The notes below the pieces were generated by a model that saw only the letters and a list, made by a program, of their open reading frames with translations, was not told the origin of the DNA and did no database searches. DNA of 64,000 nt. Source: Myxococcales bacterium 68-20. Its GTDB lineage: Bacteria; Myxococcota_A; Polyangia; Polyangiales; Polyangiaceae. Shown here one piece after another: positions 1 to 64,000 of this stretch (positions are counted from its first letter, which is position 1; each line of letters begins with the position of its first letter). Both the position numbers and the translations under genes were made by a program. The DNA lies in NCBI GenBank assembly GCA_001899635.1, contig MKVQ01000013.1, positions 84,771 to 148,770 of the forward strand, given 5' to 3'.

Positions 1-40
1 GATATGTCGAAACCCTCAAAACCATAGACTGGAAGTGGAC

Positions 41-400
41 ATGAGAAAGGATAAACGAACGGGGCCTGTCAAGCTGAAGACCACCGGCAGTTCTGTCTCG
101 CTCGAGGCCGTCACCATCTCGGAAAACGATTTTGATGCCTACATTTATCGTCGCATTGAATGCGACGATATCCGCTCGCTGTCTTGTCAACTCGAGACGA
201 GCTACAGCCACCCGCTCTCGCTCGGCACATGGGACCATATCAATCCTGAGTATTACCTAGGCAGCATACCTCACAAGGACATCTCGGTCCGCCTCACGAA
301 CTCGTGCTATCGCACCCTCGTGACCTTCAAAGGGGACCCCAACGACAGCAGCAGCGGCTCGTTCACGGAGGGTGAGGCCGTATTTATTTCGCATTTCTAG
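41..400 (+). CDS. hypothetical protein, AT-richer orphan
   Basis: No family recognised. The protein of 119 residues has no signal peptide or membrane segment and is mixed alpha/beta in composition, with an aromatic-rich middle (DAYIYRRIE, WDHINPEYYLG) and a Ser/Gly/Thr-rich C-terminus. ATG at 41 follows GGAAG at 31-35, so I chose it; the frame is open to the window edge, so a longer gene cannot be excluded. Base composition is clearly less GC-rich than everything to its right and codon use is more relaxed, which suggests recent transfer. It lies beside a decayed gene and a transposase. Small orphan proteins in such places are sometimes immunity proteins or antitoxins, but nothing here shows that. 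Confidence 0.6.
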   Translation: MRKDKRTGPVKLKTTGSSVSLEAVTISENDFDAYIYRRIECDDIRSLSCQLETSYSHPLSLGTWDHINPEYYLGSIPHKDISVRLTNSCYRTLVTFKGDPNDSSSGSFTEGEAVFISHF

Positions 401-418
401 CTCCGGACGCTCCAGCCG

Positions 419-706
419 TCAGAGCGTGCCGAGGAAAGCGAAGAGCGCTTCGCGATCGAAGGCGGACTGGGACGTGTAACGGGTCACGGAGCCTTGCGCC
501 TCGCCGTCGTGGGCTCGGATTGCTTCGTCGAGGGTGGCCGCGCGGCCGTCGTGGAGATAGCGCGATCGCGAGCGGAGTCCCAGCGGTGCAGTTCGCCAAT
601 CCTGCCCCGTGGCCTCGAATTGCGTGAAGCCATCTCGGAGCGCTTCTCCCATGTCGTGAAGCAGCAAGTCCGAATAGAGACGGATGGGGCCGGTCGGCGT
701 CTCGAG
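419..706 (-). pseudogene. C-terminal remnant of a DUF1111-type di-haem oxidoreductase
   Basis: The minus strand reads as the end of a MauG-like/DUF1111 peroxidase: LYSDLLLHDMGEAL, then TGQDWRTAPLGLRSRSRYLHD, then HDGRAATLDEAIRAHDGEA and a terminal FLGTL before the stop. These are the usual C-terminal landmarks of the family. The W normally found in the PLWGL motif is missing, and upstream of about 706 the frame runs into short GACCCGTCCT-type repeats instead of the haem-binding N-terminal part. No start codon or CXXCH motif is present. I read it as a truncated, non-functional remnant, probably cut off by rearrangement at the repeats. Confidence 0.7.
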
Positions 707-828
707 GAGACCCGTCCTGCGGGCGTCTCGAGGAGACCGGGCGTCTAGGAGACCCGTCCTGGACCGGGCGTCTAGGAGACCCGTCCTGAGTTGATGTTTG
801 GTGGTGTGGAGCCCAGGAGACCCGTCCT
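704..828. repeat. four copies of the 12-mer GAGACCCGTCCT
   Basis: GAGACCCGTCCT occurs at 707-718, 749-760, 777-788 and 817-828, inside longer similar stretches; the last two are followed by GAGTTGATGTT. The reverse complement of the same 12-mer begins both 73-bp repeats at 2221 and 2304, on the other side of the RAYT gene. The repeats cut into the di-haem oxidoreductase remnant. From 841 to 1023 I see nothing else that is gene-like. Confidence 0.7.
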
Positions 829-1023
829 GAGTTGATGTTGGACGAACGTTATCGCGCGAGGCGTCGTGGGCGGGAAGCGAGCGCGCCGCAGCTACCCATC
901 GGCCCGACAGGGCGCCGATGAACCTGAGCAGGACCGCTGGGTACGCGGACGAGCGCCACGAACTCTGATGGGAACCGGTTGGCCAGCCGTATCGCTTGTA
1001 TGGGCGTGGCACCCTCGCCCGGA

Positions 1024-1935
1024 TCAAGCGCACGTGGAGAGCGGCTCTGGCAGAGAGAGAAAACGGCCGCGAATGCGATAGGTGCCGTGAGGAAAGACAA
1101 CGTCGCAACCGCCTGTGAGGTAGCGGACGAGCGCGGCCAAGCGTCGTGCACGGAACAGGGCGAGAGCGGCGAGCTCGCGGAGTCGTCGCCTCTTGTCGAG
1201 GCATGCGAGGTGGGGCCGAAGCTTACGCCGCGGTTCGACCGTCTTGGGCGAATCCGTCGGCTCGGCGCGGAGGACGGCCTTGCGTCCGAGCACACCACGA
1301 CCGCCTGCTTTTCGCTCTTCGCGTGCGCGCTCTTCCTCGAGGTGCAGGGCCTCTCGGAGCTTCGCCACCCACTCCTCCTCCGACAGCTCCTCGAAGCCGT
1401 CGGGCCGTTCGATACGGAGCGTGACTTCGTTGGGCATCTTGCCGTTGGACCGAAAGAACCCCCTCGGACGCTTCACTGATTTCGTCGTCCCCGACAGGTG
1501 CATCCCGAGAGAGCACGCTCCCGGCCAATCGCTAATCCGGTCGACGAGGTGGTCGGCGATCGGATTAGCCAGCAGGTAGACGAGCTTGGCGAAGCGATCG
1601 GCAGGGTCGACCAAGTAGACCGCGTTCGGTTGCTCGGTGGCCCAGAAGTTCTCCCATCGCCTTCGGAGCGCATTCATCGCCTTGGAGAGCATCTTGTGGA
1701 GATGAGCGAGGAACGCTGGAAAGTTTGCGTGGTTATCGCGGACGAGCAGGTGCTGATGATTGCTCATGGCGATGAAGCCGTGGAGCGTGATCTCGTAGCG
1801 CTGCGCTGCCTCGCCGAGGCAATAGAGATAGATCTGCTCCGTCATCGGGTCTGGACGGAGCAGGAACTGGCGCTGCGTGCAGCGCCGGCTGATCAAGTAC
1901 GTGCGGCCCGCCACGACCTGGCGTGCGAGCGTCAT
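1024..1935 (-). CDS. REP-associated tyrosine transposase (RAYT, Y1/HUH family)
   Basis: A single-stranded DNA transposase of the IS200-like TnpA_REP group, 303 residues. The HUH metal motif is visible as MSNHQHLLV and the catalytic Tyr lies in LVYLLANPIADHLV, in the usual order. The family's VFPHGTYRIR tail is near the C-terminus. ATG at 1935 is preceded by GGAGG with a 4-base spacer; the frame stays open upstream to 2784 but that extension is low-complexity Arg/Pro/Ser and I leave it out. RAYTs are usually single-copy domesticated enzymes acting on REP palindromes. Here the flanks carry related repeats in opposite orientation, which fits. Full length and with both motifs intact, so activity is possible. 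Confidence 0.88.
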   Translation of the reverse strand: MTLARQVVAGRTYLISRRCTQRQFLLRPDPMTEQIYLYCLGEAAQRYEITLHGFIAMSNHQHLLVRDNHANFPAFLAHLHKMLSKAMNALRRRWENFWATEQPNAVYLVDPADRFAKLVYLLANPIADHLVDRISDWPGACSLGMHLSGTTKSVKRPRGFFRSNGKMPNEVTLRIERPDGFEELSEEEWVAKLREALHLEEERAREERKAGGRGVLGRKAVLRAEPTDSPKTVEPRRKLRPHLACLDKRRRLRELAALALFRARRLAALVRYLTGGCDVVFPHGTYRIRGRFLSLPEPLSTCA

Positions 1936-2220
1936 CGGACCTCCGGCGAACGGTACATGACCGCGTTGAAGTGCACGTGCCAAGCCACGAGCGCGCGTCA
2001 ACGATCTCGACACCTTGTCTGTCGTGGCCGGATGGCCCGGCCAGATCGTGCCGGCCTCGTCCATTCGCCCCCGACCCCTTGGTGCCGCGGCCGACGACCG
2101 AGTGTACATCCCGTCGACCATTCGTGAGCCATCGCCCTCTTCAGCCCGCTGCATCGACGCAAGATGGCCCCCGCGCTCCGTCCCCCGCCGCTCGCTCATA
2201 CCGGGCTCGCTCACGAACCC

Positions 2221-2376
2221 AGGACGGGTCTCGTTCGGTGGGCGCAATCCGCCGCTCGCGAACGGATGTACGACGACACAGCCTGCGTTCCCACGTTCCC
2301 CGCAGGACGGGTCTCGTTCGGTGGGTGCAATCCGCCGCTCGCGAACGGATGTACGACGACACAGCCTGCGTTCCCA
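2221..2376. repeat. two 73-bp direct repeats upstream of the RAYT gene
   Basis: Copies at 2221-2293 and 2304-2376 differ by one base that I can see (GGGCGC against GGGTGC) and have an 83-bp period. Each starts AGGACGGGTCTC, the reverse complement of the 12-mer repeated at 704-828, and contains a small inverted pair ATCCG/CGGAT. They may be REP-like targets of the neighbouring RAYT; that is inference. The rest of 1936-2533 holds no gene that I can support. Confidence 0.8.
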
Positions 2377-2533
2377 GGAGCGGCGTACATCGGGACGTTC
2401 CCGAACTGATCGGATCGAAGGGCTACGAGGTCGCCTCGACGATGCCGGCATCCGGCGCGAGCGCGGCCGATCGATGCGAGAGCGCCGCGGCCCGGCAAGG
2501 GACCGCGGCGCGCGCGGCTCTTCGAGCGTGGAT

Positions 2534-3499
2534 TCAAGCGCCGGACCGGCGGCGCACACGGCGGGCGATGACGTTCGCGGCGAACAGTGCGCCGAGGAGC
2601 GGGAGGCCTGTGCCCGTCGCCGCACTACCGGGGGCAGCGCTGCAGCCTGAGTTGGCCATCGCCTTGGCCGCGCCGCGCCGGCGGGACTTGGTCGACTCGG
2701 GCGCGTACTCGTCCCCCGGATCCCCCTCCTCCGACGCGGAGGGCTCGAGCGGCACCTCGTAGGGCTCCGCGTCTTCATTGTCACCTTCGCTCGGCAGAGG
2801 CGCGTCGGCCTCGTCGTCCGGCGGCGGCGGCGGGGCCGGAGCCGGATCGACCTCGGGCGGATCGTCGTTCGTCGGCGGCGGCGGCGGCGGCGGCGGCGGC
2901 GCGGTCTCCTCCTCGGCGGTCTCGGGCATTCCGAGATCGCCGGTGAGATCGTCGGCGCGGAAGGCCTTCGTTCCGGCGCTCCGGAGCGCCGAGGTGGTCC
3001 GCGAGCGGAACTTCATGTCGGACGCCGTGCTCGCGAGCTCGATGATGCAGGCGCTCGTGTGCGCCTCGTCTTCCCACCCGAGGAAGAGCGCCGCGTGGCC
3101 AGAGCGGATGAAGGCGTCGCCCGGGAGCAGCTCGTCGTACGACGCGAGCGCCGTCGCCTTGCCGTTGCCCGCCATGAACGCCGCCGTGTTCGGCGACGAG
3201 CCGAGCTCCCAGCACATCGAGACGAAGCCGGAGCAATCGGTGCGGTATCCCTGGTGGGAGGCCGACTGGCTGTACTGCACGTTCGTGTCGAGCCAGCTGA
3301 AGCCGCGGCGGATCGCGCGTTGTCGCGCCGGAGACGTCGACGCGAGGATCGAAGACCGGCTCAGCGAACAGGCCGAGTAGTCGCCACCGCCGACGAGGTC
3401 CGACCGCGCCGAGGCCTGCTCCTCCTCGAAATCGGTGCTCACCGCGCATCCGACGGTCGTGAGGAGGAGCGTCGAGGCGAGGACGGCGGCGAAGCGCAT
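2534..3499 (-). CDS. secreted NlpC/P60-like amidase with MYXO-CTERM tail
   Basis: Predicted cell-wall or surface hydrolase of 321 residues. A signal peptide ends in a lipobox-like TVGC (Cys18). Residues about 55-190 look like a papain-like NlpC/P60 fold: catalytic Cys89 in TDCSGFVSMCW, His135 in SGHAALFLGW. A long Pro/Asp/Glu linker follows (about 195-275). The end, from about 285, has the MYXO-CTERM layout: Gly-Cys-Ser, a hydrophobic stretch, then Arg-rich RRVRRRSGA, a sorting tag typical of Myxococcota surface proteins. Having both a lipobox-like Cys and a C-terminal tag is unusual; the N-terminal Cys may not be lipidated. Substrate is unknown. Confidence 0.75.
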   Translation of the reverse strand: MRFAAVLASTLLLTTVGCAVSTDFEEEQASARSDLVGGGDYSACSLSRSSILASTSPARQRAIRRGFSWLDTNVQYSQSASHQGYRTDCSGFVSMCWELGSSPNTAAFMAGNGKATALASYDELLPGDAFIRSGHAALFLGWEDEAHTSACIIELASTASDMKFRSRTTSALRSAGTKAFRADDLTGDLGMPETAEEETAPPPPPPPPPTNDDPPEVDPAPAPPPPPDDEADAPLPSEGDNEDAEPYEVPLEPSASEEGDPGDEYAPESTKSRRRGAAKAMANSGCSAAPGSAATGTGLPLLGALFAANVIARRVRRRSGA

Positions 3500-3682
3500 C
3501 TACGCCCTCGAGCACAAGGTGTTCCGCCGCGCGAGCCGACCGCGCGCGGTATCGCAACCAATCATTTCATGCGGTTAGAGGTACGAAACGATCGATCACC
3601 CGGATCATCTCCGATCGCGATCCCCGTCCGGCCGGTCCGTCCGTCGCGACGCCGGAGCCGACCGAACCAACCGTGTAGTCGT

Positions 3683-3712
3683 TTCGAGAGCTTGGGTCGT
3701 CTTGCTCTCGAA
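3683..3712. terminator. 9-bp perfect inverted repeat, possible hairpin
   Basis: TTCGAGAGC at 3683-3691 and GCTCTCGAA at 3704-3712 form a perfect 9-bp stem with a 12-base loop. It lies in the 3500-3880 gap, downstream of the methyltransferase gene (minus strand) and upstream of the amidase gene. It could end the methyltransferase message or be an operator; there is no T-run to decide. Confidence 0.4.
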
Positions 3713-3731
3713 GGCGCTCCGTCCCACAATA

Positions 3732-3807
3732 GCCCAGGCCACCCGGACCTTGGACGTCTTCTACGCTGACGATGGCCCAGGCCACCCGGACCTCGAGCGT
3801 CTTCTAC
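3732..3807. repeat. 33-bp imperfect tandem duplication
   Basis: Copies at 3732-3764 and 3775-3807 share the 19-base core GCCCAGGCCACCCGGACCT and end CGTCTTCTAC, with three mismatches and a 43-bp period. The 3500-3880 gap otherwise holds no gene I can support. Confidence 0.6.
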
Positions 3808-3880
3808 CCTGGCGTCGACGACGACGACGTACCGCTGCGGGCGGTTGGGGCGCGAGCCAATACGATCGACGCGCGCGTGG

Positions 3881-4768
3881 TCAGCTCGCCCTGCGGCGGC
3901 CGCTCACGACGCCGACGTTGACCGTCATCTCGAACGTCCCGTCGCTCCAGTACTTGTCGATGGCGTCGCGGACGTACTCGAAGGGGTCGTTCGCCGGGCG
4001 CGGCGTCGAGTCGAGCTCCAGGTTCACCCGGAACTCGGGCATGAGGAGCAGCCGTGTGACCGGGTCTTCGAAGAAGCCGCGGCCACCGGCGAACTTGAGC
4101 GTGCGCGTGCGGACGTCCACGTCGACGTACTCGAAGCCCGCGGCCTCGAGCTCCTGGCAGAGCAGCTCGTCCGTCGGTCGGAGCTGCATCGCGGCCTCGA
4201 CGGAGCTCGTGAGATCGACGAGCTCGTACTTCAACGCGCACTCGCGGAGGAGGTCGGCGAGCTCGACGAACGAGCCGCGGAGGGGCATCGCGATCAACGC
4301 CTGCCCTCGTGGAGCGACGATCCGTGCGAGCTCCTCGAGAAGGAACTGCCGCTCCTGGGGGGCGGCGAGCGGATGGATCGTGAAGGCGTGCGAGAACGCC
4401 CCGGCGGGGAACGCGAGCGGCCGCGCATCGGCGACGCGGTAGTCGAAGGCGAAGTTGGCGCCCCCCTTCACGAGCGCGGCCGCCTTCGCCCGGGCGAGCT
4501 CGATCGCCCAAGGCGACGCGTCGCAGCCGTGGACGTGGACGTTCGGGAGCCGCTCGACGAGCAAGCGGTCCGGATAGCCGGTGCGGCACTGGACGTGACA
4601 GACGCGAGCGTCGCGCCCGGCGGCGAGCATCTCCACGAGGCGCTCACCGAAGAACGAGAGGTAACGAGGGACTACGAAGGTCTCGAAGATCGCTGCTTCC
4701 TCATGGCCTAGATGGCGCGCCGGAGAGGCCGCGATCTCGCCTTTCGGAGGCAACGACGATCGAGTCAC
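3881..4768 (-). CDS. class I SAM-dependent methyltransferase
   Basis: A methyltransferase of 295 residues with a Rossmann-type core. Motif I is altered (RVCHVQCRTGYPDRLLVERL, in place of the usual ExGxGxG), followed by acidic motif II VHGCDASPWAIELAR and later motifs around YRVADARPLAFPAGAF and LARIVAPRGQALIAMP, as in the Methyltransf_11 group. The substrate cannot be read from sequence. The GTG start at 4768 overlaps the stop of the HEAT-repeat gene upstream (GTGA), which suggests translational coupling and a shared role. The loss of the glycine-rich motif I pattern is worth noting: SAM binding may be weaker or different. Confidence 0.7.
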   Translation of the reverse strand: MTRSSLPPKGEIAASPARHLGHEEAAIFETFVVPRYLSFFGERLVEMLAAGRDARVCHVQCRTGYPDRLLVERLPNVHVHGCDASPWAIELARAKAAALVKGGANFAFDYRVADARPLAFPAGAFSHAFTIHPLAAPQERQFLLEELARIVAPRGQALIAMPLRGSFVELADLLRECALKYELVDLTSSVEAAMQLRPTDELLCQELEAAGFEYVDVDVRTRTLKFAGGRGFFEDPVTRLLLMPEFRVNLELDSTPRPANDPFEYVRDAIDKYWSDGTFEMTVNVGVVSGRRRAS

Positions 4769-5451
4769 CGCTTGCCCTTCGAAGGCCGCGCGGCCGGCGG
4801 CGGGCTCGCCTCGGCTTCCATTTCCTCGAGGATCTCGCGCGCCTCGTGGGCGAGGTCCGCGATCGACACCCGCTCCCCGCCCTCGTCGTCGTCGAGCTGC
4901 ACCTGACGGCCGTCACGCTCGAGCTTGGCGAGCATCGGAATGGCGACCGGATCGCCGAGCTCCGCCAGCGCTTCGATCGCACCGGCCACGACCTCGGCGT
5001 CCTCGTTCTGGAGGAAGCGCCCGAGGAGCTTCGCGCACCCCGGCTCACCGACCTCGGCCAGGAGGAACGGAAGCTCGGTCAGCGCCGGATTGCCCTTCGG
5101 CAGGCGCACGAGCGCACGCTCGATCCCGAGCGCGACTTCCTTGAAGCGATCGAACGCGAGGCCCTCGAGCCCTTCGCCCGCGGCGATCCGGGCCTCGGGC
5201 GACATGCCGCCGAGGATGTCGATCAGGAGATCGACGACCGCGTCGCCCTCGAGATCGCCGAGCAGGAGCGCGAGACGCACGAGCCGGAGGGTGGCTTCGG
5301 CCTCGTCCTCGAGCTTCAGCGCGGCCGCAGTCGCGGCGCGGAGCTCGGGGATGAGCTTCGCGTCCCCTTCGCTACGCAGCGCCGCGTGGTGTGCGCGCGC
5401 GGAGCGTTCAGCCTCGAATAGTGCGTTGAGCGTCTCGCCGATCGTCGCCAT
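4765..5451 (-). CDS. HEAT-repeat protein
   Basis: 228 residues from ATG at 5451 (MATIGETLNALFEAERSARAHH). The sequence is a run of helical pairs with HEAT-like signatures such as DAEVVAGAIEALAELGDPVAIPMLAKL, and ends in a basic tail (PPPAARPSKGKR). There is no signal peptide or membrane segment, so it is probably cytoplasmic and acts by protein binding. The frame is open upstream to 5829 but that part overlaps the start of the divergent peptidase gene and has non-coding character. The gene is the first of a two-gene unit with the methyltransferase. Function unknown. Confidence 0.75.
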   Translation of the reverse strand: MATIGETLNALFEAERSARAHHAALRSEGDAKLIPELRAATAAALKLEDEAEATLRLVRLALLLGDLEGDAVVDLLIDILGGMSPEARIAAGEGLEGLAFDRFKEVALGIERALVRLPKGNPALTELPFLLAEVGEPGCAKLLGRFLQNEDAEVVAGAIEALAELGDPVAIPMLAKLERDGRQVQLDDDEGGERVSIADLAHEAREILEEMEAEASPPPAARPSKGKR

Positions 5452-5569
5452 GCGGGGGCTCTTTACCACGAATCGAGCCCGTCTTTTCCCTTTAGGCAAC
5501 GAGGCGCCGACGAGCTCCCGCGAGGAGGGAACGAGGAATGCTCCTACGGTCCTGGTAGTCTCCCCTTCC

Positions 5570-6418
5570 GTGAAGACGGCGCTCGGCGATCGCTGGCTCT
5601 GGATCGGGCTCGCCGCGCTCGCTTTCCTCGTCCTCGGCGCAGGGTCGCCCGCGCTCGTCCCGGCCAAGGCGCACGCGGCGCCTGCCGCGGACGAGGGGGG
5701 CGGGGCGCCCCGTGCGCTCGACGAGGGGGTCTGTCCGCGCGGCACGGCGCCCGACGGCGACGCGTGCATCCATCTCACCGCATCGGACGACGGCCCGGTG
5801 GCCGAGGCGCAGTCGAACTCGCACCGCACGCGGTCGGGGCAGTGGACGACGTACGAGCAGATCCCCCGCCTGCCCGAGCGCCCCGCGGACTACGACCTCT
5901 ACCGCTACCCGATCCCGCCCGGCCTCGCGGGCGGACGCTACGTGGTGTCGGGCTACGACCTCGATCTCCCGGACGCCAAGCAGCGACGCGGGGCGACGCT
6001 CAAGCACGTCGGCCACGGCGCCGTCGATCTGCCGCAGAAGAAGGGCACGCCGGTCCACATGATCGCGCTCGATCATCAGGAAGGCGACGCCGAGGTGCTC
6101 TTCGCGGGCGCGCTCTTCGGCACCACGCTCCTCACGCGCCACACGCTCCGCGAAGGCGGCCGGACTCGCGACTACGTCCTCTTGCTCGGCCACCTCGACT
6201 CGATCGCGCCGGGCATCAGCGCCGGCACGATGATCAAAGAAGGCCAGCTCGTCGGCGCGGTCGGAGACACGGGCTCGCCGAGCCTCGTCCACCTTCACCT
6301 CGAGGTCCGCCGCGTCCGCGAGGGGATCGACCTCGCGAAGGTCCCGGCGGGCAGCGCGATGATCGCCGAGGCGGTCACGGTGGTCTGCGACCCGCGGAAC
6401 GTGCTCCCGCTCCGGTAA
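5570..6418 (+). CDS. M23 family metallopeptidase (LytM domain)
   Basis: Predicted exported zinc peptidase that cuts peptidoglycan cross-links, 282 residues. An N-terminal membrane segment or signal (WLWIGLAALAFLVLGAGSPALV) precedes a low-complexity stretch, then the LytM domain from about 120. Zinc ligands are visible: His149 and Asp153 in GHGAVDLP, and His243 in HLHLEVR; His208 in LLGHLDS fits the catalytic position. The start is a GTG at 5570; no upstream codon gives a better signal sequence. Because all catalytic residues are present, I expect an active enzyme rather than a degenerate EnvC/NlpD-type activator. Confidence 0.85.
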   Translation: MKTALGDRWLWIGLAALAFLVLGAGSPALVPAKAHAAPAADEGGGAPRALDEGVCPRGTAPDGDACIHLTASDDGPVAEAQSNSHRTRSGQWTTYEQIPRLPERPADYDLYRYPIPPGLAGGRYVVSGYDLDLPDAKQRRGATLKHVGHGAVDLPQKKGTPVHMIALDHQEGDAEVLFAGALFGTTLLTRHTLREGGRTRDYVLLLGHLDSIAPGISAGTMIKEGQLVGAVGDTGSPSLVHLHLEVRRVREGIDLAKVPAGSAMIAEAVTVVCDPRNVLPLR

Positions 6419-6629
6419 CGCATCGCGTCCAACCGCGTCAAAGTGCCCGATCCCCCACGATCCGCTGTTGCCTCGGAGGCAACGTTCGAAGGGGCTCGAG
6501 CCGGTTGCGCCGGCTGCCGAGGATGTGACCCGCGAGCCCGGTCGATTTCCCCAAGGCCGCGGGAAAAGAGAGGCGGATCGCTTACCCAGCTTGCGCCCAG
6601 GCAAGGGCCGCGCGACGATTGTCCTACAC

Positions 6630-8177
6630 GTGTCTCTCCCCTCCGCCGCGCGTTTGGATGACACGCTCCCGACCGACCCGCGATCCCTCGTGTGTCCACG
6701 CTGCCGCGCGTCATGGGTCGAGAGCGCAGCGCCCTCGGTGTGTCCGACGGACGGCTCGACGCTGGTGCGCGCGCACGAGCTCGCGACCGTCGAGCACGAT
6801 CCGATGGTGGGGCGCACGCTCGAAGGGCGTTACACGATCATCGCGCGCCTCGGCTCCGGCTCGATGGGCACCGTCTATCGCGCCAAGCAACACGCGATGG
6901 GTCGCGAGGTCGCGATCAAGATCCTCCGCGGCGATCGCGCGATCGACGACACGGCCAAGGCACGCTTCCTCCGTGAGGCCCGCGCCAACAGCCTCCTCGC
7001 CTCGCCGAACACGGTCACTGTGTTCGACTTCGGTCAGAGCGAGAGCGGCGAGTTCTACCTGGCGATGGAGCTGCTCGAGGGCGAGAGCCTCGGCCAGCGG
7101 CTCACTCGCATCGGTCGTCTGCCGATCCCCGTCGCAGTCGACGCCGCACGCCAGGCGCTGCGCTCGCTCTCGGAGGCGCACGCGAAGGGAATCATCCACC
7201 GCGATCTCAAGCCCGACAACCTGTTCTTCGCGCGTGTGGTCACGGCGGGCACGTCTCAGGGCGACAGCCACGAAGAGATCGTCAAGGTGCTCGACTTCGG
7301 CATCGCGAAGATGATGGGCGACTCCGACGGCCCGATGGGCGTCGTCGAGACGCAAGCCGGCACCGTGTTCGGAACGCCGCGATACATGTCGCCGGAGCAG
7401 GCGCAGGGCAAGCAGCTCGACGCGCGGACCGATCTCTATTCGCTCGGCGTCATCGTCTACCAGATGCTCACGGGCCGCCCGCCCTTCACGGACAACGACG
7501 CGGTGGTCGTCATGGCACGGCACATCAAGTCGGTGCCGAAGCGTCCGAACGAGGTCGCCCCCGAGGCCAACGTCCCGAAGGAGCTCGAGGACGTCGTCAT
7601 GCGGGCGCTGTCGAAGGATCCGGTCGAGCGGCAGGCCAGTGCCGACGTCCTCGCCGGTGAGCTCCTCGCCGCGCTCGAGGCGCAAGGCGCGACGACGAGC
7701 GGGGTCCGGGCATCGATCACGAACGCCGCAGGGATTCGGGTCCCCGACTCGATGCGACCGCCGGCGATCTCGTTGCCGCCGCCGCCCTCGAGCAAAGTAA
7801 AGAGGTCGGTCGCGGGCGTCCCGCTCGTGTTCGTCGTGGCAGCGCTTCCGGTGATCATCCTCGTCGCCGCTGCCGGCGTTTACCTGGGCCTGCGCAGCGG
7901 CAAGCCACCGGCACCGCCGGCACGCGGGCCAGCCGTGACGGCTACCGTTTCGCCGACCAGCCCGATGACGGCGGCCACGGCGACGAGCGAGACGATCAGT
8001 CCGCCCGTCGTCACGCCCGATGCGCTCCCGATCGCCCAGCCGACGACCACCGCGCCCGCCATGAAGGCCGCGCCCCCGCACGGCAAGGGAGGCCGCACGC
8101 CGAAGGGAACGACCGCGCCGCGTCCCGCGAGCAGCGCGCCGGCGGCTCCGACGTCGACCTACGGCGTCTTCGAGTAG
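6630..8177 (+). CDS. Ser/Thr protein kinase with N-terminal zinc-ribbon-like motif
   Basis: Hanks-type kinase of 515 residues. N-terminal Cys pairs (CPRC at 22-25 and CPTD at 38-41) look like a small zinc ribbon. The kinase domain spans about 67-330: P-loop GSGSMGTVY, Lys in VAIKIL, HRDLKPDN near 190, DFGIAK near 221, and a SPEQ activation segment end. A single transmembrane helix follows (about 397-420, VFVVAALPVIILVAAAG), then a Pro/Thr/Ala-rich extracytoplasmic tail without a recognisable sensor. GTG at 6630 is the most upstream start that keeps the ribbon; ATG or GTG further in would lose it. One of three such kinases in the window. Confidence 0.88.
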   Translation: MSLPSAARLDDTLPTDPRSLVCPRCRASWVESAAPSVCPTDGSTLVRAHELATVEHDPMVGRTLEGRYTIIARLGSGSMGTVYRAKQHAMGREVAIKILRGDRAIDDTAKARFLREARANSLLASPNTVTVFDFGQSESGEFYLAMELLEGESLGQRLTRIGRLPIPVAVDAARQALRSLSEAHAKGIIHRDLKPDNLFFARVVTAGTSQGDSHEEIVKVLDFGIAKMMGDSDGPMGVVETQAGTVFGTPRYMSPEQAQGKQLDARTDLYSLGVIVYQMLTGRPPFTDNDAVVVMARHIKSVPKRPNEVAPEANVPKELEDVVMRALSKDPVERQASADVLAGELLAALEAQGATTSGVRASITNAAGIRVPDSMRPPAISLPPPPSSKVKRSVAGVPLVFVVAALPVIILVAAAGVYLGLRSGKPPAPPARGPAVTATVSPTSPMTAATATSETISPPVVTPDALPIAQPTTTAPAMKAAPPHGKGGRTPKGTTAPRPASSAPAAPTSTYGVFE

Positions 8178-8280
8178 CGCGCTCGGGCGAAGCCGCACAC
8201 GCGGCCGAAACGCCCGCTCACGACGAAGCTCGAGCATTCGCGTGGTTTCGACTCCGCATCGAAGTCGCTAGATACGCGGC

Positions 8281-9084
8281 ATGAGAGGTCTCTCCCTGAC
8301 CTCGCGCTCGCTTGCGCGGGGCCTCTTCGCTGCTTCGCTTGCCATCATCGTCACGACCCTCTCCTCCACCTCCAGCGCGCAGGTGAACGCCGAGGCGCTG
8401 CGCAGCACGCTCAAGAAGAACCCGACGTTCCTCTGGCTCGAAGGTGCGCTCGTCGGACGCGTCGGGAACACCGAGACGATGTCGTTCGCGGGTTCGGCGT
8501 TCGGCGGGCTCACCTCCGACCCGCACCTCTTCTTCAGCCGCGTCTCCGCCGACTATGGGCACGCGCGCGGAGAGACGACCGTCGCGCGCTGGACGGCGCA
8601 TGCGCGATACAACTATCGCCTCCGCAACCCGATCGCGATCGAGGCGCTCGCCCAGGTCCAGCACGACCGCTTCCGCCGCCTCGCCGTGCGCGATCTCTAC
8701 GGCGCGGGGCTGCGCTTCGAGCTCGAGGGCGCGGACGACCTCGAGGTCTTCGCCGGCACCACCTACCTGTTCGAGCACGAGGTCCTCGAGTCGATCCCCG
8801 GGTCGCCGACCGCCAACGACATCTGGCATCGGTCGAGCAACTACGCCGGCGCGAACCTCCACGTCGCCCCGCTCGTCGACGTGAGTACCGTCACGTATCT
8901 GCAGCCGCGGTTCGATCGCCCGCTCGACTTCCGAGTCCTCTCCGACTCGTACGTCTCGTTCAAGATCACGAGCATCCTGTCCGCGCGGATCAGCGCGAGC
9001 GTCTGGTACGACAATCGGCCGCCGGCCGGCGTGCGCAGCTACGACGTCGAGATCAAGAACAGCCTCGTGGTGAAGCTGCCCTGA
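8281..9084 (+). CDS. DUF481 (YdiY-like) outer-membrane protein
   Basis: Predicted small outer-membrane beta-barrel of 267 residues. A signal peptide (to about residue 33, SSTSSAQ) is followed by alternating beta strands rich in aromatic girdle residues, with the family pattern of a final stretch KITSILSARISASVWYDNRPP and the terminal NSLVVKL. DUF481 proteins are described as salt-induced outer-membrane proteins, with no firm function. The gene stands alone between a kinase and a convergent lipoprotein gene. Confidence 0.75.
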   Translation: MRGLSLTSRSLARGLFAASLAIIVTTLSSTSSAQVNAEALRSTLKKNPTFLWLEGALVGRVGNTETMSFAGSAFGGLTSDPHLFFSRVSADYGHARGETTVARWTAHARYNYRLRNPIAIEALAQVQHDRFRRLAVRDLYGAGLRFELEGADDLEVFAGTTYLFEHEVLESIPGSPTANDIWHRSSNYAGANLHVAPLVDVSTVTYLQPRFDRPLDFRVLSDSYVSFKITSILSARISASVWYDNRPPAGVRSYDVEIKNSLVVKLP

Positions 9085-9100
9085 GCCGAGCGCGGGCTCA
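9082..9100. terminator. hairpin shared by two convergent genes
   Basis: TGAGCC, a 7-base loop, then GGCTCA at 9082-9100. The outer stem bases are the two stop codons themselves: TGA of the DUF481 gene (plus) and TGA of the lipoprotein gene (minus). It has the position and symmetry of a bidirectional terminator, without a U-tract. Confidence 0.45.
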
Positions 9101-10255
9101 CGACTTCACCCAGACGCGTGATCCGAACGGATCGAACGCGACGAGCCCGAAGGAGACGTAGAAGGACGCGGCGACCTGCGCGGCGGGGACGGTCCACGTC
9201 CCGATCCCCCCGCACTTCTTCGCGGCCTCCGGCGTGCGCTTCACGAAGAGCGTGGCCGTCGGGAAGCTCTTCACGCTCTGTCCGGCCTCGCCGACGAAGT
9301 CGAGCGCCGCTCCGGGAGCGAGCGCGTACGCCTCGACAGCCTCGGCGACGCCGGCGCAGGTGGTGAGGCTGACGTCCTTGTCCGGCATGCGCACGACCGC
9401 GCTCGGATCGCGGGCGGTCACCGCGGCAAGGAAGGCCTCGTTCACGTTGACGGAGAAGGGAACGAGCGCGTCGTCGAACCCGGTGTCGAGCTGGGCGTGC
9501 GCGATGACGCCGGCGATCCGGAGCGGAACCGTCGGGACGTTGGCGACGCTGAAGCTGGACGAGCTGCCGGCGATGACGTCCGCGAGGGGTCGCAGCTTCG
9601 ACGGGTCGTTCGTGAAGAAGCCGGCGGTCGAGAGCGCCGAGAAGCCCGCCGCGGCGAACGCCGACTCGGTGCAGAAGCTCGCCTCGTCGAAGGCGCGATG
9701 CACCTTCGAGCGGGCGTAGTCGATCGAGACCGCGACATGGCTGGTGAAGTCCGTCCCGAGGATCCCGGCCTGCGAGGCGCCGGTGCCGTCCCCGTGCGCC
9801 GCCGTCCGGAGCGAGACCGGACCCCATGATCCGAAGAAGTCGAGGTTGGCGAACGAGCAGCGCTGCCCGAGCAGCGTCGGATCGCAGCCGGCAGCCGGCG
9901 GCCCGGGCGGAGCGAGCTTCGAGAGGTCGAGCGTCGAGAAGTTCGTGCCGTAGTCGAGGAGGAAGCTCCCCGGGTATGTCGGCGCATCGCCGACCGTCAC
10001 GGTCACGTACGGAAGGCCGCTCGCGAGCGTGATCAGTGCTTCGGCGCCCAGACACGCAAGCGCGGGATCGGTCGTCGGGAGGGCATCATCTGCGCTCGGC
10101 GACGCGCCCTGCGCGGGCCGGTCGTGCGTCTCGCTTGCGTCCAGGCCCGCGGTCGCAGTCGACACGGGCGGCGCCTCCCCCCTACCCTCGCAAGACAGCA
10201 TCACGAGGGCGGACGGGACCAGCCCCAGTGCCGCGAGCACGTGAAATCGCCCCAT
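9098..10255 (-). CDS. lipoprotein with retropepsin/pepsin-like aspartic protease features
   Basis: 385 residues from ATG at 10255; the signal ends in LVMLSC, so Cys22 is probably lipidated. Residue 101 starts DYGTNFSTLDL, a variant of the aspartic-protease D-T/S-G motif, followed by a family-like GILGTDF (about 164-170); a second motif, LDTGFDDALV, begins at 256. Two such halves suggest a bilobal fold, with the first catalytic triplet altered (DYG in place of DTG). Cys residues between them may form disulphides. Substrate and partners unknown. It is convergent with the DUF481 gene and divergent from the giant TPR gene. Confidence 0.6.
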   Translation of the reverse strand: MGRFHVLAALGLVPSALVMLSCEGRGEAPPVSTATAGLDASETHDRPAQGASPSADDALPTTDPALACLGAEALITLASGLPYVTVTVGDAPTYPGSFLLDYGTNFSTLDLSKLAPPGPPAAGCDPTLLGQRCSFANLDFFGSWGPVSLRTAAHGDGTGASQAGILGTDFTSHVAVSIDYARSKVHRAFDEASFCTESAFAAAGFSALSTAGFFTNDPSKLRPLADVIAGSSSSFSVANVPTVPLRIAGVIAHAQLDTGFDDALVPFSVNVNEAFLAAVTARDPSAVVRMPDKDVSLTTCAGVAEAVEAYALAPGAALDFVGEAGQSVKSFPTATLFVKRTPEAAKKCGGIGTWTVPAAQVAASFYVSFGLVAFDPFGSRVWVKS

Positions 10256-10366
10256 CGGGCCGCATGTACCATGGCGGCTCGATGATCGCCTCACGCTGCT
10301 CGCTCGGCCGAATCACGGACGCCGGCCGGCGCAGAAAAAACCTCGAAAGCCGCCTGATTTTGGTGG

Positions 10367-10383
10367 TTGGGGTAAAATCCCAA
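10367..10383. promoter_or_regulatory. AT-rich inverted repeat in a divergent promoter
   Basis: TTGGG-GTAAAAT-CCCAA in the 170-base gap between the lipoprotein gene (minus) and the giant TPR gene (plus), within the most AT-rich stretch of the neighbourhood. Its position fits an operator or promoter element; no known regulator motif is recognised. Confidence 0.3.
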
Positions 10384-10424
10384 ATTGCTTCCGACGCTTG
10401 CGAAGTGGTACCGTCCGCCAGGTC

Positions 10425-13400
10425 ATGGACCGCTCCGAGATCGATAGGCTGGTGCAACGTCTCGTCGAGAATCCGCACGACGAAGAAGCGCTCGCATACG
10501 CCCATTCCGCGGGTGAAGAAGACCCCAAGAGCTATGCGATGTTCCTCGAGCGCGTCGGGAGCGAAACGCGCGACCGTGCGTACGCGGCCCACTGGCTCGC
10601 CGAGGCGGCCAACGTGTGGTCGACGACGCTCGGTGATGCGCATCGTGCCGCGCGGATCTTGATGATGGCGCTCGAGAAGGACCCGACCGCGCAGGTCGCG
10701 GCCGATCGCCTCGCGCAACTGTACCGTGACAAGGGTGACAGCAAAGCGCTCGTCGCCCTCCTCGACCGCCGGGCCAAGGCGCTCGCCCCGCTCGCGGCCG
10801 GCCAGCCGGAGCTCCGGGGCGAGCTCGCCGGGCTGCACGAGGAGCTCGGACGCCTCTGGGCGGAGCCGCCGCTCACCCAGCCGAAGAAGGCGATCGAGAA
10901 CTACAAGAAGGCTATCGAGCTCGACCCGACGAGCGCCTACGCCATCTACAACGCGCGCGAGCTCTACAAGCAGCTCCAGCAGTGGCAGGACGCGATCCCG
11001 CTCTACGGCGCGGAGCTCGAGCTGGAGCAGGATCCGCAGCGGCGCGTGGGGCTCCTCCGCGACGAATCGGCGACCCGCAAGCTCGCCGGCGATCTTCCGG
11101 GGGCGACGCGCGCGCTCGCGCAGGCGCGCGAGGTCGACGGCTCCGACCCGGCGCTCCAGCAGGAGTACGCGTCGAGCGTCCTCGACCGCATCCAGGCCGG
11201 CGAGGCCGTCCCCGCGGACGAGCGCACGTACGCGGCCGAGCTGCTCGTCGCGCTCTCGGAGACGTACGAAGGCGAGCACGGGCTCGCGTACGCCGGCGCG
11301 GCGCTCGACATCGAGCCGGGCCACGATCGCGCGGTCCAGCTCCTCATCCACTACGCGCAGTCGCTCGGCACCCCACCGGACATGCCGCAGCGGTGCAACG
11401 CGTACCTGGCAGCGAACCCGAACGGCGCCCTGGTCGCCGAGGTCCGCGTCGCCCTCTCGGCCGCCGGCGGCTCCGTCGCCGAACCGCCGCCGAGCGACCC
11501 GAACATCAAGCAGACCGCCGAGCGCGCCGCCGTGAACGAAGACGAGGGCGGCGCGCCGGCACCGGCGACCGCGAAGCGCGCCAGCAAGGCGCCGCCGAAA
11601 GAGGAGTCGGTCGAGAGCGATCTCGAGGCGAACTTCGCGAACCTCCGAAGCGTCCGCTCCAGCGGATCTTCGGACCGGGGGGAGTCCCGCGGCCTCTCCC
11701 CCGACAAGATGCAGGGCATCCTCGACGCCGCGCAGATGCTCGCGGGCAAGGGGAAGAAGCCCGAGGCATTCGCAAAGTACAAGGAAGTCCTCGAGAGCGA
11801 TCCGGCGCACCCCGAGGCGCTCTCCTGGACCGAGGACTACCTCCGCAGCAAGCGCGACTACGGTCAGCTTCGTGACGTGCTCCTCGCGAGCATCCGCGCC
11901 TCGGCCAACACCGCGGAGCTCCTCGAGACGCGCAAAGAGCGCCTGCGCGAGGTCGCCGGCCTCTGCGAGGGCAACCTCCGTGACGTCGACGGTGCGATCT
12001 CCGCGTGGCGGCAGCTCCTGTCGCTCGATCGTAAGGACGAGAGCGCGCGCACCGCGCTGATGCGCCTCCTCGAGCGGTCCCAGCGCTGGGACGAGCTCGC
12101 CAACGTCCTCGAACAGGAAGCGACGATCGAGTCCGACATCGAGACGAAGGTCTTCCTCGAGAAGAAGCTCGCCAAGCTCCAGGAGGACAAGCGGAAGGAT
12201 CTCGTCGCCGCCGGCGACGCGTGGGGCCGCATCGCGCGCCTCACGACCGACGACGACCAGGCCGCCCTCACCGCCTCGAAGCTGTTCGAGAAGGGCGAGC
12301 GCGCCGACCTCGCCGCGCAGGTGCTCGCGGAGGGGGCAGCGGCGATCGAGGATCCGGTCGCGCGTGGGCAGCTGATGCAGCGCCTCGGCGAGCTCCGCGA
12401 GCAGCTCGGCGAAGCGATCCTCGCCGGCGACTCCTACGCCGAGGCCGCGGACGCGCTCCGCAACGGCAAGCTCTGGGACGAGGCCGATCGCCTCTACTCG
12501 GCGGCGGAGTCCTGGGAGAAGGCGGCGAACGCGGCCTACCAGCGCGGGCTCCTCACCGGCGACCTCAAGCAGCAGGCGGCCTGCTACGCGCGCGCCGCCG
12601 ACTACCTCTCGCGGGCGAACCGCGAGGACGAAGCACTCGCGCGCCTCGAGGAGGCGACCGAGTTCGATCCGCTGAACGACGACTACGCGAACCTGCTCGT
12701 CGCCCGGTACAACCAGGCCGACGCCACGGACAAGCTCGTCGCGTTCCTCACGAAGCGCGGTGATCGCCTCACCGATCGCAGCAAGCGGATCATCATCCGA
12801 CGCGAGGCTGCGACGCTCTGCGCAAACCGGCTCCAGGACAAGGAGCTCGCCCGCGAGATGTGGCTCAAACTCCTCGAGGACGGCGACGATCGCGAGGCGC
12901 TCGAGCGGCTCATCGACGACGCCGTCGAGCGTGAAGACCACACCGAGGCCGCCACACTCCTTCGCCGTCTCGGTCAGAACACGGTCGACAAGGCGGAGAA
13001 GGCGCGCGTCGCGCTCCGCGAGGCCGAGCTGCTCGCCGACGGCGTCGGCGACATCGACACCGCGATCTCTCGCTACGAGCTGATCCTCTCGGACCTCGAT
13101 CCGACCTGCCGCCCTGCCCTCCAGGCGATCGCGGACCTCCAGGAGAACCGCGGCTCGCTCGGCGAGGCCGCCGACGCACTCGAGCGCGAGCTCAAGCTCG
13201 TCGCCGACGTGCAGGAGCGCGGACAGATCGCCGGCCGGCTCGCTCGTCTCTACGAGAAGCTCGAGGATCCGCGGAACGCGATCCGCGCGCTCGATCTCGT
13301 GCGCAAGGCGGACCTCGAGGACTTCGACGCGCTCACGCGCCTCTGCGAGCTCTGTGAGATCACCGAGCAGTGGGGCCGCGTCGCCGAGCTCCTCGTCGAG

Positions 13401-15824
13401 CGGATCGAGATCGAGGCCGACGAGCAGGAGGTCGTGGAGCTCACGACGAAGCTCGCCGCCATCCTCGCCGACAAGCTCGATCGCGGCGACGAGGCCCTCG
13501 GCGCCCTCACCGATCTCGCCGATCAGGGCGAAACGTCGGTGCGCCACGCGTACATCGAGCTCGGCGACCGCCTCGGGTGGAAGGGCATCGTCGCGAGCAA
13601 GCTGAAGGAGTGGTGGTTCGACGCACGGCACGGCGCCGAGCGCACCGCCGCGCTCCGCGGCGCCTTCGAGCGCTTCGCCGACGTCGGCCGCGACGCCGAC
13701 GCCGTCACCGTCGCGATCGAGCTCGTCCGCACGAAGGGCGCCGACAAGCGCCTCGCCGAGCACCTCGAGGAGCTCAGCGTGAAGACGGGCGACCAGGACG
13801 CGCTCGCCGTCGCCCACGACGTGCTCACCCGTGAGGTCCAGGGCCCCGACCGCGCTCACGAGCTCGTCCGCCAAGCGGAGGTCCGTGCACGCGCGGGCCT
13901 CGCCCGTCAGGACGCGGTGGCGCACGGCGAGCAGGGCCTCGTCTTCATCCCGCCGTCGGAGGCCGAGCCGCTGCTCGAGCGCCTCGCGCAGCTCGCGCCG
14001 AAGCCGGTCGACGTCACCGATCTCTACGAGCGCCAGGTCATGCGCTCCAAGGCGCCGGCGGATCGCGTCCGCGCGCTCGCCCGCGCGGCGCAGATCGCGT
14101 CGACGCGCGGCCAGCCCGAGCGCGCGCGCGGCTTCTTCGAGCTCGCGCTCTCCGGAGCCCCGAGCGACGAGACGATCGCCATCCTCGAGACCGCCGCACG
14201 TGAGGGCGACAAGTTCGGCGGCGGCGATCGCCTCCGCCGTGCGCTCTGCCACGCCCTCGCGCAGGGCGGCCACGGCGCCCGCGACGGTGGCCGCACCCGC
14301 GCGAACCTCCTCCGCCGCGCGGCGACGCTCGCGCATCGCGATCTGAACGACGCCGAGCAGGCGTTCACCTGGCTCGGCGACGCGCTCGTCGCGCACGTCG
14401 ACAGCCTCACGCTCGACATGCTCGAGGCGCTCGGGATCGACACGAGCGATCCTCGCCGCGCCGAGGCCGCGCTCACCCACGCGCTCTCCGAGGTCTTCGA
14501 CGGACCGCTCGTCCGCCAGCTCCTCGCACGCCGCGCGAAGATCCGTCGCGACCAGCTCGTCGAGCCGGTCAACGCGGCCGCCGACCTGAAGAAGCTGCAC
14601 GACCTCTCCCCCACCGATCAGGCGGTGATGGACGAGCTCGCTGGGCTCTTCATGGAGCTCAACGACTTCAAGTCGCTCGTCCAGCTCTACGAGGACCAGA
14701 TCCTCCGCGGCAAGGACATGAACGCACGCGCGGAGCTCGCGCGGAAGGTCGCGCGGATCTGGGAGGAGCAGCTCGCCGACGGCCGCGAGGCCGCCGATGC
14801 CTGGCGCCGCGTCCTCCGCATGCGCGCGGGCGATACCGAGGCCACGCAAGGCCTCGAGCGCGCGAAGACGAACCAGCTGAAGAAGCCCGAAGGCGATCCG
14901 AAGTTCGTCTACGCGCCGCCGAAGCTCGTCAGCGACCAGCCGGTGCCGCCGCCCGCGCGCAGCAGCGCCAGCCCGAAGGCCGGCGCGTCGATGCCGCCGC
15001 CGGCGCCCTCGGCGTCGACGTCCGGACCGCCGCAGCGCCCGTCGCCGCTGCGCACCTCGGCGCCGCCCGCGCCGAGCGCGGCTCGCGGGCCGATGCCTCC
15101 CCCGGCTCCGCCGGCGCCGCTCTCGTCCGCACCCTCGCTGGCCGAGCTCACCGCCACCGGTGAGACCGCGACCACGGCGCGACCGGTACTGACCCGCTCA
15201 ACCCCGCCCCCGCTTCCGAAGCGGAACAGCGAGGCTCCTCCTCCGCCGGCGAGCGCCGAAACCGCCGCCACGGCTATCCGTGGTCTCAGCAAGAGCGAGA
15301 GCGAGATCGACGCGTCGCTCGACCGACTCGAGCTCGAAGGCCCGACCGGAACGTCGCTGCCCGAGGGCATGCCCCCGCTCCCGCTGGAGGAGACGGCGAC
15401 GCGAAGCTTCGCGAACGACACCTCGGCGCCGCAGCGGCCGGATCTGTCCTTCGCGGCGAAGTCGGACGAGGTGACGGAGAGCGTGCAGATGGTCCCGCAC
15501 ACGCTCAGAGAGATGCTCGTCGACACGCCAAAGACCGAGGCGTCGGAGCAGCCGCCCCAGACGACCGAGCCGAGCACCGCCGACAACGAAAGCTCGAGCG
15601 CCTCTCCCGAGACCGTCGACGACGACGTGATGGACGTCGAAGACCCGACGGGGGCCGGCATGCAGGTCGACCTCGAGATGACGCACGCGAGCGCTGACGA
15701 CGACGAGATCGTGATCGCAGACGATCTCGCCGAGGACGCGATCGAAGAGGTCGAAGAGCACACCGAGACCGGCGCGACCGTCCCGCCCGTCCCGCCGCCG
15801 TTCACCGACAACACCGACGCGTGA
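10425..15824 (+). CDS. giant TPR-repeat protein
   Basis: 1799 residues from ATG at 10425 (MDRSEIDRLVQRLVENPHDE). Residues 1 to about 1480 are almost all helical, with many TPR-type units (for example AIENYKKAIELDPTSAYAIY and ALARLEEATEFDPLNDDYA) and no signal or membrane segment. A long Pro/Ser/Ala-rich linker (about 1500-1620) and an acidic Asp/Glu/Thr-rich C-terminus follow. Such proteins are cytoplasmic scaffolds; in Myxococcota large TPR proteins occur in motility and secretion machines, but no specific machine is indicated here. The coding strand is strongly biased and produces a long antisense open frame that is not a gene. Confidence 0.85.
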   Translation: MDRSEIDRLVQRLVENPHDEEALAYAHSAGEEDPKSYAMFLERVGSETRDRAYAAHWLAEAANVWSTTLGDAHRAARILMMALEKDPTAQVAADRLAQLYRDKGDSKALVALLDRRAKALAPLAAGQPELRGELAGLHEELGRLWAEPPLTQPKKAIENYKKAIELDPTSAYAIYNARELYKQLQQWQDAIPLYGAELELEQDPQRRVGLLRDESATRKLAGDLPGATRALAQAREVDGSDPALQQEYASSVLDRIQAGEAVPADERTYAAELLVALSETYEGEHGLAYAGAALDIEPGHDRAVQLLIHYAQSLGTPPDMPQRCNAYLAANPNGALVAEVRVALSAAGGSVAEPPPSDPNIKQTAERAAVNEDEGGAPAPATAKRASKAPPKEESVESDLEANFANLRSVRSSGSSDRGESRGLSPDKMQGILDAAQMLAGKGKKPEAFAKYKEVLESDPAHPEALSWTEDYLRSKRDYGQLRDVLLASIRASANTAELLETRKERLREVAGLCEGNLRDVDGAISAWRQLLSLDRKDESARTALMRLLERSQRWDELANVLEQEATIESDIETKVFLEKKLAKLQEDKRKDLVAAGDAWGRIARLTTDDDQAALTASKLFEKGERADLAAQVLAEGAAAIEDPVARGQLMQRLGELREQLGEAILAGDSYAEAADALRNGKLWDEADRLYSAAESWEKAANAAYQRGLLTGDLKQQAACYARAADYLSRANREDEALARLEEATEFDPLNDDYANLLVARYNQADATDKLVAFLTKRGDRLTDRSKRIIIRREAATLCANRLQDKELAREMWLKLLEDGDDREALERLIDDAVEREDHTEAATLLRRLGQNTVDKAEKARVALREAELLADGVGDIDTAISRYELILSDLDPTCRPALQAIADLQENRGSLGEAADALERELKLVADVQERGQIAGRLARLYEKLEDPRNAIRALDLVRKADLEDFDALTRLCELCEITEQWGRVAELLVERIEIEADEQEVVELTTKLAAILADKLDRGDEALGALTDLADQGETSVRHAYIELGDRLGWKGIVASKLKEWWFDARHGAERTAALRGAFERFADVGRDADAVTVAIELVRTKGADKRLAEHLEELSVKTGDQDALAVAHDVLTREVQGPDRAHELVRQAEVRARAGLARQDAVAHGEQGLVFIPPSEAEPLLERLAQLAPKPVDVTDLYERQVMRSKAPADRVRALARAAQIASTRGQPERARGFFELALSGAPSDETIAILETAAREGDKFGGGDRLRRALCHALAQGGHGARDGGRTRANLLRRAATLAHRDLNDAEQAFTWLGDALVAHVDSLTLDMLEALGIDTSDPRRAEAALTHALSEVFDGPLVRQLLARRAKIRRDQLVEPVNAAADLKKLHDLSPTDQAVMDELAGLFMELNDFKSLVQLYEDQILRGKDMNARAELARKVARIWEEQLADGREAADAWRRVLRMRAGDTEATQGLERAKTNQLKKPEGDPKFVYAPPKLVSDQPVPPPARSSASPKAGASMPPPAPSASTSGPPQRPSPLRTSAPPAPSAARGPMPPPAPPAPLSSAPSLAELTATGETATTARPVLTRSTPPPLPKRNSEAPPPPASAETAATAIRGLSKSESEIDASLDRLELEGPTGTSLPEGMPPLPLEETATRSFANDTSAPQRPDLSFAAKSDEVTESVQMVPHTLREMLVDTPKTEASEQPPQTTEPSTADNESSSASPETVDDDVMDVEDPTGAGMQVDLEMTHASADDDEIVIADDLAEDAIEEVEEHTETGATVPPVPPPFTDNTDA

Positions 15825-15883
15825 CCGCTCGAGCGTCGAACGCGTGACCGCAGCCGGGCGGCCACGCATTCGCGCGCGCCTCC

Positions 15884-17383
15884 TCAGCGCTTCCGCGGCG
15901 CGTACAGGTATTTGCCGGACCGGACGAGGACATGTCCCGCGCTGGTCGGATCGACGGACACCGCCACGATCGCCGACGGACACGGGAAGATCGTGGACAC
16001 CTGTTGCGCCGTCTGCCCTTCCGGCCCGAGGTTCAACTTCGCGGTCGCGACCTCGCACGAGGCGGCGACGGCCGTCGTCGCGTTGTACCCGACGACGTAC
16101 TCCGAGGCTTGCGATGAGCTCGGCACCGAGGTGCCGTTGCCGACGTAGCCCTCCTGACAGTCGACCGTCGCCGACGCGAGAAAGCCCGTGTCGCTCGCGC
16201 AGAAGTACGCGGCAGCGCGGCCGTCGGGACCGGGGCGGAAGCGCGTCCAGATCATCTTGTCGTCGGCACCGCCGCCGACCTTGCGGACCGCGTCGAACGC
16301 CGTCTGTCCCGGTCGGAGCCTCCGCCCGACCGCGGACGCCGTGTGATCGTAGAACGGAAAGCTGCCCGTCTCGTTCACACCCCAGCCGACGAAGAGCGCG
16401 TTGTCCGGCCCGACGGCGATGGACTGCCCCGGCGCAGACGCCGGTGTCGGATCGGTCAGCGTCTGATCGACCGCCCACCCGGGCGGCCGCACGCGCTGCA
16501 CCGTCGTGCCGTTCTTGATCCACGCGTAGGGCCCGGTCGCGTCATGACCGCCCGCGGCGAACGCCGCCGCCACGCCCGTCGATGCAGTGGTCGCCGATCC
16601 GGTCGCGTCGGTCAGACGCCAGAGCACGCCGCCACTCGAAAAGAAGCCGTCGACCGTCCCGGACGGCGTGACGTAGAGGCTCATCGTGAGGATCGACGTC
16701 GAGCCGCGATCGAACGCCTTCGTCTCGATCGAGCCATCCGGCTTGCCGATGACGATGAGCGGCCCGGTGATGCCGTCGAAGGCGGCAACCGTCGTTCCGG
16801 CTGCGGGCGAGACCACCGCGAGCAGCGGCTGTCGGTTGAATGCTCCGGAGAGCGGGACGCCGGGCGTCCAGCTCGGCACGAACGCGCCACCTTCCGCCTG
16901 CCCCGCGGTCGACGTCACACGCACCACGCCCTCTGCGGGGAACGGGTAGCGGAACTTGATCTCCGTCTTCGACCACTTGGTGATCACGTTCGAGGGCTTG
17001 CTCTCCGTTCCCTGCGCCGGCATCGCGAAGCTGAGAGGCTCGACGCCCCCGCTCAAGACGAGCGTTGCCGTGGCGTCGTCGAAGTTGTCGCCCGTGACCG
17101 TGACCTCCGTCCCGTAGTCTCCCGCGAGAGGAGAGACGCTCGTGATCACGGGCGGCGGACGCGATGTGCCGGTGCTGCCGGGATCCTCGTAGCTCCCGCT
17201 GGTCCCGCCGCTGGTCCCGCTCGCGCCGCTGGTCCCGTTCGTCCCGTTCGTGCCGTTCGCACCGCTCGTCCCGTTCGAGCTCGGATCGCCGTCTCCCGTC
17301 CCCTCGACGACCTCCGGCCCGCACGCGAGCGCGGAGCAGCCCAACAGCGCGAGGACCGTGAACACCGACCGTGCACCGAACAT
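15884..17383 (-). CDS. lipoprotein with IPT/TIG domain
   Basis: 499 residues; start ATG at 17383 is chosen because AGGAGGTG lies just upstream with a 7-base spacer. The signal ends LGCSALAC, giving a lipobox Cys. A Gly/Asn/Thr/Ser repeat linker (NGTNGTNGTSG type) leads to an IPT/TIG immunoglobulin-like domain starting PPPVITSVSPLAGDYGTEVTVTG. The remainder is beta-rich and propeller-like with repeated VAVGPDNALFVGW-type strands. Likely surface or periplasmic, binding an unknown ligand. It is downstream of the LD-carboxypeptidase gene with a 230-base gap, so probably has its own promoter. Confidence 0.75.
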   Translation of the reverse strand: MFGARSVFTVLALLGCSALACGPEVVEGTGDGDPSSNGTSGANGTNGTNGTSGASGTSGGTSGSYEDPGSTGTSRPPPVITSVSPLAGDYGTEVTVTGDNFDDATATLVLSGGVEPLSFAMPAQGTESKPSNVITKWSKTEIKFRYPFPAEGVVRVTSTAGQAEGGAFVPSWTPGVPLSGAFNRQPLLAVVSPAAGTTVAAFDGITGPLIVIGKPDGSIETKAFDRGSTSILTMSLYVTPSGTVDGFFSSGGVLWRLTDATGSATTASTGVAAAFAAGGHDATGPYAWIKNGTTVQRVRPPGWAVDQTLTDPTPASAPGQSIAVGPDNALFVGWGVNETGSFPFYDHTASAVGRRLRPGQTAFDAVRKVGGGADDKMIWTRFRPGPDGRAAAYFCASDTGFLASATVDCQEGYVGNGTSVPSSSQASEYVVGYNATTAVAASCEVATAKLNLGPEGQTAQQVSTIFPCPSAIVAVSVDPTSAGHVLVRSGKYLYAPRKR

Positions 17384-17612
17384 GAACGAGCACCTCCTGA
17401 GCGCGAGGACCACGGCCCTCGCATCGTATGCGTGGCGGAAGCGCTACCCCGCCAGTCTACCCCTATCGGTATAGTGCAGACCTCATGCCTCGAGCGCAAT
17501 CCCGTAAGCCGCGGGTCGCGCGTGCCGGGCCGCGCGGTCCGTTGCGAACGCTTCACACCGACTGCGAAGGACCGGCCACGGCAACGGCGTCGGCGTCATC
17601 CCCACAGGTGGG

Positions 17613-18512
17613 TCACGCCCACGAGAGCGTGCCGCCACGAAGGGTCGCGTTCCTGCCGAGCGGAAAGGCGTGGTTCGGCGCGCCGTGGCCGAACGGAGCA
17701 CGCGCGACGACGGGGATCCCGAGCGAGCGCGTCCGATCGAGCAGCACCTCGTCGACGGTCACACCGTCCGGTCCGGGGGCGCATTGCGTGAACTGTCCGA
17801 AGACGATCGCGCTCGCCCGCGCGAGATGCCCGGAGACGAGCAGCGCGGTCAACATCCGATCGATGCGGTAGGGCCGCTCGGTCACGTCCTCGAGCACGAC
17901 GATCGAGCCGCTCGGAACGACGAGCCTACCAGCGGCCGCCATCGCCTCCACGAGCGCGAGGTTGCCGCCGATGACCGGCCCACTCGCCTCGCCCGGCACG
18001 AGCACCTCGAGGTCCGTCCACGGCGACAACGCTCCACCTTCGAGCGTCGCGATGAGCGAAGCGCGCTCGGCGGCGGTGATCGAGCGACCGAGCCCGGTGA
18101 CGTTCGGCCCGTGCACCGTCGTGATCCCGCGCGCGTTCGCGACGGCATGGAGCGCCGTCACGTCGCTGAACCCGACGAGCGCCTTCGGTTGCTCGGCGAA
18201 CCGATCCCACGGAAGGGCCTCGAGGATGCGCATCGCGCCGTAGCCACCGCGCGCGCAGACGATGCCCTCGACCTCGTCGTCCAACATCGCTCCTGCGAGC
18301 ACGGCCGCACGCGCCTCGTCGGCTCCTGCGAGATAGCCCGCCCGCGCGAGGATCCGCTGATCGATGCGAAGGCGGTAGCGCGCCTGTAGCCAGGCGAGCC
18401 CACAAAAGAGCTCCTCGCGATCGAAGCCGCTCGCCGGCGCGACGACGGCGACGAGCGAGCCTGCCCTGAGCGGTGGCGGAGACCGGAACGCCAAGGCCGG
18501 CGAGCCTACCAC
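17613..18512 (-). CDS. LD-carboxypeptidase (peptidase S66)
   Basis: Predicted S66 serine peptidase that removes the terminal D-Ala from muropeptides during cell-wall recycling, or a MccF-like self-immunity relative. 299 residues, near the normal family length. Visible landmarks: VAVVAPASGF at the N-terminus, ARGGYGAMR, the nucleophile Ser in VGFSDVTALH, and a C-terminal GHGAPNHAFPLG carrying the catalytic His. No signal peptide, so cytoplasmic. GTG at 18512 is the start. It is not next to other recycling genes, so the substrate is inferred from family only. Confidence 0.88.
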   Translation of the reverse strand: MVGSPALAFRSPPPLRAGSLVAVVAPASGFDREELFCGLAWLQARYRLRIDQRILARAGYLAGADEARAAVLAGAMLDDEVEGIVCARGGYGAMRILEALPWDRFAEQPKALVGFSDVTALHAVANARGITTVHGPNVTGLGRSITAAERASLIATLEGGALSPWTDLEVLVPGEASGPVIGGNLALVEAMAAAGRLVVPSGSIVVLEDVTERPYRIDRMLTALLVSGHLARASAIVFGQFTQCAPGPDGVTVDEVLLDRTRSLGIPVVARAPFGHGAPNHAFPLGRNATLRGGTLSWA

Positions 18513-18669
18513 CTCGCCGGCGTCGCATCCGTGTCGGTCGACGCTCGAAGGCGGCCAGCGGGCACGGCTGCGTCACGCGGGCGCCACTTGCGCCCCGGCC
18601 GGCGCCACTCGCGTCGTGCCCTGAAGCCTTCTCTTGACCAAAGACCGGGGCCCGGCGATAGCTGAGCCC

Positions 18670-19596
18670 GTGGCGGAGACCTCGCGCTCGCTCGCTCGAG
18701 TCGGCGGCCGACTGCGGTCGGTGGCCCCGCTCGCCCGCCGACTCTTCCACTCGGCGACGTCGAGCGTGGACGAGTGGATGACCTCGAAGCTCGGGGAGGG
18801 GTTCAACGCTCGCCTCGGCCGCGTGCCGTTGAACCTCACCGCGACCGGCGTGGACCCGTTCGGGATGGATCCGCAGTGGACGAAGTACGCCCTGGCGTCC
18901 GTCGCGCTCCTCCATCGTCACTACTTCCGCACCGAGGTCGTGGGCGCGGAGAACATCCCGAGCTCACGCGTCCTGCTCATCGCGAATCACTCCGGCCAGA
19001 TTCCGCTCGATGCCGCGCTGATCGGGGCCTCGCTCTTCATGGACGTGGAGCCGCCGCGGTTCATGCGGGCGATGGTCGAGAAGTGGACGCAGACGCTGCC
19101 GTTCGTCTCCCTCCTCTTCTCGCGCGTCGGTCAGGTCGTCGGTGTTCCGGAGAACGCGAAGCACCTCCTCATGAACGAGGAGGCCCTGCTCGTCTTCCCC
19201 GAAGGCATCCGCGGGATCTCGAAGCCGTTCTCGAAGCGCTACCAGCTCGCCGACTTCGGGCTCGGCTTCATGCGGCTCGCGATCGAGACGCAGACCCCCA
19301 TCGTGCCGGTCGCGGTGGTCGGCGGCGAAGAGCAGTACATCTCGCTCGGCAACTTCGACGCGCTCGCGAAGCTGCTGCGTGCGCCCAACATCCCGATCCT
19401 CCCGCAGCTCCTCCTGCCGTTCGGCGCGCTCCCCCTCCCCACCCGCTACCGCATCTACTTCGGCGAACCGATGCGCTTCGGCGGCGATCCCGACGACGAC
19501 GACGCCGTCATCGAGGAGAAGGTCTTCGTCGTGAAGGCGACGATCCAATCGATGCTCAACCGCGGGCTCAAGACGCGAAAGAGCGTCTTCTTCTGA
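18670..19596 (+). CDS. lysophospholipid acyltransferase-like protein (PlsC/LPLAT)
   Basis: Predicted membrane-bound acyltransferase of 308 residues. The active-site block is NHSGQIPLD (about residues 108-116), the variant found in the MGAT-like LPLAT group, followed by FPEGIRG as the acceptor-binding motif and VVGGEEQY further on. GTG at 18670 is preferred; an in-frame TTG at 18634 would add 12 residues. Amphipathic and hydrophobic stretches around PFVSLLFSRVGQVVG fit peripheral membrane binding. It probably acylates a lysophospholipid or another alcohol. The SDR gene follows after 110 bases that contain a strong hairpin. Confidence 0.82.
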   Translation: MAETSRSLARVGGRLRSVAPLARRLFHSATSSVDEWMTSKLGEGFNARLGRVPLNLTATGVDPFGMDPQWTKYALASVALLHRHYFRTEVVGAENIPSSRVLLIANHSGQIPLDAALIGASLFMDVEPPRFMRAMVEKWTQTLPFVSLLFSRVGQVVGVPENAKHLLMNEEALLVFPEGIRGISKPFSKRYQLADFGLGFMRLAIETQTPIVPVAVVGGEEQYISLGNFDALAKLLRAPNIPILPQLLLPFGALPLPTRYRIYFGEPMRFGGDPDDDDAVIEEKVFVVKATIQSMLNRGLKTRKSVFF

Positions 19597-19637
19597 TGCT
19601 CATGATGAACCGACCGCGCCGCCTCATCGTGAGCATC
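19595..19637. terminator. 14-bp stem hairpin after the acyltransferase gene
   Basis: GATGCTCATGATGA at 19595-19608 pairs with TCATCGTGAGCATC at 19624-19637 in 13 of 14 positions, with a GC-rich 15-base loop. It starts right at the stop codon of the acyltransferase gene. It may be a terminator, attenuator or RNA-processing element between it and the SDR gene at 19706. Confidence 0.55.
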
Positions 19638-19705
19638 CGGACGCCGAGCCGCCGCGCGGCGGCCGCTCACCTCGACCGCGGGCTCCGAAGGGCGGGCTGC
19701 TCGCG

Positions 19706-20701
19706 ATGATGGGTCCCACGAGCGGCCCCCGATCCGAGCCGCCGCCGGGCTCGCGGCGCCCTGCCCCGCTCCCGCGCGGCCACGGCACCGTCCTCGTCAC
19801 CGGCGCCTGCGGGCGACTCGGCAAGCGCGTCATCCGCGTCCTCCACCGCGAGCGCTCGGTCGTCGGCGTCGATCGCCGTCCGTTCCCCGACAAGCCGAAG
19901 GACGTACGCCACGAGCAGGTCGACATCCGGCGCAAGAAGCTGAAGGACATCTTCCGCGCGGAGCCGATCGAGGCCGTCGTCCATCTCGGCGTCCTGCACG
20001 ACCCACGCGCCTCGCAGGCCGAGCATCACTCCTGGAACGTCGCCGGGTTCCAGAAGCTCCTCGAGTACGTCGCGCAGTTCGACGTGCCGAAGCTCGTCGT
20101 CCTGTCGAGCGCGAACGTCTACGGACCGCAGCCCGACAATGCGCAGTTCCTCACCGAGGACGCGCCGCTGCTCGGTGGCGCGCGCTTCGGCGAGATCCGC
20201 GACCTCATCGAGGTCGACATGCTCGCGCAGGGCTTCTTCTGGAAACACCCCGGCACCGAGACAGTCATCCTCCGGCCGGTGCACATCCTCGGCAGCGTCC
20301 ACAACGCGGCCTCGAACTTCCTCCGGCTGCCGACGATCCCGACGCTCCTCGGCTTCGATCCGATGATCCAGGTGATCAACGAGGTCGACGTGGTTCGGGC
20401 GCTGCGATGTGCGCTCGCTCCCGGCAAGCGCGGCATCTACAACGTTGCCGGCCCCGATCCGCTGCCGCTCTCCCACGCCATCCGGATCCTTCGCCGTCCG
20501 AGCGTGCCGGTGCCGTACACGCTCGGTAAGGCGGTGCTCAAGCGCCTCTGGTCATTCCGTCTCACGACTTTCCCGGCCCCGGAGCTCGATCACATCCGCT
20601 ACGTATGCATGGTCGACGACCGGCGCGCGCGCGCAGAGCTCGCGTACAAGCCGGAGGTGCCGATCGACGAGACGGTCAAGAGCGTCGACTCCGAGGCGTG
20701 A
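19706..20701 (+). CDS. NAD-dependent epimerase-like SDR protein with altered active site
   Basis: 331 residues with an extended-SDR fold. A Pro/Arg-rich head precedes the Rossmann start GTVLVTGACGRLGKRVI, where GACGRLG replaces the usual GGTGFIG. LSSANVYGPQ marks the active-site Ser strand. The expected YxxxK is FGEIR in FGEIRDLIEVD: Tyr is Phe and Lys is Arg, so classic dehydrogenase or epimerase chemistry is doubtful. C-terminal EVDVVRALRCAL and GIYNVAGPDP are family-like. It could bind a dinucleotide as a regulator or use another mechanism. It follows the acyltransferase gene, which hints at lipid or envelope work. Confidence 0.75.
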   Translation: MMGPTSGPRSEPPPGSRRPAPLPRGHGTVLVTGACGRLGKRVIRVLHRERSVVGVDRRPFPDKPKDVRHEQVDIRRKKLKDIFRAEPIEAVVHLGVLHDPRASQAEHHSWNVAGFQKLLEYVAQFDVPKLVVLSSANVYGPQPDNAQFLTEDAPLLGGARFGEIRDLIEVDMLAQGFFWKHPGTETVILRPVHILGSVHNAASNFLRLPTIPTLLGFDPMIQVINEVDVVRALRCALAPGKRGIYNVAGPDPLPLSHAIRILRRPSVPVPYTLGKAVLKRLWSFRLTTFPAPELDHIRYVCMVDDRRARAELAYKPEVPIDETVKSVDSEA

Positions 20702-20794
20702 CGGCGAGCAACCGACCGAGGCAGGTCTTCATGCAGCGGGTCCCGCTCGCTGCGCTGCCCGAGACCGCTCGCATTGCGCGAGCGAGGCCGCCGC

Positions 20795-21043
20795 TCACCA
20801 CTCTGCGATCATGTCGAGCACGCGGGCGACGAGCGCGGACTCTTCGTCCCGCCCCGCCTCCGAGAGCTCTTCGCAGACGGCGATGAAAGCCGCCTGGACG
20901 CCTGCTCGGCCGAGACCGCGACCGGATAGCTCGATCGCCACGCTTCGGAGCGCGGCGGTCGGATCATCCGCGCCGAGCGCCGCTCGCACCTGATCTCGCG
21001 CATTGCTCAACGCCATCGGATTGGCAGCGGTATCGAGCCCCAT
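20795..21043 (-). CDS. small helical protein, unknown
   Basis: 82 residues starting ATG at 21043. The composition is Ala/Glu/Arg-rich and helical (DQVRAALGADDPTAALRSVAIEL, then AFIAVCEELSEAGRDEESALVARVLDMIAEW). There is no signal peptide. The sequence looks coding because of strong third-position GC and a compact fold-like pattern, but no family is recognised. It lies between the SDR gene and the decayed binding-protein remnant. Confidence 0.5.
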   Translation of the reverse strand: MGLDTAANPMALSNARDQVRAALGADDPTAALRSVAIELSGRGLGRAGVQAAFIAVCEELSEAGRDEESALVARVLDMIAEW

Positions 21044-21139
21044 GGCCGATCAACGTAGCTCGGCGAATCGAGCGCGCCAGAGACACACGTTGCCCCAGCG
21101 ATCCCCATACGGCATCGCTTGGCATCGCGAACGCAGCGC

Positions 21140-21300
21140 TCCGCTCAGCACGGACGGATCGTCGCGCTCGATTCGATCGCCCGGCGTCGCTGGAGATCTT
21201 CCGGATGTCGATGAGCGCCGCCGTCTCCTCGATCACGGGCTCATAGTCGAGGTTGCCCGAGACCTCGGTGACGCGGACCGGCGTGCCGATGGCGACTGCA
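21140..21300 (-). pseudogene. decayed C-terminal copy of the adjacent binding-protein gene
   Basis: The minus strand encodes GTPVRVTEVSGNLDYEPV and then IEETAALIDIRKISSDAG, matching the C-terminus of the intact neighbour (GTPVNVTGASGKLDYDPV, then TEETTGAIDIWKISADGK). Nucleotide similarity runs over about 150 bases (near 21145-21290 against 21493-21640). There is no start and the frame wanders into non-coding sequence on both sides. It is the remnant of a tandem duplication. The rest of 21300-21480 holds nothing I can support. Confidence 0.7.
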
Positions 21301-21492
21301 AGGACGCCTGGATCAAGCGGATCGAGGCCGAGGCGCTCGCCTCTCGCCAGGCACGCTGAGCGACGCTTCACGCTCGCCGGGCGTGGAGATCCCGGAGATG
21401 GACTGGCGACCTCCGACCAGCTCGGGCCTCGCGCCCTGACCAACCGCAGCGGTAGGCGTTTGGCCCGCGTCGATTGAACGCGTCGCGCGCGC

Positions 21493-22935
21493 TCAGCGCG
21501 GGTCGATCGTGGTGCTCGATTCGATCGCCTTGCCGTCGGCGGAGATCTTCCAGATGTCGATGGCCCCCGTCGTCTCCTCGGTGACCGGATCGTAGTCGAG
21601 CTTGCCCGATGCACCAGTGACGTTGACCGGGGTGCCGGCACCGAGCGCGTCGGCCACCTTCGTCCAGTTCGCAGGCGTGATCGGGATCTCCGCTGCGCCG
21701 GGCGCCGAGAGCTTCCGGAGCCCGCGAGCGATGCCGATCCCAGTGACGGCCTTCTCCTGGCGAAGCGACCAGGCCGCGCCGTAGAACACGAGCCACGTCG
21801 CGTCGTACGTGTGCGGGACGAATGCGAGCGCGCCCGGGTCCTTCTTGAAGGCCGCGTTGTAGCTCGTCTTGAAGAGCTCGAACGTCGGCCCCTCCGGGAC
21901 GGCAGGACGGCTCCCGACGACGCGCGGAAAGAGCGAGGCGGCACCGGCGGCACCGCTCAAGAGGTCGGGGTTCGCGGCGCTGTCGGTGAGGAAGAAGCTG
22001 ATGTTCTCGTAGCTGGCGAGCGATGTCGCCGCGTTGAGGAACGCGACCGCGTCGGCCGTCTGCGAGGAGAAGAAGAGGACGAACGGCGGCTTCGTGGAGG
22101 CTGCGTCGACGATCGCGGCGTCGCGCTGGCTCGCGGTCTCGTACGGGATCGCCCGCACGGTTCGCCCATCCTTCTGGAACGCGGCGGTGAAGACATCCGC
22201 GAGCGCCGTACCGTATGCCCCCTTCTCGTTCACGACGACGACGTTCGTCGCGGTGGGGAAGCTCGTCGTCAGGTGACGCGCGATCGCCGCCCCCTGCACC
22301 GTATCCGGCGTCGCGGTCCGCCAGAGGAGACCGGGATCCTGGTCGGTCGCGGTGGCGACGTCATGACCGGTCAGCGCCGGGCTCGACGCCGCCGGTGAGA
22401 TCACGAGCACGCCCTGCTCCTTGATCGCGTCGAAGACGGCGATGGTGTCGCCCGACGCGCTCGGCCCGACGATGGCGGGGACCCCCAGCACGTCGGCGAG
22501 ATAGCGCGCACTGGCAACGGCGGCGTCGGCACGCTTGAGCGAGTCGTATTGCGAGTTCTCCGCGACATCGCAGAAGACGATGCCGAAGGGCCGACCGTCG
22601 AGCCCTCGCTCCTCGTTCACCTGAGTCGTCGCGAGCCGAATCGCGTCCTCTCGTCCGCGCTGGGTCTCGACGCTGCGGTCCATCAAGGCGCCGATCGTGA
22701 TCACGCCTTCGTAGTTCTTCGGGCGGGTGAGGAGATCCGGCGGGAAGGTCGTGGTGCAGCGCGGGCTCGGAGGTGCACGCTCGCACAGCCCGGAGGCGCC
22801 GCACACGAGCCCCGCCCCGAAGGCGGTCCGGCAGTCCGCGTTCTTGTTGCAGGAGGTGACGTCTTCGCGCGTGAGCGTGCAGCTCATCGCGATCGCGGCA
22901 ACGGCACCGAGCGCAGCGAGTCTAGAAAGTGCCAA
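21493..22935 (-). CDS. ABC-type branched-chain-like substrate-binding lipoprotein
   Basis: 480 residues from TTG at 22935; an ATG at 22983 would add 16 residues and overlap the upstream gene by 62 bases. The signal ends AAIAMSC, a lipobox. A short Cys-rich segment (CNKNADC, VCGASGLCE) resembles the small disulphide domain of myxobacterial lipoproteins. From about residue 75 the protein is a periplasmic-binding fold type I: VITIGALMDRS, then PAIVGPSASGDTIAVFDAI and VLVISPAASSPALTG, as in Leu/Ile/Val-binding proteins. No permease or ATPase genes are nearby, so it may be a sensor partner of the kinase encoded in the same direction. Confidence 0.82.
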   Translation of the reverse strand: MALSRLAALGAVAAIAMSCTLTREDVTSCNKNADCRTAFGAGLVCGASGLCERAPPSPRCTTTFPPDLLTRPKNYEGVITIGALMDRSVETQRGREDAIRLATTQVNEERGLDGRPFGIVFCDVAENSQYDSLKRADAAVASARYLADVLGVPAIVGPSASGDTIAVFDAIKEQGVLVISPAASSPALTGHDVATATDQDPGLLWRTATPDTVQGAAIARHLTTSFPTATNVVVVNEKGAYGTALADVFTAAFQKDGRTVRAIPYETASQRDAAIVDAASTKPPFVLFFSSQTADAVAFLNAATSLASYENISFFLTDSAANPDLLSGAAGAASLFPRVVGSRPAVPEGPTFELFKTSYNAAFKKDPGALAFVPHTYDATWLVFYGAAWSLRQEKAVTGIGIARGLRKLSAPGAAEIPITPANWTKVADALGAGTPVNVTGASGKLDYDPVTEETTGAIDIWKISADGKAIESSTTIDPR

Positions 22936-23830
22936 CGACTTCGACTCCCGCGCCCGCAGGCCGTGCCTCCACGCGAAGCCCATGACCGGTAGCGTTCCCT
23001 TGGTTCTTGCCGACCTTCACCGATGCCTTGTCGTCGCTGTCCCCCGCGAGGAGGAAGTATAGCCCCACACCGCCGAGCACGACGCCCGAGACGAGGGCGA
23101 TGTCGGTGACGAGCCCGAACGTCTTGTCTCGATCGATCGCCGCGCGCGCGTCGGCGTTGCACAGCCGGCCTGCCGGAGCGGCCGTGCAGCCCGCGTCCGC
23201 GTCGCTCCGCGCCGAGAGCGTGAGCACCCCGAAGACGCCGGCGGTCGCGAGCGCAGCGCCGCCCGTGCCGAGGAGCACGATCGGCAATACACGCGTCGGC
23301 TTCTCGGGCGGCGGCTCGGGAGCCTTCGGCGGCGCGGGCTCCTCGGTCTTCGCAGAGGGCTCGGCTCCGTTCTGCTCCTTCTCGGCAGCGCGTCGCTTCT
23401 CCTCTTCTTCCCGAGCGCGCTCGTCGGCCTTCCTCTGCTCCTCGACGCGCTTCCTCAGGTTCACGAGGCGCTTCTGGACGATGTCACGATCTTTCGCCTT
23501 GCCGCTCGCGAGGTACTTCTCGAGCGCGTCGACCGCCTCCACATACCGACCGAGCCGCTCGAGCGCGTTCGACACGTTGAAGAGCAGCTGCGGCCGCCCG
23601 CTGAGCTCGTACGCCTCGACGAAGGATGCGTGCGCCTCCTCGTAACGGCCCTCGGCATAGGCAGCGTCGCCCTTCTCGAAGAGCTCTCGCGCGCGCACGT
23701 CGGCGGCGGCTTTTTCGGGCGCCTTCGCCGGCGCCGCCGCGGCGACCCCCGTGAGTGGGTGAGCAGGCACGAGCTGGCCCGAAACACCGATGGCTACGAC
23801 GATGGCCGCGAAGAGATGTCGCCCGGTCAT
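22922..23830 (-). CDS. TPR protein with two C-terminal membrane helices
   Basis: 302 residues. A signal peptide (to about 35, VAAAAPAKA) is followed by TPR-like helices (ARELFEKGDAAYAEGRYEEA, then ALERLGRYVEAVDALEKYL), a charged coiled stretch rich in Glu/Arg/Lys, a Pro-rich linker, and two transmembrane helices near 193-212 and 248-268. This layout is common next to Hanks kinases in Myxococcota. Its start overlaps the kinase stop (ATGA at 23827-23830), and its own stop overlaps the start of the binding-protein gene: a three-gene coupled unit. Confidence 0.78.
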   Translation of the reverse strand: MTGRHLFAAIVVAIGVSGQLVPAHPLTGVAAAAPAKAPEKAAADVRARELFEKGDAAYAEGRYEEAHASFVEAYELSGRPQLLFNVSNALERLGRYVEAVDALEKYLASGKAKDRDIVQKRLVNLRKRVEEQRKADERAREEEEKRRAAEKEQNGAEPSAKTEEPAPPKAPEPPPEKPTRVLPIVLLGTGGAALATAGVFGVLTLSARSDADAGCTAAPAGRLCNADARAAIDRDKTFGLVTDIALVSGVVLGGVGLYFLLAGDSDDKASVKVGKNQGNATGHGLRVEARPAGAGVEVVGTF

Positions 23831-25629
23831 TCCCAGGGGTTGATGTTATCCGTCTTCGGGCGTCCGTCCGAGTTTCCCTTCACCTTCCCGACCGGAGCCG
23901 GTCCCGGCTGGGGTCCGGGGGCCGCCGCGCCGCGCGGAGCAACGGCCCCCGTCGGTGCCGACGCGCTCGCCGGAGCTCCGCTCGAGCCCTCGGGGGAAGC
24001 GGAGGAGGTCGGCCGCAAGCCGATCGTCGCAGGCGGAGGAGCATCCGTGAACTCGACGAGCATGCTCTCGTGACCGAGCGCCGATACGCGAAGCGTGTGG
24101 GTCTTCCCGTCGCGAGCGAACGGCCGCGAGACGCCCCCCGTTCCCACCGCGACGCCGTCGATCTCGATCGATGCCGTCGGCGGCGTGACCTTGACGTCGA
24201 TCGTGAATGTCTCGGCGGAAGCCGCGGCGGCCACCGTCCGGGCTGCGTCGTCTCGGTGCACGCCGCGCAGGAGGACGACGGAGACGAGGATCGCGAGCCC
24301 GAGGCCGAGGCCGATGACGATCGTGATCGCCGCCGAGCCGCGCGGCCCCGTTCCCGGCGGCCCCGACGAGCCCGCCCCATAGCTCGGGAGGCGGTCGACC
24401 GCCGCCCCTGGCGGAGTCGCGCTTCCGCCCCTTCCAGGATGATGCTCGCCGTAACCGTACCCGGCTGCGAAGCCGCCCGGCATCGAGCCATGGGGGATCG
24501 ATGCGCTCGGGTTCGCCATCGGACGGTGGGAGTGGTGGGAATGCTGCGAAACGGGCGTCGGAGCGCTCGACGCCCGCACCGGGTACGGTGCCGAAGGCGA
24601 CGCCCCAGCCGGCGCAGAGGGAAAGGCGGCCATGCTCTGCACCGTCGCGAACCCGCCCGTCGATCCCGGCGCGTGGTGGTGGAGGACCTCCGTCGCCGAC
24701 TGATGGCTCCCGCTGTTGCCTCTGAACGTCGGTGCCCAGATCATCCGCGATCGCTCGTTCGCGAACGGGAGGAGCGCCTCGCCGAGCGCGCGCATCGTAG
24801 GGAAGCGATCCTGCGCCTGGAGGGCCATCGCGCGCTGGATGACGCGATCGAACGGAGCGGGGAGCTCCGGGTTGCGTTCGCGCGCCGGGACGAACTCCCC
24901 TTTGCAGATCGCCATCGCCAGCGCGACGAAGTTGTTCCCGAGATCCGCGAACGGCCGGACCGCCGTGGCCGCCTCGTAGAGGATGACGCCCATCGAGTAC
25001 TGATCGGAGCGTCCGTCGGCCTGCTTGTCGGCTCGCATCAGCTCGGGGGACGCGTAATGCGGGGTGCCGACGAACGCGGAGTCCGTCGTGAGCGCGGCCT
25101 GCTGCGAGTCGTGAACGAGCTTCGAGATGCCGAAATCGAGGACCTTCGGCACGATCTCGCCGTTCCACGAGCGAGACAGGAAGATGTTCGACGGCTTGAT
25201 GTCGCGATGGACGATCCCGTGCTCGTGGGCGAAGTCCACCGCGGCGATGATCGGGAGGAGCAGATCGACGATCGTCTCGATCGGCAGGCGCCCCTCGCGC
25301 CGGATCATCGCGGAGAGCGATTCACCCTCGAGGTGCTCCATCACGAGGCACGGCAGGCCGCCCATCATTCCGACGTCGGTGACGTCGACGATGTTCGGGT
25401 GCCGGATCCGAGACGCGAGCTGCCCCTCGCGGAGGAAGCGCGCGACCACGATCTCGTCGTCGAGGAAGCGCTTGCGCAGGGTCTTGATGGCGACGCGCTT
25501 GTCGAGCCCGGTGTGGACGGCGTCGAAGACGTCGCCCATGCCGCCAGAGCCGATCTTCGCTCGGACCTTGTAGTGTCCGAGCGAAGTCGTCGGCAGGCTA
25601 TCGCCGGTCCGCTCCATCACGTTGAACAT
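23827..25629 (-). CDS. Ser/Thr protein kinase with PEGA-like extracytoplasmic domain
   Basis: 600 residues from ATG at 25629 (a second ATG at 25617 is also possible). The kinase domain covers about 19-285: GSGGMGDVF, VAIKTL, HRDIKPSN, DFGISK, and SPELM at the end of the activation segment. A His/Ser/Pro/Gly-rich linker leads to a transmembrane helix near 432-455 (AAITIVIGLGLGLAILVSVV). Outside, a PEGA-like unit begins FTIDVKVTPPTASIEIDGVAVG. The C-terminus is Ala/Pro-rich and ends NINPWE. It is first in the unit with the TPR protein and the binding lipoprotein, which could deliver a signal to it. Confidence 0.88.
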   Translation of the reverse strand: MFNVMERTGDSLPTTSLGHYKVRAKIGSGGMGDVFDAVHTGLDKRVAIKTLRKRFLDDEIVVARFLREGQLASRIRHPNIVDVTDVGMMGGLPCLVMEHLEGESLSAMIRREGRLPIETIVDLLLPIIAAVDFAHEHGIVHRDIKPSNIFLSRSWNGEIVPKVLDFGISKLVHDSQQAALTTDSAFVGTPHYASPELMRADKQADGRSDQYSMGVILYEAATAVRPFADLGNNFVALAMAICKGEFVPARERNPELPAPFDRVIQRAMALQAQDRFPTMRALGEALLPFANERSRMIWAPTFRGNSGSHQSATEVLHHHAPGSTGGFATVQSMAAFPSAPAGASPSAPYPVRASSAPTPVSQHSHHSHRPMANPSASIPHGSMPGGFAAGYGYGEHHPGRGGSATPPGAAVDRLPSYGAGSSGPPGTGPRGSAAITIVIGLGLGLAILVSVVLLRGVHRDDAARTVAAAASAETFTIDVKVTPPTASIEIDGVAVGTGGVSRPFARDGKTHTLRVSALGHESMLVEFTDAPPPATIGLRPTSSASPEGSSGAPASASAPTGAVAPRGAAAPGPQPGPAPVGKVKGNSDGRPKTDNINPWE

Positions 25630-25810
25630 CCTATCAGGATGCGCTCGCGAGCGCTTTGCTGCCTGAAGCCCTCGGCGCACATCGGCTCCCGCCCCGGGAG
25701 CGGGCTCGCATGCCGCGGGCGAGCGCTCGAGGTCGGCGGGCAGCGCCCGAGCTCGCGGCGAGGCCCCGCGCCTGAATCCGACCCCGGGTCCGGGTCCGGC
25801 TGCGGGAGGC

Positions 25811-27664
25811 TCAGAAGCCCGGATCGCAAGCGAGCGGCGTGGCGAACACCGCCGCCGACCGTCCCCGATCCGCCGCGAAGAAGGCGACGATCGCGCGTCC
25901 GTCGGGCCGCACCGCGAGGGCCGGCTGCCCTGCGTTGATCGACTCCGGCGAGACGACGAGCGCCTCACCACGCGGGTCGAGATCGCGCCCGAGGCGGACC
26001 GCGACCACCCGATGCTCCCCCGGCAGACCGTCGGCGTGGGCGAGGAGCAGATCACCGTCGGGCAGCGCGGCGAGCGTCGGTGACATCCCCTTGCCGATTA
26101 CACGAATGGGGCCGAGTGTCGTCGCCCCCTCCCCGTCCGGGGCGAACCCGGCGACGACGATCGACCACTCTCGATCGCCCGCCTCGCGCTCGGCCCACGC
26201 GATGACACCGCCGCCCCCCCATGGCGCGACGGAAGGGGTACCGACGGTCGCGCCCTTGCGGGAGAGCGCCACGAGCGGCCCCGCCGGCGCGAGCGAGGCG
26301 TCGGTGACTCCGACGTAGAACATCGAGGGCCGCCGGAGCGCGACGACCGCCCCGCCGTCGTCGCGACCGGCGGCGCGTACGAGCTCGGGTCCGAATGCGA
26401 CGGGGCGCGGGCTCCTGGTCGACGGGCGCGGAGCGTCGGACAGCTTCGAGAACCCCGGCGGACGATACGGGTTGCTCTTCGGGGCGGCGGAGGCGCGCGA
26501 GGCGACGCCGGGCGCCGTCGCCCGCGCGACAGGCCCGCCGCCGGGCAACGGCCAGATGCTGCGGGCGCGGACGCCACGAAGATCGTCCACTACCAGCGCC
26601 ATGATCGACCCGCCGCGAGCGACGATGCGAAACGCTGGTGCTTCGCCGGCGCTCGTGATCGTCCGGGCGTCGTCTGCATCGATGCGCACGTCGAGGCTGT
26701 CGGAGTCCTCCTCGAGCCCGGCCTCGACGACGGCATGGCTCACGAGCGTCGGCGACTTCACGCGGACCGTCTCGGCGATGCGCAGCCCCGATCCCTCGAC
26801 GCGGATGCCGACGGCCTCCCTACTCCCCGACGCGAGCGCGACCCCGAACCCAGTCTCGAGGACCGTGACGTCGAGGCCCGGTCCGATCTGCGCGCGCGGC
26901 GTGAGCACGCGCGCATCACCCGACGCCACACACCCGCCTGGGGGAGGAGGAGGCACCGCGAGCCCGCCTGGGCGCGAGAGCGGCGTCCGTTCCGAGAGCG
27001 CGACGTTCGGCTCGCGCACGATCGTCGTCATCGACGACGGCGCGCCGCCCGAGCCCGCGACGAGCGCAACGGCAACGGCGACGAGGCCGTGCGAGACGAG
27101 AAGGCCAACCGCGGCTCGGCGCGCCGTGCGTGCGCGAGGAACGACCGCCGGCGCATCGTTCGGCAGCGGCCGCGGCCATTCGCTGATCGCCCGGGCGATC
27201 TTGCCGTCGCTGGCCTCGAGCCTCGGCACCGGCGGCGCAGCGAGGGCCTCGTCCGTGAGCATCGAGACCTCGTGCACGCTCTCGAGCTCGGAGGCCGACA
27301 GCTCGATCATCGACGCGCTCGAGTCGGCCGCTGCGACGCCCGTCGAGTCGAGCGTCGGCACGGTGGAGCGCTCGCTGGGCCGCTCGACGTCGCTCCCCGA
27401 GCTCGAGCGATCGTCATCACCGCGAAGCAGCGCGGTCGGCGGCGCCTCCGTGGTGAACGACGAGCCTGACCGCGGGTCGTCTTTGCGTGGGCGAGCCGAC
27501 GGCCGGCGAAACACCTCCGACGTGGGAAACGTGAGCGTGCGACGCGTCGGAGCGGCCATCGGCGTCGCGACGTCGTGCGTGTCGTTCCCGAACGCCTCGA
27601 AGTCCGCCCCCGCAGCGCCGCCCCCGACCTTCGCGCTCGACGTCTCCCCCTCTCGTGAACCCAC
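25811..27664 (-). CDS. single-pass membrane protein with propeller-like exterior, unknown
   Basis: 617 residues from GTG at 27664, which has AGAGAGG seven bases upstream; the open frame above it reads as Arg/Glu-rich noise. The N-terminal 180 residues are Ser/Thr/Pro/Asp-rich and probably disordered and cytoplasmic. One transmembrane helix follows (VGLLVSHGLVAVAVALVAG). The rest is beta-rich with repeated units such as GTPSVAPWGGGGVIAWAE, SPTLAALPDGDLLLAHAD and QPALAVRPDGRAIVAFFA, resembling blades of a propeller. No catalytic motif is visible. The disordered Ser/Thr-rich part would suit a kinase substrate, given the kinase gene just downstream; that is inference. Confidence 0.65.
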   Translation of the reverse strand: MGSREGETSSAKVGGGAAGADFEAFGNDTHDVATPMAAPTRRTLTFPTSEVFRRPSARPRKDDPRSGSSFTTEAPPTALLRGDDDRSSSGSDVERPSERSTVPTLDSTGVAAADSSASMIELSASELESVHEVSMLTDEALAAPPVPRLEASDGKIARAISEWPRPLPNDAPAVVPRARTARRAAVGLLVSHGLVAVAVALVAGSGGAPSSMTTIVREPNVALSERTPLSRPGGLAVPPPPPGGCVASGDARVLTPRAQIGPGLDVTVLETGFGVALASGSREAVGIRVEGSGLRIAETVRVKSPTLVSHAVVEAGLEEDSDSLDVRIDADDARTITSAGEAPAFRIVARGGSIMALVVDDLRGVRARSIWPLPGGGPVARATAPGVASRASAAPKSNPYRPPGFSKLSDAPRPSTRSPRPVAFGPELVRAAGRDDGGAVVALRRPSMFYVGVTDASLAPAGPLVALSRKGATVGTPSVAPWGGGGVIAWAEREAGDREWSIVVAGFAPDGEGATTLGPIRVIGKGMSPTLAALPDGDLLLAHADGLPGEHRVVAVRLGRDLDPRGEALVVSPESINAGQPALAVRPDGRAIVAFFAADRGRSAAVFATPLACDPGF

Positions 27665-28021
27665 GGCTACCTCTCTCTCGCTTGGTCGCGCTCTAGCACC
27701 GGGCCGCTCGCGTGCACCTCGCGCGCGGCGTGCCCGCAGCGGCTCGGCGGAGCGAAGGCCGCGCCGGAGCCGCCCCTCGCCTCTGCCCACCGCAGCCTCC
27801 CGCCGCATGCAGGACGAGGTCCATCCCACACCGGCTCCAAGTACCCGAAATGCCGTCAAATCAATCACTTCGATTGCGGTACTCCGTCCTCAGGATGAGC
27901 TGACGAGGACGCACCGCCGAGGCATCCCGGCCGAGACCGGACGCCGCGGAGCCGGTCCAGTGCGAGGCCACACGCGTCTTCGTTTTGCCCTCCCTCGTGA
28001 CCGGTGTATTGAGCCGTCTCC
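27665..28021. other. divergent promoter region, membrane protein / accA
   Basis: 357 bases without a gene I can support. It holds the only AT-richer stretch nearby, including an inverted repeat CAATC-ACTTC-GATTG at 27862-27876. That is about 145 bases upstream of accA. No recognisable promoter boxes. Confidence 0.35.
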
Positions 28022-28975
<954 letters not shown>

Positions 28976-29194
28976 CGGCCAAACGCGACGGACGGGCCGG
29001 ATCGTCGACGCGCAGGCCGGGACGCGGTTTACGGGCGCAATCGGCTCGGAGCCTCCGTCGTCCCCTCGTTCGGCCGCCCCGGCCGGCCGACTGACCAGCT
29101 GACGCGTCGCATTACGGGCCTTTTGTCGAAAGGTTGGCCCGTCCGCCTGCCGCTTGTCGGCGTTCGTGCTATCGAGGGGCCCCGGTACGCTCTG

Positions 29195-29953
29195 ATGACG
29201 TCATCCATCACTCTCGAGGGGAAGGTCGCGATCGTCACTGGCGCGAGCCGCGGGATCGGTGAGGCGATCGCGCGGATGTTCGCAGCGAATGGCGCCAAGG
29301 TCGTCTGCGCCTCGCGAAAGCTCGAAGGCGTGACGGCAGTCGCGGAGTCGATCGGCCCGGCGGCGATCGCGGTCGCGGCTCACACCGGCCGAGAGGACGA
29401 CTGCGTCGCGCTCGTGCAGACGGCGGTCGAGAAGCTCGGCAAGGTCGACGTCCTCGTCAACAACGCAGCGACGAACCCGTACTTCGGGTCGATGCTCGAC
29501 GTCGACGTCGGCGCCTGGGACAAGACCTTCGAGGTCAACACCAAGGGCTACTTCTGGATGGCTCGCGAGGTGGCGCGCCATCTACGCGCGCGGGACGCGG
29601 CCGGCTCGATCATCAACATGGCGAGCGTCGCGGGAATCGTCGCGTCGCCACTCCAGGGCGTCTACGCGATGACCAAGGCGGCGGTCATCTCGATGACCAA
29701 GACGCTCGCGTACGAGCTCGCGGGGAACAAGATCCGCGTCAACGCCATCGCGCCCGGCTTCGTCGACACGAAGTTCGCCGCCGCGGTGCTGAAGAACGAC
29801 GCCCTCCTCGACGAAGTGCTCAGAATGACTCCGATGAAACGCTACGGACAGCCCGACGAGATCGCCGGCTGCGCCCTCTACCTCGCGTCGGATTCCGCCA
29901 GTTACTTGACTGGACAGGCCATTGTGATCGACGGAGGTATGACGATCGCGTGA
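29195..29953 (+). CDS. SDR family oxidoreductase
   Basis: Classical short-chain dehydrogenase of 252 residues. Cofactor motif TGASRGIGEAIA, NNAATNPYFG, active-site Ser in IINMASVAGIVASP, and YAMTKAAVISMTK with catalytic Tyr and Lys are all present; VNAIAPGFVDTKF and the terminal LTGQAIVIDGGM complete the family pattern. It resembles 3-ketoacyl-ACP reductase-like and sorbitol-type SDRs; the substrate is not clear. Placement just after accA hints at lipid metabolism but the 219-base gap argues against one operon. ATG at 29195 is chosen over upstream codons because the SDR core starts right after it. Confidence 0.88.
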   Translation: MTSSITLEGKVAIVTGASRGIGEAIARMFAANGAKVVCASRKLEGVTAVAESIGPAAIAVAAHTGREDDCVALVQTAVEKLGKVDVLVNNAATNPYFGSMLDVDVGAWDKTFEVNTKGYFWMAREVARHLRARDAAGSIINMASVAGIVASPLQGVYAMTKAAVISMTKTLAYELAGNKIRVNAIAPGFVDTKFAAAVLKNDALLDEVLRMTPMKRYGQPDEIAGCALYLASDSASYLTGQAIVIDGGMTIA

Positions 29954-29981
29954 TCGCGCGGTCGTTCGAGGACGGATCGAG

Positions 29982-31619
29982 ATGCAGCGGGGAGACATCG
30001 TCGCAGGCAAATACCGGCTGAACCAGCCCCTCGGAAGCGGGGGGATGGCCGAGGTCTGGTCGGCGACGAACACGTTCACCGAGCGCCAGGTCGCCATCAA
30101 GTTCATGAACGCGCAGGTCGCGAAGACGCCCGAGGCGGCGGCTCGCTTCCTGAAGGAGGCGAAGGTCTCCGCGCGCGTGAACCACCCGAACATCATCGAC
30201 ATCCACGACGTCGGTCAGACGGAGCAGAGCCAGCTCTTCCTCGTGATGGAGCTGCTCACGGGCTTCCCGCTCGAGGTCGCCCTCCGCCGGCAGACGCCGC
30301 CGATGACCCTCTACGAGTTCGCGATCGTGATGATCGAGGTCGGCGATGCGCTCGCGGCAGCGCACAAGGCCGGCATCGTCCATCGCGATCTCAAGCCGAC
30401 GAACATCTACCTCCACAAGGTGAAGGACGGCGTCGCGATCCCGAAGGTGCTCGACTTCGGCGTCAGCAAGTTCCTCGAGGACGACACGAACCACGCGCTC
30501 ACGGTCGCCGGTACCGTCCTCGGCTCGCCGCTCTACATGAGCCCGGAGCAGGCGCGCGGCGAGTCGCATCTCGACGGCCGGACGGACATCTTCGCGTTCG
30601 GCGCGATCCTCTTCGAGGCGCTCTGCGGCTACCGCCCCTACGAGGCGAAGAACTTCAACGCGCTCATCGTCAAGATCGCCACGACGAAGCCGAAGGCGAT
30701 CGACGCGTGTGCACCGCACGTCCCCGACTCGCTTCGTCGCGTCGTGCGCGCGTGCATGGAGACGGATCTCAAACGCCGCGCTCAGACCTTCGAGGAGGTC
30801 GTCGAGATGATGCGCCAGGCGATGCCCGAGCTCGAGGCCTCGCCGATCCGCCTTCCGACGCCGCTCATCGCCACTGCCGTCGTCGATCCGGACGCGACCA
30901 ACGCGCTCCCGGTGCTCCGCGCCAGCGATCGTCCGCCCTCCATCGCCCCGGTCCCGTATACGGGCGACACCGTCCCGGGCATGACGAGCTCGGGCAGCAT
31001 CAGCGTGCCCCCCCCTCCACCGAACGTCCCGTCGGACACGTGGGCCGCGCCCAACACGTCTGCCCCGAGCGGCTCGTCGTGGCAGACGCCGAACACGTCG
31101 TACGCGTCGATCGTCTCGGTCCCGAAGAAGCGCAGCCCCGCCTGGCTCGTGGCCGCGGGCGCGGCCCTCGTCGTCGGCGGGATCGGCATCGGCGCAGTCG
31201 TAGCAGCTCGCCCGCAGACGGATGCGTCTCCGGTCGCGGCGCGCACGCCCGACACGACGGCCCCGCAGTCGCCCGCGTCCGATCCGGCGAGCGCCGCCCC
31301 GATCACGACGCCCGCTCCTGAGCAGACCGCGCCGGCTTCGAACGAGCCCCCCACGGTCAGCGTCGACTCGCTGCCGGGCGCGAAGAGCGCCGCGCCCGTC
31401 GCGAAGGGCTCGGGCCGCCTCAACGTCGCGGCATCGCCGGGCTGGTGCACGATCACGATCGACGGCAAGGAGCACGGCCCCACCCCGCTCGCGAGCATCG
31501 ATCTCGCCGCGGGTCCGCATCAGATCGTCTGCAAGCCGGCCACGGGCAAGGCGCGCACCGCAAGCGTGATTGTCCAGGACGGCGCGAGCTCCAAGTACCG
31601 CTTCGCGCTCGACGACTGA
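29982..31619 (+). CDS. Ser/Thr protein kinase with PEGA domain
   Basis: 545 residues starting MQRGDIVAGKYRLNQPLGSGG. Kinase domain about 11-270: GSGGMAEVW, VAIKFM, HRDLKPTN, DFGVSKF, and SPEQARGE. A Pro/Thr-rich linker is followed by one transmembrane helix near 385-410 (AAGAALVVGGIGIGAVVAA) and, after another Pro/Ala linker, a C-terminal PEGA domain (LNVAASPGWCTITIDGKEHG, then TPLASIDLAAGPH). It begins 28 bases after the SDR gene, so they may be co-transcribed. The ligand of the PEGA part is unknown. Confidence 0.9.
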   Translation: MQRGDIVAGKYRLNQPLGSGGMAEVWSATNTFTERQVAIKFMNAQVAKTPEAAARFLKEAKVSARVNHPNIIDIHDVGQTEQSQLFLVMELLTGFPLEVALRRQTPPMTLYEFAIVMIEVGDALAAAHKAGIVHRDLKPTNIYLHKVKDGVAIPKVLDFGVSKFLEDDTNHALTVAGTVLGSPLYMSPEQARGESHLDGRTDIFAFGAILFEALCGYRPYEAKNFNALIVKIATTKPKAIDACAPHVPDSLRRVVRACMETDLKRRAQTFEEVVEMMRQAMPELEASPIRLPTPLIATAVVDPDATNALPVLRASDRPPSIAPVPYTGDTVPGMTSSGSISVPPPPPNVPSDTWAAPNTSAPSGSSWQTPNTSYASIVSVPKKRSPAWLVAAGAALVVGGIGIGAVVAARPQTDASPVAARTPDTTAPQSPASDPASAAPITTPAPEQTAPASNEPPTVSVDSLPGAKSAAPVAKGSGRLNVAASPGWCTITIDGKEHGPTPLASIDLAAGPHQIVCKPATGKARTASVIVQDGASSKYRFALDD

Positions 31620-31722
31620 CGCCTACGTCGCGCTCACCTTCGAGCCGCCTACTCGCGTCGAGGAGGCGCGGCAGCTCGGTCGTGACGTTCGCCCTTCGGC
31701 GACGACATTCGAGCCGCGAGCC

Positions 31723-33180
31723 CTACGCGGCGTCGACCGCCTTCTTCGACCCGTCGGGAACCGCGACGGGCACGACGGCGTTCGTCATCGCCTGGTTCTC
31801 GCGGATGATGGTGCGGGCGAGGAGGAGCCACACGGCGATGAGCCCCGTGTTGACCATGGCGAAGCTCCGTACCGGCCAGCTCAGGAGCTCGCCCCCGACG
31901 TACACGAGACCGGCAGAGGCGACGTCGCCCATGCGGACGAAGAACGTGTCGACTGCCTGCTTCGCCTTGTACTTCATCTCCGTCGACGTCGGCAGCCAGA
32001 GCATGTTCCGGACGGTGTTGTTGACCGAGTAGTCCGACGCGTTCTCCGCGATCTTCCCGGGCCGGAGCACCGAGAGCTCGCCAACGCCGAGGAGAGCCGG
32101 CAGCGTGAGGAGCGCGACGGAGTCGAAGAGCGAGATCACCGGCAGGACGAAGAGCGCGATCCGGAGGCCACCTAGCTTCACGATCCGCGAGACCGCGAAC
32201 GACTGGAGGACGACGCCGAGCACGTTCACCCAGAGGAAGAAGTCGCCGTAGAAGCTGGTGCCGAAGCTCTTCGTGAACTTCCGCACGGCGTCGTCGCCGA
32301 CGATCCCCGCTGCCGCCGCGGCCTCCATCGCCTTCGCCTTCACGAGGACGCTGAGGATGTACTCGCCGTTGGTGTTCACGAACGAAAAGACGAGCGAGAA
32401 GACGGCAATCGCGACGAGGTACTTGTGCCGGAAGACGAGCGCGAAGGCCCCGTCCGTTCCGCTGTTCTCGCGCGCGCCGACCGCGACGGACTCCGGCTCG
32501 CGGGAGGGATGCCGGGGCGCGCGCAGCGCCGCTCGATGCTCGCGCGCGTGCGCCATCTGCGTGAGCGTGGCGCACCCGACGAGGAGCGCTCCGCTCACGA
32601 GGAGCAGCTCGTAGATGCCGAGGCCGAGCGTGTCCTTGAGGAAGCTCGTGACGTACGCCCCGAGCGCAGCCCCCACCGATGCGCCGATGCCAACGAGCGC
32701 GAAGAGGCGCTTGCCTTGTTCCGGGGTGTAGAGGTCGTTCGCGAACGCCCAGAACTGGGCGACGACCATCATGTTGAAGATGCCGACCCAGACGTAGAAC
32801 ACGAGCCCGAGGTTGTGCTCCACCGACGGAATCTTCGAGAGCACCCAGAAGAGGACGAGATGCGACGCGAAGAAGAGCGTCACCCCAGCGACGAGCTTGT
32901 TCTTCGGCAACCGGCTCGCGACGCGTGCGTAGGCCGGCACGGCCACGAGGAGCGCGACGGCGATCGCGGCCGAGAGGTAGCTCTTGTACTCGGCCCCCGA
33001 CTTCATCGCGAGGACGAGCCCCTCGCGCACGGGCTTGATGACGTAGTACGCCGTGAGCAGCAAGAAGACGTTGAACGTCAGGAGCAGGGCCGTGCCCCCC
33101 TCTCCCGCTTTCACCTCCGTCACGATGCCGAGCGCGCGCTCGAGCGGCGAACGCGATCCTTCCGTCGAGCTCCCGGTCAT
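31723..33180 (-). CDS. Npt1/Npt2-type nucleotide transporter-like membrane protein
   Basis: 485 residues with about 12 predicted transmembrane helices. The N-terminal signature FNVFLLLTAYYVIKPVREGLV and later NDLYTPEQGKRLFALVGIGASVG place it with the ATP/ADP translocase-like (NTT/Tlc) family, which exchanges nucleotides in intracellular bacteria and plastids but also has members of unknown role in free-living bacteria. A free-living host has no obvious use for ATP import, so a different substrate is possible. It is divergent from a second related protein, 69 bases apart. Confidence 0.8.
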   Translation of the reverse strand: MTGSSTEGSRSPLERALGIVTEVKAGEGGTALLLTFNVFLLLTAYYVIKPVREGLVLAMKSGAEYKSYLSAAIAVALLVAVPAYARVASRLPKNKLVAGVTLFFASHLVLFWVLSKIPSVEHNLGLVFYVWVGIFNMMVVAQFWAFANDLYTPEQGKRLFALVGIGASVGAALGAYVTSFLKDTLGLGIYELLLVSGALLVGCATLTQMAHAREHRAALRAPRHPSREPESVAVGARENSGTDGAFALVFRHKYLVAIAVFSLVFSFVNTNGEYILSVLVKAKAMEAAAAAGIVGDDAVRKFTKSFGTSFYGDFFLWVNVLGVVLQSFAVSRIVKLGGLRIALFVLPVISLFDSVALLTLPALLGVGELSVLRPGKIAENASDYSVNNTVRNMLWLPTSTEMKYKAKQAVDTFFVRMGDVASAGLVYVGGELLSWPVRSFAMVNTGLIAVWLLLARTIIRENQAMTNAVVPVAVPDGSKKAVDAA

Positions 33181-33249
33181 CGTCGGGCTGGAGAATACCG
33201 GCTCCGCATCACATCGCTTGGACTTTGTTGATAAGCTCGCGCTCGCGTC

Positions 33250-35580
33250 GTGGGAGGATCCAAGACCGAAAACTCGAGCGATTCGCGACCGGCCGTCTGG
33301 CCTGCGATGATCGCTTCCGCTTCACTCGTGGCTCAGCTCGTCGCGGGCAAGGCGACGCGCGACGCGCTCTTCCTCACGCACTTCGGGCTCACGGTCCTGC
33401 CCGCCGCGATGATCGGCGCGGCGCTTCTCTCCGCGCTGTCGGTCATCGTCATGTCGCGCCTGCTCACGCGAGCTGGCCCCGCGCGCGTCGTCCCGGCGAC
33501 CTTTGCCGTCTCGGCCATCCTCTTCCTCGTCGAGTGGTCGATCAGCCTCGAGAGCGAGCGCGCGACGGCGATCGCCGTCTATGCCCACACGGCGGTCTTC
33601 AGCACGGCCATCGGGAGCGCATTCTGGTCGCTCGTCAACGAGCGCTTCGACCCGCACGAGGCGAAGCGTCTCGTCAGCCGGATCACGAGCGGCGGAACGA
33701 TCGGGGGTGTCATCGGCGGTCTGCTCGTGTGGCGAGCGTCGTCGCACATCTCCGTTCCGATGATGCTCGCCCTCCTCGCGGCGATGAGCGTCGCCGGACT
33801 CTGGGGCTCGCTGCGCACCGCGCCTTTGGAACAACGCAAGGCGAAGCCGCGCGCGATCGTGACCCGCGCGGGAGTGATGGTGCTCGGCGAGAAGCCGTAC
33901 CTCCGCCTCCTGGCGTTGCTCGTAGGTGCCGGCGCGGTCGTCCAGGCGCTCCTCGACTGGCTCCTCAGCGCCCACGCGACGCACGAGTACGGCCAGGGCC
34001 CGCAGCTCCTCGGCTTCTTCGCGTTCTTCAACATGATCGTCGGCGTGCTCTCGTTCGCGGCGCAGATCGGGCTCACGCGCGTCGCCCTGGAGAAGCGCGG
34101 GCTCGTCGGCACGATCAAGCTCCATCCGATGAGCGTCACGGCGGGGGTCGTCCTCGCGCTCGTGCTTCCGATCTTCTGGCCGGTCCTCGTCCTCCGCGTG
34201 ATCGAGGGCGTGACCCGGGGCTCGCTCTATCGATCCGCGTACGAGCTCTTCTACACGCCGGTCCCCGCCGCGAAGAAGCGCGCCACGAAGACGCTCATCG
34301 ATGTGGGGGTCGACCGGATCGGTACTGCGCTCGGAAGCGCGTTCCTCTTCGTCGTCGCCGGGCTCGCTCCGCTCTCCCTGCAGACGCGCATCGCGCTCTT
34401 CGGCGTCCTCGCGATGACCGCAGCCGCATGGCTCATCGCCTCTCGGCTCCAGGACGGATACGTCTCGGCACTGGCGTCGAGCCTCAAGTCGGGCGCGGTC
34501 GCCCTCGATGACGACGACGCAGAGGATCTGATCACGAGGAAGACGCTCGCCGAGACCACGGCGCTGCTCGATCGCGACAAGCTCATCTCGCACATCGATC
34601 GGCTCCAGCGGCAGAAGGCTGCGGAGGGAAACGTCGCCATCGCCCCTGGGAGAGCCCCGAGCGGAGCGCCGTTGTCGGAACGTGCACCGCAAGGCTCCAC
34701 CGGTGAGCTCGCACTGCTCTTCGACCCGACCGACAAGGTCCTGGCGCGCGGGGCGGCGCTCCGCTCGGGAGATCCGACGGCGATCAAGCAAGCGCTCGCC
34801 TCACCGCTGTCCCCGACGCTCGCTCCGTTCGTGATCCCGCTGCTCTCGAACGATGCTGTGGTCCGCGATGTCGTGAGGTCGCTCCGCCGAGCTGCGCCGA
34901 AGATCGCGGGGATGCTGCTCGACCACCTGCTCGACCACGACGTCGACCTCCGCGTGCGCCGCCGGATACCGCGCATCCTCAAGGTGTGCCGCACCCAGCG
35001 CGTCGCGAGCGGCCTCGTCTTTGCGCTCCGCGATCCTGCGTTCGAGGTGCGGGCGCAAGTCGGCATCGCGCTCGGCCAGCTCGCCGAAGACAGCGCGATC
35101 TCGCTCGAGCACGAGACGATCCTCGAGCTCGCCCTCCACGAGCTCACCACCGGGCGGCCGACGTGGTCCATCGGCTCCCGGGTCAGCATCGAGCCGGTGA
35201 GCGACGCCCCCGAGCGATCGCGCGACGGCGACGCCGCGTCAGGAATGCCGCAGTCCGCCCCGCCGTCACCGAAGGACGAACGGATCGAGCGGGACGATCT
35301 CCGGCGTGGGCTCGGCCACGTCTTCGCGCTCCTCGGTCTCGTGCTCGATCGCGAGCCGCTCTCGATCGCGTACCGGGCGCTCGGTGCGGAGGACCCAGCC
35401 CTCCGCGGGACGGCCTTCGAGTACCTCGAGGTCGTCCTTCCGCCTCGACTGCGCGAGGTGGTCGTTCCGCTCCTCGGCGACGTGAAGGCGCCGCCACGAA
35501 GTCGCGAACGCGGAACGAACGAGCTCGCCGCCGAGCTCCTCCGCTCGCGAGGCGGCCTCGTGCGGCCGTCCTCGCTCTGA
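33250..35580 (+). CDS. NTT-like transporter fused to HEAT repeats
   Basis: 776 residues. The first ~410 are a polytopic membrane domain related to the neighbouring NTT-like protein (SLVAQLVAGKATRDALFLTH, then NERFDPHEAKRLVSRITSGG and TIGGVIGG). After a linker rich in Asp/Glu, residues about 520-776 are soluble and helical with HEAT-type units (LDHDVDLRVRRRIPRILKVC, DPAFEVRAQVGIALGQLAED). GTG at 33250 is the start used; ATG at 33307 is an alternative that loses 19 residues. The fused HEAT part probably binds a partner protein on the cytoplasmic face. Confidence 0.8.
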   Translation: MGGSKTENSSDSRPAVWPAMIASASLVAQLVAGKATRDALFLTHFGLTVLPAAMIGAALLSALSVIVMSRLLTRAGPARVVPATFAVSAILFLVEWSISLESERATAIAVYAHTAVFSTAIGSAFWSLVNERFDPHEAKRLVSRITSGGTIGGVIGGLLVWRASSHISVPMMLALLAAMSVAGLWGSLRTAPLEQRKAKPRAIVTRAGVMVLGEKPYLRLLALLVGAGAVVQALLDWLLSAHATHEYGQGPQLLGFFAFFNMIVGVLSFAAQIGLTRVALEKRGLVGTIKLHPMSVTAGVVLALVLPIFWPVLVLRVIEGVTRGSLYRSAYELFYTPVPAAKKRATKTLIDVGVDRIGTALGSAFLFVVAGLAPLSLQTRIALFGVLAMTAAAWLIASRLQDGYVSALASSLKSGAVALDDDDAEDLITRKTLAETTALLDRDKLISHIDRLQRQKAAEGNVAIAPGRAPSGAPLSERAPQGSTGELALLFDPTDKVLARGAALRSGDPTAIKQALASPLSPTLAPFVIPLLSNDAVVRDVVRSLRRAAPKIAGMLLDHLLDHDVDLRVRRRIPRILKVCRTQRVASGLVFALRDPAFEVRAQVGIALGQLAEDSAISLEHETILELALHELTTGRPTWSIGSRVSIEPVSDAPERSRDGDAASGMPQSAPPSPKDERIERDDLRRGLGHVFALLGLVLDREPLSIAYRALGAEDPALRGTAFEYLEVVLPPRLREVVVPLLGDVKAPPRSRERGTNELAAELLRSRGGLVRPSSL

Positions 35581-35630
35581 GCCCCAACGAGCTTTCCGCT
35601 AGCGCCGTTCCCGCCTATCGTGCGAGTGCC

Positions 35631-37154
35631 TTGGCTCGCTCGGCGTTGGTTCGCTCGTTCTTCGGCGCCTTCGCCTCGATCCTCGCGTTCGCCCCGACGC
35701 CGGCCTTCGCTCGCGCGGACGACCCGCCCGCCACGTCTGCACCGGCGCAACCGAGAGACGAGGAGACGAGCCGCCGAACGCAGACGAACCCGCCTTCCGG
35801 GGCGCGATCGGAGCAGGCCCCCGGCCAGATCGGTACCGCCGATGCGCCGGCGGCCACCGGGCGCCCGCCCGCCGCGGCAGGGACCGGAACGACGAGCCCG
35901 AAGCGTCCCCTCCCCGACTACGGCGGTCGCGGCGCCCCGGACACGACCGCGGCCGACGTCGCGCTGTGGATCCCGCGCGTGATCCTCGCGCCGCTCTACC
36001 TCGTGAGCGAATACGTCGTCCGCCGTCCGCTCGGCTGGCTCATCACGACCGCCGAGCAGAAGCAGTGGCCCTCGGCCATCCGCGACTTCTTCCTCTTCGG
36101 CCCCGAGAAGAAGGCCGGGATCGTCCCGACGGCGTTCCTCGACTTCGGCATCCGCGCGAGCGTCGGTGTCTACGCGTTCTGGGACGACCTTCTCGCTCCT
36201 GGCAATCACCTCCGCCTCCACGCGTCGACGCTCGGCGCCGATTGGCTCCAGGGCGCCATCGCCGACCGGATCCCGCTCGGCAAGGATGCGTCGGTCGACC
36301 TACGGCTCGAGGGCACCCACCGGCCCGACAACATCTTCCACGGGCTCGGCCCTCGCACTCTCCAGGAGAACCGCACCCGCTTCGGGATCGATCAGGTCCG
36401 CGCCCGCCCGGTCTTCGAGATGACGTGGTGGAAGGGCAGCCGCGTCTCGACGGAGGCCGGCTTCAAGTACGTCGCGTTCCGCGACGATGCTTGTTGCGAC
36501 GACCCTTCCCTCGTCACCGCGATCCGCGATGGCTGGCAGACCGCGCCCCCCGCGTTCGGCACCGGGTACTCGAGCGTGTACCAGCGCGGCGAGCTCACCA
36601 TCGACACGCGCGACGAGAGACCGAAGAGCCAGAGCGGCGTCCGCCTCGATCTCGAGGTCGAGCACGCGTCGAACGTCCGCCGCGCCAGCAGCAACTGGGT
36701 CCGTTACGGCGGGAGCGCCAGCGCGATCCTCGACATCAAGAACAACCGCACCATCGGCCTCACGGTCACGACGCTCTTCGCCGATCCGATCTCGCGCGGC
36801 GCCGAGATTCCGTTCACCGAACAGATCGTCCTCGGGGGCTCGGGGCCGATGCGCGGCTACCTCTACGGCCGGCTCGTCGACCGGAGCGCCGCCGTCGCGA
36901 CGCTGAAGTACAAGTGGCCGATCTGGGTCTTCCTCGACGGCACGATCCAGCTCGCGACAGGGAACGTCTTCGGACCGCAGCTCGAAGGCTTCAAGTCGAA
37001 GCTGCTACGCCTCTCCGGCGCGATCGGAATCGAGAGCATCGGCAGCCCGGACCACACGTTCGAGCTCCTCGCGGGATTCGGCACCGAGACCTTCGAGCAC
37101 GGCGCAGAGGTCAACTCGCTCCGCGTGCTCTTCGGCACGAACCGCGGGTTCTAA
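35631..37154 (+). CDS. Omp85/BamA-like outer-membrane barrel without POTRA domains
   Basis: 507 residues. TTG at 35631 gives a good signal peptide ending TPAFA; no ATG fits. A Pro/Thr/Ala-rich spacer precedes a C-terminal barrel of about 370 residues with Omp85 landmarks: TIDTRDERPKSQSGVRLDLE, then EQIVLGGSGPMRGYLYGRLVD (the RGY motif of strand 12) and a terminal aromatic NRGF. No POTRA repeats are visible, so it resembles barrel-only members used for export of a specific partner. It lies 50 bases after the NTT-HEAT gene and may be co-transcribed. Confidence 0.78.
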   Translation: MARSALVRSFFGAFASILAFAPTPAFARADDPPATSAPAQPRDEETSRRTQTNPPSGARSEQAPGQIGTADAPAATGRPPAAAGTGTTSPKRPLPDYGGRGAPDTTAADVALWIPRVILAPLYLVSEYVVRRPLGWLITTAEQKQWPSAIRDFFLFGPEKKAGIVPTAFLDFGIRASVGVYAFWDDLLAPGNHLRLHASTLGADWLQGAIADRIPLGKDASVDLRLEGTHRPDNIFHGLGPRTLQENRTRFGIDQVRARPVFEMTWWKGSRVSTEAGFKYVAFRDDACCDDPSLVTAIRDGWQTAPPAFGTGYSSVYQRGELTIDTRDERPKSQSGVRLDLEVEHASNVRRASSNWVRYGGSASAILDIKNNRTIGLTVTTLFADPISRGAEIPFTEQIVLGGSGPMRGYLYGRLVDRSAAVATLKYKWPIWVFLDGTIQLATGNVFGPQLEGFKSKLLRLSGAIGIESIGSPDHTFELLAGFGTETFEHGAEVNSLRVLFGTNRGF

Positions 37155-37386
37155 GCGACTCGGAAGTCCCAGCCGAACCCGCCCCGCGCGATCGGCCCGC
37201 TCAGCAATGCGGGGCGGTTCGCTGCGTGGAGCCTCGCTCTCGCCCGCTCCGCACAATCACGCAGCGTCGTCGCGACGTGCGAGCCGAAGCCGCGAGACGT
37301 CGGCGACGTCCGACACGTTCGTCGGCGTCATCGCGCTTGGCGGGCTCGCCACGACGTGCAAGTTAAGGGGTAGATCGGAGCTGGTG

Positions 37387-37839
37387 ATGCGCCGCTCGCG
37401 CGACTTCAACGTGACCTCAGCTGTGCTCATTCTGTCGAGCTTGCTCGTCTCGACCGCGATCGGCTGCTCGGACCCGAAGGGCACCCCGACCGAGTCGGCT
37501 CCGGTGTGCCTCGAAACAGGTATCGACGAGTCGTGCACGCCCGCCTACGAGCCGACCTACGACGCGCTCTACGCCAACACGTTCCAGCGGAGCTGCGCCG
37601 CGTCGGGCGTGAGCTGCCATGCCTCGACCGGCAAGCAAGGCGGCGTCGACTTCGGCGATCCCGAATCCGGCTACGAAGGGCTGAGGACCAAGCTGCGCGC
37701 GGGCGAGCCCGAGTGCAGCATCCTCGTCCACCGCATCGTCGCGACGGACGGCAAGGTCCGCATGCCGCCGGGACGCTCGCTCACAGCGGGAGAACAATGC
37801 GCGATCATCAAGTGGGTCGCCGACGGAGCCCGCCGGTGA
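37387..37839 (+). CDS. lipoprotein with atypical cytochrome c motif
   Basis: 150 residues from ATG at 37387 (GGAG upstream). The signal ends TAIGC with lipobox Cys. The core reads YANTFQRSCAASGVSCHAST: a CX6CH motif where normal haem c sites are CXXCH, followed by MPPGRSLTAGEQCAIIKWV, which is the Met-ligand end of planctomycete-type cytochrome c domains. Haem may be bound with a non-standard loop or not at all. The stop overlaps the start of a pentahaem cytochrome gene (GTGA), so both are probably one electron-transfer unit. The 230 bases upstream hold no gene. Confidence 0.75.
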   Translation: MRRSRDFNVTSAVLILSSLLVSTAIGCSDPKGTPTESAPVCLETGIDESCTPAYEPTYDALYANTFQRSCAASGVSCHASTGKQGGVDFGDPESGYEGLRTKLRAGEPECSILVHRIVATDGKVRMPPGRSLTAGEQCAIIKWVADGARR

Positions 37840-39191
37840 AGCGACGAGCTCTCATCTTCGCCTCGGCGATCGCGATCGCGGCGGTGACCGGCGCCTCCTG
37901 CGGCCCGGGCACCGAGGAGCAGAAGATCTCGCTGACGCGAGAGGCGCTCTACGATCCGAACAACTGCTTGCCGTGTCACGACCAGCAGTTCCGTGAGTGG
38001 TCGAGCAGCATGCACGCGTACGCAGCGGAAGATCCCGTCTTCCTCGCGATGAACAAGCGCATGCTCCGCGAGACGAACGGCGCGTCGGCGGACTTCTGCG
38101 TCGGCTGCCATGCGCCGATGGCGCTGCGCCTCGGCCTCACGAAGGACGGCTCGAACCTGGCCGATCTGCCCACCTCCGTGCGCGGCATCACCTGCTACTT
38201 CTGCCACGCGGCCGACGCCGTCGAAGGCACGCACAACAACCCGCTGCGCCTGGCCGATGACGGTGTCATGCGCGGCGCCATCCACGATCCCGCGAAGTCG
38301 ATGCCCCATCGAGGCGCGTACTCGCCGCTCCACGATCGTGAGAACCCCGAGTCGTCGAAGCTGTGCGGCGCGTGCCACGACGTGGTTACGCCGCACGGCG
38401 CACACATCGAGCGAACGTTCGACGAGTGGAAGAACTCGCTCTACTCGCAGCCCGGCCAGCTCTCGTGCGGCAAGTGCCACATGGACGGGAGCGACGGACA
38501 GGCCGCGCAGATGGACGGCGCGCCGAAGCGCAAGGTTCACGATCACTCGATGCCCGCGGTCGACATCGCGCTCACGCCATTCTTCGGCGTGGAGTCCCAG
38601 CGCGCCGCGGTGCAGCGCCTTCTCGACCAGACGCTGATCACGAAGCTCTGCGTGAAGCAGACGCCGCTCGGCGTCGTCGCGGACGTCACGCTCGACAACG
38701 CGTTCGCAGGCCACAAGTTCCCGAGCGGAGCAGCACAGGACCGCCGTGCGTGGGTCGAGCTCCTCGCGTACAAGAACGACGCGCTGATCTTCTCGAGCGG
38801 TGTGGTCGAGGATCGAAAGGCTGCGTCCAAGCTCGAGGATCCGAACTTCTGGCTCCTCCGCGACAAGATCTTCACCGTCGACGGACGCGAGACCCATCTC
38901 TTCTGGGAAGCGGCGCGCGTGGAGTCGGAGCTGCTGCCGGCCGCCGTGACGGCGGATCCGCTCGATCCGAGGTTCATCCACTCCGTCACGCGCTCCTATC
39001 CCCTCCCCGCCATCCCGGACCGCGTGAACATGCGCGTCCGCATGCGCCCGCTCGACTTCGATCTCCTCGACGACCTCGTCGCCTCGGGCGATCTCGATCC
39101 GGCGCTGCTCGACAAGATCCCGACCTACGATCTCGCGAGCGGCACGAAGGAGTGGACCTCCGAGGTCGGCTTCGCGCGCTGCATCGAGTAG
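37836..39191 (+). CDS. pentahaem c-type cytochrome lipoprotein
   Basis: 451 residues from GTG at 37836. The signal ends TGASC with lipobox Cys. Five CXXCH motifs are visible: CLPCH, CVGCH, CYFCH, CGACH and CGKCH, all in the N-terminal half (to about 220), together with His ligands such as HAYAAEDP and MPHRGAYSPLH. The C-terminal half is beta-rich and without haem motifs (VADVTLDNAFAGHKFPSGAA). The order resembles cytochrome c554-like multihaem proteins. It probably sits on the outer face of a membrane and carries electrons with the upstream partner; donor and acceptor are unknown. Confidence 0.85.
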   Translation: MKRRALIFASAIAIAAVTGASCGPGTEEQKISLTREALYDPNNCLPCHDQQFREWSSSMHAYAAEDPVFLAMNKRMLRETNGASADFCVGCHAPMALRLGLTKDGSNLADLPTSVRGITCYFCHAADAVEGTHNNPLRLADDGVMRGAIHDPAKSMPHRGAYSPLHDRENPESSKLCGACHDVVTPHGAHIERTFDEWKNSLYSQPGQLSCGKCHMDGSDGQAAQMDGAPKRKVHDHSMPAVDIALTPFFGVESQRAAVQRLLDQTLITKLCVKQTPLGVVADVTLDNAFAGHKFPSGAAQDRRAWVELLAYKNDALIFSSGVVEDRKAASKLEDPNFWLLRDKIFTVDGRETHLFWEAARVESELLPAAVTADPLDPRFIHSVTRSYPLPAIPDRVNMRVRMRPLDFDLLDDLVASGDLDPALLDKIPTYDLASGTKEWTSEVGFARCIE

Positions 39192-39195
39192 CAGC

Positions 39196-39270
39196 GCGTT
39201 CGAGCCGACCGGCTCAGCCGTCGAGACAGTAGCGGGGCGTTCGAGCCGACCGGCTCAGCCGTCGAGACAG
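39196..39270. repeat. 34-bp tandem duplication at a gene 3' end
   Basis: Copies at 39196-39229 and 39237-39270 (period 41) include the stop codon and last residues of the YtkA-like lipoprotein gene on the minus strand. The outer copy lies in the gap after the pentahaem cytochrome gene. It looks like a small recent duplication. Confidence 0.8.
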
Positions 39271-39743
39271 AACTGGAACGTCGCTTCCTGGAGCGGGCCG
39301 CCGCCGGCGGTCTGCACGCCGATCTTGATCTGCCAGAGACCCGCCATCGCGAGGTAGATCTCGTCGACGGTGTACTTGCCACCGCCCGTCGCCGTCACGA
39401 CCGGCTTCACTGCGCTGCCATGCGCGTGATCGGGCATCCACGGGGTCACCGTGATAGTCGCGCCGTCGACTGGCTGTCCCGCGGCGTCGACCACCTCGAG
39501 CGTCATCGTGTTCGTGCCCTTGATCGGCGGGCCGGGATTGGACTCGAGGAGCCTCACCGAGAGGGTCCCCGCCGACTTCGAGAGCCCCGGGGCGTAGACG
39601 TCCTTGCGGCCGTCTGCCGCGCACCCCGTCGCCGGAGGCGCGCCGGTGCTGCCCTTGTCGCCGCCGTCATCGTCGCCGGAGCACGCGGTGGACATCAGCG
39701 CCACGCTCAGAAGGACGGTCGCAACAACGCTCAGACTCCGCAT
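39255..39743 (-). CDS. YtkA/FixH-like lipoprotein
   Basis: 162 residues. The signal ends ALMSTAC with lipobox Cys. The mature part is a single beta-sandwich: LLESNPGPPIKGTNTMTLEV, ATITVTPWMPDHAHGS and ATFQFCLDG, the pattern of YtkA-like domains with a conserved metal-type MPxHxHG loop. YtkA/FixH-like domains occur in copper and cytochrome-oxidase settings. Here it is last in a minus-strand run headed by the genes at 42886 and 42275, next to a nickel permease, so metal handling in the periplasm is likely. Which metal is not shown. Confidence 0.75.
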   Translation of the reverse strand: MRSLSVVATVLLSVALMSTACSGDDDGGDKGSTGAPPATGCAADGRKDVYAPGLSKSAGTLSVRLLESNPGPPIKGTNTMTLEVVDAAGQPVDGATITVTPWMPDHAHGSAVKPVVTATGGGKYTVDEIYLAMAGLWQIKIGVQTAGGGPLQEATFQFCLDG

Positions 39744-39892
39744 GCCAGTACCTCGTGCAAGAGCTCCGGAGACGTCGCCGGAGGCGGGACGCCGGTTTCG
39801 CGGCGTGGCCGGAACCCTAGCACGCGATCGCGCGCTGGGCTGCGCCGCGCAGGAGGTCGCGGCGCAGCTCTTCCGTCATGAACGATCGGCGA

Positions 39893-40417
39893 TCAATGGC
39901 ATGCGACGGCGCCGCTCGCGTGTTCGCAGTCGTGCGCCGGATCCGCGGCCGTCTTGGCGTCCTCGCAGTGCGTCGCGAAGCACGTGAGGTCGTTCGCGCT
40001 GAACGCGGCGCATGCCGAGAGGCATGCCGCTTCGTCGGCGAACTCGCTCGCGCACGCGGTCTTCATGCACTCGCAGTACGCGGGGCATGGATCCGCGGGC
40101 GCGTCGGTCGATGCATCCGTCGCGCCGGCATCACCGCCCGCGTCGACGTCGCTCGGCACGTGCCCGCCATCGGACTTGGCGCCCTCGGGGCACTCCGCGA
40201 GGCACTCCGCCTTGCGCGGACCGCACTTCGAGTCGTCCCCGTCATGGCCGAGGTTGTGGCACTCCTCGCCGAGCGGCGTCTTCACGCCGTGACATTGGGA
40301 TGCAAGCTCGCTGCAGGAGCCCGTGTAGTCCGGCGCACGCGACGGCGTAGACGAGGAGCATGCGACGGCAAGAAGGACGGTGGCAGTGATGGCAGCAAAA
40401 CTCGTGTGGAGGTTCAT
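39893..40417 (-). CDS. Cys-rich lipoprotein
   Basis: 174 residues; signal ends LLAVAC. The mature protein has many Cys and His: CSELASQCHGVKTPLGEECH, SKCGPRKAECLAECP, then CPAYCECMKTAC and a C-terminal CEHASGAVACH. An Asp/Ala linker separates the halves. It shares the C-x-H spacing style (ACHEV..IHDCHD) with the smaller lipoprotein at 41916-42275, so they may be paralogues. The Cys could form disulphides or bind metal. It is in the same direction as its neighbours, 100 bases after the barrel gene. Confidence 0.7.
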   Translation of the reverse strand: MNLHTSFAAITATVLLAVACSSSTPSRAPDYTGSCSELASQCHGVKTPLGEECHNLGHDGDDSKCGPRKAECLAECPEGAKSDGGHVPSDVDAGGDAGATDASTDAPADPCPAYCECMKTACASEFADEAACLSACAAFSANDLTCFATHCEDAKTAADPAHDCEHASGAVACH

Positions 40418-40517
40418 CGGAGAATCCTGGAACTAGAGGGGTCAACGGCCAGAGCACCGGTCCGCCTGCCGACCAAGTCGGTGACGGATCGATGGTCGAG
40501 CCCGCTGGAAGGGAGGC

Positions 40518-41501
40518 TCATCGCGTGAACGCGATGAACGCGGTGAGGCCCGTAGCGGCGACGGCGTTCTTCGAGAGGCCGTCGATGGGCGGTTGGTGCG
40601 AGAGCGCGAGCCCCGAGCGGAAGCCGAGGCTCGTCTTGTAGGTCGCGCTCACGCCGAGCGAGACGCTTCGCTGCCCGCTGTCCGGCGACGTGCGGCCGCC
40701 GTACTGGACGTCCCCTTCGGCCGCGAGGTCGGCGAAGAGACCGAGCGTCGCGTCGCCCTGGAAGACGATCCCCATGAGGCGGACGAGTCCTCGCGGTGCG
40801 AGCGCGCGACGAAGCCCGATCGACTCGTCGGGCGCGCGCCAGGCGGCCTCGCCGACAGCGCCGATCTGGAAGCGCGACGCGAACGACTTGCGAACGTCGA
40901 CGGAGAGCGCGAGCTCCGTCGTGCCGAGCCCTTGGCTCGTCGCGGTGGAGCCCACCGTGCCCGGGCTCGGACCGGCAGCGCCCGCACTGGTCGTGCGGTC
41001 GACTGGTCCGGTCGGGAGCCGGGAGGTGACGGTCACGCCCAGCGCGGGCAGCCGGTGTTGCCCCGTGAGCTCGAGCGGAGGCTCCTGTAGAATCTCCCAG
41101 CGCGCGCGAAGCGAGAGGTCGCCGAGCGCGCCGCGAGAGGAGCGGAACCCAGGGCCACTGACGAGCACGTTGCCGTACGCGGTGGTGGCGCCGAGCTCGA
41201 CCGAGTCGATCGGGCGCACCGCGCCCGCGAACGCGAGCTCGATAACCCGATCGTGCGAGTCCTGCTTGAACGGGCGGAAGCGCGATCGCTGATCGAACAC
41301 GCCCTGACCGAGGCGCATCGTCTCCGCGATCGAGAAACCGTACGTCTGCCACGGCGCCGTGAGCGCCGACCCCGCACCGCCGGGGCCGCGGCAGGAGCCA
41401 CAGGCCTCGGCGACGCGCGGCGCCGCAAACGCGACGAGCGCAACCACGAGCGCGAGCGCGACGGACGATGCCCGTCGTGCTCGCGACTCGAGTGGGGTCA
41501 T
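40518..41501 (-). CDS. predicted outer-membrane transporter-like barrel
   Basis: 327 residues; signal peptide ends VAEACGSC, with a CGSC motif right at the mature N-terminus. The rest is beta-barrel-like, with alternating strands and many Ser/Thr/Arg (TVTSRLPTGPVDRTTSAG, LGTTELALSVDVRKSFASRF). It resembles transporter proteins annotated in metal loci as MetA-pathway or copper-type barrels; no specific assignment is possible. The start overlaps the stop of the gene upstream (ATGA), so it is coupled to it. Confidence 0.7.
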   Translation of the reverse strand: MTPLESRARRASSVALALVVALVAFAAPRVAEACGSCRGPGGAGSALTAPWQTYGFSIAETMRLGQGVFDQRSRFRPFKQDSHDRVIELAFAGAVRPIDSVELGATTAYGNVLVSGPGFRSSRGALGDLSLRARWEILQEPPLELTGQHRLPALGVTVTSRLPTGPVDRTTSAGAAGPSPGTVGSTATSQGLGTTELALSVDVRKSFASRFQIGAVGEAAWRAPDESIGLRRALAPRGLVRLMGIVFQGDATLGLFADLAAEGDVQYGGRTSPDSGQRSVSLGVSATYKTSLGFRSGLALSHQPPIDGLSKNAVAATGLTAFIAFTR

Positions 41502-41914
41502 GGGACGTCGACCGCCACGATCACCTCGTCGTCACGCGCATCGACGCGCAACCCGAGGCGCAGCTCCCAGCGCCCGGACATGTAGAGGACGAGATCGCGA
41601 ATCAAGAATTCGCCTTCGTCCCCACGCTCGATCTTCGGCGCCGGGCTCCCATGCCCGTGAGCGGGCATGAGCGCCGACGCCGAGGCGAGCTCGACGTGTG
41701 CGTTGGCCGGGAAGCTCACGACGACCGTGTTCTTCCCGAGCTTGATCGGCGCAGTCGGCCTCAGCTCCACGTCGACCCGCGCCTGTGACGAGACCCGGAC
41801 CGGGCCGTCGTTCTGGAGCGTGCCGAGCGTGGCCTCGTCACTCGCGGCGTCACCGCACGCGGTGGCGAGCAGGAGAGCGAGCGCGAAGACGCCCGCTGCC
41901 CTCTTGGCGGCCAT
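41498..41914 (-). CDS. YtkA-like lipoprotein
   Basis: 138 residues from ATG at 41914. The signal ends LLATAC. The mature part is a beta-sandwich with ELRPTAPIKLGKNTVVVSFP and LMPAHGHGSPAP, the same kind of MPxHGHG loop as the lipoprotein at 39255-39743. The start follows the stop of the upstream gene by one base (TGACATG), a sign of tight coupling. Probably a periplasmic metal- or redox-related partner of the barrel protein that overlaps it downstream. Confidence 0.72.
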   Translation of the reverse strand: MAAKRAAGVFALALLLATACGDAASDEATLGTLQNDGPVRVSSQARVDVELRPTAPIKLGKNTVVVSFPANAHVELASASALMPAHGHGSPAPKIERGDEGEFLIRDLVLYMSGRWELRLGLRVDARDDEVIVAVDVP

Positions 41915-41915
41915 G

Positions 41916-42275
41916 TCAGTGACCGCCGTCGTGTTCCTCGCCGCCGTCGTCGCTCGCGCCCGCGTCGGCCTTCGCTTGCCCGCAGATGTCGAGGCAGCGC
42001 TCCTTGATGCCGGTGCAGTCGGAGTCGCTCTTGGCGGAGTGAGCCGTGTCGTGACAGTCGTGGATCTCGCCCTCCCCCACGTCCACCTCGTGACAGGCGG
42101 CGGTGATCGCGTTGCACGCGGGATAGGGGCTCGTGTGCCCACCGCCGCCGCCGTCGCCACCGTGGCTGTGGCCGTCGTCGTCGTGGCTGTCGCAGCCGGT
42201 CCAGGCGAACGTCGCGGCGGCGATCGTCGCCATGGTGAACGCAAGGGCCTTCGCCCGGGTCACGTCTACCTTCAT
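41916..42275 (-). CDS. His/Cys-rich small lipoprotein
   Basis: 119 residues from ATG at 42275. A signal (TMATIAAATFAWTGC) is followed by a His/Asp/Gly-rich stretch (DSHDDDGHSHGGDGGGGGH), then four to six Cys in NAITAACHEVD, IHDCHDTA, DSDCTGIKERCLDICGQ, and an acidic His tail. The composition suits divalent-metal binding in the periplasm. It is followed immediately by the YtkA-like and barrel genes. The upstream gene at 42470 ends 195 bases away. Confidence 0.72.
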   Translation of the reverse strand: MKVDVTRAKALAFTMATIAAATFAWTGCDSHDDDGHSHGGDGGGGGHTSPYPACNAITAACHEVDVGEGEIHDCHDTAHSAKSDSDCTGIKERCLDICGQAKADAGASDDGGEEHDGGH

Positions 42276-42469
42276 CTCATCCTCATCCGTTGAAATACAT
42301 TCACGTTCGGCCCTGAAATGAGCCGGTGGAGCGGCACGGCGCGCGAGGCGCACCTTCCGCTGCGGATCGCTTGGGGCGCGAGCCCCGAGCTCGACGAGGC
42401 CCGGCCTTCGCCGACCCTCTTGGACATGCGCGGACTCGGTCCAGCAAAGCTGGACTCGATCCACTTCGG

Positions 42470-42886
42470 TCAAACGGCAGACGAGGAGAGTCTTGGAGGC
42501 GGCGTCGGTGGAGGCCGCGCGAGATCGGAGACCAGAAGAATCGTGGCCGGCGGGAGCGAGACCCGTTCGGCGACCGGAGCGATCACGCTCGAGGGCGGAA
42601 CCACCGCACAGATCGCCTTGCTTCCGAACGCGTGCTCGTCGTCACCGCACCGCCCCAAGAGCGATTCGGACGTGAGGAGCAGCTCCTCCTCGAGCTCCGG
42701 GTTGCACTTGGCGCAGACGCAGTCGTGCTTGTCGATCGAGCAGTGGCAGACGTGCGGCCCCTCCACCCCGACGAGCCGCGCCCAGACCGGGAGGGCGCCC
42801 GAGCTCGCGAGCGGGAGCGACACCGCGAAAATGAGCGCGCGGAGCATCCCAAGCCCCCATCGCTCGAACTTTCGCCTTGCGGCCAC
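42470..42886 (-). CDS. exported protein with Cys cluster, unknown
   Basis: 138 residues from ATG at 42886 (an ATG at 42847 is possible). A signal-like N-terminus (MLRALIFAVSLPLASSGALP) is followed by a tight cluster HVCHCSIDKHDCVCAKCNPELEE that could bind one or more metal ions or form disulphides. The C-terminal third is Pro/Ser/Val-rich and weakly hydrophobic. No family recognised. It is the first gene of the minus-strand run and faces the nickel permease across a 95-base divergent promoter that contains NikR-like half-sites. Confidence 0.62.
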   Translation of the reverse strand: MAARRKFERWGLGMLRALIFAVSLPLASSGALPVWARLVGVEGPHVCHCSIDKHDCVCAKCNPELEEELLLTSESLLGRCGDDEHAFGSKAICAVVPPSSVIAPVAERVSLPPATILLVSDLARPPPTPPPRLSSSAV

Positions 42887-42947
42887 GAGCGCAACCTAGC
42901 ATGCGCCAGTGCAACGCCCCCCGGGCAAAGTGTCGCGGGGCTGAATC

Positions 42948-42975
42948 GTGTTACCGATTCGAGGGATCGTGCTAC
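42948..42975. promoter_or_regulatory. weak NikR-like operator in a divergent promoter
   Basis: CGTGCTAC at 42968-42975 matches the right half of the operators found at 44640, 44673 and 47980; a second half-site CGTGTTAC lies at 42947-42954, 21 bases away as a direct repeat. The 28-base inverted partner of the first is degenerate (GTGTTACC, about 5 of 8). It sits just before the permease start codon at 42982, where a repressor would act on both divergent genes. Confidence 0.4.
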
Positions 42976-42981
42976 GGTCCG

Positions 42982-43626
42982 ATGACCTCGATGGGACCCG
43001 CCCTCCTCGCTGGATTGACCGGAGTCGTGCAGGGCGCTCGCCATGCGCTCGAGCCGGATCACGTCACCGCTGTGGCGACCGTGATGGTGGAGGCCCCGTC
43101 GCCTCGCCGCGGGATCTTCTACGCCGCCTGCTGGGGCCTCGGCCATGCGTCGATGCTCCTCTTCGTGGCGGGTCCCCTCGTCGTACTCCGCGTCGAGGTG
43201 CCGGACACGCTGACGACGATCCTCGAGGTTTGCGTCGGCGCGATGCTCGTCTACCTCGGCGTTCGCACGCTGCGTATGCACCGGGCCGCAGCGCCGCCGG
43301 TACGGGATGCGAAGGCGCAGCCGCTGCATGTCCGCGGCCGGCGGCCGTTCGTGATCGGCGTGATGCACGGCCTCGCAGGCAGCGGCGCGCTCGCCGCGCT
43401 CATCGCCCTCGGTTCGCCGACGATCGCGAGCGGCATGGCCGCCCTGACGCTCTACGCGCTCGGTACGGTCGTCGGAATGGTCGCGCTCGCCGCCGCCGCA
43501 GGCCCCGTTCTGGCTCGCGTGGGCCGCTTGCCGAAGGTCGCGACCGTCATCGCCCAGGTCGCCGGCGCCGGCTCGATCATCGTCGGCGTCCTCTGGGTCG
43601 CCCGCACGCTCGCCGGCGGCGAGTGA
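42982..43626 (+). CDS. NixA/HupN-type nickel/cobalt transporter
   Basis: Small inner-membrane permease of 214 residues with about six transmembrane helices. The key motif HALEPDHVTAV (His21, Asp26, His27) matches the HX4DH signature of nickel/cobalt permeases (NiCoT/UreH type). A second block, VMHGLAGSGALAALIAL, matches the second conserved region. ATG at 42982 is used; the frame is open upstream but overlaps the divergent promoter. Together with nikR and a NikR-type operator nearby it is probably the inner-membrane step of nickel uptake. Confidence 0.85.
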   Translation: MTSMGPALLAGLTGVVQGARHALEPDHVTAVATVMVEAPSPRRGIFYAACWGLGHASMLLFVAGPLVVLRVEVPDTLTTILEVCVGAMLVYLGVRTLRMHRAAAPPVRDAKAQPLHVRGRRPFVIGVMHGLAGSGALAALIALGSPTIASGMAALTLYALGTVVGMVALAAAAGPVLARVGRLPKVATVIAQVAGAGSIIVGVLWVARTLAGGE

Positions 43627-43680
43627 CCGGCTCCGCGCCACGCGCGGACCGCATTCCGCCGAGGCGGCGGGCCTGACGCG

Positions 43681-43708
43681 GCGGCCTCTCCTTCGAGGAG
43701 GCGACCGC
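43681..43708. terminator. possible hairpin between convergent genes
   Basis: GCGG-CCT-CTCCT-TCG-AGGAG-GCG-ACCGC at 43681-43708: a 5-bp perfect core (CTCCT/AGGAG) with looser outer pairing, midway between the permease (plus) and the EF-hand-like lipoprotein (minus). Placement fits a bidirectional terminator; no U-tract. Confidence 0.35.
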
Positions 43709-43741
43709 GTCCGGCGTGTGTCTACCGCGAGAGCGGCGCGC

Positions 43742-44629
43742 TCACTTCGCGCGCGCGAGGCACTCGCCTTCGCCGCGGAAGTGGCCGACGGTGCGCGAGA
43801 GCGCCTCGACGAAGGCGCGGAGGTCGTTGATGTTCGACGCGCTGCCGGTGCCGTACGTGCCGGCCGTGATCTTCGTCTTGTCGGCGAGGTCCACCGCGGC
43901 GAGCTCCTCGAGCGTGATCTTGCCGTCAGCGTCGGCGTCGGCGTTCGCGATGTTGTCCACGCGGACCTTCGCCTCGGGGGCCTGGAGGTCGTCGTAGAAG
44001 AGGTGGTCGCCGTGGATCGTGAGCTCGACGGCGTCGTTGCCGCCGTTCGTGACGACGACGCCCTCGGTCTCCTTGCCCGAGACCTCGCCCTTGCACCGAT
44101 CGTAGAGCGTGCTCGTCTTGAAGCCCCACGTGAACGACTTGGTCGCCCCTTCCTTCACCACGCTCCCCTCGACGTAGAGGCTGTAGCCGTTCTGGACCAT
44201 GAGCTGCTTGTCGGCGTCGGTCGCGCCGCCGCCGAGCTCGAGCGTCGCCGTCGCCGGAGAGACCGCGTAGCTCACGTGCGTGTACGCCTTGCCGGGAAGG
44301 TCGGAGAACACGGTCACCGGCTTCGGTCCGGGCGCGTGCATGTCGAAGAGCTTCGGCGTCGCAAGGCGCGCGGCCGGCTCCTTGCCTTCTTCGCCGACCG
44401 AGACGTCGGAGATCACGAGGAGGAACTTCGTGTACTTGATCGTCCAGCCGTCCTCGACGATGACCTCGCCGCTCTCGTCCTTCGGCGGGATCTCCCGCTC
44501 GATGAAGTCCTCGCCCCACGTGGTGAACGTGACGGTCCCCTTCCCGTCGCCACCGTCGTCGGAGGAGCAGGCTGCAAACGTGGCGAGCGTGGCAAGCGTG
44601 GCGAGCGCGACGGAAGCGATCTTCTTCAT
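43742..44629 (-). CDS. lipoprotein with EF-hand-like loop, NikR-controlled
   Basis: 295 residues; signal ends LATFAAC. The mature part is mostly beta-sheet with a conserved start GTVTFTTWGEDFIEREIPP. A loop DADADGKITLEELAAVD looks like an EF-hand calcium site. His-containing ITIHGDHLFYDDL may be metal-related. The family is unknown; it resembles lipoproteins that accompany TonB-dependent receptors. Two NikR-type palindromes lie right upstream (44640-44667 and 44673-44700), so expression is probably repressed by nickel. It could capture nickel or a nickel chelate at the cell surface. Confidence 0.72.
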   Translation of the reverse strand: MKKIASVALATLATLATFAACSSDDGGDGKGTVTFTTWGEDFIEREIPPKDESGEVIVEDGWTIKYTKFLLVISDVSVGEEGKEPAARLATPKLFDMHAPGPKPVTVFSDLPGKAYTHVSYAVSPATATLELGGGATDADKQLMVQNGYSLYVEGSVVKEGATKSFTWGFKTSTLYDRCKGEVSGKETEGVVVTNGGNDAVELTIHGDHLFYDDLQAPEAKVRVDNIANADADADGKITLEELAAVDLADKTKITAGTYGTGSASNINDLRAFVEALSRTVGHFRGEGECLARAK

Positions 44630-44639
44630 GACCGCGTTG

Positions 44640-44667
44640 GTAACACGATGCGGCTTACTCGTGCCAC
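44640..44667. promoter_or_regulatory. NikR-type operator 1
   Basis: GTAACACG-N12-CGTGCCAC, a 28-bp palindrome 11 bases upstream of the start codon of the EF-hand-like lipoprotein gene. The E. coli NikR operator (GTATGA-N16-TCATAC) also spans 28 bp. A nikR gene lies 4 kb away. Binding is inferred. Confidence 0.7.
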
Positions 44668-44672
44668 TCCAT

Positions 44673-44700
44673 GTAGCACGACCATTCCGAAACGTGTCAC
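44673..44700. promoter_or_regulatory. NikR-type operator 2
   Basis: GTAGCACG-N12-CGTGTCAC, a second 28-bp palindrome with the same geometry, centred 33 bp (about three helical turns) from operator 1, so both could be bound on the same DNA face. Confidence 0.7.
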
Positions 44701-44707
44701 TCGCCCG

Positions 44708-45520
44708 TCAGCGCGGCGCGTACGCGAAGCTGTAGGCGAGCCCGGCCTTCGTGCCGCGTACGAGCTGGTTGCGCGCCAGGCCGTCGCCGAGCAGGACGGG
44801 CGCCGCGTCGGCGCTCTTCGGTACGTCCGTGAAGTCGACCTGCTCGAACCACATGGGGAGCTTGACCGTGATCGTCACCGTCCCGTCGCGCTCCATGTCC
44901 GTGATCACGAAGGGGCAGCCCTCGATTTGAGGCAGGCCCTTCGTGTTCGCGACCTCGCTCGGCGCGATCTCCGCGCGGAAGGCCCGAGTCTCGGCGTCCT
45001 TGGTCGCGGTGCCTTCGAGGACGATGACGTTCGCGCCCAGCTCCGCAGCCAGCGGGCCCGCGGCGGGCGCGGCGAAGCTGAACGTCGCGGAGCGCACGAG
45101 CCCGGTCACGCCCTCGCCGCTTCCGACCTTGCCGCCGGCAAGCAAGTCTGCCGACGACGACGCGAGCATCTCGCCTTTGGCGTTGCCGGGGACGTAGTGG
45201 CCGGGGTGCGCAAAGGCGCTCTTCACGAAGCCTCCCGACAAGCCCCGGCCACCACGCGGTCCATTGCCGGCGAAGAGCGTCTCGCCATCGTAGAAGTAGA
45301 ACGCACCGGTCGCGACGGCGGCCTTCGTGAGCGTCACGTTCCAGCCCTTCGCGTTCGTGAACTGCGGCGAGTCGGAGCTCGCCTTGATCTCGACGTCGAG
45401 CGCGATGCGCCGACCGGTCGTGCTGCTGCCTTCATCGCTGCAGCCGATCGGGACGCTCCCGATGACGAGGACGGCGGCGGCGAGCATCGAGGAGGTGACG
45501 AGGCGGAGGAATCTGTTCAT
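44708..45520 (-). CDS. lipoprotein downstream of the TonB receptor, unknown
   Basis: 270 residues; signal ends GSVPIGC. The mature part is a beta-rich domain (ALDVEIKASSDSPQFTNAKG, WNVTLTKAAVATGAFYFYDG) with an AHPGHYVPGNAKGEM loop containing two His. It resembles the other lipoproteins here in style but no family is recognised. It begins 12 bases after the receptor stop and so is in its operon. A role as outer-leaflet partner of the receptor is likely. It is followed by 78 bases carrying the two operators. Confidence 0.7.
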   Translation of the reverse strand: MNRFLRLVTSSMLAAAVLVIGSVPIGCSDEGSSTTGRRIALDVEIKASSDSPQFTNAKGWNVTLTKAAVATGAFYFYDGETLFAGNGPRGGRGLSGGFVKSAFAHPGHYVPGNAKGEMLASSSADLLAGGKVGSGEGVTGLVRSATFSFAAPAAGPLAAELGANVIVLEGTATKDAETRAFRAEIAPSEVANTKGLPQIEGCPFVITDMERDGTVTITVKLPMWFEQVDFTDVPKSADAAPVLLGDGLARNQLVRGTKAGLAYSFAYAPR

Positions 45521-45532
45521 GGTGGGCTCCCC

Positions 45533-47986
45533 TCACACGCGAAGCGTGAGCGAGAAGAAAAAGGTCCGGGGCGGACCGACGGTGACATGGCTGAACGGCA
45601 CGCGCGCGGGGTTTGCCGCGCGCGTGAAGTTCGAGGCGTAGACGAACTGGCCGTCGTACCAGTTCGCGTCGAGGACATTGAAGACGTCGACGCCGAGCTC
45701 GACCTCCTTCAGGCGAAGGCCGGCGGACGCATCGACGAGAAACACGTTCCGTCCCACCTCGCCGAACGGGAGCGGACGCCCGACGAGGCCTTCGAGGCCG
45801 GCGCCGACGCGCCCCTCGACGTCGCGGCCGAGCACGCGTCCGAGCTTCTGCTTCAGAGCGGCGTCGGTGCGGAGGACCAGCTGCGGGACGTAAGGGAGGA
45901 GATCGCCCTTTCCGTACTTCGAGCTCGCTCCGGTGAACGCCGCATGCGTGTACGTCGCGCTGCTCGACAGGAGGAGCAGATCGTTGGCTCGCGCCGTCAT
46001 CTCCGCTGCGATTCCCTTGCGCGCGGTGCCGGGGACGCGCTCGTTGCGCGCCGTCGCCGGGTCGAACACGAGGTCCTCGGACAGATCGGTGTAGAAGCCG
46101 GCGAGCGATCCCGCGAGGCGCGCGCCGTCGGAGTAGCGGAGCCCGAGCTCGTAGCTCGCCACCTCGGTCAGAAACGTGCGCTCGCCGTTCGAGAGACCAC
46201 GTGCCTGGGGCGAACGGAATCCGTCGCCGTAGCTCGCCACGAGGTGCGTCCGCGGCAGCACGCTGTAATCGACCGTCAGCTTCTTCCCGAAGTGAGCGCC
46301 CTGCGCGGCGCGAGCCTGCTGCGGCCCGAGCACCCCCTGCGCGTTCACCCGGTCCGTAGCGGCGTACGAGAGACCGTCGACTCGGATGCCGCCTCGAAGC
46401 GCGAGCCGCTGGATCGGATGGACCGCCGCATCGGCATAGCCGGCGACGTTCGTGCCGCGCACGGCCGCGTCGACGAGCGTCTGCGTGGGGACGTCGTTGA
46501 GATCGGAGAGGCGGCGCTGCGACTGCTCGATGATGTCGTGTCGTCCGTAAACGCCGATCTCGACTGCGTCGCGGGGCGAGAGCAGCTTGACGCCCTTCCG
46601 ATACGACGCCGTGGCTCCGGCAGTGATGCTCTCGTTCACCTGCTGGGTGTTGTCGCTCTCGAATCGATCCGCGCCGCCGCGCTGCGTGTCGAGGAAGTAG
46701 CCGGTGAAGTTCTGCCGGAGCTGGAGCGTGCGGAAGACGACGAACGGTGCGACCGTCCAGCGCCCGCCGTCGTCGTCCTTGTGGAGCTCGAGGAGGAGCT
46801 GGTTCCGGCTCGAGTACCCGCCCTGTTTCGGATCGAGCGTCGCGAAACGATCGAGTCGGCCCGACTCGATGTCGGACGCGGGGACGACGCCCGCCGAGTC
46901 GTAGCGCCCGGAGAATGTGGACGCGAGGACGCGAAGCACGAGCCCGTTCTCGAAGTCGTGCGTCCCCTGCGCCATCATCGACGCCCGGCGCGCCGCGCGG
47001 TTCGGTCCGAATCCGTCGCTGGAGTAGACCTCGCCCGCCGCGAACGTCTCGTCACTCGAGTCCTTCGGGTGATAGGCGAGGAAGAGGCGCTTCGCCCCGA
47101 ACGAGCCGACGGTCCCCTTCACCGTCGCCCCGGGCTCCGAGTAGCCGAGCTTCATCCGGATCGAGCCGGCCACCGCGAAGTCGCCTTGCTTCGGATCGTA
47201 CGTGCCGGGCGTGGCCTGCACCTCGCGAATGACCTCAGGCATCACGAAGTGGAGATCGGCGTAGCCCTGTCCGTGGATATTCGAGACCTCGTTGACCGGG
47301 ACGCCGCCCACCCAGAGCTCGAGGTCCTGTCCGTGGACCGCGTCGAAACCGCGCAGGAAGATCTGGTGCGCCTTCCCGTCACCGGAGTGCTGCGTGACGA
47401 AGACGCCGGGGACGACCGCGAGCGCATCGCTTGCGGTTCGATGCGGCGCGGCCATGATCACGTCGCGACCTCGAACCACCTCGGAAGCGCTGCGCGGAGG
47501 AGGCGTGCCGGAGACCCGGACATCCCGCGTAGGCTCCGCCGCTCCTCCCGCCTCTTCGGCAGCGACGGTCGCCTGGGGCGTCGCGGGAGCCATCTGTAGC
47601 TCCTTCGCCGGAGCGCTCGCGCCCGCGAAGCGCACGACGCTCCGGATCTTCGCCGCTACTGGCTTGCCGTCACGGAGGGCAGGCTCGAACGTCCATGTCC
47701 GCGCGGCCGCGATCGCGGCGCGGTCGAACTCCGGGCTCACCGTCGCCTCGACCTCGGCGCTCGTCACGCGCCCGTCTTCTCCGAGGAGGAGGACGACCGG
47801 AACGACGACGTCGTGCGTCTCTGCGTGGCCGCCCGGCCACGCAGGCGCCGGCTGCGTCTTCGGTCGCGGCTGGACGACGTCGTGGGCGAGCGCGGGGCCG
47901 GCTCCGAGCATCGACGCGCCTGCAATCGCGAGCGCGAGCGACCAGCGCGTGCAGGCGGTACGACCCATCGAGACGGTTCGTAGCAT
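45533..47986 (-). CDS. TonB-dependent receptor with N-terminal TonB-like domain
   Basis: 817 residues. After the signal peptide (ASMLGAGPALA) comes a TonB C-terminal-type domain, about 45-115: VVVPVVLLLGEDGRVTSAEV, then FDRAAIAAARTWTFEPALRD. Next is the plug domain (HRTASDALAVVPGVFVTQHS, LRGFDAVHGQDLELWVGGVP) and a 22-strand barrel ending FFFSLTLRV. The receptor probably imports a nickel chelate. A 28-bp NikR-type palindrome overlaps the ATG at 47986, so the real start may be ATG at 47968. The fused TonB-like part replaces or copies the usual energy transducer; this layout occurs in other Myxococcota receptors. Confidence 0.85.
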   Translation of the reverse strand: MLRTVSMGRTACTRWSLALAIAGASMLGAGPALAHDVVQPRPKTQPAPAWPGGHAETHDVVVPVVLLLGEDGRVTSAEVEATVSPEFDRAAIAAARTWTFEPALRDGKPVAAKIRSVVRFAGASAPAKELQMAPATPQATVAAEEAGGAAEPTRDVRVSGTPPPRSASEVVRGRDVIMAAPHRTASDALAVVPGVFVTQHSGDGKAHQIFLRGFDAVHGQDLELWVGGVPVNEVSNIHGQGYADLHFVMPEVIREVQATPGTYDPKQGDFAVAGSIRMKLGYSEPGATVKGTVGSFGAKRLFLAYHPKDSSDETFAAGEVYSSDGFGPNRAARRASMMAQGTHDFENGLVLRVLASTFSGRYDSAGVVPASDIESGRLDRFATLDPKQGGYSSRNQLLLELHKDDDGGRWTVAPFVVFRTLQLRQNFTGYFLDTQRGGADRFESDNTQQVNESITAGATASYRKGVKLLSPRDAVEIGVYGRHDIIEQSQRRLSDLNDVPTQTLVDAAVRGTNVAGYADAAVHPIQRLALRGGIRVDGLSYAATDRVNAQGVLGPQQARAAQGAHFGKKLTVDYSVLPRTHLVASYGDGFRSPQARGLSNGERTFLTEVASYELGLRYSDGARLAGSLAGFYTDLSEDLVFDPATARNERVPGTARKGIAAEMTARANDLLLLSSSATYTHAAFTGASSKYGKGDLLPYVPQLVLRTDAALKQKLGRVLGRDVEGRVGAGLEGLVGRPLPFGEVGRNVFLVDASAGLRLKEVELGVDVFNVLDANWYDGQFVYASNFTRAANPARVPFSHVTVGPPRTFFFSLTLRV

Positions 47987-48007
47987 GATTCCGGCGAGTC
48001 GTGTCAC
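47980..48007. promoter_or_regulatory. NikR-type operator 3
   Basis: GTAGCATG-N12-CGTGTCAC, 28 bp, at the 5' end of the TonB receptor gene. Same geometry as operators 1 and 2. If it is real, the receptor is likely to start at 47968, just downstream. Confidence 0.65.
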
Positions 48008-48068
48008 GGAGCGTGGCGGAACGATGGTTCGCCGCTCGGGACCGGGCCTCGCCCTGGCTCGCCTCGCG

Positions 48069-48635
48069 TCAGGCTCGTCGTCGTCGTGCGGAGACCTTCC
48101 GCCCCGCCGCGACCGGCTCGTGGTCGTGGTCATGGCCGTGCTCGTGGTCATGGCCATGGCTGTGGTCGTGCACCGCGCTCTTCGCCCGTGATCGCGCACC
48201 GCCGCCCCGAGAGGTCGCCGGCTTCGCCGGGGGCGCGATCGCGATCACCTCCATGCCTCCGTGCTTCACCCCGCGCGTGGCGAGCAGCTTCCCGCCCGCG
48301 CGCTTCAGCTCGTCGGACGGGCCCTTCATCACGATGACCTCGAGGCAGTGATCGTGATCGAGGTGCACATGGAGCGCCGAGTTGACCTTGTCTCCGAGCG
48401 CGTGCTGGAACTCGGTGAGCCGCTCGGTGAGGTCGCGGACGTGATGGTCGTAGACGAGCGTGAGCGACGCGACGGCGTTCGCTCCGGTGGTGACACGCGC
48501 GCGCGTGACCTCCGCACGGACGAGATCACGAAGCAGCTCCGACCGCGTGCCGCCACGCTCCGCTACGAGCGCGTCGAACTCCTCGAGCAGCGATCCCTCC
48601 ATCGCGACGCCGAAACGAACCAGAGAATCCTTCAT
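48069..48635 (-). CDS. nikR: nickel-responsive regulator NikR with His-rich tail
   Basis: Ribbon-helix-helix repressor of 188 residues from ATG at 48635. The N-terminal RHH domain reads LVRFGVAMEGSLLEEFDALV. The ACT-like nickel domain keeps the four ligands: His in EFQHALGD, LHVHLDHDHC with both His and the Cys. Beyond the normal ~140 residues is an extra tail, HDHSHGHDHEHGHDHDHE, that could hold several metal ions. With nickel bound NikR usually represses uptake genes; three matching operators are in this window. A UUCG-loop inverted repeat (48655-48674) lies in its leader. Confidence 0.93.
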   Translation of the reverse strand: MKDSLVRFGVAMEGSLLEEFDALVAERGGTRSELLRDLVRAEVTRARVTTGANAVASLTLVYDHHVRDLTERLTEFQHALGDKVNSALHVHLDHDHCLEVIVMKGPSDELKRAGGKLLATRGVKHGGMEVIAIAPPAKPATSRGGGARSRAKSAVHDHSHGHDHEHGHDHDHEPVAAGRKVSARRRRA

Positions 48636-48892
48636 CGGGGCGCATCCTAAAGCACCGATCCGTTCGCGGACCGGGTATTTCCGCCGAGCTCCGAGCATGG
48701 CGCGACGCGATTCGGCCCGGAACGCGCTCTTCGACCGGCCAACCGATCCGACAGCGCCGCTCGCACGTAGCCCATGCGGGCCGTCGCCACGACAGCCTTC
48801 AATCCACCTTCAGATTGGGGCCACCCGCAGCGGAGAGCGCCTCATCTGACGCGCACGTGGGTGCGCTGCATGGTGTAAGCTCGGATGGGATT

Positions 48893-49510
48893 GTGAGCGA
48901 CTCGAACCTCGGCCTCGAAGATCTCCTCCAGCGGCGTTTGCCGTCGGCGGTCACGCGTGACGATGGGTCGCTCGCGAGCACCGGCATCGCCGATACGGAC
49001 CTCGCCGGAACGAAGGACGCCGTCGCGGCGCTCGGCCTGACGACCGCTCCTGCGGCTCCTCCCGCGGACCTCCGCGCGCGGCTCCTCGCCTCGCACGAGC
49101 GAGGAGGACGCTACGGCATCTTCGCCGATCGCATCGCGCGGCTCTTCGACCTCTCGCTCCCCGACGCCGAGGCGCTGATGAAGCGGGTCGAGAGCGCGAG
49201 CGAGTGGAACGCGTTCCTCGTCGAGGGCGTCGAGATGATCCCGGTCGCAGTCGGCCCGAAGTGCAAAGGCGCCATCGCCACGCTCGTCCGCCTGCAGCCC
49301 GGGGTCACGTTCCCCGAGCACACGCATCGTGGAGACGAGACGATGCACGTGCTCGACGGCGGCTTCCGCGAGCACGCGAACGGTGGCGAAGAGGCCTGGC
49401 GCGGCGACGAGCTCCTCCGCGCCGACGGGAGCGACCACGCGCTCATGGCACTGCCGGGCGTGCCGTGCATCGCGGCGGTGCTCATCGTCGGTCGCGTCGA
49501 ATTCCGCTGA
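48893..49510 (+). CDS. ChrR-like cupin domain protein
   Basis: 205 residues from GTG at 48893. The C-terminal half is a cupin of the ChrR anti-sigma type: VRLQPGVTFPEHTHRGDE, METMHVLDGGFREHANGG-like strands, DHALMALPGVPC. The His ligands of PEHTHRGDETMHVL are present. The N-terminal part is helical (DLRARLLASHERGGRYGIFA), but the HxxxCxxC zinc anti-sigma motif is absent, and no sigma factor gene adjoins. It may be an orphan metal-cupin with regulatory or enzymatic function. Confidence 0.72.
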   Translation: MSDSNLGLEDLLQRRLPSAVTRDDGSLASTGIADTDLAGTKDAVAALGLTTAPAAPPADLRARLLASHERGGRYGIFADRIARLFDLSLPDAEALMKRVESASEWNAFLVEGVEMIPVAVGPKCKGAIATLVRLQPGVTFPEHTHRGDETMHVLDGGFREHANGGEEAWRGDELLRADGSDHALMALPGVPCIAAVLIVGRVEFR

Positions 49511-49555
49511 CCCGCCCCCGTTCCAGCCACGAGCTCGCTGCGGCCGGGCTCCGAG

Positions 49556-49768
49556 TCACCACGCGTAGCGCGCGTCGGTGTCGTCGATCACCAGCACCTC
49601 GGTCGAGGGCGGAGTGACGAGCGCCCAGCGCCAGTGACCGCGGGCGTGGACCTCGCAGGCCCACTCCTCGTGTGGCTGCTCGTCCTCACCGCTGATCAGG
49701 ATGATCCACGGCGCGGGACCACCGCAGTCGAAGCAGCGGCCGGGCTCGGCGTCGTTCTCGAACTCCAT
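49556..49768 (-). CDS. small zinc-ribbon-like protein
   Basis: 70 residues from ATG at 49768 (an ATG at 49786 would add six). CFDCGGPAPW and WACEVHARGHW supply Cys and His for one zinc site. Acidic (ENDAEPG, DEQPHEEW) and with no signal peptide. It lies 60 bases after the DUF2063 gene in the same direction, so it may belong to the RiPP operon. No family recognised. Confidence 0.6.
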   Translation of the reverse strand: MEFENDAEPGRCFDCGGPAPWIILISGEDEQPHEEWACEVHARGHWRWALVTPPSTEVLVIDDTDARYAW

Positions 49769-49828
49769 GTTCGCGATCGAGTGCAACGCACATGCCCTCG
49801 CCGACGCGCCGCCGCGCGATGGCCGCGG

Positions 49829-50689
49829 TCAGGCTTCGCGCGCGCCGAGCAGGACGCCGCGCTCGCCGAGGTCGGCGAGGAGGCGAGCCGCTCCTCCGAG
49901 CACGGCATCGTCGAGCGGATGCGCCTTCGCCGCGCACGCAGCGACCATCGCCGAACCGAGCGCCTCCCCGACGAACAGGCGCTCGAGGATCGCTGCCGCG
50001 AGCGGCGTCAGCTCGAGGAAACGAGAGCGATGCTCCGCGTCGCGATAGACGAGGATCGACACGGGCCGCTCCTCGGGCTCCGCGTCGAGGTCGCCGCGCG
50101 GAACGAGGTTCACCGCCCAGTCGAGGTGGATGAGCTGCTTCGGTTCGGCAAAGACGAGCGGGCGATCGGCCGCGACGTCCGCGAGCGGCGGGGGCGGCAG
50201 CGGGCGTGGGGCGACGCTGATCGTGAAGTCGAGCAGCTCGAGCTCGGCATGGTCGGCGATCCAGCGCGGAAGTCGGGCATCGGCGCGCCAGCGCGGCGCG
50301 GCCCAGGCGAGGAACTCCGAGGGCACGTCACGCAGGTGCGACGTGCGCGGACCGACCTCGTCGAGGAACGCCGAGATCGCTCGGTCGAGCTCGCCGGGGA
50401 CGCGCGCCTCGAGCCGCGCCCGGGTGTGCTCGAGCATCCTTTCGATCACACTTGTCACGTTGTGGCGGACGAGCCGCCGGTAGAGCCCGAGGCGACGCGG
50501 CGACGCGAGGAGCGCTTCCGCGTCCTCGCCCGCGACCCCATGCGCGGCGAGGAAGCCCGCGAGGTCGGCGTCGAACGCGACGTCGGCATCCGCTCCGAAG
50601 CACGCCGTCGCCATCATCGCCTGGAGCCGGTCCGTCGCGTTCACGCTCGCGGTCGCGGTCGCGGTCGCGTTCACGTTCGCGCGCTTCAT
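49829..50689 (-). CDS. DUF2063 RiPP partner protein (BufC/HvfC-like)
   Basis: Partner of the MNIO enzyme: DUF2063 proteins bind the precursor leader and form a complex with the DUF692 enzyme. 286 residues. After a short low-complexity head (TATATASVNATDRLQAMM), residues 25-115 form the helical putative DNA-binding-type domain (HGVAGEDAEALLASPRRLGL YRRLVRHNV region), followed by the C-terminal domain (VLVYRD-type strands, SILVYRDAEHRSRFLEL, LAAAILERLFVGEALGSAMV). The start overlaps the enzyme stop (ATGA at 50686-50689), a tight coupling seen for these pairs. Confidence 0.85.
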   Translation of the reverse strand: MKRANVNATATATASVNATDRLQAMMATACFGADADVAFDADLAGFLAAHGVAGEDAEALLASPRRLGLYRRLVRHNVTSVIERMLEHTRARLEARVPGELDRAISAFLDEVGPRTSHLRDVPSEFLAWAAPRWRADARLPRWIADHAELELLDFTISVAPRPLPPPPLADVAADRPLVFAEPKQLIHLDWAVNLVPRGDLDAEPEERPVSILVYRDAEHRSRFLELTPLAAAILERLFVGEALGSAMVAACAAKAHPLDDAVLGGAARLLADLGERGVLLGAREA

Positions 50690-51639
50690 CGCGCGCCCTC
50701 CCCGACCGCGCGCGCACTCGCACGACGGCCGTGCTTCGCGGTCGCGCGTTGCCAGACCTCGTCGATGCGACGGACCTCGGCGAGGAGCTCGTCGAGCGGC
50801 GGGATCGACTGGTCGCGCTCGAGGAGGACCGGCACCGGTCCCGTCTTCTCGAGCGTGCGTTCGAGGAGCGCCATCACCTCGCCGGCGACGTCGCTCCCGT
50901 GGGTGTCGACGATGAGCATCCCTTCGTGCTTCGAGAGATCCGCCGGGCGCTCGCCGAGGACGAAGTCGTTCGCCCCGCCGGTCGACGGCTCCGAGAACCA
51001 GTCGTGACCGGCGACGTGCATCTGGACGACGCGATCGAGCGGGATCGTGCGCATCCACTCATCGACGTCGTAACCGAAGTTCGTCGCGTTCACCCACGCG
51101 TTGTTCACGTCGAGCATCAGCCCGCAGTCGGCCGCTTCGCAGACGCTCGCGATGAACTCCGCTTCCGTCATCTCGCGCTTGCCGGGATGGAGGTAGAAGC
51201 TGACGTTCTCGACCGCCATCGGACGCCCGATCGCGTCCTGCGCGCGCTTGATCCGATCGGCGACGCGGACGACCTCCGAACGCTTGAAAGCGAGCGGCAA
51301 AAGGTCGTGGAGGACGACGCCGCCGAACGTGCTGAAGCAGAGATGATCCGAGTGCCACGGACTGCCGGTGCGAGCGATGAAGTCGCGCAGCCCGGCGAGG
51401 TAGTCCTCACGCAACGGGTCGACGCCGCCGAGGCTCATCGTCAGACCGTGGGTGACGATCGGCCAGAGGTCCTTCGCGCGTTCGAGCGCCTCGTCGTAGT
51501 GGCCGCCGCGCCCCATGTAGTTCTCGGGCGAGACCTCGATGAACGGGAGCGCGGGCTTCAGCTCGAGGATCTCGTCGATGAAGTCCCAGCGGAGCCCGAG
51601 GCCAACGCCGTCGATCGTCTGGCCCTTCGCCGTCACCAT
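50686..51639 (-). CDS. MNIO-family (DUF692) RiPP-modifying enzyme, BufB/HvfB-like
   Basis: Multinuclear non-haem iron oxygenase of 317 residues, normal length. ATG at 51639 has GAGG eight bases upstream. Ligand motifs are in place: EVSPENYMGRGG, SPWHSDHLCFS, MAVENVSFYLHP, LMLDVNNAWVNA, MHVAGHDWF and VDTHGSDV. Enzymes of this family oxidise cysteines in short repeated motifs of a precursor peptide (EGKCG in HvfA, thiooxazoles in bufferins). The likely substrate here is the repeat peptide encoded just upstream. The partner DUF2063 protein follows with an ATGA overlap. Confidence 0.92.
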   Translation of the reverse strand: MVTAKGQTIDGVGLGLRWDFIDEILELKPALPFIEVSPENYMGRGGHYDEALERAKDLWPIVTHGLTMSLGGVDPLREDYLAGLRDFIARTGSPWHSDHLCFSTFGGVVLHDLLPLAFKRSEVVRVADRIKRAQDAIGRPMAVENVSFYLHPGKREMTEAEFIASVCEAADCGLMLDVNNAWVNATNFGYDVDEWMRTIPLDRVVQMHVAGHDWFSEPSTGGANDFVLGERPADLSKHEGMLIVDTHGSDVAGEVMALLERTLEKTGPVPVLLERDQSIPPLDELLAEVRRIDEVWQRATAKHGRRASARAVGEGAR

Positions 51640-51764
51640 GTGTCGTTCCTCGAACCTCCGTATCACCTGCAGTCGATCTCACAAAAGCATTCGGCCGGAC
51701 GCAGCGCTCACGCGCGACGTCCGGCCGATGCTCGAGCTCGCTTCGACGAGCTCGCGGCCCGTGC

Positions 51765-52250
51765 TCACTTCTTCGCGGAGCAGGTGCCAGCGCCGCAAGC
51801 CGCAGCGCCGCTCTTCTTCGCCGCCGGAGCAGCCGGCTTCTTCGTGTCGGCCGGCTTCTTCGCGTCGGCCGGCTTCGCGTCCGCAGGCGCCGCCTCGGGC
51901 TTCGCAGCCGGAGCCGCGGCCGCCGGCGTCGTCTCGGCCGGCTTCGCATCACCGGCCGCCTTCTCCGCCGGCTTGGCTCCGCACCCCGCCTCGCCCGCCT
52001 TGTGGCCCGCGCTGCAGCCCGCCTCGCCCGCCTTGTGGCCCGCACTGCAGCCCGCCTCGCCCGCCTTGTGGCCTGCGCTGCAGCCCGCCTCGCCCGGCTT
52101 CGCATCGCCGCCGGTCGCCGCCGGGGTCTCGCTCGCGTTGACCGGTGAGCTCGCCGGCTTGTCGCCGCCGCCGCAGGCCGCCATCAGGACGCTCGTGCCG
52201 AGAACGGCGAGCGCTCCGGCAATGTTCTCTACGGACAGGTTCGGTCGCAT
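51765..52250 (-). CDS. candidate RiPP precursor with EAGCSAGHKAG repeats
   Basis: 161 residues from ATG at 52250, after a strong AAGGAGTG. Signal or lipoprotein leader ends VLMAAC (Cys26). Residues 54-86 are three perfect copies of EAGCSAGHKAG, then a broken fourth, EAGCGAKPAEK; Cys at 57, 68, 79 and 90. A long Lys/Ala/Pro repeat spacer (AKPADAKKPADTKKP type) leads to a C-terminal CGAGTCSAKK with Cys152 and Cys157. The place, exported leader and repeated EXXC motif match precursors of MNIO systems (HvfA/BufA), but the repeat itself is not one I recognise. Probably a periplasmic metal-binding peptide, copper being the usual case. Confidence 0.82.
   Translation of the reverse strand: MRPNLSVENIAGALAVLGTSVLMAACGGGDKPASSPVNASETPAATGGDAKPGEAGCSAGHKAGEAGCSAGHKAGEAGCSAGHKAGEAGCGAKPAEKAAGDAKPAETTPAAAAPAAKPEAAPADAKPADAKKPADTKKPAAPAAKKSGAAACGAGTCSAKK
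51985..52099. repeat. 33-bp perfect tandem repeat inside the precursor gene
   Basis: Units at 51985-52017, 52018-52050 and 52051-52083 plus 16 bases of a fourth. They encode the EAGCSAGHKAG repeats. At most three silent differences are visible (for example CCCGC against CCTGC), so the repeats expanded recently or are kept identical. Confidence 0.9.
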
Positions 52251-52380
52251 CCAGTCACTCCTTGTTGTTCATCCATTGCGCCTGGTCCCGAGAGACTTCA
52301 GCGCAGTGCCGTCATCAGGGTCGGGTCGAATCGTTCCGCCCCTCGGGGATCGTCAGCCCCCACCGCGAGCGGAGAAGCTA

Positions 52381-53235
52381 TCACGGCCGCAGCTTCGCGC
52401 GGACGTCGAGCGTGATGTCCGCGTTGTCTGCCACCTTCGTTCCGAGGAGGTGAAATGAGCCCTTGGCGAGCTTTCCGAAGCCATCGCGCGGCTTGACGTC
52501 GTGCTCGGCGAGCACGACACGGAGCGGCGCCTTCGTCTTGATCCAAACGGCCTTCGGCATGTCGGCGGCGGCACCGGCGTCGTAGCGGAACGCAATCTCC
52601 ACGTTCGCCTCGCGCTCCACCTTGTGACCGTGGACGAGGAGCTCTCCCTTCGTCGTGAGCGTCACGGTGCGGACATCGTCGGAGCCGTCCTTCGTCGGCG
52701 CGACCTTGGTCACGTCCGTCGCGCTCGGGTTCTCGATCGAGCGGATGGCGTAGACCGCATAGCGATGCGTCTCTTTCGTCTTCTCGTCGAGCTTGCCCGA
52801 CTCACCGTCTCCGACCTCGAGCCAGGTGCGTGCGTGCACCGTCTGCGACGCGTTCTTCTCCTGCTCCGCGAACGTCGTCGTCGCGATCGTCGAGAGGTCG
52901 ATCTTCACCTCGCCACGCGAGCTCGCGAGGTTCGCGAGGTCGATGTCGAGGGTGCCCGAGCCGCCGGTGGTCGCCGCCTTGATCTTCTCCTTCGGGGCTT
53001 CCATCTCGATCGACGTATTGCTCTCGCCGTCGATGACGAACCGCTTCACCGAAGCACCGAGCGGAGGCGTCGTCGACGCGAGCGCGCTCGCGTTCGCGAC
53101 TGGAGCCAGGTTCGGCTTCTTGTCCTCGCATCCCCCGAGCAGGAGGAGCATCCCTGCGCCGATCCCAACGGCCGTCGCGCTCGCGCTCGCGATCGCGGTC
53201 CAAGACTTGTTCGTCACGCGTCTCTCTCCCTGCAT
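52381..53235 (-). CDS. YceI-like lipoprotein
   Basis: 284 residues from ATG at 53235. The signal ends LLLGGC, giving a lipobox Cys. The mature part has the YceI pattern: KRFVIDGESNTSIEMEAPKE, then SGTLDIDLANLASSRGEV, DLSTIATTTFAEQEKNASQT and later strands such as KTKAPLRVVLAEHDVKPRD. YceI proteins are lipocalin-like and bind isoprenoid or other lipid molecules in the periplasm. It lies 131 bases upstream of the RiPP precursor gene and in the same direction; membership of that operon is possible but not shown. Confidence 0.7.
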   Translation of the reverse strand: MQGERRVTNKSWTAIASASATAVGIGAGMLLLLGGCEDKKPNLAPVANASALASTTPPLGASVKRFVIDGESNTSIEMEAPKEKIKAATTGGSGTLDIDLANLASSRGEVKIDLSTIATTTFAEQEKNASQTVHARTWLEVGDGESGKLDEKTKETHRYAVYAIRSIENPSATDVTKVAPTKDGSDDVRTVTLTTKGELLVHGHKVEREANVEIAFRYDAGAAADMPKAVWIKTKAPLRVVLAEHDVKPRDGFGKLAKGSFHLLGTKVADNADITLDVRAKLRP

Positions 53236-53336
53236 GCTGGCTTCTCTCTCCGACCGACCGCTCCCATCGCTGAAGGTTCCTCGGAGATCGGGCGCTCGCC
53301 ACACCTGCGCGCTCACGTCGCCCTCGCGCAGTTACT

Positions 53337-54578
53337 CTACGCGTATCCCCCGCCCGCGGTTTCGTGTTTGTTCCGCGCCCGGATCCGCCAGGCGAGCGCG
53401 GGCGGCGCGGCGAGCGTCGTGATGAAGACCGTCGCGACGAGCGCGGCGTGAACGCCACGTGACAACAGAGGTTTTCCGTCCGGCTGCACGAGCTCGGCCG
53501 CCACCCCCGCGAAGATGAGCCCGACCTCGCCACGCGGCACCATGCCGATCCCCACCGTCAGCCGGTCGATGTCCTTGCCGCGAACGCCGAGACCGCACAC
53601 GATCTTGCCGGCGAGCGCCGAGACCACGAGGAGGACCGTGAGGAGCAGCGACTCGACACCGAGCCCAGCGAGCTCCACGCTCATGCCGGTCCGCACGAAG
53701 AAGATCGGCGCGAACACGGCCACGATCGGCGAGACGAAGTCCTCGATCTTCTTGAGGCCGCCCGCTCCGAACGGACGCACGCTCACGTCGTCGAGGAGGA
53801 GACCGGCCGCATACGCGCCCACGATCGGCGCCAGCCCGGCGAGCGCGCTCGCGCTCCCAAGCATCAGGCACAGCGCGATCGATACCGCGCCGAGCACCTG
53901 AGGTGCGCGAAGCACCGCCGCGAAGCGGTACACCCCGCGCGTCACCCCGAGGCCGATCACCAGCGCACCGACGACGAACGCGACCGCGACGAGCGTGATC
54001 CGTCCGACCGCCGCTGGATCGACGGCTCCCGTGGTCGCAACCGCCGACACGATGGACAGGACCACGAGGCCGAGCACGTCGTCGATCACCGCCGCTCCGA
54101 GCACGACACGCGCCTCGGGTGATCCGAGCGCGCCGAGGTCCTTGAGCACGCTCGCCGTGATGCCGACGCTCGTCGCGCACAGCGTCGCGCCGATGAACAG
54201 GTGAGCGGAGCTGCTCGCATCGGGAAGCACGAGCCGGCTCGCGCCAATCCCGAGGACGCTCGGGAAGATCACGCCGAGCACGGCGACGAGCCCCGCACGC
54301 GGGGCGACCTTCACCATCTCCCCGACGCTCGACTCGAGACCGACCTGGAACAAAAGGAGCATCACACCGAGCTCGGCGGCGAACGCGATCACGACGTCAT
54401 TCGTGCCCCCGAGCGCCCCCAGCCAACCGGCAGGCAGGTTTCCGAGAAGAACGCCCGCGAGAAGCTCACCGAGGACGGGAGGCTGGCGGAGGCGACTCGC
54501 GACCTCACCCCCCAGCTTGGCGGCGACGATCATGAGCGCGAGCGCAGCCCATGTAATGGCGGGGACTCCGTGCTCCAT
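53337..54578 (-). CDS. CPA2-type cation/proton antiporter (Kef/GerN-like)
   Basis: 413 residues with 12-13 predicted transmembrane helices. Family landmarks: GGEVASRLRQPPVLGELLAG in helix 2, FQVGLESSVGEM, and the ion-site region GATLCATSVGITASVLKDLG followed by VVLGAAVIDDVLGLVVLS with the adjacent Asp pair that exchanges cation and proton. It has no C-terminal TrkA-N regulatory domain, so it is of the short GerN/NapA type. It may regulate Na+, K+ or pH. It is divergent from the SEC-C gene with a 46-base gap. Confidence 0.88.
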   Translation of the reverse strand: MEHGVPAITWAALALMIVAAKLGGEVASRLRQPPVLGELLAGVLLGNLPAGWLGALGGTNDVVIAFAAELGVMLLLFQVGLESSVGEMVKVAPRAGLVAVLGVIFPSVLGIGASRLVLPDASSSAHLFIGATLCATSVGITASVLKDLGALGSPEARVVLGAAVIDDVLGLVVLSIVSAVATTGAVDPAAVGRITLVAVAFVVGALVIGLGVTRGVYRFAAVLRAPQVLGAVSIALCLMLGSASALAGLAPIVGAYAAGLLLDDVSVRPFGAGGLKKIEDFVSPIVAVFAPIFFVRTGMSVELAGLGVESLLLTVLLVVSALAGKIVCGLGVRGKDIDRLTVGIGMVPRGEVGLIFAGVAAELVQPDGKPLLSRGVHAALVATVFITTLAAPPALAWRIRARNKHETAGGGYA

Positions 54579-54623
54579 CGAAGACGCCAGCTTTCTGGCG
54601 GACGCACGCTACCATGACCGCGC

Positions 54624-55481
54624 ATGTTGACGGTGTTCGACGCCGTGACGACCCACCGCGATTGTCCGTGTGACTGCTTCCGCAGCCTCACGCTCGCCGA
54701 ACGCGTTGCGGGGGTGCGGGCCGTCCATCACCTCGACGACGCGCTCCGCGGCTGGGGTTACACGCCGATCTACGACGTCCACGGCGACCTCCTTTTCCGG
54801 CAAGCCCAGCAGAAGGGCGACCCGTCGTACCGCGGCGTGGCGGTGCGCTTCGGCGAGTGCATCTACCGCCGCCTGCTCGGGAGCCTCGTACACGAGTGCC
54901 TGCATGCGGTCTTCGGCGACGTGACGAAGGCGAACTACGGCATCCTCTTCGGGCTGCCCTACGGCGTGCCGGCCGACGTTCCGCCGTCCGAGGAGGAGGC
55001 GTTCCTCGAGCCGTTCAACTTCGGCGAGGCACGGGCATGGGCGGGCGTGTGGCTGGTCGGCAAGAAGATGTTCGACATCGACTGGAGCCTGCGAACCGCG
55101 CGCGACATCGGCACGTACTGCTTCGTCGGCGGCAACGCGCTGGTCGCGGTACCGGCGGGCTATCGCGCCGTCGCCCACGTCGATCGAACGCATCATCCGG
55201 AGCGCTACTACGCGAAGGGCCGCAGGCTGGAGGAGCGCGCGCGCGGGTGGTTCGCGGAGGGCGACAACCTCGCGACGGTCATCGCGCGCATCGACGCGGC
55301 GGCCGCGATCGGAAACAAGAAGCGCCCGCGCAAGTACCCGGACGCGGAGACAGTCGCGAAGACCGCACCGAGGAAGATCGAGCGCAACGATCCGTGCGTC
55401 TGCGGGAGCGCGAACAAGTACAAGGACTGCTGCGGCGCGCGCGGGACGCTCGAGCACTTCCTCCCGGTGAACTCCCGCTGA
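54624..55481 (+). CDS. SEC-C domain protein with HExxH motif
   Basis: 285 residues. Conserved N-terminal part with an HECLH sequence (residues about 90-94, LVHECLHAVFGD), the zinc-type HExxH motif, and Cys pairs near the start (DCPCDCF). A long helical middle (LLFRQAQQKGDPSYRGVAVR, GLPYGVPADVPPSEEE) follows. The C-terminus is a SEC-C zinc domain: NDPCVCGSANKYKDCCG, seen in SecA and in many small proteins. Possibly a zinc metalloenzyme or EpmC-type relative; no function is proven. A deleted copy of this gene is at 62950-63041, on the far side of the ternary cassette. Confidence 0.75.
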   Translation: MLTVFDAVTTHRDCPCDCFRSLTLAERVAGVRAVHHLDDALRGWGYTPIYDVHGDLLFRQAQQKGDPSYRGVAVRFGECIYRRLLGSLVHECLHAVFGDVTKANYGILFGLPYGVPADVPPSEEEAFLEPFNFGEARAWAGVWLVGKKMFDIDWSLRTARDIGTYCFVGGNALVAVPAGYRAVAHVDRTHHPERYYAKGRRLEERARGWFAEGDNLATVIARIDAAAAIGNKKRPRKYPDAETVAKTAPRKIERNDPCVCGSANKYKDCCGARGTLEHFLPVNSR

Positions 55482-55552
55482 GGCGCGAGCGGTGGATGGC
55501 CCGAAATGGCCACCCCGCTCAGTTGTCCCTGGACGCCCCCGACCAACTTGGC

Positions 55553-55606
55553 TTGCATGATTCGGCTGGATTACATGATCCGCCTGAATTGCATGATTCG
55601 CCGTGG
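55553..55606. repeat. three 18-bp tandem repeats
   Basis: TTGCATGATTCGGCTGGA and two diverged copies at 55553-55570, 55571-55588 and 55589-55606. In the MoxR frame they read LHDSAG/LHDPPE/LHDSPW. The region lies between the SEC-C gene and the MoxR gene and may be either an upstream coding extension or a leader element. Confidence 0.7.
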
Positions 55607-55741
55607 CAGGGGCGTCGGGCAGAGGAGCTCGCGGACTTCGCATTCGAGGATCCGACCCAGCGTCCTACGCCACCGCCGGGCCGCTCGGCGGACGCCGTGG
55701 CCGACGGCCTGAACACACCGCCTCTCATGGAGCATCGCATC

Positions 55742-56905
55742 ATGTCGAACACGAGATCTGCCGCCGATCAGGTACGGGCGTCGATCGCCGAGGCCTGCGT
55801 GGGGCTCGTCGACCGCCAAACGTTGGTGGAGCTCGTCGTTCTGTGTGCGGTCGCCGGCGAGCACCTCCTCGTCATCGGCGAGCCAGGTACCGCGAAGAGT
55901 GAGGCGGTACGTCGGATCGCGCGGCGCCTCGGGGGCCGCTATTTCGAGTACCTGATCGGTCGGTTCACCGAACCAACGGAGATCTTCGGTCCGGTCAACT
56001 TGCGAAAGCTGAAGGAGGGGATCGTCGAAACGGAGACGACGGGAATGCTCCCGGAAGCGGAGATCGCATTTCTCGACGAGGTGTTCCTCGGCTCGACCGC
56101 GATTCTCAACACGCTCCTGGGCATTCTGAACGAGCGCACGTTCCGCCGCGGGCACACCGTGCTCACCTGCCCGATGCGCGTCTGCGTCGGCGCCGCGAAT
56201 CGCCTCCCCGACGACGATCAACTCGCGGCGTTTGCCGATCGCTTCCTCGTGCGTGTCTTCGTCGAACCGGTTCGCGACTCCGCGCTGGAAGAGCTCCTGT
56301 CCGGCGGCTGGGCGCTGAAAGCGGGAGCGGATCGCCCTCTCGCATCGATGGCCGATCTCGACGCTCTCATGAAGACGGCTTACGCGATGGACCTCGCGCC
56401 CATCCGACCGTCCCTCGCGCACGCTGTTCGCCTTCTGCGCAGCGCCGGAATCCAGTGGTCGGACCGACGTATCGTTCGCGTGCAGCGCCTCATCGCTGCG
56501 GCCGCCGCGCTCGCCGGCCGCGAGCAGCCGACGGAGGCCGATCTGTGGCCCATCGTGTTCGCTCTCACGACGGACCACGCGCAGCGTCTGGGACGGGACG
56601 TGCTTCGAGACCTGCTCGCAGCCTCCGAGAACGGAAGCCTCATCGAAGCAGCTGCGGAGGGATCCTCGGGTCCGCTCGCTCGCGGAGCGAAGATCTTGAG
56701 AGAAGGCTTGGCCACCCTCGCCGAGCGTCCAACCGCGGCTGAAGGTCAGAACGCCTGGCGCCTCCGGGTCGAAGGGCTTGCTCGTGAGATCGACGCGACG
56801 TTCACTCCTGCCACCATGCCCGAAGGGATTGCGTCTCTCCGAACGGAGGTGGTCTCGGTCCTCCAGGCAGCAGGCCAAGATCCGCATCCGCCGGGGCCCG
56901 CCTGA
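55742..56905 (+). CDS. MoxR-family AAA+ ATPase of a ternary system
   Basis: 387 residues from ATG at 55742 (GGAG 9 bases upstream); the frame is open to 55496, through the 18-bp repeats. Walker A is GEPGTAKSEAVR, Walker B IAFLDEVFL, sensor 1 VGAANRLPDDD, and the sensor-2 region has the MoxR/RavA-like arrangement (DRRIVRVQRLIAAAAALA). MoxR proteins act with vWA-domain proteins to remodel or load partners. It is the first gene of a compact cassette with bpX5-, vWA/propeller- and PP2C/propeller-proteins; the next gene starts 3 bases after its stop. Confidence 0.85.
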   Translation: MSNTRSAADQVRASIAEACVGLVDRQTLVELVVLCAVAGEHLLVIGEPGTAKSEAVRRIARRLGGRYFEYLIGRFTEPTEIFGPVNLRKLKEGIVETETTGMLPEAEIAFLDEVFLGSTAILNTLLGILNERTFRRGHTVLTCPMRVCVGAANRLPDDDQLAAFADRFLVRVFVEPVRDSALEELLSGGWALKAGADRPLASMADLDALMKTAYAMDLAPIRPSLAHAVRLLRSAGIQWSDRRIVRVQRLIAAAAALAGREQPTEADLWPIVFALTTDHAQRLGRDVLRDLLAASENGSLIEAAAEGSSGPLARGAKILREGLATLAERPTAAEGQNAWRLRVEGLAREIDATFTPATMPEGIASLRTEVVSVLQAAGQDPHPPGPA

Positions 56906-56908
56906 TCG

Positions 56909-57337
56909 ATGCCGGGCTTCGTGGTTGCATTCGAGCCTCGCGCCGTTCCCCTCGACCCCGTCTGTGTCGTCGGCGTTGGACCGATCGCGCGCGCGCTCGC
57001 GGAGCGCGCTCTTCGAAACGACGCGCGTGAGCTCGCCGCACTGAGAGGCGTAGCCTCGAGGACCGCTCTCTTCCTGCTGGGGGAGCCGGAGGCGCTGCCT
57101 TGGGTCGACGGCGCGCTCTATCTCGGGCGCGATCCAGACGCGCCGTTGCTGCTCCTTCCGACCCAGCTTCGTCCGAACGTCCCGGTCGAGTCGTTCGAGC
57201 GGGCGCTGATTCGTCGCGCAGCCGGCGTGGAGCCCCCGCTTGCCGTCCTCGCGGAGCCACCGCTGCTCGCCTCCGTCGCAGGCGCACACCCGACCGACCA
57301 CGCCCGGCTCCGCGCGTGGCTCGGAGAGTCGTCATGA
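56909..57337 (+). CDS. bpX5-like component of the MoxR ternary system
   Basis: 142 residues, no signal peptide. Reads like the bpX5 domain: LPWVDGALYLGRDPDAPLLL followed by LPTQLRPNVPVESFERAL, the two motifs I associate with that family. The start follows the MoxR stop by 3 bases and its own stop overlaps the next start (ATGA at 57334). bpX proteins are known only from these ternary systems and have no proven activity. My recall of the family is good but not tested against an alignment. Confidence 0.65.
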   Translation: MPGFVVAFEPRAVPLDPVCVVGVGPIARALAERALRNDARELAALRGVASRTALFLLGEPEALPWVDGALYLGRDPDAPLLLLPTQLRPNVPVESFERALIRRAAGVEPPLAVLAEPPLLASVAGAHPTDHARLRAWLGESS

Positions 57338-59112
57338 CGGAGTTGCCGCGACCACTCGCGCCATGGGCGAAACAGCTCGGGATCTTCCCCTCGGAGATCG
57401 CGCTGGCGCTCGGTGCGGTTGCCGCTCGGCTCACGAACGTGCTTGGCGCGTCGGGGGAGCAACGAGCGAGCGAGGGAGCGCCGGACGGTTTCGCTGGCCT
57501 TGCGCCGCGCGGGTCGTACGAGCGGCTCCTGCTGACGGAGTGGCTGCTCCAGGACGAGCTCCCCGAGGAGTTCGTCCGACGCGTCGTCTCCGGTGAGCAC
57601 TCCTTCCTCGAGCGCGCGTATCGCCGGGACTCTGGCGCGCGGCGTTCGCTGGTCCTCTTCGATGCGGGACCGGATCAGCTCGGGGCGCCGCGCGTCGTGC
57701 ACCTCGCTTCGCTGGTCGTGCTCGCGCAACGTGCGGCGCAACGAAACGCGACGCTCGCTTGGGGGGCACTGCAGGATGACTCGTGCACGCTCCACCACGA
57801 GGTCACGACGGCGAGCGTCACCGCCCTTCTCCAGGCGCGCGGCCGGCGCCGTGCCTCACCCGGCGACGTCTCGCGGTGGGGTCGCGTCGCGAGCTCGGCC
57901 GAATTCGCCGACCTCTGGCTGGTCGGCCCCGACCGGCTCACGAGGATCGCCGGAGAGCTGAACGCCTCCGTCGTCGCTGTCTCCGAGGTCCTCGAACCCG
58001 GCGCGAGCGGCCACATCCTTGCGAAGGTGTTCACCCCACATGCAGTGCGTGCTCGGGAGGCACTCCTGGAGCTCCCCTCCCCGCGCATCGCGGTGCAGCT
58101 GCTTCGTGACCCCTTCGGCACGGCCGTCGCTCCGCGCCGGGGCAGCCACCTGCAAATCGATCCGAGCTCGAACATCATCTTCGCCGTCGATGGTCGCAAG
58201 CTCCACGTTCGTGGCGAAGGCGACACGCTCGTGACCGTGCACATCCCCAACTCACCGCGCGCAGCGCCCTCCTTGCCCGTCGCGTTCGTACCGCCCGCCG
58301 GTCAGCGCGTGCTCGCGGTCGGTCAGCTGCGCTCCAAGAAGCGAACGATCGTTGCGACGATCGGAGATCGCGAGCGTGGCGGAGATCGCGCCGTGTTCCT
58401 CCACACGCTCTCCAAGCGCGGTGCTTCATCCCACGACGTCGTCCCCTACGCGTTGCCGCCAGGCTACGATGCGCCCGAGCTACCTCACTTGAGGCCGCTC
58501 GGCGTGTTCGGCGCCGGACACGCATGCTTCATCGACGGCAACGAGAGGCTCGTCGAGCTTGCAGGTGGGAGGCTCTCGGTAAAGGACGAAGCGTCTTCCG
58601 CTGCCTCGAAGGCATTGCGCGATGGGCTCGCCTACGTCTCGCTTCGAGACGAGGTCCGGCGTGTCGTGGTCGCACGACCGAGCGCCGACACGCTCACCAC
58701 CTCCGCCGGCGTCGAGCTCTCTTCACCATCGCTCTCCTTCCACGCCGTCTTCGGCCCCTTCGGCAACGACGTGGTCGCCTATCGGCGCTCGTCGACCTCG
58801 TGGACGATCGTGCGGCCGGCCGGAAACGCAAAAGTGAGCGTTGCGCCGGGGCACACGGTCATCGGCGCGCTCGAGCTCGGATACAACCCGTCGAAGCCTT
58901 ACCTGGTCGTCCTCGACGAGGCCCGGACGGCGATCGCACTGGTCGACCCCAACTCATCGAAGACCGTCGTGACCACGACGACTCCGATTGCGTATGCCGC
59001 AGGCAGCGACGCCTCGCACGAGATCGCCTTCATCACCCGCGACGGAGAGCTCGGGATCTATTCATGCGCCATGGACGCGATGCTTCTACGCGTCGCGCAG
59101 GGAACCCCGTGA
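57334..59112 (+). CDS. degenerate vWA plus beta-propeller protein of the ternary system
   Basis: 592 residues. N-terminal helical part, then FDAGPDQLGAPRVVHLASLV (about 109-128), where the first vWA metal-site motif DxSxS appears as DAGP; LVVLAQRAAQRNATLAWG fits the next helix and strand. From about 260 the protein is beta-rich with repeated propeller-type blades (HLQIDPSSNIIFAVDGRKLH, PYLVVLDEARTAIALVDPNS, HEIAFITRDGELGIYSC). This is the vWA partner expected for MoxR. The altered metal motif suggests it acts without the classic MIDAS ion. Stop overlaps the next start (GTGA). Confidence 0.65.
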   Translation: MTELPRPLAPWAKQLGIFPSEIALALGAVAARLTNVLGASGEQRASEGAPDGFAGLAPRGSYERLLLTEWLLQDELPEEFVRRVVSGEHSFLERAYRRDSGARRSLVLFDAGPDQLGAPRVVHLASLVVLAQRAAQRNATLAWGALQDDSCTLHHEVTTASVTALLQARGRRRASPGDVSRWGRVASSAEFADLWLVGPDRLTRIAGELNASVVAVSEVLEPGASGHILAKVFTPHAVRAREALLELPSPRIAVQLLRDPFGTAVAPRRGSHLQIDPSSNIIFAVDGRKLHVRGEGDTLVTVHIPNSPRAAPSLPVAFVPPAGQRVLAVGQLRSKKRTIVATIGDRERGGDRAVFLHTLSKRGASSHDVVPYALPPGYDAPELPHLRPLGVFGAGHACFIDGNERLVELAGGRLSVKDEASSAASKALRDGLAYVSLRDEVRRVVVARPSADTLTTSAGVELSSPSLSFHAVFGPFGNDVVAYRRSSTSWTIVRPAGNAKVSVAPGHTVIGALELGYNPSKPYLVVLDEARTAIALVDPNSSKTVVTTTTPIAYAAGSDASHEIAFITRDGELGIYSCAMDAMLLRVAQGTP

Positions 59113-62100
59113 CCGCGAGCCCGCGTCTCAGGCGACCAATCCATCGAGGCTCCGTCCTCGCGTCCGGGCTCGTTCTCGACACGCAGCTCATCGGAGAGGA
59201 CGAGGCGCGCGTGCGGCTCTTGACGCTCGGGGAGCGCGCGCCGGACGTGTTCCGAACGGGAGGTCTCCTCGTCGCAACGTTCCGTCAGCCGGTTCGGATG
59301 CAAACCGATCGAGCACCTGGGGCCCCCCTCGTTCGCTACGGGCGTTTGCTCTCGATGGCGCCGCTCGAAGACGACGAGCAACGCACACTCGAAGTCTCGG
59401 TCGAATCCGCTCTCCTCACCTCTCGAGGCGAGGCGACGGTGGCACCGCTCGAGAGGGCGGCACTCGAGGACCTTTCGTCTTGGCTCGATGTGTCGTCCTT
59501 CTCGGTCGAACACAACCTCGTGCCGCTGGGCGGCGTTGCGTCGGAGCCGGACTGCCGCTGGCAGGCGGTCCCGGAGGACGTGCGCAAACCGCTCGGTGTG
59601 ACGGCGCTCGCGCCCGAAGGCGCCGCCGTCGCGGCCTCGCTCGCCGAGCTCGCGACGGCACCATCGGATCGAGCGCGGGGCGCGACACGCACCTCCGTCG
59701 TTCGAGGATTCCTCGACGCTCTACGGGGGCTCGCGTCCGCCGTCTTCACTCGCGCGACGAAGCCGAACACGGACAGCACCTCACAAGGTCGCGAGCTCGC
59801 GCCCTACGACGCATCCCCGGGCACTCCTTCGTGGTTCTCGAAGGTGCGGGCGCTCCTGCACCGAGCTGCGGTGCGCCTCCTCGTGTGGTCGAGGTTCGCT
59901 TCGCTCATCGGCCGTCGGCAGCGCGAGTACTTCGCGCGAATGCTCGAGATGTTCGATGCTCGCGACCTCGATGAAGCGCTTCGTCATGCCATTCCACTGA
60001 CTGACGACGTCGCCAAGGCGCTCGCGCCGCCGCCCCTGCGCACACCATCACCGCGTGCCGATCTCGCCATCGTTCCTGCGCGTGGAGCTTCAGCAACGTC
60101 GTTCGGGCTCGAACAGGATCTCTTCGCGCTTCTGAAGCACAAGTACCGCCAAGCCTTCGATCGTCTCGTTGCTCTGGGGGAGCTCGAGAAGGCGGCCTTC
60201 GTGCTCGCTGAGCTCCTCAACGCGAGCGAGGAGGCGGTCTCGTTCTTGGAGCGTCACGGCAGGCGCAGGCTCGCCGCGGAGATCGCGGAAGCGAGAAATC
60301 TCCAGCCCGGTCTCGTCGTCCGCCAATGGTTCGTCGCCGGAGAGATCGATCGGGCCGTTCGCTTCGCTCGCAAGACCGGCGCGTTCGGACCGGCGGTGAC
60401 CCGCCTCGAGCAATCGCGCGACCCAGCCGCGGGCGCACTACGAGCCTTGTGGGCCGATTCCTTGGCGAGCGCGGGATCGTTCGTCGCTGCCGTCGATGCG
60501 GCTTGGAGCGCCCCGGAGCTGCGGTCCTTGGCGGCCATGTGGCTCGAACGGGCCATCGCCGTGGGAGGTCCTACGGGCGCACGCATGCTCGTGAAGATGG
60601 CCCGATTGAAGCCGGAGAGCTTCACCGAAGTGCGTGACCGCATCGTGGCGCTCCTGGATGAGGAGCGACCCGAGGAGGAGCGCGACCACCTCATCCGAGC
60701 CATCGGTCGCGAGCTCGTCGCGGACGGTGCGACCGACGGCACTCGGATCCTCGCAAAGATCGTGGCGCGGGAGCTCGTTGCCGGTACGGGCGAAACCCGC
60801 GACGACGATGGTGCCCGCTTGCTCGAGCGCCTCCTCTCGGCCTCGGGCGACGCCACCTTCCGCGCGGACGTCACGGCATGCGCCGTCAAGCCGACACCGA
60901 AAGCCCCGCCCGTCGTTCAGCTCCAAGCCTACTCGCGCATCGGCAACGTGGGCACCAGCAACGAAGACGCCTGCATCGCGACCTTTCTCGACGAGCGGGC
61001 CAACGATCGCGAAGGGGTCGTGCTTGATGGCGATGCAAGCCGCCACGGCGTGCTCCTCGGCGCAATCGACGGGTCCGCAGGAGGCTTGCTCGCCGATCTC
61101 GCCAAGCGCGCCACCCTCGCATTCCTGCAAAAGCGCTTCTCGGTCCACGGCAACAGCGTCGACACGTGGGCAAGACATCTCGCCTCGGCGGTCGAACATG
61201 CCGGCCGCGAGATCCATCGGGAAGCGACGACGACGGCTGCGCGGCGGGGCGCGGGGTGCACCGCCACCTTCGCAACCGTTTCCGGGCGTACACTTCTCTT
61301 CGCGCAGGTCGGCGACACGCGCGGCTACGTGCTTCGTGCCGGGCAGCTCGTGCAAGTAACGAAAGTCCACACGCTTCTCGAGGAACAGCTCGCCAACGGC
61401 CTCGTCCCGGCAAAGGAGATCGAGTCCTTCCCGCATGTCATCACGCGCGCACTGGGCACGAAGGAAGACGTCCGTCCCGACCTCGTGCGCGTGGATCTGC
61501 ATCGTGACGACGTCGTCCTTCTCTGCTCCGACGGACTCTCGTCGGTCTTGAGCGAGACGGAGATTCGTGACGCGCTCGTCGGCAAGGCCCCCGAGGCCGC
61601 GTGCGATGCCTTGATATCCCGGGTGCTCGACGAGACAGAAGCTCGAGACAACATCGCCGTCGTCGTTGCCCGGGTCTTCGGGGACGCGCTGCCACCGGCC
61701 GATGGAGCCCCCGTGCAGTACGAGACGATGGATCCCCGCTGGCTCGACGGTCGACAGGCGACCGCGGGGCAAGCCCTGCGAACGCGTGCGGAGCCGCTCG
61801 TCGTTCATCGAACGGAAGCCGATGCGGGAGCTCTCGACGTGCACGATGTAGCCGAGCTTCCCGACGGACGCCTCCTCGTTGCGCTTGGCGAGATCGGGGT
61901 CTGGCTCGTCTCGCGAGACGGGAAGGTCCTCGTTCGCTTCGCCGAGCCGACCCACCACATCGTCATTTCCGGTCACGGAGATCGTGCCATCCTCGTCGCG
62001 CCGCGCGGAGACGTGCACCGCGTCGCACGGCTCGATCTGCTGACGAGGCGCGTACGCTCGTGGTGTGACGCACGCTTCGATGTCTTCGCGCCCGACTTCG

Positions 62101-62792
62101 ACGGAGCGACATGGTACGTGGGACGCGGCGGGGCGGTCTTCGCCATTGACGCGCTATCCGAACGTTGGGAACGAGCGTGGGCGCTCGAAACGCTCGATGG
62201 CCAATCGCACGCGCAAGTGAGATCCATCCAGCGAAGCGCCCTGAGCGTCCACGCACTGCACGTGCATGAAGGCGAGCAGGGCGGCGCGAGCGAGATCTGG
62301 TCACTCGAGCTGCCCGGTCACACGCTCAGGCGTAGAGAGGCGTTCGACGGGCGTGCCGGAACGGTCGCAGCTCGTAGTGCGAACATCCACCTTCCACAGA
62401 TCTCGGCGACTGGTCGTCTCGCTGCGTGGCTGACGCAGTTGGACGGGCCCGCGTTCGTCGGCTGCACGTACGACCGCGTTGCCTGGAACGAGCTCTCCAG
62501 GAAGTTCGAAGGGACACCCCACACGCCGAGTCTCTCCGACGAGTGGATCGCGTTCTCGACAACCAGTCCGGACGGCTTGACGGTGCACCTGTGCGAGGCA
62601 ACCCCTCTGCGGGAATGCGCGACGGTTCGACTCGACGCGCCGAGCCCCGCGCAGGAGGGACCTCGCGGACGAGACGAGGAACGCTTCGTTCGCTTCCAGG
62701 GCGACCGTGCTTTGATCTTCGATCGTCACGGACGGGTCCTCGTCTTCTCGTTGAAGAGCGGGCGTGTGCTTCGCGAGCATCGCATCTCCTGA
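59109..62792 (+). CDS. bpX6-like / helical / PP2C phosphatase / beta-propeller protein
   Basis: 1227 residues from GTG at 59109. An N-terminal bpX6-like region (to about 170: LASGLVLDTQLIGEDEARVR, VFRTGGLLVATF) and a helical stretch (about 270-590: LFALLKHKYRQAFDRLVALG) precede a PP2C-type phosphatase domain at about 603-860. Its motifs: IGNVGTSNEDAC near 615, LLGAIDGSAGG near 650 (the Asp-Gly-x-Gly metal site, altered), FAQVGDTRGYVLRAGQL near 733, LCSDGLSSVL near 804, RDNIAVVVARVFG near 845. The C-terminus (about 885-1227) is a beta-propeller (LPDGRLLVALGEIGVWLVSR). The phosphatase may read or reverse kinase signals; three kinase genes are in the window. Confidence 0.72.
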   Translation: MTASPRLRRPIHRGSVLASGLVLDTQLIGEDEARVRLLTLGERAPDVFRTGGLLVATFRQPVRMQTDRAPGAPLVRYGRLLSMAPLEDDEQRTLEVSVESALLTSRGEATVAPLERAALEDLSSWLDVSSFSVEHNLVPLGGVASEPDCRWQAVPEDVRKPLGVTALAPEGAAVAASLAELATAPSDRARGATRTSVVRGFLDALRGLASAVFTRATKPNTDSTSQGRELAPYDASPGTPSWFSKVRALLHRAAVRLLVWSRFASLIGRRQREYFARMLEMFDARDLDEALRHAIPLTDDVAKALAPPPLRTPSPRADLAIVPARGASATSFGLEQDLFALLKHKYRQAFDRLVALGELEKAAFVLAELLNASEEAVSFLERHGRRRLAAEIAEARNLQPGLVVRQWFVAGEIDRAVRFARKTGAFGPAVTRLEQSRDPAAGALRALWADSLASAGSFVAAVDAAWSAPELRSLAAMWLERAIAVGGPTGARMLVKMARLKPESFTEVRDRIVALLDEERPEEERDHLIRAIGRELVADGATDGTRILAKIVARELVAGTGETRDDDGARLLERLLSASGDATFRADVTACAVKPTPKAPPVVQLQAYSRIGNVGTSNEDACIATFLDERANDREGVVLDGDASRHGVLLGAIDGSAGGLLADLAKRATLAFLQKRFSVHGNSVDTWARHLASAVEHAGREIHREATTTAARRGAGCTATFATVSGRTLLFAQVGDTRGYVLRAGQLVQVTKVHTLLEEQLANGLVPAKEIESFPHVITRALGTKEDVRPDLVRVDLHRDDVVLLCSDGLSSVLSETEIRDALVGKAPEAACDALISRVLDETEARDNIAVVVARVFGDALPPADGAPVQYETMDPRWLDGRQATAGQALRTRAEPLVVHRTEADAGALDVHDVAELPDGRLLVALGEIGVWLVSRDGKVLVRFAEPTHHIVISGHGDRAILVAPRGDVHRVARLDLLTRRVRSWCDARFDVFAPDFDGATWYVGRGGAVFAIDALSERWERAWALETLDGQSHAQVRSIQRSALSVHALHVHEGEQGGASEIWSLELPGHTLRRREAFDGRAGTVAARSANIHLPQISATGRLAAWLTQLDGPAFVGCTYDRVAWNELSRKFEGTPHTPSLSDEWIAFSTTSPDGLTVHLCEATPLRECATVRLDAPSPAQEGPRGRDEERFVRFQGDRALIFDRHGRVLVFSLKSGRVLREHRIS

Positions 62793-62949
62793 CGAGCCGG
62801 AGGAACGGTCAACGCGTGCCGGTGGAGCGCGAACTGGCGCGCCGGCGGGAGCACGAACGCGGCCTCGTCGAGTGCGCGGGTGGCCCATGCGTCGACCGAC
62901 ACGTCGCTCACGACGCGCGTCCAGATCGCGGTGCCGCCGCTCCGGAGCT

Positions 62950-63041
62950 CGAACGAGAGAGCGAGTGCCTGCATGCGGTCTTCGGTGACTGCGGGGCGCG
63001 CGGGACGCTCGAGTACCTCCTCCCGGTGAGCTCCCGCTGAG
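62950..63041 (+). pseudogene. deleted copy of the SEC-C gene
   Basis: GCCTGCATGCGGTCTTCGG matches the CLHAVFGD part (54899-54919) of the intact SEC-C gene; it is joined directly to GCGCGCGGGACGCTCGAG-type sequence matching its last codons (GARGTLE, LLPVSSR) and stop. The middle is deleted at a GAC shared by both ends of the deletion. There is no start. The stretch 62793-62949 has a minus-strand open frame with no family match and probably belongs to the same decayed piece. Confidence 0.75.
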
Positions 63042-63093
63042 GCGGGCGCAACCGTCAGCGACTCGCGCGAAGGCTCTCCCGGCGATCTCGCAA

Positions 63094-63546
63094 CTACTTG
63101 CCCGTGCAGGACATCGAGCAACGCAGGTGCGAGCTCGTGCTGCTCGTGTCGGACGAGTCGCAGCTGCACGAGATCTGACAGCAGCGCTCGCCGTAGCAGT
63201 CGTCGTGGCAGGTGGAGATTCCCGCGCAGACGGCGTTCGGGACGCAGAGCGAATCACCACCGCCCCCGGAGGAGGGCGTCGGCGATCCGGTCGTGCCGGA
63301 CGAAGAGCTCGTGCCGCTCGAGGAGCTCGTGCCGCTAGAGGAGCTCGAGGAGCCTGCGCCGCTCGACGAACCGCTCGTCGTGCCTCCGCCCACGGCGCTC
63401 GCGCCGCGCGCCGAGCTTGCAGGACACTGCGACGAGGATCGGTCGTCGTCGTACCCGTCCTCGAGGGTGCATGCAGCCGCCGCAAGGACGATGGCGAGGA
63501 TGGCGAGCGAGGGATTGCCACGCGCGATGCGAGAACCTTCGATCAT
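63094..63546 (-). CDS. Ser-rich lipoprotein with C-terminal Cys cluster
   Basis: 150 residues from ATG at 63546, after a strong GGGAGG. The signal ends VLAAAAC. A Ser/Gly/Thr repeat linker (SSSGTSSSSGTSSSSG type) joins it to a Cys-rich end: CVPNAVCAGISTCHDDCYGE, RCCQISCSC and CSMSC, which could form several disulphides. Such linkers with Cys domains are typical of Myxococcota surface lipoproteins. No function assigned. From 63547 to 63807 no gene is supported. Confidence 0.72.
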   Translation of the reverse strand: MIEGSRIARGNPSLAILAIVLAAAACTLEDGYDDDRSSSQCPASSARGASAVGGGTTSGSSSGAGSSSSSSGTSSSSGTSSSSGTTGSPTPSSGGGGDSLCVPNAVCAGISTCHDDCYGERCCQISCSCDSSDTSSTSSHLRCSMSCTGK

Positions 63547-63807
63547 GTTCGGACCTCCCAAGAAAGCGGGGGGCCTGACGCAACGTCGGTGCCGAGCGGG
63601 AGATCGCGTGGAATCAGGCGAGCACGAGCGCGGAGGCATGGTGACGGCGTCGCGGGTGTGGTCGATGCGTCACAGCACAGGAATCACAGGTCGGCACTCG
63701 GAGCATGAAGGCCGCGGCGCCGTCGGCCGCCAGCTCCGTCCATCCAGGACTGGCCGGGTTCGGCGCATACCCGCGCTTGGGCTGGCTGCCGTGAGCGTCG
63801 ACATGAA

Positions 63808-64000
63808 TCACGGACGAGCTGAGTCAGGGGAAGGCTTCTGAAGGCTCGCACCGCCCGCGCTCGAGGCTGAGCGATCCGCGCGGAGCCCGGCATCGCGTTC
63901 GAGGGGCAGGACGCGTAACATCTCGTAGCCGTGCAGCAGCCGTGCAATCTCACCATGCGCCTCCGTGCGCTTTGTGCAGAGGTTGGCTTCGACCTCGACG
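63808..64000 (-). CDS. partial open frame at window edge, unassigned
   Basis: A minus-strand frame open from the right edge to a TGA at 63808-63810, about 63 codons. It reads EANLCTKRTEAHGEIARLL then HGYEMLRVLPLERDAG and an Ala/Ser/Pro-rich end. No start is in the window and no family is recognised, so it may be the end of a real gene or chance. Confidence 0.25.
   Translation of the reverse strand, partial: VEVEANLCTKRTEAHGEIARLLHGYEMLRVLPLERDAGLRADRSASSAGGASLQKPSPDSARP

Follow-up and report, generated by a model that had tools for sequence, protein, structure and literature searches.

Does the cysteine-rich, repeat-bearing peptide encoded beside an MNIO (DUF692) gene in Myxococcales bacterium 68-20 belong to a new class of metal-binding RiPPs, and which part of it would be the substrate? 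A sequence-only reading of the window, i.e. the whole 64,000-nucleotide stretch analysed here, had proposed an MNIO RiPP locus with a repeat precursor of unfamiliar core. The identification of the locus is backed by protein families, gene order, and co-occurrence across genomes. In our best reading, the locus would encode a lipoprotein of the captophorin/bufferin kind, in a Polyangiales variant, that chelates copper or a comparable metal in the envelope, and we assign a probability of roughly 60% to the proposal that the gene group YceI-precursor-MNIO-DUF2063 (Table 1) makes a membrane-anchored metal chelator.

Table 1. Genes and precursor segments of the locus (positions in the window)
Feature	Position	Strand	Basis
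Predicted YceI-fold, lipoprotein-like gene, 284 aa, first of the group	52381..53235	-	PF04264, AlphaFold2
Putative RiPP precursor, 161 aa	51765..52250	-	Lipoprotein-type signal, Cys repeats, Ala/Pro/Lys linker, CGAGTC tail
Signal region with lipobox-like LMAAC (Cys26)	52173..52250	-	Simple rule
33-bp tandem array, 3 x GEAGCSAGHKA + GEAGC (Cys57, 68, 79, 90)	51981..52100	-	
Ala/Pro/Lys-rich linker	51810..51980	-	Direct reading of the sequence; low conservation in the alignment
Conserved C-terminal tail AAACGAGTCSAKK (Cys152, Cys157)	51768..51806	-	Orthologue comparison
MNIO (DUF692, MbnB_TglH_ChrH) enzyme, 317 aa	50686..51639	-	PF05114, 305 bits
DUF2063/HvfC-type partner (PME-type 1)	49829..50689	-	Pfam/NCBIfam profiles; PDB 3dee, E 2.5e-4

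The ATG of the precursor gene is preceded by AAGGAG. A signal had been recognized correctly in the earlier reading, but 'lipoprotein' fits better than 'secreted' because the N-terminus closes with a lipobox-like LMAAC followed by GG. The three perfect repeats and the fourth partial unit described there lie at aa 53-91: three perfect tandem copies of GEAGCSAGHKA (aa 53-85), then a single GEAGCG (aa 86-91). At the DNA level, a 33-bp unit is present in 3.6 copies with 94% matches (score 212), and since the only differences among the three copies are synonymous changes at third codon positions, the repeat is not a product of chance. The CGAGTC end, at aa 152-157, is separate from the repeats, as had been stated. 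The Cys units of the window precursor read EAGC[SG] and AAACGAGTCS, and each of the six non-lipobox cysteines is followed by Gly or Ser. No Pfam match was obtained for this precursor at E <= 0.1, and thus no DUF2282 domain; inspection of its sequence revealed no Cys-Lys motif. A match of the NCBIfam 'invert_tail' model to the signal region (17.3 bits; cut-off, 37) was too weak to be used.

The ATG of the MNIO gene (51639) is preceded by GAGGA, and the ATGA overlap with the DUF2063 partner gene, noted previously, was found at 50686-50689. The enzyme scored below the cut-offs of both NCBIfam models compared, namely MNIO_BufB (274.3; cut-off, 310) and HvfB (271.2; cut-off, 360), and matched PDB 3bww with an E-value of 3.9e-53. 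The partner exceeded the cut-off of NGO1945_C (47.4 bits; cut-off, 27), fell just under that of DUF2063 (26.0; cut-off, 27.2) and under that of the HvfC model (95.9; cut-off, 142), and had a tblastn match in all 20 fetched regions. The locus has these features of the MNIO-PME1 RiPP clusters, which PMC13097082 terms captophorins: an MNIO with iron-site motifs, a DUF2063-type partner, and a Cys precursor upstream, whose signal was recognized by eye and by rule.

From these data we infer the following pathway. In the cytoplasm, the DUF2063 protein would present the precursor to the MNIO. The iron centre of this enzyme would oxidize cysteines into 5-thiooxazoles (-4 Da each), chiefly in the tail pair, laid out like two tandem pentamers, but also in the four repeat units. 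After Sec export, the precursor would be lipidated on Cys26, and a flexible tether would keep its modified cysteines at the envelope, where they could bind copper or a comparable metal. In the envelope, the YceI-fold lipoprotein would probably assist by binding lipid, quinone, or the modified peptide.

The 3bww-motif positions H64, H99, E144, D177, N180, H208, D245, H247, E274, and D276, which we take to be metal ligands, are kept in all 31 clade enzymes, and H212 in 30 of them. In our own alignment, drawn up without sight of the FonB sequence, R17-W18 and Q277 occupy the positions of FonB Arg16 and Phe250. The clade has Trp (30/31) and Gln, Asn, or His (30/31) at these equivalents, instead of the Arg (22/23) and Phe or Tyr (23/23) of the EGKCG enzymes in the set, and the product or register could therefore differ from that of FonB. 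These substitutions would suit an enzyme that makes another Cys product (e.g. an oxazolone-thioamide); alternatively, the peptide might serve a different metal, such as zinc or nickel, or act in redox chemistry. Such readings overlap in part with the chelator reading, and we regard them as rather unlikely. A NikR gene and a TonB-dependent receptor gene near the locus in the window, as well as the unusual YceI partner, would suit these readings too, but the NikR gene stands behind an opposite-strand gene. Regarding the product, Trp18 was found in just 2 of 22 other tail-type enzymes and is thus a mark of the enzyme clade, not of the tail. Moreover, according to PMC13097082, all characterized MNIO-PME1 cases install 5-thiooxazole, and a product with a ~305 nm band was still obtained when FonB was varied at Arg15, Arg16, and Phe250.

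Which cysteines the chelator would use was addressed by comparing precursors. Among 26 listed precursors, the exact EAGCSAGHKAG repeat is confined to the window; relatives bear 0 to 5 internal Cys units, which read as relaxed pentamers, and the repeat was therefore rejected as a family hallmark. The relaxed units resemble the EGSCGGEK and EGKCG repeats adjoining other MNIOs, and the claim of an 'unfamiliar core' or 'new class' is supported in part only. The His-Lys of the units, to which attention had been drawn, is a real trait at genus level (HK[AGD]GE[AG]xC in 8/9 same-genus precursors; exception, G005). The C-terminal pair of cysteines four residues apart is present at every one of the 31 unique loci that make up the enzyme clade (L066 and L166, two genomes with an identical precursor, were counted once), and C152, C157, K160, and K161 are invariant in a 13-sequence alignment. 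Sequence comparison thus indicates that the conserved element of the precursor family is the C-terminal CGAGTC, and not the internal repeat. A CGAGTC count across genomes serves as background only, since its 14 enzyme-bearing genomes had been pre-chosen as CGAGTC-positive. A lipobox-like Cys was detected by the simple rule in all 29 unique orthologues in which the N-terminus is present. In a scan of viral contigs with the precursor, 40 stretches fitted a pattern and no relative was among them.

RiPP precursor ends can serve enzyme recognition, and the tail pair might accordingly be a docking or recognition element, or stay as free thiols or a disulfide, the variable internal units alone being modified; these units, often with Glu at -3, look more like EGxCG than the tail does. 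We consider this improbable. Ten of the 29 unique precursors with a complete N-terminus lack internal cysteines, leaving the tail pair as the sole candidate substrate (repeat-free orthologues include those of L022 and L083), and the tail cysteines follow the same rule as the internal ones, Gly, Ser, or Ala standing after every non-lipobox Cys in 31 precursors (114/114; background, 50%). A modified tail, as the chelator reading has it, is also consistent with its Cys spacing, which equals that of two tandem EGKCG pentamers: in PMC13097082, FonBC acted on a substrate with two pentamers and left one with a single pentamer unmodified, which matches a tail with two pentamer-spaced cysteines. Besides Gly, only Ala among the variants tested there was accepted after Cys, a small-residue preference close to the Gly/Ser/Ala pattern seen here, although at position 5 FonBC took no Ser-sized change beyond Ala among the variants reported, and Ser follows four of the six candidate cysteines in the window.

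Judged from sequence matches, the YceI, precursor, MNIO, and DUF2063 genes travel together. With the enzyme clade defined as MNIOs scoring at least 424 bits against the clade profile (a threshold chosen after seeing the table), a tail-type precursor lies within about 450 bases upstream of the MNIO at all 31 unique loci, as returned by a picker that favours tail-bearing ORFs. A DUF2063-type match is likewise present at 31/31, on the opposite strand in four. In 60 family genomes, precursor matches at E <= 1e-5 were found in 23 of the 35 enzyme-bearing genomes and in 1 of the 25 that lack it; these are counts from a profile weakened by low complexity, which missed plain tail precursors in G014, G015, G016, and G032, and in large genomes scored part of the first-look candidates. 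Such matches stood beside the enzyme at 22 of 26 places, the other four being a contig break with YceI and precursor genes, a decayed locus, and two unlinked copies. At a threshold of 1e-3, the counts were 25/35 and 5/25; three of the five enzyme-less matches were inspected (those in G012 and G022 were left out) and proved to be a decayed locus (G384), a sequence outside the family (G165), and a tail precursor at a contig end with the neighbouring gene beyond reach (G408). Six precursor-class labels required 28 changes on the enzyme tree against a shuffled mean of 81, with classes assigned automatically (19 of 145 tree rows carry none, and L175, ending in CGQGTC, is labelled CK). The tail label alone required 11 changes, indicating that the tail is clustered but has no single clean origin. 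The co-occurrence of enzyme and peptide, named beforehand as the point on which their link depended, favours that link. That the Cys-rich lipoprotein is a separate envelope protein merely sharing the neighbourhood is highly improbable: unlinked members without an MNIO in the stretch examined exist (6 kb each in G020 and G063, C75 and C78, and 2.3 kb in G005, C20), but their genomes have the enzyme elsewhere and modification in trans could occur, and the 31/31 adjacency, the tracking of the enzyme tree by precursor class, the joint decay in G384, and the Cys-Lys precursors adjoining 12 of 15 paralogous MNIOs of family genomes all argue against it.

The extent assigned to the locus previously, 49556-52250, was revised at both ends. 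The 76-aa ORF at 49556-49786 was rejected as a core member, having a match in just 3 of 19 other fetched regions, and the YceI gene had been missed. The product of this first gene is predicted to have a YceI fold: the AlphaFold2 model (pLDDT, 78.9; pTM, 0.73) has as its best 19 PDB matches YceI-family proteins, including some not so titled that we take to belong to the family. PF04264 itself gave 18.9 bits (cut-off, 23.7), and exceeded the cut-off in 2 of 6 Myxococcota homologues scanned. Of 20 fetched regions, that of the window included, 18 have a YceI-like tblastn match close to the MNIO. At L066/L166 the match is on the opposite strand. The gene is missing from 18.5 kb in G002, from 8.4 kb in G028, and from the 4 kb upstream at L083, a Sorangium cellulosum locus; L009, L020, and L074, with <1,000 bases upstream, were left out of this judgement. 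No gene for DoxX, a frequent member of known clusters, was found near the MNIO in 18 genomes, the nearest on the same contig being about 100 kb away (G030), and the nearest Lactamase_B_2 among the matches listed is about 36 kb away (G005). No copper gene was recognized among the scanned window neighbours. A scan for tRNA genes gave no hit. A 270-aa lipoprotein matched DUF1775 at E 0.091, a weak lead that was not used.

More tentatively, and with the odds against it, the tail clade may form a distinct, undescribed subclass in which the MNIO has its own specificity pocket (Trp18, Gln/Asn277) and makes a two-ring metal site at the tip of a lipid-anchored tether, with a YceI-fold lipoprotein dedicated to the mechanism. 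The YceI protein might then, for example, hold the modified tail, or else a lipid or quinone by which the bound metal is kept in reduced form; the same enzyme-YceI association in Vampirovibrionia-like genomes, with another gene order, would count as a second and independent case. Thiooxazole peptides made by MNIOs have been recognized only recently as a bacterial strategy against metal stress. Under the chelator reading, the two-Cys tail, which in some species contains the sole non-lipobox cysteines, offers a small natural substrate for questions of enzyme recognition and lets one ask whether a single metal site is built from two adjacent rings, and the YceI gene is a concrete handle on what YceI proteins may do in such clusters.

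Among known systems, several were rejected as a home for the locus: the Buf1 bufferins, because the precursor lacks DUF2282; the Buf2/Cys-Lys bufferins (BufA2B2C2), which share the gene order but have an enzyme of a different group, Cys-Lys being confined to paralogous loci (CKGxN precursors, several with lipobox-like signals); and the EGKCG/oxazolin group, because a repeated EGKCG and the Arg-Arg/Phe specificity positions are absent. The HvfA model NF050137 matched 1 of 13 family members (E 0.024), and not the window precursor. YceI, TT1927b, and BcnA proteins share the fold predicted for the first gene product, which is longer, 10-15% identical to the best 19 matches, and in its family mostly under the Pfam cut-off. 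Uncharacterized precursors are flagged in PMC12452194 (CxxxxC class) and PMC12636315 (CxxxxC lipoproteins, 'Cluster X'); compared by description only, these share a signal or lipobox and a Cys pair four apart beside an MNIO, and C-GAGT-C in the window and C-x4-C at 31/31 unique loci fit that pattern. Clusters of the CxxxxC class contain DoxX genes, and Lactamase_B_2 in 54% (PMC12452194), unlike the DoxX-free surroundings in the 18 genomes here; YceI is not named together with MNIO in the parts of either paper used. If our precursors are already in these sets, the YceI link and the pentamer reading alone would be new. NedA, a lipidated oxazolin of Neisseria dentiae, is likewise a RiPP-lipoprotein hybrid made via an MNIO and its partner, and represents a lipidated EGKCG precursor made experimentally; it has EGKCG repeats, with no CGAGTC tail mentioned in the text used (PMC12636315). 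Compared with the 5-thiooxazole captophorins, i.e. Buf_EGKCG/oxazolin, fontiphorin, and gonophorin (HvfABC, FonABC, and NgoABC), the window locus has no Lys at position 3 and no Glu at tail position 1, one conserved terminal pair rather than 17-residue repeats, a long Ala/Pro/Lys linker, YceI instead of DoxX, and an enzyme with Trp18/Gln277 instead of Arg/Phe. With these same systems, it shares a signal-bearing Cys-pentamer precursor, an MNIO, a DUF2063-type partner, a small residue after Cys, and, in the tail, cysteines five apart.

The gene group proposed by the sequence-only reading, a MNIO (DUF692) enzyme with a DUF2063 partner and a repeat precursor, is real; its anatomy, conservation, and linkage are shown, and it is a variant of an already known kind of system. 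The YceI-like and precursor genes are separated by 130 bases and the precursor and MNIO genes by 125 bases, and the MNIO and partner genes share an ATGA overlap. The precursor starts with MRPNLSVENIAGALAVLGTSVLMAAC-GGG..., ahead of the Cys repeats (three copies of GEAGCSAGHKA plus GEAGCG), which are followed by an Ala/Pro/Lys linker and the C-terminal end AAACGAGTCSAKK. Its seven Cys residues comprise four in the repeats (Cys57, 68, 79, and 90), two in the tail (Cys152 and 157), and Cys26, whose surroundings resemble a lipobox. At the DNA level, the repeats form a tandem array with a 33-bp unit, and differences among the three perfect copies are confined to third codon positions. Thiooxazole formation, lipidation, metal binding, and the role of the YceI-like protein are inferred for this locus.

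Genes of the precursor locus and its neighbourhood (window coordinates)
Feature	Coordinates	Strand	Transcription order
YceI-like gene	53235-52381	-	first
Precursor	52250-51765	-	second
MNIO/DUF692 enzyme	51639-50686	-	third
DUF2063/HvfC-type partner	50689-49829	-	fourth
76-aa ORF	49556-49786	-	
NikR-type regulator, TonB-dependent receptor, and 270-aa lipoprotein	44708-48698	-	

Precursors encoded upstream of orthologous MNIOs share a lipobox-like signal, a few Cys units, a low-complexity linker, and a CGAGTC-type tail. Across 13 aligned sequences, the columns without variation were L5, G18, T19, C26, K138, C152-C157, K160, and K161. Loci were pooled from the searches and deduplicated (69 rows with enzyme scores of at least 380, giving 55 unique loci), and their precursors were classed by a script biased toward tail-bearing ORFs. 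The tail Cys pair, four residues apart, was present in 31/31 unique loci with enzyme scores of at least 424 bits (hereafter, the clade), a threshold picked after the table was seen, and the profile had itself been made from many of them. The 24 loci scoring 380-423 comprised 10 with tail-type precursors, 10 with EGxCG repeats, 2 with precursors classed as Cys-Lys (one also ending in CGQGTC), 1 with another type, and 1 in which none was found. The first two tail positions (C and G) and the sixth (C) are constant in the clade (31/31 each), whereas the third is A in 27/31 and the fourth and fifth are G and T in 29/31 each; the residue after the tail Cys pair is G, S, or A. Internal Cys residues number 0 to 5 per precursor, and 10 of the 29 precursors with a complete N-terminus have none; the repeat in the window is therefore a relaxed unit that has expanded locally. 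The EAGCSAGHKAG repeat emphasized in the sequence-only reading is present in three perfect copies, but no column within the repeats is invariant in the 13-sequence alignment. Around the 52 internal Cys residues, Glu occupies position -3 in 19, Ala or Gly occupies -2 in 45, and position +1 is taken by Gly (36), Ser (11), or Ala (5). The pattern HK[AGD]GE[AG]xC is present in 8 of 9 same-genus precursors, that of genome G005 being the exception.

The clade enzyme was detected (E <= 1e-90) in 35 of 60 family genomes. Using the precursor profile (E <= 1e-5), 26 places were identified, with the two pieces of the window gene entered as one, in 23 of the 35 enzyme-bearing genomes versus 1 of the 25 others; at 1e-3, matches were found in 25 and 5 genomes, respectively. 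Twenty-two of the 26 places adjoin a clade enzyme. As for the other four, in genome G018 the YceI-like and precursor genes are present and the enzyme lies at the start of another contig; the locus of G384 (L186) is decayed, with the precursor start running into a MNIO remnant and the opposite strand carrying a stretch that resembles DUF2063; and the unlinked precursor copies on G020:C75 and G063:C78 have no MNIO in the 6 kb fetched. Listed by locus, the unlinked precursor-like lipoproteins are those of L183, L184, and L196, with no MNIO in the fetched 6, 6, and 2.3 kb, respectively; a CGAG[NT]C tail closes two of them but not the L183 copy. Another locus, L191 (G030:C1, 6757417-6757470), contains a Cys-rich open frame with three tandem, non-C-terminal CGAGTC units.

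In 18 genomes, there were 41 matches to the CGAGTC codon pattern and 36 to the pattern in reverse. Fourteen of the former lie just upstream of a clade enzyme, one per genome in 14 genomes picked for an already known tail, so that this count shows only the rarity of the motif elsewhere. Eight of the 25 matches away from a clade MNIO were inspected: seven were internal to other proteins, and one (G005) was a further tail lipoprotein. Paralogous MNIO loci of these genomes (L053-L068) carry Cys-Lys (CKGxN) precursors instead in 12/15. Several CKGxN precursors have lipobox-like signals, and in G016 two of the paralogous MNIO matches have DoxX matches at a distance of ~1 kb. On an enzyme tree of 145 rows, including some near-copies, six precursor labels required 28 changes (shuffled mean, 81), and the tail label alone 11 (shuffled, 44).

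The YceI-like gene was found in 18 of 20 fetched regions, window included, upstream in 17 and downstream in 1 (G049); the two regions without it were those of G011, where the contig ends near the enzyme, and G002 (none in 18.5 kb). Among the 31 unique clade loci, it was matched in 24 (one on the opposite strand), three of the seven others having <1,000 bases upstream, and the partner gene was matched in all 31. Because the partner is on the opposite strand in four, the four-gene operon is the usual layout, not the sole one. The YceI-like protein of the window scores 18.9 bits against PF04264 (cut-off 23.7); two of six other Myxococcota members scanned passed this cut-off. The best 19 PDB matches of its AlphaFold2 model (18 sequences; pLDDT 78.9, pTM 0.73) are YceI-family structures, 14 with E <= 0.001; among the 19 are BcnA/BcnB, 7bwl, and 2x32/2x34, YceI-family members whose titles do not name the family. 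Our literature search yielded no paper pairing YceI with MNIO, DUF692, bufferin, or DUF2063. In Vampirovibrionia/Obscuribacterales-type loci, a YceI-like ORF follows the enzyme in 6/8 (L087, L088, L089, L093, L112, and L130), and none was seen behind the enzyme in L091 and L119. The two of these ORFs that were scanned, directly after the partner gene, are clear YceI (77.6 and 75.4 bits). At L130 5725-6357 and L089 5726-6382, the YceI gene comes directly after MNIO and DUF2063, and the precursors are His-rich and Cys-Lys type, respectively.

Among the window's neighbouring genes, the NikR-type regulator has a His-rich end, and the TonB-dependent receptor an N-terminal TonB_C domain. The 270-aa lipoprotein, for which Pfam gave no significant match, contains a conserved HPGHYV motif. 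The receptor and this lipoprotein occur near the clade MNIO in 5/20 regions, window included, and in G035 they come directly after the partner gene, in the same orientation. Three genomes of the same genus have a match to the 76-aa ORF, at 57-81% identity.

The window MNIO scores 305 bits against PF05114, 274 against the NCBIfam bufferin maturase model (cut-off 310), and 271 against HvfB (cut-off 360); it is akin to both named groups and falls inside neither. Its closest solved structure is 3bww (E 3.9e-53), described in PMC13419390 as a close relative of HvfB. The matches of the partner are to the NGO1945 C-terminal domain (47.4 bits), to DUF2063 slightly below cut-off, and to the structure 3dee. 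With the window MNIO as query, matches at E <= 0.001 were obtained in 48 of 58 related genomes. The window's own genome (11.9 Mb) encodes one clade MNIO and one distant MNIO domain; the latter (93 bits) lies in a 527-aa open frame at L187 2949-4529 (G000:C11).

In PMC12452194, the precursor classes Buf1, Buf2, EGKCG, and CxxxxC are distinguished, the last comprising 76 proteins with DoxX, with Lactamase_B_2 in 54% of clusters, and hundreds more signal-bearing ORFs are regarded as probable precursors; PMC12636315 describes an uncharacterised cluster of CxxxxC lipoprotein precursors. By wording, C-GAGT-C of the window matches both descriptions. In 18 genomes, no DoxX was found near the clade MNIO, nor, among the matches listed, any Lactamase_B_2 within ~35 kb. 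The string 'Myxococc' is absent from the main text of PMC12452194; the tail-precursor family may already be in the supplementary lists of these two papers. Among the named carriers of tail-type precursors are Sorangium cellulosum So ceGT47 (L083), Polyangium sp. 6x1 (L078, enzyme score 409), and MAGs assigned to Polyangiaceae/Myxococcales. Because its family has enzymes and precursors in common with them, the window's genome is probably that of a Polyangiales member.

FonBC, a characterised EGKCG-type MNIO and partner, offers a further comparison. The FonB pocket is reported to be shaped by Arg16 and Phe250 (PMC13097082), whose equivalents in the window MNIO are Trp18 and Gln277, as aligned on the motifs GLGxR[RW] and ERD[FQ] rather than on FonB's own sequence. 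At these positions, clade enzymes have Trp (30/31) and Gln, Asn, or His (30/31), and EGKCG enzymes of the comparison set Arg (22/23) and Phe or Tyr (23/23). Since Trp occurs in only 2 of 22 other tail-type enzymes, Trp18 is a marker of the enzyme clade, not of the tail. In the same source, a peptide of two pentamers was a substrate of FonBC and a single pentamer was not; Ala, Arg, and Thr were tolerated at the Lys position, and at position 5 Ala was the only variant tested that was accepted besides Gly. In 31 precursors, related and hence not independent in their counts, all 114 non-lipobox Cys stand directly before one of three residues: Gly in 80 cases, Ser in 22, and Ala in 12 (background, 50%). 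EGKCGEGKCG and AAACGAGTCS of the window both have Cys residues five apart, each followed by a small residue, a layout in which the tail reads as a double pentamer. Ser follows four of the six candidate Cys in the window precursor, which is beyond the tolerance known for FonBC from that source.
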